IMG/VR virus record: IMGVR_UViG_3300035182_000152
Coordinates: 1-32,081 of that record
Direction: 5' to 3' (one strand)
DNA from: a virus
Length of the DNA: 32,081 nt
Shown one piece after another: positions 1 through 32,081 of the stretch (positions within the stretch are counted from its first letter, which is position 1; each line of letters begins with the position of its first letter). Below the pieces are notes generated by a model that was given only the letters and a program-made list of their open reading frames with translations, searched no databases and was not told the origin of the DNA. The position numbers and the translations under genes are program-made.

Positions 1-159
1 TGGCTCCTACAACCATTAAAAGAAACAGATTTTAGATGGGGTAATAACGTTTCTTCTAGCGTATGGTATGACTCTATACAAATTTTTAATAATCCCAACT
101 CTTGGGAGCATGTATTCTCCCAAGTAGAGGATGCAATAAAGTCGGAGTTATATTTATAG
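1..159 (+). CDS. C-terminal end of an unidentified upstream protein (partial)
   Basis: The first reading frame is open from base 1 to a TAG at 157-159, giving the last 52 residues of a gene that starts outside the window. The tail contains an RWG...SS.WY.S motif followed by a W..V...V...I stretch. This faintly recalls the C-terminal end of TPR/glycosyltransferase-type proteins, but that is only an impression and I assign no function. It ends one base before the terminase start, so it probably belongs to the same operon and is translationally coupled to it. A packaging-related role such as a small terminase cannot be ruled in or out from this fragment. Confidence 0.6.
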   Translation, partial: WLLQPLKETDFRWGNNVSSSVWYDSIQIFNNPNSWEHVFSQVEDAIKSELYL

Positions 160-160
160 T

Positions 161-1474
161 ATGTTACTTATTAGTCGTCCAGACATAGAATCAGAGTATA
201 TTCAGGAGTTTGATGTATCTGAGCGTTTCATCAAGCTCCCTGTAGCAAAGTATTTAGAATTATTACCTACTAAGGTTGATGGTAGGTCTAGTAATGTATT
301 GGAAGAGATAAATAGACCTCAAATTGCATTAATCAACGCAATCAACTCACCCAAATATAGATTTGTATGTGCTGCACTAGCACGACGACTAGGTAAAACC
401 TATATTGCTAATATTATTGCACAACTTGTAGTATTAGTACCTGGTTGCAATGTACTAATTATGTCTCCAAACTACTCACTTAGTTCTATTAGTTTCGAGT
501 TACAGCGTAAGTTAATGGGAACTTTTGATCTTGAAATAGCTCGTGATAACTTGAAGGATAAGATTATTGAACTATCTAATGGATCAACCGTTAGAATGGG
601 TTCTATTAATCAAGTAGATTCATCAGTTGGTAGGTCATACACTCTAATTCTATTTGACGAAGCAGCTCTATCACGAGATGGTGAAGCGGCTTTTAACGTT
701 AGCTTACGACCAACTCTAGACCTGCCCAATAGTAAAGCTATATTTATTTCAACACCTCGTGGTAAGAAGAACTGGTTTAGCCGCTTCTACGCCAGAGGAT
801 TTAGTTCAGAGTTTCCTGAGTGGGCTTCAATTACAGCTGACTATACCGAGAATAGTCGTATGAGCGAGAAGGATGTTCAAGAAGCTCGTATGTCTATGAC
901 GCCAGCCGAATTTGAGCAAGAGTATCTCGCCTCATTTAATACCTATGAGGGACAGATATACACTCTTAGCGAAGAAAACATTGTTGATGAACTACCAGAG
1001 GGCAAATATGAGTACTTTGGGGGAATTGACCCCGGCTACAAAGACCCAACTGCAGTAGTAATCATAGCCTATGATATAGAGAATAACATATACTATATTA
1101 TTGAAGATTATTTAGAGGCACAGAAAACCACTGCACAACACGCTGAACATATTAGAGAGATGCTATCTAGGAATGATGTAGAAGTGCTATTTATTGACTC
1201 AGCAGCTGCGCAATTTGCAGGCGACCTAGCGTATAGCTATGACATTGCTACAATTAAAGCTAAGAAGGCAGTGCTTGAAGGAATCGCATACGTTCAGACC
1301 TTAGTACAGAGAGATCAATTAAAAGTATTAAGAAGTTGCAACCATGTATTAGATGCTATGGATCAGTATCAGTGGGACCCTAACGAAAACTTAACAAAAG
1401 AAAAACCTGCTCACAATGAAGCATCCCACATAGCAGATGCTATTAGGTACGCTTTATACTCCTTTACTCTATAA
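161..1474 (+). CDS. terL: Terminase large subunit (DNA packaging ATPase and nuclease)
   Basis: This is the motor that pumps DNA into the procapsid and cuts it at the end of packaging. The 437-residue length is normal for the family. A Walker A-like motif with the terminase deviation (ARRLGKT, about residues 74-80) is followed by Walker B and the catalytic glutamate (LILFDEA, 162-168) and the coupling motif (FISTPRG, 195-201). The C-terminal RNase H-like nuclease shows its three acidic positions: D290 in GGIDPG, D346 in LFIDS and D426 in HIADAIRY. The start follows the upstream stop by one base, with a GGAG about 12 bases upstream. No small terminase gene is visible in the window. Family assignment is firm; the packaging type (cos, pac or other) is not determinable here. 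Confidence 0.95.
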   Translation: MLLISRPDIESEYIQEFDVSERFIKLPVAKYLELLPTKVDGRSSNVLEEINRPQIALINAINSPKYRFVCAALARRLGKTYIANIIAQLVVLVPGCNVLIMSPNYSLSSISFELQRKLMGTFDLEIARDNLKDKIIELSNGSTVRMGSINQVDSSVGRSYTLILFDEAALSRDGEAAFNVSLRPTLDLPNSKAIFISTPRGKKNWFSRFYARGFSSEFPEWASITADYTENSRMSEKDVQEARMSMTPAEFEQEYLASFNTYEGQIYTLSEENIVDELPEGKYEYFGGIDPGYKDPTAVVIIAYDIENNIYYIIEDYLEAQKTTAQHAEHIREMLSRNDVEVLFIDSAAAQFAGDLAYSYDIATIKAKKAVLEGIAYVQTLVQRDQLKVLRSCNHVLDAMDQYQWDPNENLTKEKPAHNEASHIADAIRYALYSFTL

Positions 1475-1486
1475 GAAAAACATAAA

Positions 1487-2050
1487 ATGAACTCTGGAAT
1501 CTATAAACTAACATTTAAAAGTGGCAAGTACTATATTGGCAAAAGTAATAATATAGATCGTAGGTGGAAAGAACACCACGATAAATTTAATCGTGGGAAA
1601 GCTGCTACTCGTATGCAGCAAGAGTTTAATAGGTATGGTATGCCTAAAGGAGAGGTTTTACTATATTGCCACGAAGATCATATAGATATTATGGAAGCTT
1701 TGTACATTCATAGTAATTGGGGACCAAATATACTAAATAGTACCCACCCTATTACAGTTAGCCAGAGTGATTATAATGCTTTAGTTAAACACCCAGAGCT
1801 ACTAAACTATAGTACTGCCTCACACTGTCTAACCATTTATAATAATGCAATAGAGATACGCGATTTAAAGAAAGAATTAGAAAATACTAATAGAGAGTAT
1901 AAGAGAAAAATAGCAAATATAGTGCCAGGCACAGCATTACAAGAATCTGAAGATCTAGTATCAGAACTTGAATCAGAAGTACTAGATCTAAAGAGAGAGT
2001 TACGTAAACTTAAATCACGTAACTGGTTTGAACGTCTTTTTAACTTATAG
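1487..2050 (+). CDS. GIY-YIG endonuclease with C-terminal coiled coil
   Basis: The 187-residue protein opens with GIY at residues 4-6 and YIG at 16-18, then conserved arginines (R25-R26), a catalytic-type glutamate near residue 70 (IMEALYI) and an asparagine pair near 81-84. This is the standard order of the GIY-YIG fold, a single-metal nuclease that cuts DNA. The C-terminal third (about 120-180) is rich in Glu, Lys and Leu with heptad-like spacing, suggesting a coiled coil in place of a usual DNA-binding domain. It lies 12 bases after terL and is co-directional. It may be a free-standing homing endonuclease or a packaging-linked nuclease, and I cannot tell which. Confidence 0.85.
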   Translation: MNSGIYKLTFKSGKYYIGKSNNIDRRWKEHHDKFNRGKAATRMQQEFNRYGMPKGEVLLYCHEDHIDIMEALYIHSNWGPNILNSTHPITVSQSDYNALVKHPELLNYSTASHCLTIYNNAIEIRDLKKELENTNREYKRKIANIVPGTALQESEDLVSELESEVLDLKRELRKLKSRNWFERLFNL

Positions 2051-2059
2051 GAAAAATAT

Positions 2060-2113
2060 ATGGCATGTAGACCAAAACCAGATAAGAATCCAACTCCTAA
2101 GCCTAAGAAGTAA
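2060..2113 (+). CDS. 17-residue Lys/Pro-rich micropeptide (putative)
   Basis: A tiny frame, ATG at 2060 to TAA at 2111-2113, encodes a peptide with one Cys, five Pro and five Lys plus an Arg. It is preceded by AGGA at 2049-2052 with a 7-base spacer, a good ribosome binding site that overlaps the stop of the GIY-YIG gene. The intrinsic terminator begins directly after it. Very short basic peptides near terminase genes are known in phages, but I know of no assigned function, and translation here is inferred from the ribosome site and position only. Confidence 0.5.
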   Translation: MACRPKPDKNPTPKPKK

Positions 2114-2116
2114 ATG

Positions 2117-2150
2117 AAAACCGCTAACTATTAATAGTTAGCGGTTTTTT
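2117..2150. terminator. Bidirectional intrinsic terminator
   Basis: A perfect 10-bp stem (2121-2130 with 2135-2144) encloses a TTAA loop. It is preceded by AAAA and followed by six T, so it can terminate RNA in both directions. It sits exactly between the convergent ends of the packaging operon and the minus-strand endonuclease gene. Confidence 0.92.
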
Positions 2151-3594
2151 ATTTTAATACCCAAACATCATTACCACAGTCAAATACTCTATAGTATCCA
2201 GCCTCTTTCATTATCTCTACTTCAGTCATCTCCTCCTTATATACCTCAGGAAATAGTTCCTTTAATTTATGTTTTTGACACTGATACCTAGACAAGGATT
2301 TAAGTCCTCTATAGTACCTATAGTTAGGAGCAGAAGTGTGTAGGTACTCAAATCCTAGTTTTTTATATAGGGCCCCAGTACTCCAGCGCCTATCACTATA
2401 GCTAATAATAGATCCTTTATGCCCCTTAATAAAGTACTTTAGTAGCTTAGAAGCCCCACCTACTACAGTTATATCTAGTAAAGAACAATAACGAACTAAT
2501 TCATAGTCGTACCCTTTAGTAAACTTGGGAGTACTAAAGGTCATGACTGCAACTAATTCATCATAGTAAAATAGTCCCAAATTTATAGAAGAGGGAGAGC
2601 CAGCACCCTGTATATGGTTAGCCTCTAAAAACTCTCGGGGAAATCCAATTTCTTTTACTATGCATTTACGTGCACCTATCTGATCTGTACTACCTAGTAT
2701 AGATTTAATTCGGGACTTTACTATATCTTGTTTATTAATCCATTCATCTTCATTAATATGAATTAATTGGTATCCAAAATTCTCTACACCTATAGTCTTA
2801 TCAAGATGATACCTACTGCCTTTAATTTCCTCTCTATGATGGTATACCCCATTAAACTCAAAAGCCAACCCAAGATCTGGCAGAACAATATCTATCTCTT
2901 TACCTTCTAAGATATCTCTATCCCCCGAAATCACCCATCCAGAGTATATTGACTTTATATAGGTAAGTAACTCAAGTTCCTTATTAGAAGTATTAGGATT
3001 ACACTGAGGGCATATACTAGAGTCACCCCGTTCTAGTATATTATTAGGGCGTACCTGTGTAGTATGATCACAGGTAGTATACCCTATCTGAATAAGCTCC
3101 CTACTATGGGTATACTCAGATAGCACTTTAACAGTGGGGTATAGTAAAGATAAATCTGCTATAAATTGTTCAGTACTCTTCTTTCTAGTTATAGCTGGTG
3201 TACATTTTCTACAAATACTGCCTATTTTCTGAGTAAGAAAATTATCAGGGATTATACTCCAAGTATTATGACAGTCATTACATTCAACAAGTATTGAAGT
3301 TTTAGCATTTATATACTTACCTACCACTTTAATATTGGGGGTAATAGTAGCTACTTCTTGCTCAAATTGTTCCTGCGTTTTCTTATTATAAACCTGAACT
3401 GGATTACATATCCTACATGTACTTCCAGTACCCTTACTTTTTAATCTATCTGGCACTATCTCCCACTCATGACCACAAGCCCCTTTAACTAACACTTTAC
3501 TTTTAGCATTAATATATTCCCCTACTACTAATAAGGTAGGATGAGTTATACGCATATACTCCTTAAATTTATTGCTATTTATACTTGTAATCAT
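2149..3594 (-). CDS. Homing-type endonuclease: three zinc-ribbon repeats, Vsr-like/EDxHD nuclease, C-terminal GNAT-like domain
   Basis: This 481-residue protein likely binds DNA and makes a site-specific cut to copy its own gene. Three related repeats of about 60 residues (roughly 8-65, 76-134, 143-200) each end in a CxxC pair, like DUF723-type treble-clef units. A Vsr/EDxHD nuclease core follows: acidic E206-E208, D235 in EIDIVLP, and EFNG..HH at 246-252, then LIHI.EDEW near 278-285. The last 180 residues match the conserved tail of such phage proteins, with NHIQG, LVAVMTF, VVGGASKLL and SYSDRRWS motifs and a GNAT-like look. The start at 3594 is preferred over 3633 because AGGAG lies 8 bases upstream of it. 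It opposes all surrounding genes and has its own promoter. Confidence 0.85.
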   Translation of the reverse strand: MITSINSNKFKEYMRITHPTLLVVGEYINAKSKVLVKGACGHEWEIVPDRLKSKGTGSTCRICNPVQVYNKKTQEQFEQEVATITPNIKVVGKYINAKTSILVECNDCHNTWSIIPDNFLTQKIGSICRKCTPAITRKKSTEQFIADLSLLYPTVKVLSEYTHSRELIQIGYTTCDHTTQVRPNNILERGDSSICPQCNPNTSNKELELLTYIKSIYSGWVISGDRDILEGKEIDIVLPDLGLAFEFNGVYHHREEIKGSRYHLDKTIGVENFGYQLIHINEDEWINKQDIVKSRIKSILGSTDQIGARKCIVKEIGFPREFLEANHIQGAGSPSSINLGLFYYDELVAVMTFSTPKFTKGYDYELVRYCSLLDITVVGGASKLLKYFIKGHKGSIISYSDRRWSTGALYKKLGFEYLHTSAPNYRYYRGLKSLSRYQCQKHKLKELFPEVYKEEMTEVEIMKEAGYYRVFDCGNDVWVLK

Positions 3595-3615
3595 ATTTAT
3601 TCTCCTATTTATATT

Positions 3616-3644
3616 ATTATAAAATAAAAACAAGTAAAAGTCAA
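3616..3644 (-). promoter_or_regulatory. Sigma70-type promoter for the minus-strand endonuclease
   Basis: Read on the minus strand: TTGACT (3644-3639), a 17-base spacer, then TATAAT (3621-3616), 22 bases before the endonuclease start at 3594. The -10 box is perfect consensus and the -35 differs by one base. Confidence 0.85.
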
Positions 3645-3681
3645 GACTAAATTTTATGGCCCAGCATAAAAAATTTTATCC

Positions 3682-3710
3682 TTGACTTATGCTTGCATCT
3701 ATGAGATAAT
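3682..3710 (+). promoter_or_regulatory. Sigma70-type promoter restarting the late operon
   Basis: TTGACT at 3682-3687, a 17-base spacer and GATAAT at 3705-3710, about 30 bases before the HNH gene. The -35 is embedded in TTATCCTTGAC, a context nearly repeated at the two other plus-strand promoters of the window. It lies back to back with the minus-strand promoter at 3616-3644. Confidence 0.85.
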
Positions 3711-3740
3711 ATCCTATAAATCAAAGATAAGAGCTTAAAA

Positions 3741-4166
3741 ATGGCATCTAATACAGGAGCTAACAAACGTATTCCGGTGAAGTGGATTAGAGACGGAGCT
3801 AAAGCCGCTTATATTAAGCAACCAGCCTGCCAAATATGCGGGTCAACAGAAGATTTAGAGCTGCATCATACTAATTCAGTAACTCTAATGCTAGAAGCAT
3901 GGGTAAAGAAAACTGGGTATAGTATTGAAACAGACGAGGATGTGCTAGCAATTAGAGACGAGTTTATAAACACCCATTACTCACAAATGTACGATCAAGT
4001 GTACACCCTTTGCAATACTTGCCATGTTAAATTACATGGAGTATTTGGAAAGGCACCGCCGCTTAATACGGCATCTAGGCAGAGTAGATGGATTAGTTTA
4101 CAAAAGGATAAGTTCTCAGGTGTAGCACCCGAAAAGAAGGCCGGAGCCTTTAGCAATTTCTACTAA
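3741..4166 (+). CDS. HNH endonuclease
   Basis: The 141-residue protein has CQIC at about 30-33, the LELHHTNS histidine pair near 39-46, and a second CNTCHVKLH motif near 91-99. Together these form the zinc-bound beta-beta-alpha-metal HNH fold. Small HNH nucleases beside terminase and portal genes are common in HK97-like phages, where some (HK97 gp74) are needed for packaging, so this may be a structural-operon nuclease rather than a selfish one. It lies 9 bases before the portal gene and is the first gene after the 3682 promoter. Fold is well supported; a role in packaging is inference from position. Confidence 0.88.
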   Translation: MASNTGANKRIPVKWIRDGAKAAYIKQPACQICGSTEDLELHHTNSVTLMLEAWVKKTGYSIETDEDVLAIRDEFINTHYSQMYDQVYTLCNTCHVKLHGVFGKAPPLNTASRQSRWISLQKDKFSGVAPEKKAGAFSNFY

Positions 4167-4175
4167 AGGAATACT

Positions 4176-5366
4176 ATGAGTTGGTGGAATCCAATCAGCT
4201 GGGTTAAATCTAATCCCGCTCAAGAAATTATTGCATGGTCAGAAGGTAGTAATGTACCTTCTGACTCAAGTGTTACATACGCGCAGGCACACGATAAATT
4301 AGAAAGTGTTAACCGAGCCGTTAATATGGTAGTTAGTGCCTGCGCTAGCTTAGACTATGATGTTAAGGATAAAGCAGTAGATGGAATAGTAGCAGGTGTA
4401 AAACAAAAAACCCTAGTTAATCTATTAAACTTTAGACCTAACCCGCATCAATCAACACAAGAATTCAGAACGCACATATTCACAGACTTCATTTTAGAAG
4501 GTAATATATTTATCTACTACGATGGAGTCTACATGTATCATCTACCAGCTAATAAAATGGTAGTACTACCAGACCCTAAGACATTTGTTAAAGGTTATAC
4601 ATATAATAATATAACTAATTTTAAGCCCGATGAAATTATACATATTAAGGAGATTAGTAGTACTTCCGTGTATAGAGGTTCTAGTAGATTAATGGCGGCT
4701 GATAGAACAGTTAAAACCCTTTATCGTATGCAAGCTTTTCAGGATCAGTTCTTTGAGAATGGAGCTGTAGCAGGTCTAGTAATTGAAACTGATAATACTC
4801 TTAGCCAGATTGCTAAGGATAGAACAATCCAGAATTGGATCTCTAAATATAGTGTAAAGAATGGTGCTAGACGCCCCATGATACTTGATAGTGGGTTAAA
4901 ACTAAAGAATATTGGCGAAGCTAATTTTAAAGATATGGACTTCGACAACTCTATTAGAACTCACGATATTAAAATTTTATTAGCCCTAGGAGTACCTGAG
5001 GTACTTATCTATGGTGGAAATAATGCCAATATCTCCCCAAATTTAAGGCTATTCTATTTAGAAACAGTCTTACCAATTGCACGTAAATTAGTATCTGGAG
5101 TTGAAAGATATTTTGGATATGATGTTGAAGTAGTAACTACAACAGTATCAGCGTTACAGCCAGATATCAAAGATATTGCAGCGTATCATAGCTCTTTAGT
5201 AAATGGAGGTATTGAAACACCGGCAGAAGCTAGAGAAGCATTACGCCTAGAAAAACTCGCGGGTACAGATGAGATAAGAATCCCAGCTAATATAGCCGGT
5301 TCAGCAGTAAATCCAGGAGTTGGTGGTGCACCTCCTAGTTCTAATGAAGACGACTCAGCACCGTAA
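4176..5366 (+). CDS. Portal protein (HK97 family)
   Basis: This protein forms the dodecameric ring at the capsid vertex through which DNA passes and to which the neck attaches. The 396 residues are of ordinary length. Family-like segments include VNRAVNMVVSACASL near 46-60, the LEGNIFIYYDG strand near 108-118, the HIKEIS turn before the stem region, the long helix with YRMQAFQDQFFENGA near 180, and LLALGVPEVLIYGG before the crown. AAAGGA lies 5 bases before the start. The gene sits between the HNH gene and the fused protease-capsid gene, 9 bases from each, as expected for a head operon. The C-terminal 20 residues are Gly/Pro/Ser-rich and probably disordered. Confidence 0.93.
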   Translation: MSWWNPISWVKSNPAQEIIAWSEGSNVPSDSSVTYAQAHDKLESVNRAVNMVVSACASLDYDVKDKAVDGIVAGVKQKTLVNLLNFRPNPHQSTQEFRTHIFTDFILEGNIFIYYDGVYMYHLPANKMVVLPDPKTFVKGYTYNNITNFKPDEIIHIKEISSTSVYRGSSRLMAADRTVKTLYRMQAFQDQFFENGAVAGLVIETDNTLSQIAKDRTIQNWISKYSVKNGARRPMILDSGLKLKNIGEANFKDMDFDNSIRTHDIKILLALGVPEVLIYGGNNANISPNLRLFYLETVLPIARKLVSGVERYFGYDVEVVTTTVSALQPDIKDIAAYHSSLVNGGIETPAEAREALRLEKLAGTDEIRIPANIAGSAVNPGVGGAPPSSNEDDSAP

Positions 5367-5375
5367 AGGAGTATT

Positions 5376-7310
5376 ATGAAGGTAACTGATAAGATTTTAT
5401 ATCTTACCTCTCAGTTTAAGAAGGATATGCCTCTGCCAAAAGCAGGAGACACCATTGATTCTATCAATATCGAAGGGTACGCAAATACTACTAGTGTAGA
5501 TAGAACTGGCGATATTATCCCAATGCCTGCTTGGAATACAGCACTTGAAAACTACTTAAAAAATCCTATTATTTTGGCTTATCATGATCACGATGAGCCA
5601 ATTGGTAGAATGGTAGATTATAGAGTGGATGAGCAGGGTTTATGGGTTAAGGCACGTATTTCAGCAGCTGCTGAGGATGTTTTTAACTTAATAAAAGATG
5701 GTGTACTAACCGCATTTAGTGTTGGATTCATCATTAAAGATGCTATGTATGATTCTGTAACAGACTTATTTATTATCAAAGAGCTAGAACTTCTAGAGAT
5801 CTCGGTAGTATCAGTCCCAGCAAATCAAGATAGTATATTTAGTCTTTCCAAGTCATTTGAAACTGACGAGGATTATAGTAAATTTAAAAGTCAATTTGCA
5901 GCGAAAAGCGAATCAGCTAAAAGGCTAGAGTCCTCAGAGCCAAGCAAAATTGACCCAATTAAAAAGGAATGGAATATGGATCCAAAAGAATTAGAATTAA
6001 TGCTAGCTAAAGCCGCAGAAGATGCTGCAACCAAAGCAGTAGCTGCTGTAACTGAAAAAGCATTGGCTGAAAAAGCAGCTGCTGAAAAAGCAGCTAAAGA
6101 AGAAAAAGAAATAAGTGATAAGATTGCTGCTGCTGTTAAAGTGGGCCAATCAGGTGCAGAAAAGCTTCTTACAGATATCGAAGCACGTATTGCTGCACAA
6201 GAGCAAGCATCCAAAGATGCCCTAGCTGGTCTTGAAGCAACAATTCGTGAAAAGACAGAAGAACTTGCCGCTATCCAAAAAAGCAAGATGAACTTCTCTG
6301 ATAAAGATGCTGGCCAAGCTACTACATATGAAGAACGTGAAAAGGCAGTTCTTGCTGCAAAAATCATGGGTAAATCATTGGATGGTACTAAGTTTGGTCG
6401 TAGTATTATTGAAAAAACCGGTGCTCATGAAGCTTCTGCAACATGGGAACTAGAAGTTTCTCTAGCAATGGAATCGGAAATTCGCCGTCGTTTAGTTATT
6501 GCTCCTCTGGTCCGTCAGATCGCAATGCAAACCAACGTTATGACTATCCCAGTTAATCCAGAAGCAGGTCTAGCAACTTGGATGGCTAATAGCTCATTCG
6601 GTACTACTGCATCTGCTGGTGTTGCTCAAGTTCACCAACTAAAAGAAATTACATTGAATGCATATAAAGTTGCTACAATGGAATATCTGGCATACGAAGA
6701 AGAAGAAGATTCACTACTTATACTGCTACCAATCATCCGTGATGCAATGATTCGTCGTGTAGCCCGTGCCGTGGATAAGGCATTTGCTCTAGGTGCAGGT
6801 TCTGGTGCTGATCCAGTTAAAGGTATGGCTCTATATGACGCAACCTCAGTTGTAACTCCTACCAGTACTGGTGCAGCAACTATTGCTAACCTACGTGCAC
6901 TACGTAAAGATCTAGGATATTGGGGTCTTGATCCAGCCGAATTAGTTTATGTCGTTTCTACTGAAGTGTACTATGATCTTCTTGATGATACTTCATTCCA
7001 GACAATGAATCAGGTCGGTGTTCAAGCAACTCTACTAACAGGTCAAGTAGGTTCAATTGGTAATACTCCAGTTCTAGTTTCTGACGCTTTCCCATCCAAA
7101 ACTGGTGGTACTGCATCCGCAACTACTAATATTGGTGCTTTCTGTATTGCTCCAGCAAACTTTATCGCAGGAAATCAGCGTGGTCTACGTTTCGATACAC
7201 AAGATCTAGTTGAAACCCAACGTAAAGTTTTAGTAGCTTCTCTACGTACTGGTATGACTCAATTGTCTACAGTCAATGGTATGGGTATTTCTACTCTACG
7301 CTGGTCATAA
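5376..7310 (+). CDS. Fused prohead protease (S78) and HK97-fold major capsid protein
   Basis: Residues 1-155 form an HK97 U35-type serine protease: H70 in LAYHDHDEPIG, S115 in LTAFSVGF and an acidic position in the LLEISVVSVPAN segment (about 139-149). A linker leads to an Ala/Glu/Lys-rich coiled coil at about 203-305, matching the removable delta/scaffold domain. From about 310 to 644 is the HK97 capsid fold, with the E-loop region near TWELEVSLAMES and the C-terminal VLVASLRTGM strand. In most phages these are two genes. Codon use shifts from AGA/ATA-rich in the protease to CGT/GGT-rich in the capsid, fitting higher expression of the second half. Cleavage near residue 305 is inferred. Confidence 0.92.
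   Translation: MKVTDKILYLTSQFKKDMPLPKAGDTIDSINIEGYANTTSVDRTGDIIPMPAWNTALENYLKNPIILAYHDHDEPIGRMVDYRVDEQGLWVKARISAAAEDVFNLIKDGVLTAFSVGFIIKDAMYDSVTDLFIIKELELLEISVVSVPANQDSIFSLSKSFETDEDYSKFKSQFAAKSESAKRLESSEPSKIDPIKKEWNMDPKELELMLAKAAEDAATKAVAAVTEKALAEKAAAEKAAKEEKEISDKIAAAVKVGQSGAEKLLTDIEARIAAQEQASKDALAGLEATIREKTEELAAIQKSKMNFSDKDAGQATTYEEREKAVLAAKIMGKSLDGTKFGRSIIEKTGAHEASATWELEVSLAMESEIRRRLVIAPLVRQIAMQTNVMTIPVNPEAGLATWMANSSFGTTASAGVAQVHQLKEITLNAYKVATMEYLAYEEEEDSLLILLPIIRDAMIRRVARAVDKAFALGAGSGADPVKGMALYDATSVVTPTSTGAATIANLRALRKDLGYWGLDPAELVYVVSTEVYYDLLDDTSFQTMNQVGVQATLLTGQVGSIGNTPVLVSDAFPSKTGGTASATTNIGAFCIAPANFIAGNQRGLRFDTQDLVETQRKVLVASLRTGMTQLSTVNGMGISTLRWS
5961..5978 (+). promoter_or_regulatory. 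Internal ribosome binding site and start for scaffold plus capsid alone
   Basis: AAAAAGGA (5961-5968) stands 7 bases before an in-frame ATG at 5976 (residue 201 of the fusion), exactly where the protease linker ends and the coiled-coil delta domain begins. Starting here gives a 444-residue delta-capsid protein free of protease. Confidence 0.6.
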
Positions 7311-7322
7311 GTAATAAAAGTT

Positions 7323-7345
7323 GAGGGCCTAGGCCCTCTTCTTTT
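7323..7345 (+). terminator. Intrinsic terminator after the capsid gene
   Basis: The palindrome GAGGGCCTAGGCCCTC (7323-7338) folds into a GC-rich 6-bp stem with a CTAG loop and is followed by TTCTTTT. It lies 13 bases after the capsid stop. The interrupted T-run suggests partial read-through to the connector genes, which show no promoter of their own. Confidence 0.75.
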
Positions 7346-7375
7346 ATAAGGGTTTAATGAACCCTTATAAAAGAA
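7339..7375 (+). repeat. Perfect 16-bp inverted repeat downstream of the terminator
   Basis: The 16 bases at 7339-7354 are the exact reverse complement of 7360-7375 with a TAATG loop between. The left arm includes the T-run of the preceding terminator, so formation of this hairpin may compete with or modify termination, or make an RNA processing site. Confidence 0.8.
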
Positions 7376-7390
7376 TATAAGGAGTAATAC

Positions 7391-7963
7391 ATGGGATTAA
7401 ATCTATTTACTCTAGCTGAGTATAAGGTATACGCAGGAATAGTAAGTACAACACAAGATGTCCAAATTAATACTTTAATTCCAAAAGTTAGCCAGTTAGC
7501 AAAAACTATATGTGCTAGAGCATTTAATGATTATGTAGATGATGCAAAAGTAGAGGTGTATGCTGGAGGTACTACTAAACTAGTAATGTCTGAATACCCT
7601 CTAATTGCACTATCTAGTGTAGAGTACTCAGATGACTATGGGGCTACATATACACCACTTATAGAATTTATTGATTTTGTAGTTGATTCAGAAGATGGGC
7701 ATATAACATCTGTAGCACCAACTGGATTTCCAAAAAAGATTAATGGATATAAAGTTACATATACTGCTGGGTTTGATCCAATACCAGAAGATTTAAAAGT
7801 TGCAGTAATGGACCTGTTATCTTACTACTTAAAGAATGATATGGCAGTTAAATCTCAACGTAATGTTGGTGCTAATACCGTTCAAATAGAGTATATTACT
7901 AAAAATACTCTACCATCACATATCTCACGTGTATTTGATCTTTATAAGTCTACGGTGAACTAA
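7391..7963 (+). CDS. Head-tail connector (HK97 gp6-like adaptor)
   Basis: The 190-residue protein starts with a short helical region (FTLAEYKVYAGI...IPKVSQLAKTICARAF) typical of gp6-like adaptors that ring the portal. A beta-rich insertion follows (about 55-125), then YKVTYTAGFDPIPEDLKVAVMDLL near 119-142, a hallmark segment of this family. AAGGAG lies about 5 bases before the ATG, which follows the double hairpin. It probably forms the first ring below the portal. Length is somewhat above the HK97 gp6 size because of the inserted strands. The assignment rests on pattern recognition and on position directly after the capsid gene. Confidence 0.8.
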   Translation: MGLNLFTLAEYKVYAGIVSTTQDVQINTLIPKVSQLAKTICARAFNDYVDDAKVEVYAGGTTKLVMSEYPLIALSSVEYSDDYGATYTPLIEFIDFVVDSEDGHITSVAPTGFPKKINGYKVTYTAGFDPIPEDLKVAVMDLLSYYLKNDMAVKSQRNVGANTVQIEYITKNTLPSHISRVFDLYKSTVN

Positions 7964-7964
7964 G

Positions 7965-9332
7965 ATGGGGGAAAAAGTTGATTTAAAAGATCTAATACGT
8001 AGTAAGTCTAAAGAGTTCTTTGATGCGCTATATGCTAATTATAGGCCTGAACTAGATGCAAGTATAACAATATTAGACTTATCGTACGAATCTCTAAAAG
8101 TAAATGTTTATTTGGGCGATAAATTAAGTAATGCCCAAGCGGAAGTATATGATAGAGTATACGATACTTTATACACTGTCGTAAAAGAGAAAATGCCCAG
8201 TAATAGAACCTTCTACTCTTTAGAAGATCCCAGGGTAGAAGAATATTTAAAAACAAGGGATGGAAAGTGGTATATATTTCTTGTAGATGGGGGAAAGAAT
8301 CATTTCTTTTTAGTAGGAAAGAGTTTCAATTCTATAAGAAAGTTTATAAGTGATAGTGTATCCCCAGATCCAAGACTATCTAATACTAGATTCGGTTCAA
8401 CAAAACTATTTAAAGAAATACTTAATAGTGATGATACCTCTACTGGGGATTATAAAGTCACCACTAGATCCAAAGTAGATATAGGACATATCCCCTCAGA
8501 AGATAACGATAATTTGGTATCACCACTAGAAAAGAAGATACAGGCAGTATTAGATCTAGCATATAATACTGGTAATAGTAGAATAGAGCAACAGGCACGT
8601 AAGGCACTACAAGACTTATATGATGTTCAAGCATCTTTTGCTTATAGCTTTAAAAATACTTCCCAAGAGGATATCGACACAGCCCGTAGAGTACTAGGTA
8701 AAGGCTATGTAGTAGTTACATTACATACCAGAAATAAAAATGCTAAATTCTCTAAGGAAGAATTTAGAATATTTAATAAGCTAGCTCATGAAATAGCTCT
8801 AAGTCTCCCTAATACATCTGGTTCTAACACTATAATACAAGATTTAACCGCAGAAATAGTTAGTAACCTAACTGGAGAAAAAAAGAAAGTAAGTGCACAT
8901 GGAGAGCATGCTGGCACAGTAACTGCAAATCTTAGTAAAAAAGTAGGTGTAACCTCTAATACTACTAGTATTAACATAAGGGCTAGAAACAAATTAGGTC
9001 AATTCACCAGCCTTGCTAATTTACAGACGTTGCTGAATCAGGCCCTCGCAAAACAAATTAGAAGTAATATGGGCACTGGAAGTTCACGTAATGTATTAAA
9101 TAATAGAACTGGTAGATTATCAGAATCAGCTAAGGTAGAAAGACTATCCTTGTCTAGAGATGGTTTAATTACAGCATTTTATTCATATATGAAGTATCCA
9201 TATGCTACATTCTCAGAAGGTGGAAGGCAAGAATTACCACGCTCAAGAGACCCCAAACTACTAATATCAAAGAGTATTAGGGAGTTAGCAGCAACCCTAG
9301 TGTTAAATAGAATGAGGGCAGTAAACATATGA
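7965..9332 (+). CDS. Neck/tail-completion protein with gp10-like C-terminal domain (putative)
   Basis: The 455-residue protein starts one base after the connector stop. Its first 300 residues (charged, mixed alpha/beta, no motif I recognise) are unusual in this position. Residues about 335-455 contain an ARNKLGQF turn, an NRTGRLSESAKVE segment, then YSYMKYPYATFSEGG and SRDPKLLISKSIRELA. These resemble HK97 gp10-like or related neck proteins that connect the head to the tail. The likely role is head closure or tail completion. HK97 gp10 itself is much shorter, so the N-terminal part is either a fused separate protein or a phage-specific extension. The stop overlaps the next gene by ATGA. Confidence 0.55.
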   Translation: MGEKVDLKDLIRSKSKEFFDALYANYRPELDASITILDLSYESLKVNVYLGDKLSNAQAEVYDRVYDTLYTVVKEKMPSNRTFYSLEDPRVEEYLKTRDGKWYIFLVDGGKNHFFLVGKSFNSIRKFISDSVSPDPRLSNTRFGSTKLFKEILNSDDTSTGDYKVTTRSKVDIGHIPSEDNDNLVSPLEKKIQAVLDLAYNTGNSRIEQQARKALQDLYDVQASFAYSFKNTSQEDIDTARRVLGKGYVVVTLHTRNKNAKFSKEEFRIFNKLAHEIALSLPNTSGSNTIIQDLTAEIVSNLTGEKKKVSAHGEHAGTVTANLSKKVGVTSNTTSINIRARNKLGQFTSLANLQTLLNQALAKQIRSNMGTGSSRNVLNNRTGRLSESAKVERLSLSRDGLITAFYSYMKYPYATFSEGGRQELPRSRDPKLLISKSIRELAATLVLNRMRAVNI

Positions 9333-9769
9333 GTGTACGTACCTCAATTGTAAAAGCATTATCTGAAAAATTAAAGTCAATAGATGGTACTGGTATCTAT
9401 AAAACCAATATATTTAATAATGCGTATCCTAAGCTAGTATTCTGGGATGAATGTAAGGACTTTCCATCTATTTATATATCCACAGGCTCAGAAACTAGAG
9501 AATATTTACCAGGTAACTTCAAATGGGCATTTCTTGTAGTCTCTCTTAAGTTATATGTAAAGGGTGAAGATTCAGCGCAACAACTAGAAGATTTACTAGA
9601 AGATGTAGAGAAGTGTATTGACCTTAACCGCAATTTAGTTTATGATCCACTAACAGCAGGTGCACAAACTACCGAGATACTAATTAATAGTATTATAACA
9701 GATGAGGGGCTTCTGGCACCTTATGGAGTAGGAGAGATTAATCTTGTTCTACAGTACCAAGTGATGTAA
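9329..9769 (+). CDS. Tail terminator/completion protein (putative)
   Basis: The gene begins in an ATGA overlap with the neck gene, so the two are probably coupled in translation. The 146 residues show FPSIYISTGSETREYLPG near 46-63, a strand rich in hydrophobic residues (WAFLVVSLKLYVKGED, about 66-81), an acidic helix (LEDLLEDVEKCID) and SIITDEGLLAPYGVGEI near the end. This pattern is common in phage tail terminator-type proteins (gpU-like), which cap the tail tube and join it to the neck. The position just before the tube protein gene agrees. The subfamily was not verified. Confidence 0.65.
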   Translation: MSVRTSIVKALSEKLKSIDGTGIYKTNIFNNAYPKLVFWDECKDFPSIYISTGSETREYLPGNFKWAFLVVSLKLYVKGEDSAQQLEDLLEDVEKCIDLNRNLVYDPLTAGAQTTEILINSIITDEGLLAPYGVGEINLVLQYQVM

Positions 9770-9780
9770 CCCGTATATTA

Positions 9781-9827
9781 GCATATCATGTACAGATAAA
9801 TATCTAGTCAGTATATGACTAATATGC
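9781..9827 (+). promoter_or_regulatory. Nested inverted repeats in the leader of the tube gene
   Basis: TAGTCA (9805-9810) pairs with TGACTA (9816-9821) around a GTATA loop. Immediately outside, ATATGC (9822-9827) can pair with GCATAT (9781-9786). The 80-base gap shows no convincing promoter. This may be an mRNA-stabilising or processing structure, but the stems are short. Confidence 0.35.
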
Positions 9828-9849
9828 ACAATTATATAAAGGAAATAAT

Positions 9850-11331
9850 ATGGCCTATAATTTAGCCCGTAATTCACGCGTGTTTGTTACTACAAACTTA
9901 AATACCGCTACTGGGGCAGTTCTAACAACTGGTCTTAGTACTACCAATACTTGGGAAGTTCAAGTATTAGATGGTTTTAAGTTTGCTCAGGCAACAAACT
10001 CTGCAAATATTCAAATCAAAGAAGGTGGAAATACACCTATTCGTGGTCAGCGTGCATTTAATACTGCTCTTAATCCGGTAGATATTACATTCTCTACATA
10101 TATGCGTCCACGTTTAAGTGGTGGACTAGTAACTGCTGAAGAACGCGTATTGTGGAATGCCCTAATGGGGGCAGTTGGTATTGACGGAACGGTTCAAAAT
10201 GGTACAGCAGTAGCTGGTGTAACAGTAACTGGTACTACTTTAACTGCACTTACTCGTTCTTCTACAACTTCATCTGTAGTTACTATGGCAGGTGCAACAA
10301 TTACTGCAACTGGTCTAGCACTTAATGAAGTTGTAAGTATTACTGGTATGACTGGTACAGGTGCTTCTTACTGGAACCAACCCGCTAAAGTTACTTCAAT
10401 TGCTGCAGGTGCAATTGTATTTACATATATTACAGCTCCAGATGCTGCTGCAGGCACTACTTCTGCTGGTGTACCTGCTTCAGGTCAGATAATTCTGAAA
10501 CGTGGTGCATGGGTTGAATACCCAACTGCAACTGGTGTACCTACATCATACGCGCAACTTACAAGTGGTACATCTAATAAGAACCAAATGCAACCAATCG
10601 GTTTTATCTTTATTGTAGATAGTACAGCATATACTGTAGATAACTGCGCTATTGATCAAGCTCAAATTGACTTTGGTCTTGACGCTATTGCAACGATAGC
10701 ATGGACTATTAAAGGTACTAAGCTTAATCAGATAGCTATGCCAGTACTGTCAGCAACAGCCGATCCTGTATTTAGTGGTTCCTTAACAGGTACTGCAACA
10801 GGTAAGATCACTACAGCTAACTATATTACTAATAAGCTATCAACTGTTTCTCTACAAAGCAACCTTGGTGGTATTGGTGGTACGGTATATGCAGTAGTTA
10901 TTACCGGTGGTAGCATGACCATTGCAAATAACGTTACTTATGTAACACCTGCAAATATTGGTGTACTAAATACTCCAATTGGTTATTTTACTGGTACTCG
11001 TGCAATCTCCGGCAACGTAACAGCATATCTGAAGTCTGGCTCAGGTTCACATACTGGTACGCTACTGAATGATATCCTAGTATCATCTGCAACTAATACT
11101 GATACTAAATATCATATGCAAATAGAGGTTGGTGGTGCAACTGCGGGTACTCGTGTAGAACTAGAAATGGATGGTGCTATGCTTGGTATCCCTTCTGTAG
11201 ATATTGCAGATGTTGTATCTACAAGTATTACGTTTACTGCACAGGCTGCACAATCTGATATCGGTGCAGCAAATGCCCAATACGATATTGAGAATACAAA
11301 CGAACTATTAGTTCGCTACTACTCTCTGTAA
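9850..11331 (+). CDS. Major tail tube protein
   Basis: The 493-residue protein is rich in Thr, Gly, Ala and Val, predicted all-beta, and ends with NELLVRYYSL. The start has AAAGGA 8 bases upstream. Codon use is of the highly expressed type (CGT, GGT, GGTAAC-like), as for the capsid. N-terminal WEVQVLDGFKFAQATNSANI and the following ITFSTYMRPR fit tail-tube strands. Residues about 120-210 look like an inserted Ig/FCCH-like module, and a second beta unit fills the C-terminal half. The size approaches that of T5 pb6, which also has two tube domains per chain. The place between the tail terminator and the chaperones is classical. The domain split is inferred. Confidence 0.8.
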   Translation: MAYNLARNSRVFVTTNLNTATGAVLTTGLSTTNTWEVQVLDGFKFAQATNSANIQIKEGGNTPIRGQRAFNTALNPVDITFSTYMRPRLSGGLVTAEERVLWNALMGAVGIDGTVQNGTAVAGVTVTGTTLTALTRSSTTSSVVTMAGATITATGLALNEVVSITGMTGTGASYWNQPAKVTSIAAGAIVFTYITAPDAAAGTTSAGVPASGQIILKRGAWVEYPTATGVPTSYAQLTSGTSNKNQMQPIGFIFIVDSTAYTVDNCAIDQAQIDFGLDAIATIAWTIKGTKLNQIAMPVLSATADPVFSGSLTGTATGKITTANYITNKLSTVSLQSNLGGIGGTVYAVVITGGSMTIANNVTYVTPANIGVLNTPIGYFTGTRAISGNVTAYLKSGSGSHTGTLLNDILVSSATNTDTKYHMQIEVGGATAGTRVELEMDGAMLGIPSVDIADVVSTSITFTAQAAQSDIGAANAQYDIENTNELLVRYYSL

Positions 11332-11341
11332 TTGTTTCACA

Positions 11342-11376
11342 GGGTGGGGATTGATCCCCCCACTCTCTTTTTCTTT
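11342..11376 (+). terminator. Intrinsic terminator after the tube gene
   Basis: A GGGTGGGGAT arm (11342-11351) pairs with ATCCCCCCACTC (11354-11365) with a 2-base bulge, followed by a T-rich run, TCTTTTTCTTT. It lies ten bases after the tube stop and probably reduces transcription into the chaperone genes. Confidence 0.7.
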
Positions 11377-11396
11377 AATTATAATAAGGTATTAAA

Positions 11397-11834
11397 ATGT
11401 CAAATACAACTGTAAGTCTAAAAAGTCTCCTAGTTCCTACCAAAACGGTAGAAGTTGAATACCCAGGTATGGAAGGATTCAAGCTTAATCTGTGTTTTCT
11501 ATCTCGTGAAGAACTGATGAAAATCAGAAAGAAAGCAACTAAAATGGAGTATAAGAATCGCCAACCAGTAGAAACATTGAATGATGAATTATTTTTGCAG
11601 CTATATGTAGATGCAAGTATTAAAGGTTGGAAAGGGTTGAAATTCTCCTATTTAGAAACACTCGCTCCAGTTGATATCACAGGACTAAAAGAGGATGATT
11701 GTATAGAGTACTCTCGTGAGAATGCACTATATTTAATGAAGTCCAGTGCTAATTTTGATTCCTTTATTAGTGAAACGGTGACAGATTTAGCAAATTTTCA
11801 GCAGACCAGTGGGACACAGTCTACCGTCAAATAA
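11397..11834 (+). CDS. Tail assembly chaperone, short form (lambda gpG-like)
   Basis: The 145-residue acidic/basic mixed protein (LSREELMKIRKKAT near 36-48, KGWKGLKFSYLETLAPVD near 76-93) lies between the tube protein and the tape measure, the fixed place of gpG. It coats the tape measure during tail assembly and is not in the virion. An AAAUUUU slippery heptamer near the end (11792-11798) lets a fraction of ribosomes change to the -1 frame and make the longer GT form. The zero-frame tail after the slip site is only 11 residues, also typical. AAGGT lies 8 bases before the start. Identity rests on position and the frameshift more than on sequence. Confidence 0.8.
   Translation: MSNTTVSLKSLLVPTKTVEVEYPGMEGFKLNLCFLSREELMKIRKKATKMEYKNRQPVETLNDELFLQLYVDASIKGWKGLKFSYLETLAPVDITGLKEDDCIEYSRENALYLMKSSANFDSFISETVTDLANFQQTSGTQSTVK
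11792..11798 (+). promoter_or_regulatory. -1 programmed frameshift site A AAT TTT
   Basis: In the zero frame the codons read gcA AAT TTT cag, a canonical X XXY YYZ heptamer. The -1 frame is open from 11774 through to 12166 and includes this site. Slippage would join residue F134 to a Ser codon at 11798. Confidence 0.85.
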
Positions 11835-12166
11835 AGTCATATTATCAGAACTCGCAAGTAAATATGAGCAGAGACTCATATTTTGAAATGTGCGAAATGA
11901 TGGGGACTGAGCCAGTAGAGGAGGAGATACCAGTAGAATTATCTGATCTATATGAAGAAGTTCAGGAAGCTCTTCTTGTATATAATATGCTACAAGATAA
12001 TTGGGACTCTATGAATGGTATTTATATTGGTAAAAACTTCGCGGGCATATCTGATATTTTAGAAATGCAAGAAGTAGAGGATAAGAAAACCTGTTATCTA
12101 ATTCTTAGGATGCTAGATAGTAGACGAAGAAAAATTCTTAACTCAAAAAATAAGTCTACTAGTTAA
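11798..12166 (+). CDS. Tail assembly chaperone T extension, expressed as GT by -1 frameshift
   Basis: This -1 frame continues from the slip site and adds 122 residues to the first 134 of the short chaperone, giving a 256-residue GT protein. The bridging part, SADQWDTVYRQIKSYYQ, reads as real coding sequence and is skipped if translation starts at the first internal ATG (11864). That ATG lacks a ribosome binding site, so the frameshift is the likely route. The following segment (DSYFEMCEMMGTEPVEEEI near the ATG) resembles the T domains of siphophage GT proteins, which contact the tape measure. The 100-residue part from 11864 could be made alone only weakly. Confidence 0.8.
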   Translation, partial: SADQWDTVYRQIKSYYQNSQVNMSRDSYFEMCEMMGTEPVEEEIPVELSDLYEEVQEALLVYNMLQDNWDSMNGIYIGKNFAGISDILEMQEVEDKKTCYLILRMLDSRRRKILNSKNKSTS

Positions 12167-12189
12167 CCGCTGGAGTAGGAATAAACTAA

Positions 12190-12219
12190 GCTCACTATAT
12201 AAATATAGTGAGCTTTTTT
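12190..12219 (+). terminator. Intrinsic terminator after the chaperone genes
   Basis: GCTCACTATAT (12190-12200) pairs perfectly with ATATAGTGAGC (12203-12213) and is followed by six T. It closes the tube-chaperone unit just before a new promoter. Confidence 0.9.
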
Positions 12220-12241
12220 ATTGCCTATACAAAAATTATCC

Positions 12242-12270
12242 TTGACATTTGCATGCTCTAATGTTATAAT
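12242..12270 (+). promoter_or_regulatory. Perfect consensus sigma70 promoter for the tape measure unit
   Basis: TTGACA (12242-12247), a 17-base spacer and TATAAT (12265-12270), both boxes exact consensus. The upstream AATTATCC and downstream CTATAAAA resemble the context of the promoter at 3682. It directly follows a terminator and precedes the tape measure start by 45 bases. Confidence 0.92.
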
Positions 12271-12315
12271 GGACTATAAAATGTTGTATGTACGAATATA
12301 AGAGAGGTATCAAGT

Positions 12316-15300
12316 ATGTCAGAAACAGTAAGAGTTAATATAGACGTAGGCGATAATGGGACTACTGCTAAGCTTAATGTAGAGGCGGCAAAATTACGCA
12401 GTAATTATGAGGGAGCACAACGTGCAGCCTCTAATACAAAGGCTTTTACTAGCTCGGCAGCTGCTCGTCCAGCTTCTTCAGCACTGAGCCAAGCGTCAGA
12501 GGACTCTAATCTGTCTCGTGGTGTTAGTGGCGTAACTGGTGCTGCAGGTAGGGACTTTGCTGCTCAAGCCCAAGGTCTTGGCGGTCTAGTGCACGTATAT
12601 GCTACATTTGCGGCTAATCTATTTGCTGTAACTGCAGCATTCGAAGCGCTATCAAAAGCTGCTGACGTAACTAATATGGTAAAAGGCTTAGATCAACTAG
12701 GTGCCGTATCAGGACAAGCTCTTGGCTCAATGGCTAAGCATATTACAACACTCACTGATGGTGCAATCTCTTTAAAAGATGCAATGACTGCAACGGCTCA
12801 AGCTACTTCAGGCGGCCTTTCTAGCGAACAGATAAATCGTCTTACAACAGTTGCAAAGAATGCTAGTCAGGCTCTTGGTAGAGATATGCCTGATGCACTC
12901 TCTCGTTTAACCCGTGGTATCGTAAAAATTGAACCAGAATTGTTAGATGAACTAGGTATTATGGCTAAGGTAATACCATCTCAACAGGCGTATGCTCGTG
13001 AGGTGGGTAAATCTGTGTCTGCTCTTACTGACTTTGAGAAACGTCAAGCGTACGCTATTGCCGTTATTACTGAAGGTGAAAAGAAATTTGGAGCAATCCA
13101 AATAGATGCTAATCCATACTCAAAGCTACTAGCATCAATGACTAACTTAGCTTTAGCTGGTGCAGAATTAGCCAATAAAGTTTTGGGACCAATTGCCAAA
13201 ATACTTGCGGAGAGCCCAACAGCTCTGGGTGCAATAATGGCAGGTATTGCAGGTATGTTATTAAGTAAAGCAATACCAGCCCTTACCCAATATAAACAGG
13301 TTATGTTAGATAGTGCCATTGCTTCTGGTAAGTTAGCTAAAAGTCAAAAGGATGCGGCAGAGAACTTTGATATTGAAGGTAAGTTAGCGGCTGGAGAGAA
13401 AGCTGCTAATAAGTTCAGACTAGCTTCCGCGGCTGCAGCTGCAGAAGCTCAGCATATACTGCAGACAGGTGGAAAAAATAAATTAGCTAATATATTTAAT
13501 CAAGATGACTTTAAAGTAACAGAAAGTACATTACAAAGCATAGATAATGAGTACAATAAAGTAACAGAAAGACATATGCTTGCACAGGCAGCATATGTTA
13601 AAGCAGTTGAAGAAGGAGATAAAAAGGAGGCAGCATTAGCAGCAAGAAGAGCAAGTAATGCTGCAGAACAGGCTAAAGCAATAAGTCTGGCCAGAAGTAA
13701 AGCTGTGGACTCCATGATACAGAGTAAAGAGGCAGATAATGCTAGAGAAAGAGCGGCAGATGAGGTAGAGAAAAATTTTAGTAGATTATCTGTAGGTGGA
13801 GCACTAGTTAAAAAAGCAGAGGATGCAGAAAAAGCTTTCTCCAAAATGGCAGTACAAGCTAATGTAGCTGGAAACGTTAAGCTAGGTGGGCTATCATATG
13901 CATTAAAAGAACTGAAAAAAGACATAGAGGCTACTACTATTGAATTAAAAAATGCTGATGGTACAACACAATCATTTTCCAAAGTTAAATTAGATCCAAT
14001 AGAGGCAGGGTTTGCTAGGTTAAAAGGTGTAATAACTGCCGCAGGCACTGCTGTGGCTATAGTCGCAAGTTCTTTCCAAGCAGTATTAGTATATATAGGA
14101 ATAGTCGTAGCAACTTTTCAAATATTAGATAGTATTTTTAGTAGCAATGAAAAGCAGGCTACCAATTATTCAACTGCGATAGATACTCTAACAGAATCCT
14201 TTGATAATATAGACAGAACCCTAGCAGCTATTGAAAATAAAAAACCCTTAGAGCAAATTAACGCTATAAGTATCCAAGCAAGTGCTATGGCTCTAAAAGA
14301 GCTATCTGATAGTCTTATTAACGTAACACAGAGTTTTAAAGATTTAAATAAATATTCTAGTGGGTGGGATAAAGCCTGGGACTGGATAAAGGGTATATTT
14401 GGCAAGGGTTCTCAAGATAAATTAGCAGAAGGTATGGGCAAATCAGTAGATAAAGCTCTACTTACCATTAGTGATCCAAAACGTAAAGAAGAAGCAACTA
14501 AAAGTATACAAAGTCTATTTGGTGGAGAAGGCGTAGATATATCCGGAACAAATATTAAAAAAATGATGCAAAGCTTAAGTGAGTCTGATGCTTTAGCAGT
14601 AGCAGAGAAGATTACCGAAGAGTTAAAGAATATATCTATGGAAAGCTCTAATGCAGCCTCTAGACAAGCTGAATTTACTGATGCAATGAAAAAAGGTGCT
14701 AGAGCAGCAGCTGATTTATCTAATTCATATATACCAACAGATAAGGTATCTCAAGTGATAATAGCTCAAGTGGAAAGCCTAGGCAAATTAGCCTTAGCTT
14801 CTGCTAGTAGTAAAGGTGCAGTTACAGCGCTTACAGAAGCTGTAAGTTCCTTTAGTAACCTTAGTGCATTTCCACCAGAAATGGCTACTGCACTACTAGA
14901 TCATAAAAATGATATTGAGAAAATTGGTGAGCAATATGCTACTGCAAAAGCCGAAGCCTCTTTATATACAAAAACTTTAACAGAATTAATAGCAAAACAA
15001 AAACAACTTGAAGAAAGAAAGAGCCAATTAAATAGTAATGGAAGATCTGCAGCATTTATAGATATGGATTCCTCTTTACAAGCGGAGGAAAATAAACTAA
15101 AAGCTCAGATTGCTACCATGGAAAGAGCTAAAAGTGATGCAAATAAAAATGCACAAAAAGCAGAAGAAGATATGCAAGAGATTTCATCAAAGTTTACCCC
15201 TTTAATAAGTAAGTCATTACTAGATGCATTTAATGTAGTAAATAAACTAGTAGATCAGGCAGGGGAAAAAGCAAGTATTAACTTTTCAAAAGCTATAAAT

Positions 15301-18300
15301 GACTTGATCCCAGGTGGGGGATCAGTAGAAGAAGCTACTAGGCTAGCACAGGAAGAAATCTCAGTGCAGGAGAAAATGCTAGAAATAGATAGAGCAATGA
15401 TTATTGCAATGGATACTCTTGGAGCAAAATATGCTCTGGCTACAGCAGAAAGTGATATTAAGAAGTATGAGGGAAATAAAAATTCTCCTGAGTATAAAGC
15501 AGCACTAGCTTCAAGAGATGCTGCCTTAGGTACTAAAAACCTAGTAGGAATGAGTTCTGCAGAGTTAAAAGCCTTTATAGACGCAAAGAAGGATGAGAAA
15601 GATCAAGACCAAGCTTCTTTAGCTATACAAAAAGAAGCATTTCAACTATATCAAAAGCAAGTTAATTTAGAGGTAAAAAGTGTAGAATTAGCTGGACAGC
15701 ATAATGTTATAAGTTTACAAGGGGCTATAAACTTATTAAAACAGCAAGAATCCAATATTGCTGCTGATATGGAAGCTAGTAAAAATAGACAAGTAGCTGA
15801 TCTAAATTCATTAGATATGCTAACTTCGTATTCATCTCTTTATAATGAAGTACTAGAGAAAGAAAAATTATCTTTAAGATTACAAATAAATAGAACAGAA
15901 GAAACGAAAGCTCAGCTAGCTTATGATAGTGCTAGACAGCAACTAATTACACTAGAAAATGCTGGTGCATCCTCTTCTAGTATACAACAAGGTCGTATAC
16001 GCCTAAGTGTACTAGAACAGCAGCTCAATACAGCCAAACAAATTAGAATATTAGAAGATACTAAAGCAAATCAAGAAAATGATAGAGCTAGACTAGCCTC
16101 TCTAAAGTTTATAAGAGATGAAGATGCTAAAATAGCTGATTTTCAATTAAGTATTGAGAATTCAAATATAGATTTAGATAGAAAGCGTTTAGATTCTGCA
16201 AATTCCTTATACACTTTAAATCAAGAAATGTATAATGCAGAATTAAGGGCTTTGGATATTAAAGCTGAAAAATTACGTTATAATAATGAACTAATGAAGT
16301 TAGAAAATCGCAAAGCGGACGTAATAGATCCAAAACAACAACAATTAGATAGACTAGACGCATCTATAAAAGCTGGGACAGAAGAGGTAGGGTCTCAATC
16401 TCCAGAATTTATGGCACAGCAAATTTCTGAAGCCAGCATTTTACGTACAGAGATTAGTAAACTAACTGATACATATAATGCAGATGCAGAGGCCTTATCC
16501 ATTTCTAATAAAAATAAGCTAACTAGTATAGGAATAGATTATAAGGCAAAAGAAGAAGTAAGAGCCCTAAATGATCTATTAGCGGCTCAGACGGGAATTG
16601 TAGAAGGTTTAAGTGCAGTATTTGGTACTTTAGGCACTTCTATAGGTAACGTGGTAGATGCCTTCTTTAAGATGAGTAACGCACAAGATAAATTAGATAA
16701 AGGCAAAGCACATGATGATGAAGAATTACGTAAAAAAGCAGCTGCTAATGAGTTTAAAACTAAAGAGGAAGAAATAAAAGCATTTGAAAAAGTAGAGACT
16801 AAGTATAGAACAGACTCTATTAAGAATGAATTAACAGGGTATGCAAAAATAGCTGAAGGGGTAAAAGGGTTATTTAGTGAAAAAACAGCAGCATATAAGG
16901 TATTTAATGCATTTGAAGTAGGTCTGCATGTAGCTAAACTTGGAATGGATATAGCTGAAATTACTTCTGCATGGGCTAAGGCAAGCCAAGAAAATGCTGC
17001 AACTCTATCAACAATACCAGTTAATGCGCAAGGAGCATTAACTAAGGCGTTAAACAATGTATTCCCGTATAACTTAATAGCCTTTGCTGTAGTAGCTGCA
17101 ATGTTAGCTTCAATAGGAAGTATGTCTGGAGGAGGTGGGGCAGCCCCAGCAATCCCACAAGAAGCAACAGCTCAATATAGACAGGAACAGCAAGGTACTG
17201 GCACAGTTTTGGGAGATTCAACAGCGCACTCTAACTCAATTGCTAAAGGTATTGATATACTTTCAGCCCATAGTTTCGAAATGCTTGACTATACTCATGG
17301 TATGCTAACTGCATTAAAGAGTATTGATAAGGGTATGAGTGGATTAGCAAATGCACTAGTTAAAGTCGGAGGTATTACTGGAGTTAATGGAAAATCAGCA
17401 TTTGGTACAGTAGAATCATCTAGTTCAAGTCCAGGATTTCTCGGTATTGGAGCAAGTAGTAGTAGTACTTCTATTACTGATACTGGTATACAACTACAAG
17501 GTACCGTTAAGCAGTTATCTGAAATGAATGGTATAATCAAACAGTATGAAACTACTGTTACTCAATGGACAAAAAGTGGCTTCTTGGGTATTGGTTCTAG
17601 TAGTGGTACTAGTGTTAATACACAGTTTAAAGATATAATAGATAACGGTACTAAGAAACAAGTTAGTATGATATTCTCTGGTATGCGTGAGTCTATTGTA
17701 GAAGGTATGAAATTACTCTCCTTCTCCTCTAAAGATATTGCAGATTTATTAAGTAGAGTTGATGCTATTAACTTTGTTGGGGATGCTCTGAGTGTATCAC
17801 TGAAGGGTCTTTCTGGTGATGATATTAAAAATGCCCTTAATGGTGTATTTAGTGCTGCATTTGATAAAATGGTTGGAACAGTAGCGCCGTGGGCTGTTAA
17901 ATTCCAAAAAGTTGGAGAAGGGTTAGGAGAAACATTCATACGTCTAGCCTCGGATGCTCGTACTCTTAATATGTCATTAGAAGCTGCTGGTATGGGTGTA
18001 AATAGTTTTAACATCCAATTTGAGAAAGGACACCCTAAAGATACTGTAAAGTATGCAAGTCAAGCACAATTAACAGAACTAGATAGTGCTAGTACAGAAC
18101 ATGCTGCATTAGAAGCCAAAGTTAAGAAACTTAAAGAAGGTGGGCTATTCTCACTTCGTGGTATTGTTGATGTAACCGATGATAGTGTACTTACAGAGTA
18201 TAATAGTGTACTGGCTAAGGCACAAGATGACCTTGCGAAGTCCGACGCTAGACTAGCAGCGGCCCAAAAGGCTGTAGGGGATGCTACCACATCATGGGCT

Positions 18301-19806
18301 GAGGATCTGACAAAAGCCCAGCAGTACTTATTAAACGGTGCAGGCGGAGCGGATGCTTTTAATAGTAAGTTACAGTTTATCACAGATAACTTTATGACAA
18401 GTGAGCAAAAATTAGCTCCAGTATCTGCAAGAGTTAGAAATGCTTTTGCTGATATGACACCTAAAACATCAGAAATAGGCTCAGTAGCAGGATTAGGAGC
18501 TCAACTACAATCTATGGGTCTAGCAGTACCTAACACTAGAGCTGAGTTTACTAACTTACTAACTACACTTAGTGATCCTAATAATGCTCTTGGTATTACT
18601 ACAGAGAAAGGAGCAGATTTATTTAATGCATTATTAGATATTGCACCAGCCTTCGACGCTGTCGCGACGGCCCTAGAAGGAATAGCCAAAACAGTTGCTG
18701 ATATTGTAACTCGTGGTCAAGATATGATCTTCAATATGAAGATGGATGTTGCAAACCCAGAGCAAAAATATTCTTTAGTAGATCAGAAAGCTAATGATTA
18801 TAATAAAATCATGCATGATTCTACAAAAACGTTCTCTGAACAAGCAATTGCGGCCAATAGACTATTAGATACAATAAATCAAGGCTGGGGACTGCTCAAT
18901 GATGACCAAAAGAAAGAAGGACTAGCTCAGTATACTGCTAAAGTAACTGAGATCATGGCCTTTATGGAAAAACAGGGTATGTCAGCTATGGTTGATATGA
19001 CTCCTGATGGTATTGGTATCATTGGAGCTGTTAATTCCTCTAGGGATGCTATAGTATCTGCCATAAAGTCCATAGACCCGAGTTATAACCCTAAAAATGA
19101 TCCAACTTTAGCACACGCTACAGCAGATGTAATAGCTCAACATAGTATTGATAAAATCGCATCAAGTACACTAGACTTAGCAAAGATAGCAAAAAATACA
19201 TCAGTTACACCGGAGGCTGAAAAGTTACCCGAGATAGTAAAATCAGTATCTGAACAAGATCTAGCAGGTATTGATAGTATAGCTACTAAAATGGGGGAAA
19301 AATTATCCACTAGTGTTAGTTCCGCAATTGCTACTAATCCACAAATCTCGGCAGCATTAAAAAATTCTACTGATGTTGGTGCTAGAGCAGATGGTATGAC
19401 ATCAGAAAAACTACCAGCAGAGGTGGCAGGTATACTAGATCATATTAATACTTACTCATCTGCGACAATAGCTGACATTAACTCAATGGTGTCTATGTTT
19501 AGTGGTTTAGAAAAGGATATAGCTAAAGTACCTAGTAGCCCAGAGGTTGAGGCTTTCAAGCAAGATTTAGCAAGTAATAAGCAAGCACTAAAAGACCAGG
19601 AATCTACAATTGAAGCATCTAAAGCTGCAGCAACTGCTGCAGTAGCAAATTTAGCCGCAGGCACTGGAAGTTTAGCAAATGTTACTGCCGCACTACAAGG
19701 ACTAATTAGTAGTTTAGCAGCAGTAGCTAAAGAGCCTGCAAATGTAAATGTCTCTGTAAGTGTATCAGCACCTGCGGGTTCTGAGGTAGGTACTGGAGTT
19801 CACTAA
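12316..19806 (+). CDS. Tail tape measure protein (2,496 residues)
   Basis: This protein sets tail length and is later ejected towards or into the host envelope. It follows the chaperones as in lambda-like order and is by far the longest gene in the window. It is Ala-, Lys-, Glu- and Ser-rich, with long helical/coiled-coil stretches (about 350-560 and 900-1480). Hydrophobic segments, likely membrane-inserting on ejection, lie at about 300-322, 572-605 and 1585-1605. A GFLGIG-plus-Ser motif occurs twice, at about 1707 and 1755. Codon use alternates: CGT-rich at the start and near 1620-2000, AGA/ATA-rich between, suggesting a mosaic. AGAGAGG stands 8 bases before the ATG. I see no lysozyme or peptidase motif. 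The stop overlaps the next ATG. Confidence 0.93.
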   Translation: MSETVRVNIDVGDNGTTAKLNVEAAKLRSNYEGAQRAASNTKAFTSSAAARPASSALSQASEDSNLSRGVSGVTGAAGRDFAAQAQGLGGLVHVYATFAANLFAVTAAFEALSKAADVTNMVKGLDQLGAVSGQALGSMAKHITTLTDGAISLKDAMTATAQATSGGLSSEQINRLTTVAKNASQALGRDMPDALSRLTRGIVKIEPELLDELGIMAKVIPSQQAYAREVGKSVSALTDFEKRQAYAIAVITEGEKKFGAIQIDANPYSKLLASMTNLALAGAELANKVLGPIAKILAESPTALGAIMAGIAGMLLSKAIPALTQYKQVMLDSAIASGKLAKSQKDAAENFDIEGKLAAGEKAANKFRLASAAAAAEAQHILQTGGKNKLANIFNQDDFKVTESTLQSIDNEYNKVTERHMLAQAAYVKAVEEGDKKEAALAARRASNAAEQAKAISLARSKAVDSMIQSKEADNARERAADEVEKNFSRLSVGGALVKKAEDAEKAFSKMAVQANVAGNVKLGGLSYALKELKKDIEATTIELKNADGTTQSFSKVKLDPIEAGFARLKGVITAAGTAVAIVASSFQAVLVYIGIVVATFQILDSIFSSNEKQATNYSTAIDTLTESFDNIDRTLAAIENKKPLEQINAISIQASAMALKELSDSLINVTQSFKDLNKYSSGWDKAWDWIKGIFGKGSQDKLAEGMGKSVDKALLTISDPKRKEEATKSIQSLFGGEGVDISGTNIKKMMQSLSESDALAVAEKITEELKNISMESSNAASRQAEFTDAMKKGARAAADLSNSYIPTDKVSQVIIAQVESLGKLALASASSKGAVTALTEAVSSFSNLSAFPPEMATALLDHKNDIEKIGEQYATAKAEASLYTKTLTELIAKQKQLEERKSQLNSNGRSAAFIDMDSSLQAEENKLKAQIATMERAKSDANKNAQKAEEDMQEISSKFTPLISKSLLDAFNVVNKLVDQAGEKASINFSKAINDLIPGGGSVEEATRLAQEEISVQEKMLEIDRAMIIAMDTLGAKYALATAESDIKKYEGNKNSPEYKAALASRDAALGTKNLVGMSSAELKAFIDAKKDEKDQDQASLAIQKEAFQLYQKQVNLEVKSVELAGQHNVISLQGAINLLKQQESNIAADMEASKNRQVADLNSLDMLTSYSSLYNEVLEKEKLSLRLQINRTEETKAQLAYDSARQQLITLENAGASSSSIQQGRIRLSVLEQQLNTAKQIRILEDTKANQENDRARLASLKFIRDEDAKIADFQLSIENSNIDLDRKRLDSANSLYTLNQEMYNAELRALDIKAEKLRYNNELMKLENRKADVIDPKQQQLDRLDASIKAGTEEVGSQSPEFMAQQISEASILRTEISKLTDTYNADAEALSISNKNKLTSIGIDYKAKEEVRALNDLLAAQTGIVEGLSAVFGTLGTSIGNVVDAFFKMSNAQDKLDKGKAHDDEELRKKAAANEFKTKEEEIKAFEKVETKYRTDSIKNELTGYAKIAEGVKGLFSEKTAAYKVFNAFEVGLHVAKLGMDIAEITSAWAKASQENAATLSTIPVNAQGALTKALNNVFPYNLIAFAVVAAMLASIGSMSGGGGAAPAIPQEATAQYRQEQQGTGTVLGDSTAHSNSIAKGIDILSAHSFEMLDYTHGMLTALKSIDKGMSGLANALVKVGGITGVNGKSAFGTVESSSSSPGFLGIGASSSSTSITDTGIQLQGTVKQLSEMNGIIKQYETTVTQWTKSGFLGIGSSSGTSVNTQFKDIIDNGTKKQVSMIFSGMRESIVEGMKLLSFSSKDIADLLSRVDAINFVGDALSVSLKGLSGDDIKNALNGVFSAAFDKMVGTVAPWAVKFQKVGEGLGETFIRLASDARTLNMSLEAAGMGVNSFNIQFEKGHPKDTVKYASQAQLTELDSASTEHAALEAKVKKLKEGGLFSLRGIVDVTDDSVLTEYNSVLAKAQDDLAKSDARLAAAQKAVGDATTSWAEDLTKAQQYLLNGAGGADAFNSKLQFITDNFMTSEQKLAPVSARVRNAFADMTPKTSEIGSVAGLGAQLQSMGLAVPNTRAEFTNLLTTLSDPNNALGITTEKGADLFNALLDIAPAFDAVATALEGIAKTVADIVTRGQDMIFNMKMDVANPEQKYSLVDQKANDYNKIMHDSTKTFSEQAIAANRLLDTINQGWGLLNDDQKKEGLAQYTAKVTEIMAFMEKQGMSAMVDMTPDGIGIIGAVNSSRDAIVSAIKSIDPSYNPKNDPTLAHATADVIAQHSIDKIASSTLDLAKIAKNTSVTPEAEKLPEIVKSVSEQDLAGIDSIATKMGEKLSTSVSSAIATNPQISAALKNSTDVGARADGMTSEKLPAEVAGILDHINTYSSATIADINSMVSMFSGLEKDIAKVPSSPEVEAFKQDLASNKQALKDQESTIEASKAAATAAVANLAAGTGSLANVTAALQGLISSLAAVAKEPANVNVSVSVSAPAGSEVGTGVH

Positions 19807-20357
19807 TGAAAACACTAACAACTGCATATTCATCTGTAGTTACTGCAACAAAAACTCTACCAGGATATTTAGTAGAGATTATAATGCCTACTACCTATTT
19901 AAGATTTTCCTCAATAGGTGATGTTACCTGGAAAGGAAATTATTTTATAGGTAGTAGTATAAAGGTTTCTGGAATTTCTTCAAATCCTGGTGGAAATTCC
20001 ACCGGAAACCTTTCTCTTAGCCCAGATCCCTCAGACCCAAATATACTAGTAGGGTACGCTCTCAACTCTAATGAGGGATTTATGGGTAGAGAGATTAGGA
20101 TTTGGTCATTTGATAGTACTCTAGTAGGTAGTACTACTACTGGAGTACTAGAAACGGCTGATGCCATACCTATATTTTCAGGAATAGGGGATAATGTAAG
20201 TATAGATAAGCTAGAAATTACTATTAGTCTATCATCTAGTAGTATTACTTATCTATATGCCCCTAGAGTTAAGATATGTAAAGCAAGTGGTTTCAATTTT
20301 ATTCAACCTAAAGGTCTGCGTATTCCTTGGGGTAACGAAGTATTTGTATTGGAGTAA
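19806..20357 (+). CDS. Minor tail/distal tail protein (gpL or DUF2163-like, putative)
   Basis: The ATG overlaps the tape measure stop in TAATG, indicating coupled translation. The 183 residues contain LPGYLVEIIMP, then a beta-rich centre with a DVTWKGNYFIG turn and SGISSNPGG, and end with KICKASGFNFIQPKGLRIPWGNEVF. The order (PG.L.EI, TW.G, closing C..GF and WGNEV) resembles DUF2163/gpL-type proteins that sit under the tape measure and around the tail hub. The family is proposed, not proven. It is the first of two small genes placed between the tape measure and the J-like hub, where lambda has gpM, L, K and I. Confidence 0.6.
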   Translation: MKTLTTAYSSVVTATKTLPGYLVEIIMPTTYLRFSSIGDVTWKGNYFIGSSIKVSGISSNPGGNSTGNLSLSPDPSDPNILVGYALNSNEGFMGREIRIWSFDSTLVGSTTTGVLETADAIPIFSGIGDNVSIDKLEITISLSSSSITYLYAPRVKICKASGFNFIQPKGLRIPWGNEVFVLE

Positions 20358-20360
20358 TCA

Positions 20361-20687
20361 ATGGCAGTCTACCCAACATTTGGACAGGATATTAGTTCAA
20401 CAGAAACACTACTAGATGATATTCAAGTAGACCGTGCCTCTAATGGGCGCATACGTTTACGTGGGTTTTATGCCTCATCAGTAAAAGAGTATACAGTAGT
20501 ACATACATTAACAACAACTGATAAGGATATACTGGAAACTTTCTATAATACGAATAGAAATACTAGTTTTACTTTTACTTGGGTACCTGATAATAGTTCT
20601 CATACTTGTATGTTTAGTGGAGCACCTGCATATACTATAATTGGCCCAGGTTTCTGGACTGTTACTACTAAATTGGTGGTGGTATAA
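20361..20687 (+). CDS. Minor tail tip protein (gpM-like, putative)
   Basis: The 108-residue protein opens with YPTFGQDIS, has a DRASNGRIRLRGFYA segment near 24-38, YTVVHTLTTTDKDILETFY near 44-62, an FTFTWVPD strand and a closing GFWTVTTKLVVV. This looks like the small beta-barrel proteins (gpM-like) at the tail tip, which often recur beside the J protein. It starts three bases after the previous stop with a GGAG 8 bases upstream of the ATG, and its own stop is one base before the hub start, so all these genes are packed in one operon. The name is positional. Confidence 0.55.
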   Translation: MAVYPTFGQDISSTETLLDDIQVDRASNGRIRLRGFYASSVKEYTVVHTLTTTDKDILETFYNTNRNTSFTFTWVPDNSSHTCMFSGAPAYTIIGPGFWTVTTKLVVV

Positions 20688-20688
20688 T

Positions 20689-23286
20689 ATGTTATATTTA
20701 CCAAGCGTAAGTTGGGCTACAACAAATAAAGATGTACCATCAAAAGATACAGTAAATTCTACTGCTACAGATCCTAATGATACTCAATTAACAGTAGCTG
20801 CTGCAAATGCACCTATTCCTATTATATATGGCACTGTACGATTAGGTCCTAAAATTGCATATGTAGCTCCAAAGGATTCAAGTCTAGTAATACTTGCGGT
20901 ATGGGGGCATGGAGAAACAGACAGTAGTATAGCACCCACGTTCACTGTAGATGATAAACCTTTACCAGCAGGTATAAGTATATCACACTATTATGGAACT
21001 CAAACACAATCAGTTGATACTAATATGGCATCAGCTTTAGCTGGGTATACAGATACACTACCTGGTATAACTTATTCAGTTATAACTGTACCCTCTGGCA
21101 CAAGTGCTGGATTTCCAAGAATCAATGCACTAATTAGAGGGCAAAAGGTATATGATCCTAGACTAGATAGTACAAATGGAGGCAGTGGGCCTCAAAGAGC
21201 TAATACTCCTAGTACTTGGGCCTATTCAGATAATCCAGCACTCTGTTTAGCTGATTTTATAACTAATAGTACCTATGGGGTGGGACTTCAAGTAGATTGG
21301 GCAAGTGTAATACTTACTGCTAATTTTAATGATACTATGGTTGGAACCCCAGCGGAAAAATCTAGAACGTTAAATTTAGCTATAGAATCCCCACAAACGT
21401 GTGAAGCTTGGTTAGAAACCCTTAGACTATATGCTAGTTGCTGGTTAGTACGTTCTGGAGATGTTATTAAACTAGTACCGGATATGCCAGGCTCTTCAGT
21501 ATATACTTTTGATCATGATAGTGGCAATATTAAAGATATACTTAATATCAAAAAACGTGGTATACTAAATACTCCTAACGTAATGATAATAAATTATACT
21601 GATACTACTACTATACCGTATAAAAGCAATGATGTAACTATAGATAATAGTGGATTAGCAGGCAGAAAAGAAAGTTCAATAAGTCTACCTGGTATCAATA
21701 GGTATTCACAGGGGTATAGAGAAGCAGTTGAACGGTATAATAAGCTTACTCTAAATGATCTGACTTTCGATCTTGATGTCTTTGATGTAGGTATTCAATT
21801 TGAGATAGGTGATATAGTTGGAGTTAAGCATCCAATTGGTATTGCAGATCAGTCTGGTAATGCTAAATTAATGCGCATAATGGGCATTAACTCTAATAGT
21901 GCAGGTAGATATACCTTAAATTTAACTGAGTATGATCCGGCTGTTTATTCTAATATAGTTAATCCAGAACCTACTTGGGATGATACTTCTTTTATAGACC
22001 CTACTAATCCTCCCGCAGTAACTGGACTTACTGCGGTAGAAGAGGTATATCAACTAGAGAATGGTACTTGGGCTAGTCGTATAAAGGCAACTTGGGCATC
22101 AGCAATAAATTATCCCTATTTATCAACTTATTTAGTAGAGTTAACTCAAGCAGGCGAGTTAATAGATACAAAAAGAATTAGAGAACAAACCTATAGATCT
22201 GCTACACTTAAAGAGGGTCTTGAATACGTCATTAAAGTAGCTATTATTAGTAGTATTGGTAGTATTGGTACTTGGGCTCAGTATAATGTAATTGCCAAAG
22301 GTAAATACTTAATACCTAGTAATGTACCTAGTGTATCTGCATTTGAAGCCGGTGGTACTGTATATATCTCATGGACACCGGCAATTGACATAGACATCTG
22401 GCGGTACGAGGTACGCTATGGAGCTATCGGAGTAGCTTGGGAATCAACATTGCTTATTGATCGCGTCGATGCCTTGCGCCTTACGTCAGATCAGATACCT
22501 GTTGGCACGTGGACGATCCACGTCAAAGCAGTGGATTCGGTGGGGCAGTACAGCACAACAGCAGCTACCGCAAATGTTACCGTCACTAGCGATGCAGCAG
22601 CATTTCTAGTTGCCAGTTATGATCATACCAATCCGACATTAACTAATATGGCTAGTTACACTATTAACCCAACAGACACAAATAGTTACGCAGTAACGGA
22701 AGATGGAGTGATGGCATCCACCAAGTTTCCAAATACGGCAAGTAGCTATGGAAATATTGCAGCTACTTACCATAATAGTGTGACAAGCACATGGCTTGGT
22801 GAAGCAGAGGACTTCGGCTTGGTGCTTAGTGGACAGTGGACTGGAACGGCTACGGTAGCTGATATTTCTGGATCGCATATTAGTTATCTTGGAAACTCAC
22901 TTGACAACTCGACATGGAATTATCCAGCTGGGCTAAGCCAGAAACTCAATGCCAGATTCGCCAAGATGAAGCATGAGTCTCTGACCACCAGCACCCTAAA
23001 AGTCACAATACCAACTCAGAATATCCGAGTAGATGCCGTCCCGCGCGAAGAAGTAGGCACAGGCACTAGTAGCTCATCTGGCCCGGTAACTATCACACTA
23101 GCGAATCAATACGTGGCGGTGAAAAAAATTACTATAACCCCACAGGGAACAACTGCAAGATCATCTACCTATGATAACATTATCATCGGCGGGAGCGCAG
23201 GAGCAACAACTTTTGACGTTTACGTCTTTGACCAATCCGGGGCAAAAATAGCCTCACCGTTCCGCTATGAATGGCAGGGAGTATAA
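20689..23286 (+). CDS. Tail hub/host specificity protein (lambda J-like) with fibronectin III domains
   Basis: The 865-residue protein forms the tail tip hub and probably touches the receptor. The N-terminal part includes ANAPIPIIYGTVRLG near 43-57 and the typical ADFITNSTYGVGLQ..WAS region near 187-206 of J-like proteins. Two FN3-like domains follow, about 440-542 and 543-640, then a C-terminal region that is likely receptor-facing. The start at 20689 is preferred over 20641 because it follows the previous stop by one base and avoids overlap; GGTGG is upstream. From about 22375 (residue 562, inside the second FN3) composition and codon use change abruptly: 57% GC in the line at 22501 against 37% at 22201. 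This indicates an acquired 3' end. Confidence 0.85.
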   Translation: MLYLPSVSWATTNKDVPSKDTVNSTATDPNDTQLTVAAANAPIPIIYGTVRLGPKIAYVAPKDSSLVILAVWGHGETDSSIAPTFTVDDKPLPAGISISHYYGTQTQSVDTNMASALAGYTDTLPGITYSVITVPSGTSAGFPRINALIRGQKVYDPRLDSTNGGSGPQRANTPSTWAYSDNPALCLADFITNSTYGVGLQVDWASVILTANFNDTMVGTPAEKSRTLNLAIESPQTCEAWLETLRLYASCWLVRSGDVIKLVPDMPGSSVYTFDHDSGNIKDILNIKKRGILNTPNVMIINYTDTTTIPYKSNDVTIDNSGLAGRKESSISLPGINRYSQGYREAVERYNKLTLNDLTFDLDVFDVGIQFEIGDIVGVKHPIGIADQSGNAKLMRIMGINSNSAGRYTLNLTEYDPAVYSNIVNPEPTWDDTSFIDPTNPPAVTGLTAVEEVYQLENGTWASRIKATWASAINYPYLSTYLVELTQAGELIDTKRIREQTYRSATLKEGLEYVIKVAIISSIGSIGTWAQYNVIAKGKYLIPSNVPSVSAFEAGGTVYISWTPAIDIDIWRYEVRYGAIGVAWESTLLIDRVDALRLTSDQIPVGTWTIHVKAVDSVGQYSTTAATANVTVTSDAAAFLVASYDHTNPTLTNMASYTINPTDTNSYAVTEDGVMASTKFPNTASSYGNIAATYHNSVTSTWLGEAEDFGLVLSGQWTGTATVADISGSHISYLGNSLDNSTWNYPAGLSQKLNARFAKMKHESLTTSTLKVTIPTQNIRVDAVPREEVGTGTSSSSGPVTITLANQYVAVKKITITPQGTTARSSTYDNIIIGGSAGATTFDVYVFDQSGAKIASPFRYEWQGV

Positions 23287-23655
23287 ATGGCATACACACT
23301 TTTCGATCCAACTACCCCAGATGCGACAACCCAGACGCTCACGCAGATGGGGCAATCCGAGAGGAATAATCTCAAGGCAGTACGTGACGCCTGCATCATG
23401 GGTGGGGGGTTTTATGGATTCAACCTTGCCGTATCTGGCGGCACGGCTGACCAGCCTGCACTGCTCACCTATACAAAAGGCACTGAGAAGATCAAGGCCG
23501 CGCTGACGTGGGGCACAACAGGAGGTGAAGCCGGGAGTGTAACTGTGGCAGTTTATAGTTACTCGTCGGATTCCGGCAACACGTGGGCAACGATTGGCAC
23601 AAAGACAATCACCTATGATGCTAACGCAAACGTAACAGCAACAACTTGGAGTTAA
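23287..23655 (+). CDS. Small tail-associated protein, GC-rich block
   Basis: The 122-residue protein starts FDPTTPDATTQTLTQMGQSERNNL, then a Gly-rich segment, then a beta-rich part (KIKAALTWGTTGGEAGSVTVAVYSYSSDSG, about 69-98) ending ANANVTATTWS. Proteins of this style follow J-type genes in many siphophages and prophages and are presumed virion or tail tip components, but I know no assigned function. AGGGAG stands 6 bases before the ATG, which begins one base after the hub stop. Like the end of the hub gene, it is GC-richer than the genome background, so the two probably moved together. Confidence 0.75.
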   Translation: MAYTLFDPTTPDATTQTLTQMGQSERNNLKAVRDACIMGGGFYGFNLAVSGGTADQPALLTYTKGTEKIKAALTWGTTGGEAGSVTVAVYSYSSDSGNTWATIGTKTITYDANANVTATTWS

Positions 23656-23658
23656 TAA

Positions 23659-24096
23659 ATGATTGATTTTCTATTAGGCGTACCCGGCAAACTCGCCACC
23701 ATCATCGGATGGTTTACTAACTACTGGACGGCGGCGCGGGCAGCGAAGATTGATTATCTTGATGCCACTATCAGTAGTCGCGCACCAGCATCAACAGCAG
23801 TCAGTAATGCAAATTACACTGCTGGAAGGGCCGCTTTGCTGGATGGAATTATCCAGAATAGTGTAATAAATTCGATTCAAACAGGCACAACCATTGTTAA
23901 GACGGCAGCCGGCATTGGCTATACTGTTGACTTGACCATATCGGCTGTAAATGTCAGCAAGTGTTTTGTCTTTGTCCAAGGACAATCAAGTCAGGCATGG
24001 GGATATATGTCGAGCACAACAAACTTGCACATAGAAAGTATAACTGCTGTTAATACCACAGGTGGATTGCGCTGGTGGGTAGTGGAGTTTAAATAA
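23659..24096 (+). CDS. Tail fibre-associated small protein, GC-rich block
   Basis: The 145-residue protein opens with a hydrophobic stretch (FLLGVPGKLATIIGWFTNYW, residues 4-22), then a repeat-like segment: AARAAKIDYLDATISSRA followed by YTAGRAALLDGI. This R-A-A-K-I/L-D-x-L/I-D unit occurs in phage tail fibre proteins and may help trimerisation. The rest is beta-rich and ends in RWWVVEFK. GGAG lies 8 bases upstream of the ATG, in the gap after the previous stop. No enzyme motif is seen. It is the last gene of the GC-rich block; composition returns to AT-rich at its stop. Confidence 0.7.
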   Translation: MIDFLLGVPGKLATIIGWFTNYWTAARAAKIDYLDATISSRAPASTAVSNANYTAGRAALLDGIIQNSVINSIQTGTTIVKTAAGIGYTVDLTISAVNVSKCFVFVQGQSSQAWGYMSSTTNLHIESITAVNTTGGLRWWVVEFK

Positions 24097-24192
24097 ATGA
24101 CTAAGTATCAAATTATCCAATCAGGCGGCATATTTGATTTTGAAACCAGTACACTTATCCAACTAGATCATACTACATTGGAGTTCAAATAA
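24097..24192 (+). CDS. 31-residue peptide resembling the start of the next tail gene
   Basis: The frame runs from ATG at 24097, directly after the previous stop, to TAA at 24190-24192, with GGAG 11 bases upstream. Its YQIIQSGGIFDFETSTLI mirrors YQLLDEGVFDLSSKTII at the start of the following protein, and its end (LEFK) mirrors the end of the previous one (VEFK). It looks like a short duplicate or recombination scar kept between two modules, though it may still be translated as part of the chain of overlapping genes. Confidence 0.55.
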   Translation: MTKYQIIQSGGIFDFETSTLIQLDHTTLEFK

Positions 24193-24758
24193 TGGGGCCA
24201 TATCAATTATTAGATGAAGGTGTATTCGACCTATCATCAAAAACTATAATAAAAAGAGGCCAGCCAGGATGGTCAGATTACCAGACCTGGCTGACTCAAG
24301 GAGGAGTCCTTCTACCGAAGGACTCCCTTGGTCAGCTAGATCTAGTAACTGCTAAAGCCAATAGGACTGCTGAGATTGATTCATACGCTGCATCACTAAG
24401 AAATAAAATCATTGCTGGGCGTAGTGCGGGGGAAATGGCTGCTTGGACAATTAAACTATTCGATGCAATGGCAGTACTAGCTGCTCAACCTAGCCCATTT
24501 ACTCCAATCTTAGCAACTCTGCGAACTACTTTAGGTTTACCAGTAACACCTAATAGTTATAATCATGCTATTGCCATGATTAGAGGTATTACAGAAACTG
24601 AACATGCTACCAAAGTTGTAACTCAAGCAGTGCCATTCCTAGCAGCCGAAGCCGCAATTGATGGTACTAGAGGTAAGCACAATGATGCAATTAATGCAAT
24701 GTTAACAGTACCAGAAATAATTACTTATGATTGGTCTGTAGGATGGCCAGCTTTATGA
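24192..24758 (+). CDS. Tail fibre accessory protein (DUF4376-like, putative)
   Basis: The 188-residue protein begins in a TAATG overlap with the short upstream frame. Its N-terminus (YQLLDEGVFDLSSKTII, then W.DYQTWLTQGG) matches the pattern of tail fibre-adjacent proteins such as assembly or attachment chaperones. The remainder is helical, and the end (HNDAINAMLTVPEIITYDWSVGWP) resembles the DUF4376 tail. It probably supports fibre assembly or attachment; this is inference from pattern and place. It overlaps the next gene by an ATGA, so production of the hydrolase is coupled to it. Confidence 0.6.
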   Translation: MGPYQLLDEGVFDLSSKTIIKRGQPGWSDYQTWLTQGGVLLPKDSLGQLDLVTAKANRTAEIDSYAASLRNKIIAGRSAGEMAAWTIKLFDAMAVLAAQPSPFTPILATLRTTLGLPVTPNSYNHAIAMIRGITETEHATKVVTQAVPFLAAEAAIDGTRGKHNDAINAMLTVPEIITYDWSVGWPAL

Positions 24759-25246
24759 AATATATAGAGTATAGATCTAAAATTAAATCAGGTGACTTGC
24801 TAGCTTGGAGTCATAGATCTTGGAAAACTTGGTACGATATTAAAATACAACTAGTACGTATCTTTACTCAATCCGAGTATAGCCACGTAGGAGTTGCATG
24901 GGTATATCAAGATAGAGTATTTGTTATTGAGTCTGTTACCCCATTTGTACGCATTGTACCACTTAGTAATTTACTACCATGCTATGTTATTAGCATGAAC
25001 TTAGCATGGAGTAAAGAAACAGAAAACTTAGCTGTGGGGATGGTGGGCAAAGCCGGGTATTCACAGTTAGAAGCAATAAAAGCTTATTTTGGTAAAAATA
25101 AAGACCCTAATGCTTGGGAGTGCGCTGAGTTTGTACAAAAAATATACCATTCAGAAAATATTAATCTAGATTGTAGAGATGTACCAGCTGATCTAGTATT
25201 AGCAGCCCAGAAAAGGTTTGGTCCCACTGTATACTTAGAGGAATAG
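24755..25246 (+). CDS. Permuted NlpC/P60-like (YiiX/YebB-type) hydrolase
   Basis: The 163-residue protein has SGDLLAWSH at 12-20, a histidine in EYSHVGVAW (H44), an acidic position in VFVIES (E59) and a cysteine in WECAEFVQ (C123). His before Glu before Cys is the order of circularly permuted papain-fold enzymes such as YiiX/YebB, which act on peptidoglycan peptides, lipids or amides. The start at 24755 (ATGA overlap) is preferred to 24731, which would run deeper into the preceding gene. No gpK-like tail hydrolase is seen between the tape measure and the hub, so this may be the tail-associated hydrolase, or part of lysis with the two membrane proteins that follow. No signal peptide is visible. 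Confidence 0.72.
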   Translation: MKYIEYRSKIKSGDLLAWSHRSWKTWYDIKIQLVRIFTQSEYSHVGVAWVYQDRVFVIESVTPFVRIVPLSNLLPCYVISMNLAWSKETENLAVGMVGKAGYSQLEAIKAYFGKNKDPNAWECAEFVQKIYHSENINLDCRDVPADLVLAAQKRFGPTVYLEE

Positions 25247-25247
25247 C

Positions 25248-25730
25248 ATGATAGAGCGAAGAAAACATAATCGTATGTTAAAAGTAGTTAAGTATAGGTG
25301 GAATCAGTTACTTTGGCATACAGATTTAATGGCAGTAAGATTTATACTTGCTATAGGAGCCATTTCCTGGGGCTTAGCAATGTTATGTAACCCTAACACA
25401 TTGGTAATATCTAATATGTTAGTAATAATGCCATCATTTGCTTGGGCTATATTATGGATATTACAGGGGTCTATCATGCTCTGGTCATTAATCTGGGATA
25501 AAAGGCCCAGATTAACGCTATGGGTAGATGCAGTATTAGGTACACTATTATGGTCTGTATCTACTATAGCCTGCTTACTATATCAATACCCAGAAGTAGT
25601 AACACTAGAAACAATTATGGAGTACTATAGAGTACCTCCTAGTCTTGTACCTAATATAGGACTAGCTTTAGCGTCCTGGTGGGTATTAGTTAGGCACTAT
25701 ACGAAAGGAGATACTGATGCCAACTTTTGA
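25248..25730 (+). CDS. Membrane protein with about four transmembrane segments
   Basis: The 160-residue protein has a basic N-terminus (IERRKHNRMLKVVKYRW) and hydrophobic stretches at roughly 29-47, 53-83 (long, perhaps two segments), 91-114 and 130-147. AGAGGA stands 6 bases before the ATG, one base after the hydrolase stop. The composition is rich in Trp and Leu. I do not recognise a family. Being between a hydrolase and a one-segment coiled-coil membrane protein, it could be a holin, antiholin or superinfection-exclusion factor, but this rests only on topology and context. Its end overlaps the next gene by 14 bases in another frame. Confidence 0.7.
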   Translation: MIERRKHNRMLKVVKYRWNQLLWHTDLMAVRFILAIGAISWGLAMLCNPNTLVISNMLVIMPSFAWAILWILQGSIMLWSLIWDKRPRLTLWVDAVLGTLLWSVSTIACLLYQYPEVVTLETIMEYYRVPPSLVPNIGLALASWWVLVRHYTKGDTDANF

Positions 25731-26103
25731 AACCCTTATAAGTTCAGGTGTATTAGCAGGAGGCGGAGGAGGCATATTAGTAATAATAGCCTTGTTCATT
25801 AGGAGACTTGTGTCTGATACAACTAAAAGCACTGCAAAAAGTAGTGCTGAGGTAGATATTTTAGCCATGTGGAAAATGGAGAGAGATACTCTTAAGAAGT
25901 TGACTGAAGAACTACAGGCTGAAAGACTAAGTTTAATAAGTAAGCTTTCCGCTATGGAAGGGCAATTAAAAGCTGTGCAAGCACAACTACAAACTCTTAT
26001 AGAAGATAAAAAGGGCTTAATGATTGAGGTAGAAGAGTATAACAAAAAATGTTTTGAGTGCAAATATAGAACAGGGCAACAAGAAATTTCATCCTTGACA
26101 TAA
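25717..26103 (+). CDS. One-segment membrane protein with coiled coil (holin- or spanin-like, putative)
   Basis: The 128 residues hold one transmembrane segment near 11-28 (VLAGGGGGILVIIALFI), then a basic turn (RRLV) and a long coiled coil (about 45-105). A CxxC-type pair (FECKYR) lies near the C-terminus. A strong AAGGAG is 6 bases before the ATG. This topology fits inner-membrane spanins (Rz-like) or small holin-associated proteins; the cysteines are unexplained. The gene lies in an overlapping chain with the membrane protein before it, and its final codons contain the -35 box of the next promoter. Confidence 0.65.
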   Translation: MPTFETLISSGVLAGGGGGILVIIALFIRRLVSDTTKSTAKSSAEVDILAMWKMERDTLKKLTEELQAERLSLISKLSAMEGQLKAVQAQLQTLIEDKKGLMIEVEEYNKKCFECKYRTGQQEISSLT

Positions 26104-26123
26104 GGTTGGCCCCATGGTATAAT
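26095..26123 (+). promoter_or_regulatory. Perfect consensus sigma70 promoter for the fibre unit
   Basis: TTGACA (26095-26100), a 17-base spacer and TATAAT (26118-26123), both exact consensus. The -35 box overlaps the last codons of the preceding gene, and ATCCTTGACA matches the context of the promoters at 3682 and 12242. It drives the genes from 26167 on. Confidence 0.9.
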
Positions 26124-26166
26124 AGGGGTATAATTTTAAAAGATTTAAAATAAAAGGATACTTCCT

Positions 26167-26763
26167 ATGGCTGCACCAGCAAAGATTAACTTCTCTATGT
26201 ACCAGGGTAGTACCTTTAATGAGGTACTACGCTGGGAATCAAGCAGAAAGATATATAAACCTATTACTAATATCACCCAGGCCGCGCCATGTGTAGTAAC
26301 CGCTACTGCACATGATATTCCTGACGGATGGCGTGTGAAGATTACTAATGTAGGCGGAATGAAAGAAATTAATTCCACTGATGTATATCATGTTATCACT
26401 AGATTAACAGATGATGATATAGAACTAAATGCTATTAATTCTATATCATATACTCCATATACTTCAGGAGGTATTGTAGAGTATAATGAGCCCGTGCCTT
26501 TAACCGGGTATACTGCTAGAATGCAGTTACGTACTAAGATAGATGATGTAACTCCTATTGATGAATATACCACAGTTAATGGCAAACTAATTATATCTTA
26601 TACTCCTGGCAAGGTAGCAACTATCCAAATTCTAGTGCCAGCAACGGATACTGCACTATATACTTTTAAAACAGCAGTATATAGTTTAGAATTAATTAAT
26701 GATACTACGGTAGTACCATTTGCTAATGGTACAATTACTCTAGTAAAAGAAGTTACACGCTAG
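26167..26763 (+). CDS. Virion protein with E1-FCCH-like domain
   Basis: The 198-residue protein has FSMYQGSTFNEVLRW at 9-23, then VTATAHDIPDGWRVKITNVGGM near 44-65, a segment of the FCCH-like barrel that recurs in phage tail proteins. A TGYTARMQLRTKI strand lies near 113-125, followed by a beta-rich end. The pattern Q-G-x-T-F at the start with a later G-Y-T-A-R-M-Q is common in proteins beside tail fibres, which may connect or assemble them. It is the first gene after the 26095 promoter, with AAAGGA 10 bases before its ATG. The next gene starts inside its stop (TAGTG). Function is inferred. Confidence 0.6.
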   Translation: MAAPAKINFSMYQGSTFNEVLRWESSRKIYKPITNITQAAPCVVTATAHDIPDGWRVKITNVGGMKEINSTDVYHVITRLTDDDIELNAINSISYTPYTSGGIVEYNEPVPLTGYTARMQLRTKIDDVTPIDEYTTVNGKLIISYTPGKVATIQILVPATDTALYTFKTAVYSLELINDTTVVPFANGTITLVKEVTR

Positions 26764-27221
26764 TGGATACGGTTATAGATTCCGTAGTAGAGTCTATTGT
26801 AGTACAGTCTAATAATACAGATACAGTAGTATCAGATGCATTAACTGCAACTATTAGTAATACTAATATTCAGAATGTGATAGCCAATACTACTAATACT
26901 ACTAATGTAGGCACTACTAAAATACAAAATGTATTGGTAGAAATACCAGTACATACAGTAATAACAAGCGGATTAACTGGTATACAGGGCCCTCCTGGAA
27001 TAAATGAGGAAGATATAGTGTATTCAAAACGCACTGATTTTATTGGTGAAGATGTTATATACAAAGGAGAGGCTGAAGTAGGTTCTTTAACCTCTGCAGC
27101 AAGCTGGAGAATAAGAAAGCTCACTATATCTCCTGATGGCGATGTATCAGAGACTTGGGCATCTGGAAATGCAAACTTTGATAAAATTTGGGATAATAGA
27201 GCTTCTCTAGTATACTCATAA
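26763..27221 (+). CDS. Small virion/fibre-linked protein with GTG start
   Basis: The frame starts with GTG at 26763, overlapping the TAG of the previous gene; there is no ATG near. The N-terminal half is Asn/Thr/Val/Ser-rich and repetitive (for example repeated NTT). A single collagen-like GIQGPPG near residues 73-79 follows. The C-terminal part (about 88-152) has KRTDF, WRIRKLT, an SGNANFDKIWDNR turn and LVYS, a pattern seen next to fibre genes in other phages. It is 152 residues long. Function is unknown; a linker or fibre connector is plausible. Confidence 0.6.
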   Translation: MDTVIDSVVESIVVQSNNTDTVVSDALTATISNTNIQNVIANTTNTTNVGTTKIQNVLVEIPVHTVITSGLTGIQGPPGINEEDIVYSKRTDFIGEDVIYKGEAEVGSLTSAASWRIRKLTISPDGDVSETWASGNANFDKIWDNRASLVYS

Positions 27222-27231
27222 AGGAATTGAA

Positions 27232-27444
27232 ATGATTTTAGCACAAAGTAGTTTGACAATGATTGGCCTTAATACCACTACACCCCAAGTATTTTGGAAG
27301 GGACAATTAGTCGCAGGTATTACTAGTATTAGAGTGGATTGGGAAAATGATGAGCAGCGCGTTACTTTACGTGTTAATACTAGTAACCCAGAACTTTATA
27401 CAGAAATGAGTGCAGCAGGTATAAAAATTAGGGAACTAAAATGA
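27232..27444 (+). CDS. Hypothetical protein, 70 residues
   Basis: A short, soluble, mainly beta-looking protein (SLTMIGLNTTTPQVFWKGQ, then SIRVDWENDEQRVTLRV) with AAAGGA 7 bases before its ATG. It lies between two fibre-linked genes and its stop overlaps the next start in ATGA. I do not recognise it; it may be a small virion protein or fibre chaperone. Confidence 0.65.
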   Translation: MILAQSSLTMIGLNTTTPQVFWKGQLVAGITSIRVDWENDEQRVTLRVNTSNPELYTEMSAAGIKIRELK

Positions 27445-27659
27445 GTGAGTTTTTGTTAGTCATCCCAGAAGGTTGGATACAGCTTGACTGGGATTATATC
27501 ACCAATAATATACAAGGTATGAGTGCGGATAACGTAAATGGAGCACCGCTATCAGTTATCGAGGAGAACTTGAAACTAGGCGGAATTATTGCACCGGAAT
27601 CTTCATTAGTAGAGTTTAAATTAATAGATAATACCTATTTTATTATTAGACTTGGTTAA
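27441..27659 (+). CDS. Hypothetical protein, 72 residues
   Basis: A short protein starting FLLVIPEGWIQLDWDYI and ending IDNTYFIIRLG, beginning in an ATGA overlap with the preceding gene and ending 6 bases before the large fibre gene. The overlap chain implies coupled expression. No motif is recognised. Its acidic and hydrophobic mix and position suggest a fibre accessory function, but this is a guess from context. Confidence 0.6.
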   Translation: MSEFLLVIPEGWIQLDWDYITNNIQGMSADNVNGAPLSVIEENLKLGGIIAPESSLVEFKLIDNTYFIIRLG

Positions 27660-27665
27660 TACGAG

Positions 27666-30254
27666 ATGACTGCCTACGTTTTAGCAAATAATGCTACTTT
27701 AAGAGATATTGGTAATGCTGCTATCTGGGGTGTAACGACGGCTCGTGGCACATCGGGTGATACGATAGATACCAATGGATTCAACTTCACGCAGGATCAG
27801 GACAATCGCTACGGACTAAGTGGCAATACCAGCGCGATCTGGTCAACCCTGACAATTAATGCAACTAAAGGTGGGCAGCTTAATTTCGATGGTCGTTATG
27901 TACGTATGATACCGTTCGACACGGGTAGTGGTACTATCACACTTGGTGCATCGATCACAGTAGGCTCGGCCACAGCCAATGTAATTGGCATATATACCTC
28001 ACTTACCACAGCGCCAGCGACCACAGGAACATCCGGCTGGATTAAGGTAACTAACTGGAATAGTGTAGCTTTTCCAACGTCTGGAACTTACACACAGGCA
28101 GGCTTCACCTTCAATATTACGGGCCCATCTATAGTCGGCTTTATCGAGGTGAATGGACTAGAGTCCTCCACCGTTAACGCCAATCGGCTAGGCTCGGTCA
28201 ATATCACGGGCGAGTGGTTTGAAGTCGGCCTGACCAACGGCACGTCCAATCAGACGATGCAGATACCAAACAATGGGCTAACGTGCTGGCATCCAGGTGT
28301 ATTCATTGAGACAACCGCAGGCTCTGGCGTATTCGAGTTTTATCCGAATAATGGTACTAATACCACCACCGGAACGGAAGCCACTCGCGGTAAGGTGGTA
28401 TGGATTGACAACACTGGATTGGTGCGTATCGGAAACTCCGGCTCAGCTACTAACGGCTATACACCCGTTGCTGGCCTGCGCGTAGTGATCGGCAACGTGT
28501 TCTTCAACAACGTAGGATCGACACTTACTGCTAATACCATCCCGAATGCCACCTTAGCCACGCGCCATAGCTTCACTACTACCGGTGGCGGCGTAATTAA
28601 TATCGACAAGTGTTCGATGGGATGGTACTTATCCTGCTCACAGGCGTACTCGGTAGCATTGAGCAACAGTTGCTTCTCTGACGCGATACTGCTGTCTGAA
28701 GTAGCATCACCAATGACTGTTACTAAAGTCGGCGTTGGTAATAAACCTACTACAGCACTAATAACAACAGCCCTGACGCTGCAATATTGCTATGCAGGAG
28801 GAACTTTTACTGATTGTGTGTGGCAAAAAGCATCTGGTGCTTCTGCGGGTAACGTAGTTGCCATTACCGATATTGCTGGATTTACCTTCGTGCGGGATAA
28901 GGTTCAGTCCATGGTTATTATGGGTAACGTAGGAGCACTATCGCACAGTGTCACCCGTGCCAAGAACTGTACCTGGACAACTCCCACAGTAATTCTAGGT
29001 GGGATGTCCTTTATCACCTGCGATACTATCAACGTCACCGATATGATCTACTGCGGTGCGCCATCAGGAACCACGGTCACAACCTATGCTACTTATGCAT
29101 GGTACATGTCACTGAATAGCACCAATATTACGCTCTCTGGCCTGACGTGGCCGGTGACTAATACGCACCCTTATGCCGGAATAATGTCAGCAGCTACAGG
29201 TTGCTCTAAGATCAGATTACGCAACATTGGTACTTATAGTGCTCCGCTCACGATGGGCAGCACAAATAGCTGTGGCATCATCTATTCATTGGCTACCAAT
29301 TGCTCTGACATTAAAATCCAACGTGTCTATGTGTCAGCAACTCGTACCGGCATTATGAGTGGTGATAACTCTAACCATGAAGTCACTGAGGAAAACGTAT
29401 GGGGGGACTATGCTGATGCAGTGGACATTATGGCCGTACTTAATATGAAGCGCAAGGGCATGGGTGGCACAGGTGCATTGACGGCTCAGGTGTCTGTCTA
29501 CGGTACGCACTGGTGCGATAGCCATACAAGCACTACAGGAGGACGTATCGCCATTCTGATGAACGAGGCTACCGCGCTAACCGCCCCACAAGTGACATTG
29601 ACAGGAGGTGCGGCCTTCACTTCAGCAGGTGGTTTATACATGCCGGTAGTAGGCCAAACAGCCACATTCGAGATGCCGGAATACATAATAGGGCATACTG
29701 GCTTTGCTAACTCTGCACTAGTGATGGCCGGCGGCACGGCGACTAACTATACCTATGAATACGCTATAGATAAAAACGATGGTAATGGTTTTAGTCCCCT
29801 GACCGCTGTTGGTCAGAATGACTACACAGCAACCACCCTCGGAACAGCGCTGAATGGGATTACAGGTATTGATGCTAGCAAGGGATTTAAGCTCAAGCTC
29901 AAGATCACTACCGGTACGGCTAACACCTCGGCAATTACTAGCGTCTATATGCTCACGACCAGCACAACGACGACGCAGGCATATCAGTACCCATTAGACC
30001 TTATTACATTGACCCTAACTGGTCTAGTTACAGGATCTGATATTGTAGTTCTTAACGCCGGAACTACAACTGAACGTATTAACGTAGATGCAAATCCTGG
30101 CTCAACTTACTCCTACGTTTACTCAACTACAGGAAATGTGGATATTGGAATATTTAAAGCAGGGTATGTTCCATTTTATATTCGTAACTACCCTCTTGGT
30201 GCTACTGCTGCATCCTTACCAGTAGCACAGGTTGTTGATAGGAACTATGCATAA
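27666..30254 (+). CDS. Large tail fibre or appendage protein with GC-rich core
   Basis: The 862-residue protein is Gly-, Thr-, Ser- and Asn-rich with many short strands (FDGRYVRMIPF and repeated IN/TV turns), typical of beta-helical or fibre shafts. The first 20 residues (MTAYVLANNATLRDIGNAAI) and the last 85 or so (from YPLDLITLTLTGLV) use the AT-rich codons of the phage, while the middle (about 27730-29995) is GC-rich: 53% in the line at 28141 against 40% at 30061. The ends therefore look native and the middle replaced. I see no catalytic motif. The ribosome site is weak (GAG before ATG). A role in host recognition is inferred. Confidence 0.75.
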   Translation: MTAYVLANNATLRDIGNAAIWGVTTARGTSGDTIDTNGFNFTQDQDNRYGLSGNTSAIWSTLTINATKGGQLNFDGRYVRMIPFDTGSGTITLGASITVGSATANVIGIYTSLTTAPATTGTSGWIKVTNWNSVAFPTSGTYTQAGFTFNITGPSIVGFIEVNGLESSTVNANRLGSVNITGEWFEVGLTNGTSNQTMQIPNNGLTCWHPGVFIETTAGSGVFEFYPNNGTNTTTGTEATRGKVVWIDNTGLVRIGNSGSATNGYTPVAGLRVVIGNVFFNNVGSTLTANTIPNATLATRHSFTTTGGGVINIDKCSMGWYLSCSQAYSVALSNSCFSDAILLSEVASPMTVTKVGVGNKPTTALITTALTLQYCYAGGTFTDCVWQKASGASAGNVVAITDIAGFTFVRDKVQSMVIMGNVGALSHSVTRAKNCTWTTPTVILGGMSFITCDTINVTDMIYCGAPSGTTVTTYATYAWYMSLNSTNITLSGLTWPVTNTHPYAGIMSAATGCSKIRLRNIGTYSAPLTMGSTNSCGIIYSLATNCSDIKIQRVYVSATRTGIMSGDNSNHEVTEENVWGDYADAVDIMAVLNMKRKGMGGTGALTAQVSVYGTHWCDSHTSTTGGRIAILMNEATALTAPQVTLTGGAAFTSAGGLYMPVVGQTATFEMPEYIIGHTGFANSALVMAGGTATNYTYEYAIDKNDGNGFSPLTAVGQNDYTATTLGTALNGITGIDASKGFKLKLKITTGTANTSAITSVYMLTTSTTTTQAYQYPLDLITLTLTGLVTGSDIVVLNAGTTTERINVDANPGSTYSYVYSTTGNVDIGIFKAGYVPFYIRNYPLGATAASLPVAQVVDRNYA

Positions 30255-30433
30255 TGAATTTACAGATAATTTCCTCTACAGATGGTAAGTTCCTAATGAA
30301 ACTTATTACTGATACCATACCAATTTTATTGGGGGATTATGAATTTATCCCCGATTATCCCCCAATTCCTCTTGCAGATAAAGAGTGGAGACTTTACAAT
30401 TCAAATTATTCAATAGATGTTAGAGAGGTATAA
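30254..30433 (+). CDS. Small hypothetical protein, 59 residues
   Basis: The frame starts in a TAATG overlap with the fibre stop and ends at TAA 30431-30433, three bases before the next ATG. The protein has a YEFIPDYPPIPLADKEWRLYN core. The seamless fit between two genes and the absence of other coding in this stretch support it as a real gene. No family is recognised; it may be a fibre-associated factor. Confidence 0.65.
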   Translation: MNLQIISSTDGKFLMKLITDTIPILLGDYEFIPDYPPIPLADKEWRLYNSNYSIDVREV

Positions 30434-30436
30434 GGC

Positions 30437-32074
30437 ATGGCAAAAATTACCAGTAAAACTGGCTTAGTTGTAGGTACGGAACTTACTGTAAATACAACAA
30501 CAAAGAAAATTACACTTAATGTAGCAGGTAATCTAGTAGCAAAAGACGGTGTATCATGGCAGGCACTGTACTCAAAGATGGTAGATCTATGGACTACTTC
30601 AGCATATAACGATTTCCCATTCCCATTTTATGCATTGGACGTATTATCTGGTCAATACTTAATGGGTACAGATGGTGCTACGTATAATGGCTGGACGTTC
30701 TCTGATGATGCTTCTCGTGGGTATCTACGAGACGGTGGTTGGTCTGAGTATAATGCTAGTGGTGTTCTAGCACGTCAATATGCTGGTATGATATCTCTTG
30801 GTACTGTATCAGCAGGATCTCAATTATACTACCAAACTACCCCTACAGGTGCTGCAACTAACTTCTTATATACTGATGCAGTAAACCAAGGTGTTCAAGT
30901 TTACGGGGATAATACGGCGGATTCAACTACAACAACCTTTAATACTCGTACATTCTTCAAAGGATTTGTACGTGAGTATGCTAAAAAGTATAAGGACTCT
31001 GTATTAGCAGATACTGGTAAAACAGGTACTGGTGCTAATATTGTTAACTTACTACTAGCTAATGAAACTGATCTAGATATTACTGTTGCTGATGCTGGTA
31101 TTACTGCATTACCATACTCAGAAATTAATGTAAAGTATTTCCCTACTAGTTTTAATAAAGATATTGATACCTCTGGAAGTCCTAGAGCATTTGGTATTGT
31201 AATAGATGTTGGTACGCACTCAGGTGTTGATGGAACTGGAGCTAGTGGAGCTAGTGCATTGACTAGTGCTGCTGCTGGTATTAATATTTCTACCTATTAT
31301 GGTGGTACTCTTACTATACATAATGGAGCAGCTAAGGGTATATATACTATTGCTGGCACCGGAGGCTCAGCTACAAGTATTCCAATCACGACTACACTAT
31401 CAGGTGCCGCCAGCAACGCGTCTTTTACGTTACAACGTGCTGCTCCAGTATCTGCATCATTACAGCAAATCTATACTAAGATTCAGTATCAATTACGCCA
31501 AAATAGTAATATTAACGGACTTGCTTCTGCTGGAGCAGTGACTGGTAAAACAGGTTCACTACTACTTAACTTCGTGGGCCCTGCACTGAAAGCTGGCTTC
31601 TACGCTCCTACTAATCCTAATGGCGGCGGTAGTGGTGTAACAATTATGGGTTATGCTTCTTCTGATGTTAATAGCTTTACATCATATGATAATACAGGTG
31701 CAACTCGTGATTATCCATACGCTTCGGCTGGTGCTTTAAATTTTAATGCTAACCTTACAAATGGGGGTACTGGTTACTACCGTATGTACTTTACTACTAA
31801 TCCTGCTGGTAACTATGGTACTGCTTCTGCTGTAACAGTAAATGATGCTTCTGGTAGCCCAATTACTGGTACTATTACTGGTAGTACTATCAACTTTACC
31901 TTTGATTATACAGGTAATGTACAAGGTGGAAGAACTGGTGGTACTGATGCTAATGTTACAGTAGTTGCTGGTAATGCATCACATGCTAAACCAGTAGTAG
32001 CTACAGGAACTATCAGTGCTTCTAAATCGATCTCAATATCATTAGTTGCTGAGACTGACCGCGCTTACGCGTAA
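30437..32074 (+). CDS. Abundant virion protein (putative), 545 residues
   Basis: The N-terminal third (ITSKTGLVVGTELTVNTTTKKITL, about 4-27; DGVSWQALYSKMVDLW near 37-52; FPFPFYALDVLSGQY near 60-74; DGGWSEYN near 98-105) matches a pattern of structural proteins found in several marine and enteric phages. A Gly/Ala/Thr-rich insert (about 265-335) looks like an Ig or FCCH-type display domain. The C-terminal part has fibre-like Thr/Gly repeats. Codons are of the highly expressed kind (CGT, GGT), as in the capsid and tube genes, so the product may be abundant in the virion. AAGG and GAGAGG lie just upstream of the ATG. Exact location in the particle is unknown. Confidence 0.7.
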   Translation: MAKITSKTGLVVGTELTVNTTTKKITLNVAGNLVAKDGVSWQALYSKMVDLWTTSAYNDFPFPFYALDVLSGQYLMGTDGATYNGWTFSDDASRGYLRDGGWSEYNASGVLARQYAGMISLGTVSAGSQLYYQTTPTGAATNFLYTDAVNQGVQVYGDNTADSTTTTFNTRTFFKGFVREYAKKYKDSVLADTGKTGTGANIVNLLLANETDLDITVADAGITALPYSEINVKYFPTSFNKDIDTSGSPRAFGIVIDVGTHSGVDGTGASGASALTSAAAGINISTYYGGTLTIHNGAAKGIYTIAGTGGSATSIPITTTLSGAASNASFTLQRAAPVSASLQQIYTKIQYQLRQNSNINGLASAGAVTGKTGSLLLNFVGPALKAGFYAPTNPNGGGSGVTIMGYASSDVNSFTSYDNTGATRDYPYASAGALNFNANLTNGGTGYYRMYFTTNPAGNYGTASAVTVNDASGSPITGTITGSTINFTFDYTGNVQGGRTGGTDANVTVVAGNASHAKPVVATGTISASKSISISLVAETDRAYA

Positions 32075-32081
32075 TAAAATA

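Follow-up and report, generated by a model that had tools for sequence, protein, structure and literature searches.

In phage T5, the capsid protein pb8 bears an N-terminal scaffold domain that is cut by the protease pb11, and the particle is built from 775 capsid subunits (PMC5292684). Mu and related phages are known to have nested scaffold starts within their protease genes, and in gene 27 of the Mu-like Pseudomonas phage PaMx73 a nested in-frame start at Val177 is associated with the Shine-Dalgarno (SD) sequence ACGAGGA (PMC4378225). In addition, protease, scaffold and HK97-fold capsid are reported to be encoded together in a single open reading frame (ORF) in actinophage clusters EE, AN, AM/AU and EL, in PAJU2 and in Nocturne116 (PMC7302621, PMC5513430, PMC8306868), and according to PMC8306868 the PAJU2 fusion has been proposed to undergo autocatalytic cleavage. 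Such a fusion looks paradoxical, in that it implies one protease per capsid subunit, or hundreds per particle.

The window analyzed here, a stretch of 32,081 nt, is a genome fragment of an uncultured tailed phage known only from metagenomes, and it encodes a terminase, a portal, a protease-capsid fusion gene, a head completion protein and tail genes. An earlier note on this DNA had proposed that the fusion gene contains an internal start yielding a second product in excess, an interpretation that is supported by the sequence comparisons described below. The features of the gene and its flanks are as follows.

5365..5371, plus strand: SD AAAGGAG of the long product (anti-SD duplex -8.2 kcal/mol)
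5376..7310, plus strand: fused ORF of 644 aa, S78 prohead protease, delta domain and HK97/T5-type major capsid (PF04586 and PF05065 matches)
5457..5843, plus strand: Peptidase S78 domain, residues 28-156, with low-expression codon use (Pfam, codon statistics)
5898..5975, plus strand: disordered linker, residues 175-200, containing the nested SD (pLDDT <50 at 175-202)
5961..5968, plus strand: nested SD AAAAAGGA, core AGGA at 5965-5968, the core kept in 157/157 relatives
5976..5978, plus strand: nested start codon ATG, Met201, a Met in 242/242 distinct relatives
5976..6401, plus strand: delta (scaffold) domain, about residues 201-342, with long helices at 203-253 and 261-307 (AlphaFold2 model)
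5976..7310, plus strand: predicted nested product, a delta and capsid precursor of 444 aa with high-expression codon use, which aligns with separate T5-like capsid ORFs
7323..7346, plus strand: intrinsic-terminator-like hairpin GAGGGCCTAGGCCCTC followed by TTCTTTT, 3' of the capsid gene

Profile searches with Pfam placed PF04586 (Peptidase S78) on residues 28-156 of the fused ORF (65.5 bits, cutoff 21) and PF05065 (Phage_capsid) on residues 367-609. The nearest solved structures to the capsid part are the T5 and DT57C capsids, as are the best sequence matches, and in the predicted model this part has the HK97 fold of the T5 type with an N-terminal helical delta domain; the end of the mature capsid was placed by aligning the fused protein with T5 chain 5tjt_A. 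The AlphaFold2 model, for which the alignment input comprised 60 relatives, has very low confidence at residues 175-202, indicative of disorder, followed by delta helices from 203 and then the capsid fold, so that Met201 lies at the end of the linker, directly ahead of the delta/scaffold helices. As the S78 domain ends at residue 156 and the delta helices begin at 203, the position claimed for the nested start, at the protease/delta boundary, is borne out.

Several other elements of the window were recorded. The GC-rich hairpin and T run at 7323-7346 coincide in position with an annotated terminator of the phage Sugarland, and perhaps reduce expression of later genes. The terminase-portal interval (1487-4166) holds a GIY-YIG nuclease ORF (1487-2050), a minus-strand ORF of 494 aa with a CapR-homology domain (2149-3633) and an ORF of 141 aa with Cys/His pairs resembling an HNH nuclease (3741-4166), which together look like a mobile nuclease gene cluster inserted into the head operon. 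Near the tail genes, the ORF at 24731-25246 has a match just below the cutoff to a C92 permuted papain-like amidase, possibly a lysis or cell-wall enzyme. RNA families and tRNAs were found nowhere in the 32,081-nt window.

A conserved ribosome-binding signal at the junction

The SD and in-frame ATG lie exactly where the earlier note had put them: AAAAAGGA is separated from the ATG by a 7-nt spacer (5969-5975), and the ATG shares its frame with ATG 5376 and, read through to the stop, gives 444 residues. Measured against the full anti-SD, the aligned spacing is 5 nt. Among the 17 internal in-frame ATGs of the gene, ATG 5976 has the best SD energy and is the sole one with an SD match of at least 5 nt at start-site spacing. 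In the window and in other KEW-type relatives, an out-of-frame ATG (5969-5971, GGAATGG) directly follows the SD core and opens a frame of about 13 codons; it is an unlikely start, sitting too near the SD.

Six scans of IMG/VR with differing seeds recovered 433 loci whose protease and capsid share an ORF, which correspond to 242 distinct genes and 157 relatives less than 90% identical to one another (pairwise identity median 60%, minimum 44%). Met201 and AGGA at start-site spacing are present in all 157 of these non-redundant fused relatives, and the site is equally invariant at stricter redundancy cut-offs (97/97 at 80%, 43/43 at 70% and 26/26 at 65%). Of six peptide seeds used in the first scan, one spanned the junction (IKKEWNMD), which is a source of bias; the five further scans were seeded solely on capsid or protease, and the site was found in 112/112 representatives from outside the junction-seeded scan. 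As evidence against a nested start, the earlier note had named in advance any fused close relative without the ribosome site; when this comparison was run, SD or ATG was lost in 0/157. The signal is also specific to this position, as the fraction of genes with an SD is 1.00 at Met201 versus 0-0.6% at ten other columns with >50% Met, and over 626 codon columns the median is 0 and the highest value more than two codons from the site is 0.28.

The T5-like arrangement, with a stop between protease and capsid, was not seen among the IMG/VR loci, which have a single ORF except for L284, and none of the 433 loci with both domains is a true split form. In L284 an in-frame TAG (about 2443-2446) falls within delta, downstream of the nested start, on which ground the locus was rejected as a split relative; the TAG may reflect a sequencing error or a broken gene. 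No prophage relative appeared in a scan of genome contigs, and no member of this fused gene family was found in a cultured phage.

The residues that encode the AGGA vary considerably. Its 157 carriers comprise AAG-GAA (Lys-Glu) in 127, nine of which have one extra codon ahead of the ATG, GAG-GAA (Glu-Glu) in 23, AGG-AAA (Arg-Lys) in three, AAA-GGA (Lys-Gly) in two, and CAA-GGA (Gln-Gly) and AAG-GAT (Lys-Asp) in one each, so that AGGA is constant over the peptides KE, EE, KD, KG, QG and RK. It is carried in three registers, with AGGA-to-ATG spacings of 7-10 bases. Parsimony on a tree from which the junction was excluded gives at least 21 changes of junction type, with AGGA preserved in all of them. 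Similarly, the Lys of column 197 is encoded by AAG in 125/125 cases, versus 41% of Lys codons overall, and the next highest AAG share among 35 conserved Lys columns is 86%. When synonymous codons were redrawn 1000 times, AGGA occurred in a mean of 49.8 and a maximum of 66 of the 157 genes, versus 157/157 observed. Judged from these alignments, it is the nucleotide motif, not the peptide, that is under selection at the junction.

Codon usage, local folding and alternative readings

The note had also described a switch in codon use at the nested start. In the window alone the switch is weak (t of about 2.1-2.35, best break at residues 189-197), and because of this a pooled test was carried out on the 157 relatives, in which the switch proved real, with a change point at residue 202. 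For this test, codon preferences were learned solely from residues 20-150 and 420-644, and Lys and Glu were excluded. In the pooled data all 20-residue bins before 201 are protease-like and all bins after 201 are capsid-like; AGA and AGG make up 55% of Arg codons in residues 1-170 versus 2-4% in residues 231-644, and ATA makes up 23/96 Ile codons in residues 171-200 versus 1/93 in residues 201-230. Fitted on AGA, AGG and ATA alone, the break falls at 198-199, differing by 5.9 log units from 201. Rare codons are commoner before Met201 in 153 of the 157 genes.

The RNA around the nested start is unusually unstructured (-4.3 versus a gene mean of -11.0 kcal/mol). The anti-SD energy of the nested site, -6.2, is close to that of the tail-tube-like gene at 9850 (-5.6), and the upstream SD is on average somewhat the stronger of the two in the fusion genes (mean best -7.8 versus -6.4 kcal/mol). 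Because the upstream SD is stronger, an excess of the short form is suggested by codon use and local structure, not by SD strength, and the codon break and low local folding serve as indirect proxies for it.

A separate internal promoter, from which the nested product would mainly be made by initiation at 5976 on a shorter message, would also explain the codon break, and one weak promoter-like match lies at 5857-5884. With the sigma-70 consensus, the only one searched, promoter matches near the nested start do not exceed shuffles (10 sites versus 12.3 expected), and we regard this arrangement as unlikely; it is moreover compatible with initiation at 5976 and no substitute for it.

It is still less likely that only the 644-aa polyprotein is made, with a self-cleaving protease, a protease:capsid ratio of 1:1 and KE-W-N-M acting as a cleavage or structural motif. 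The fusion is indeed one open frame, the K-E peptide is common at the junction, and autocleavage of the long form may occur additionally. However, the peptide varies while AGGA does not, and a polyprotein predicts equal ribosome traffic on either side of residue 201, yet codon use breaks there.

That AGGA is an interdomain elongation pause site without a start appears highly improbable: its location in a linker at a domain boundary would suit a pause, but pausing needs no ATG, yet Met201 is kept in all 242 genes while the preceding residues vary; the spacing to the ATG is held; weak local folding is a usual mark of start sites; and the codon break and the alignment with a separate capsid start would be left unexplained.

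Origin of the predicted nested start and a proposed two-product mechanism

The closest cultured relatives of the gene are T5-like phages (Demerecviridae), about 37-40% identical. Across the eight annotated T5-like phages compared, a gap of 2-17 nt separates the protease gene from the neighbouring capsid gene, and in every one of them the start codon of the capsid gene falls within 1-3 alignment columns of Met201. An SD-like GGAG or GGAA occurs in the protease-capsid gap of Sugarland, Eos, BF23, D254 and Proteus M4H10_20, and the split genes have a codon contrast between protease and capsid similar to that of the fused gene. By its aligned position, the predicted nested start corresponds to the ordinary capsid gene start of T5-like phages as its homologue. 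Most simply, an ancestor would have lost the protease stop codon, or the change would have run in the opposite direction, the capsid start being retained either way.

The homologous start and similar codon contrast of the split genes would also be expected if SD, ATG and codon break were disused leftovers from the recent joining of two T5-like genes, which is highly improbable, since the relatives are too diverged for an unselected AGGA, AAG wobble and codon break to survive everywhere, AGGA is kept through K-to-E and register changes, and none of the 157 fused relatives lacks the site.

Very probably, then, one message gives both a 644-aa protease-delta-capsid and, through the nested start, an excess of a 444-aa delta-capsid with which the minor long form co-assembles. 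Ribosomes starting at 5376 would make the long chain, and those starting at 5976 the short one, the equivalent of T5 pb8 or of the HK97 gp5 precursor. A few long chains would co-assemble with short ones through the common delta-capsid part, and the protease would thus enter the procapsid at a low ratio. The incorporated protease would then cut the delta domains, as pb11 does in T5, and presumably also free itself. Initiation at 5976, the long/short ratio, co-assembly and cleavage are what we infer from the sequence. The fusion paradox would thereby be resolved with one 4-base signal, and a route for the protease into the procapsid is suggested, namely as a covalent passenger on shell subunits. 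The earlier note had likened the nested product to those of nested scaffold starts; the in-frame nested start stands, but what it is predicted to yield is the precursor of the capsid, comprising delta and the entire capsid domain, and no separate scaffold. Nested in-frame starts are known for scaffolds, and it is a new and well-supported reading that the nested product of the window gene would be the capsid itself.

Comparison with other fusions and known systems

An SD and ATG are also found at the junction of all the other protease-capsid fusions that were inspected, which come from cultured phages: in Microbacterium cluster EE (Alucard Met166, Naby Met161 and Exiguobacterium phiExGM16 Met165), in Arthrobacter phages Decurro (AN, Met160) and Circum (AM, Met165), in Microbacterium cluster EL (Camille Met171, Count Met254), in Pseudomonas PAJU2 (Met197, AGGAGG) and in Lactococcus Nocturne116 (Met145). 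Ranked by SD among all internal ATGs under one scoring scheme, the junction ATG is first in nine of ten fusion genes and second in Circum. The chance of its being first in six independent lineages is 1/17 x 1/4 x 1/5 x 1/16 x 1/12 x 1/11, or about 1e-6, an estimate in which AM and EL are taken as one lineage, Camille as representative is favourable relative to Circum, and the junction was identified partly by eye. The fusions of EE, AN, AM/AU, EL, PAJU2 and Nocturne116 share layout and junction signal with the window gene but have little or no sequence similarity to it.

In Count, the prolate-headed member of cluster EL (L495), residues of about 170-270 form tandem modules resembling EVxxSLxxEQKxVVxxxxGEAL around the nested start.

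The available portions of the descriptions of these cultured-phage fusions make no mention of an internal start (PMC7302621, PMC5513430, PMC8306868), and a keyword search of the literature for internal translation in fused genes gave no match, though an earlier report for such a fusion may exist. We consider it likely, with less confidence than for the window gene, that tailed phages that fuse the maturation protease to the capsid generally keep or re-evolve a ribosome start at the junction, giving two products and a minor protease-capsid chain in the shell. If so, fusion "polyproteins" would be a two-product system, the DNA-phage counterpart of Gag/Gag-Pro, and the major capsid form would be absent from present annotations of such genes. 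Most interesting of all, the signal recurs in unrelated lineages, and this is testable in the cultured Microbacterium, Arthrobacter, Pseudomonas PAJU2 and Lactococcus phages that carry the junction signal.

Among known systems, T5-like pb11 and pb8 resemble the window gene in their scaffold-bearing capsid, but there are two genes in those phages and one ORF here. The SD and start codon within a longer ORF, conserved in 157/157, are those of a nested in-frame start of the lambda C/Nu3 and Mu I/Z kind; the nested product is not a separate scaffold protein, so that the window gene is a variant of the protease/scaffold pairs and does not itself belong among them. Mu I/Z and PaMx73 gene 27 likewise place an SD and in-frame start inside a protease gene to yield an assembly protein, but in those phages a scaffold alone is made from the nested start and the capsid has its own gene, whereas the nested product of the window gene would be the capsid precursor. 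In lambda C/Nu3, the long form combines protease and assembly domain and the short in-frame form is the assembly domain; the lambda capsid gpE has a separate gene, and the lambda protease belongs to a different family from that of the window. The long/short in-frame logic is thus common to both, while the separate capsid and the other protease family set lambda apart.

In retroviral Gag/Gag-Pro-Pol and herpesvirus UL26/UL26.5, a minor long form brings the enzyme into the particle via a shared assembly domain. The lambda protease-scaffold fusion is noted in PMC5513430, and the Gag logic is described in PMC5009743. In the retroviral and herpesvirus systems the ratio is set by frameshift or readthrough or by a nested transcript, whereas in the window phage it would be set by an internal bacterial ribosome start.
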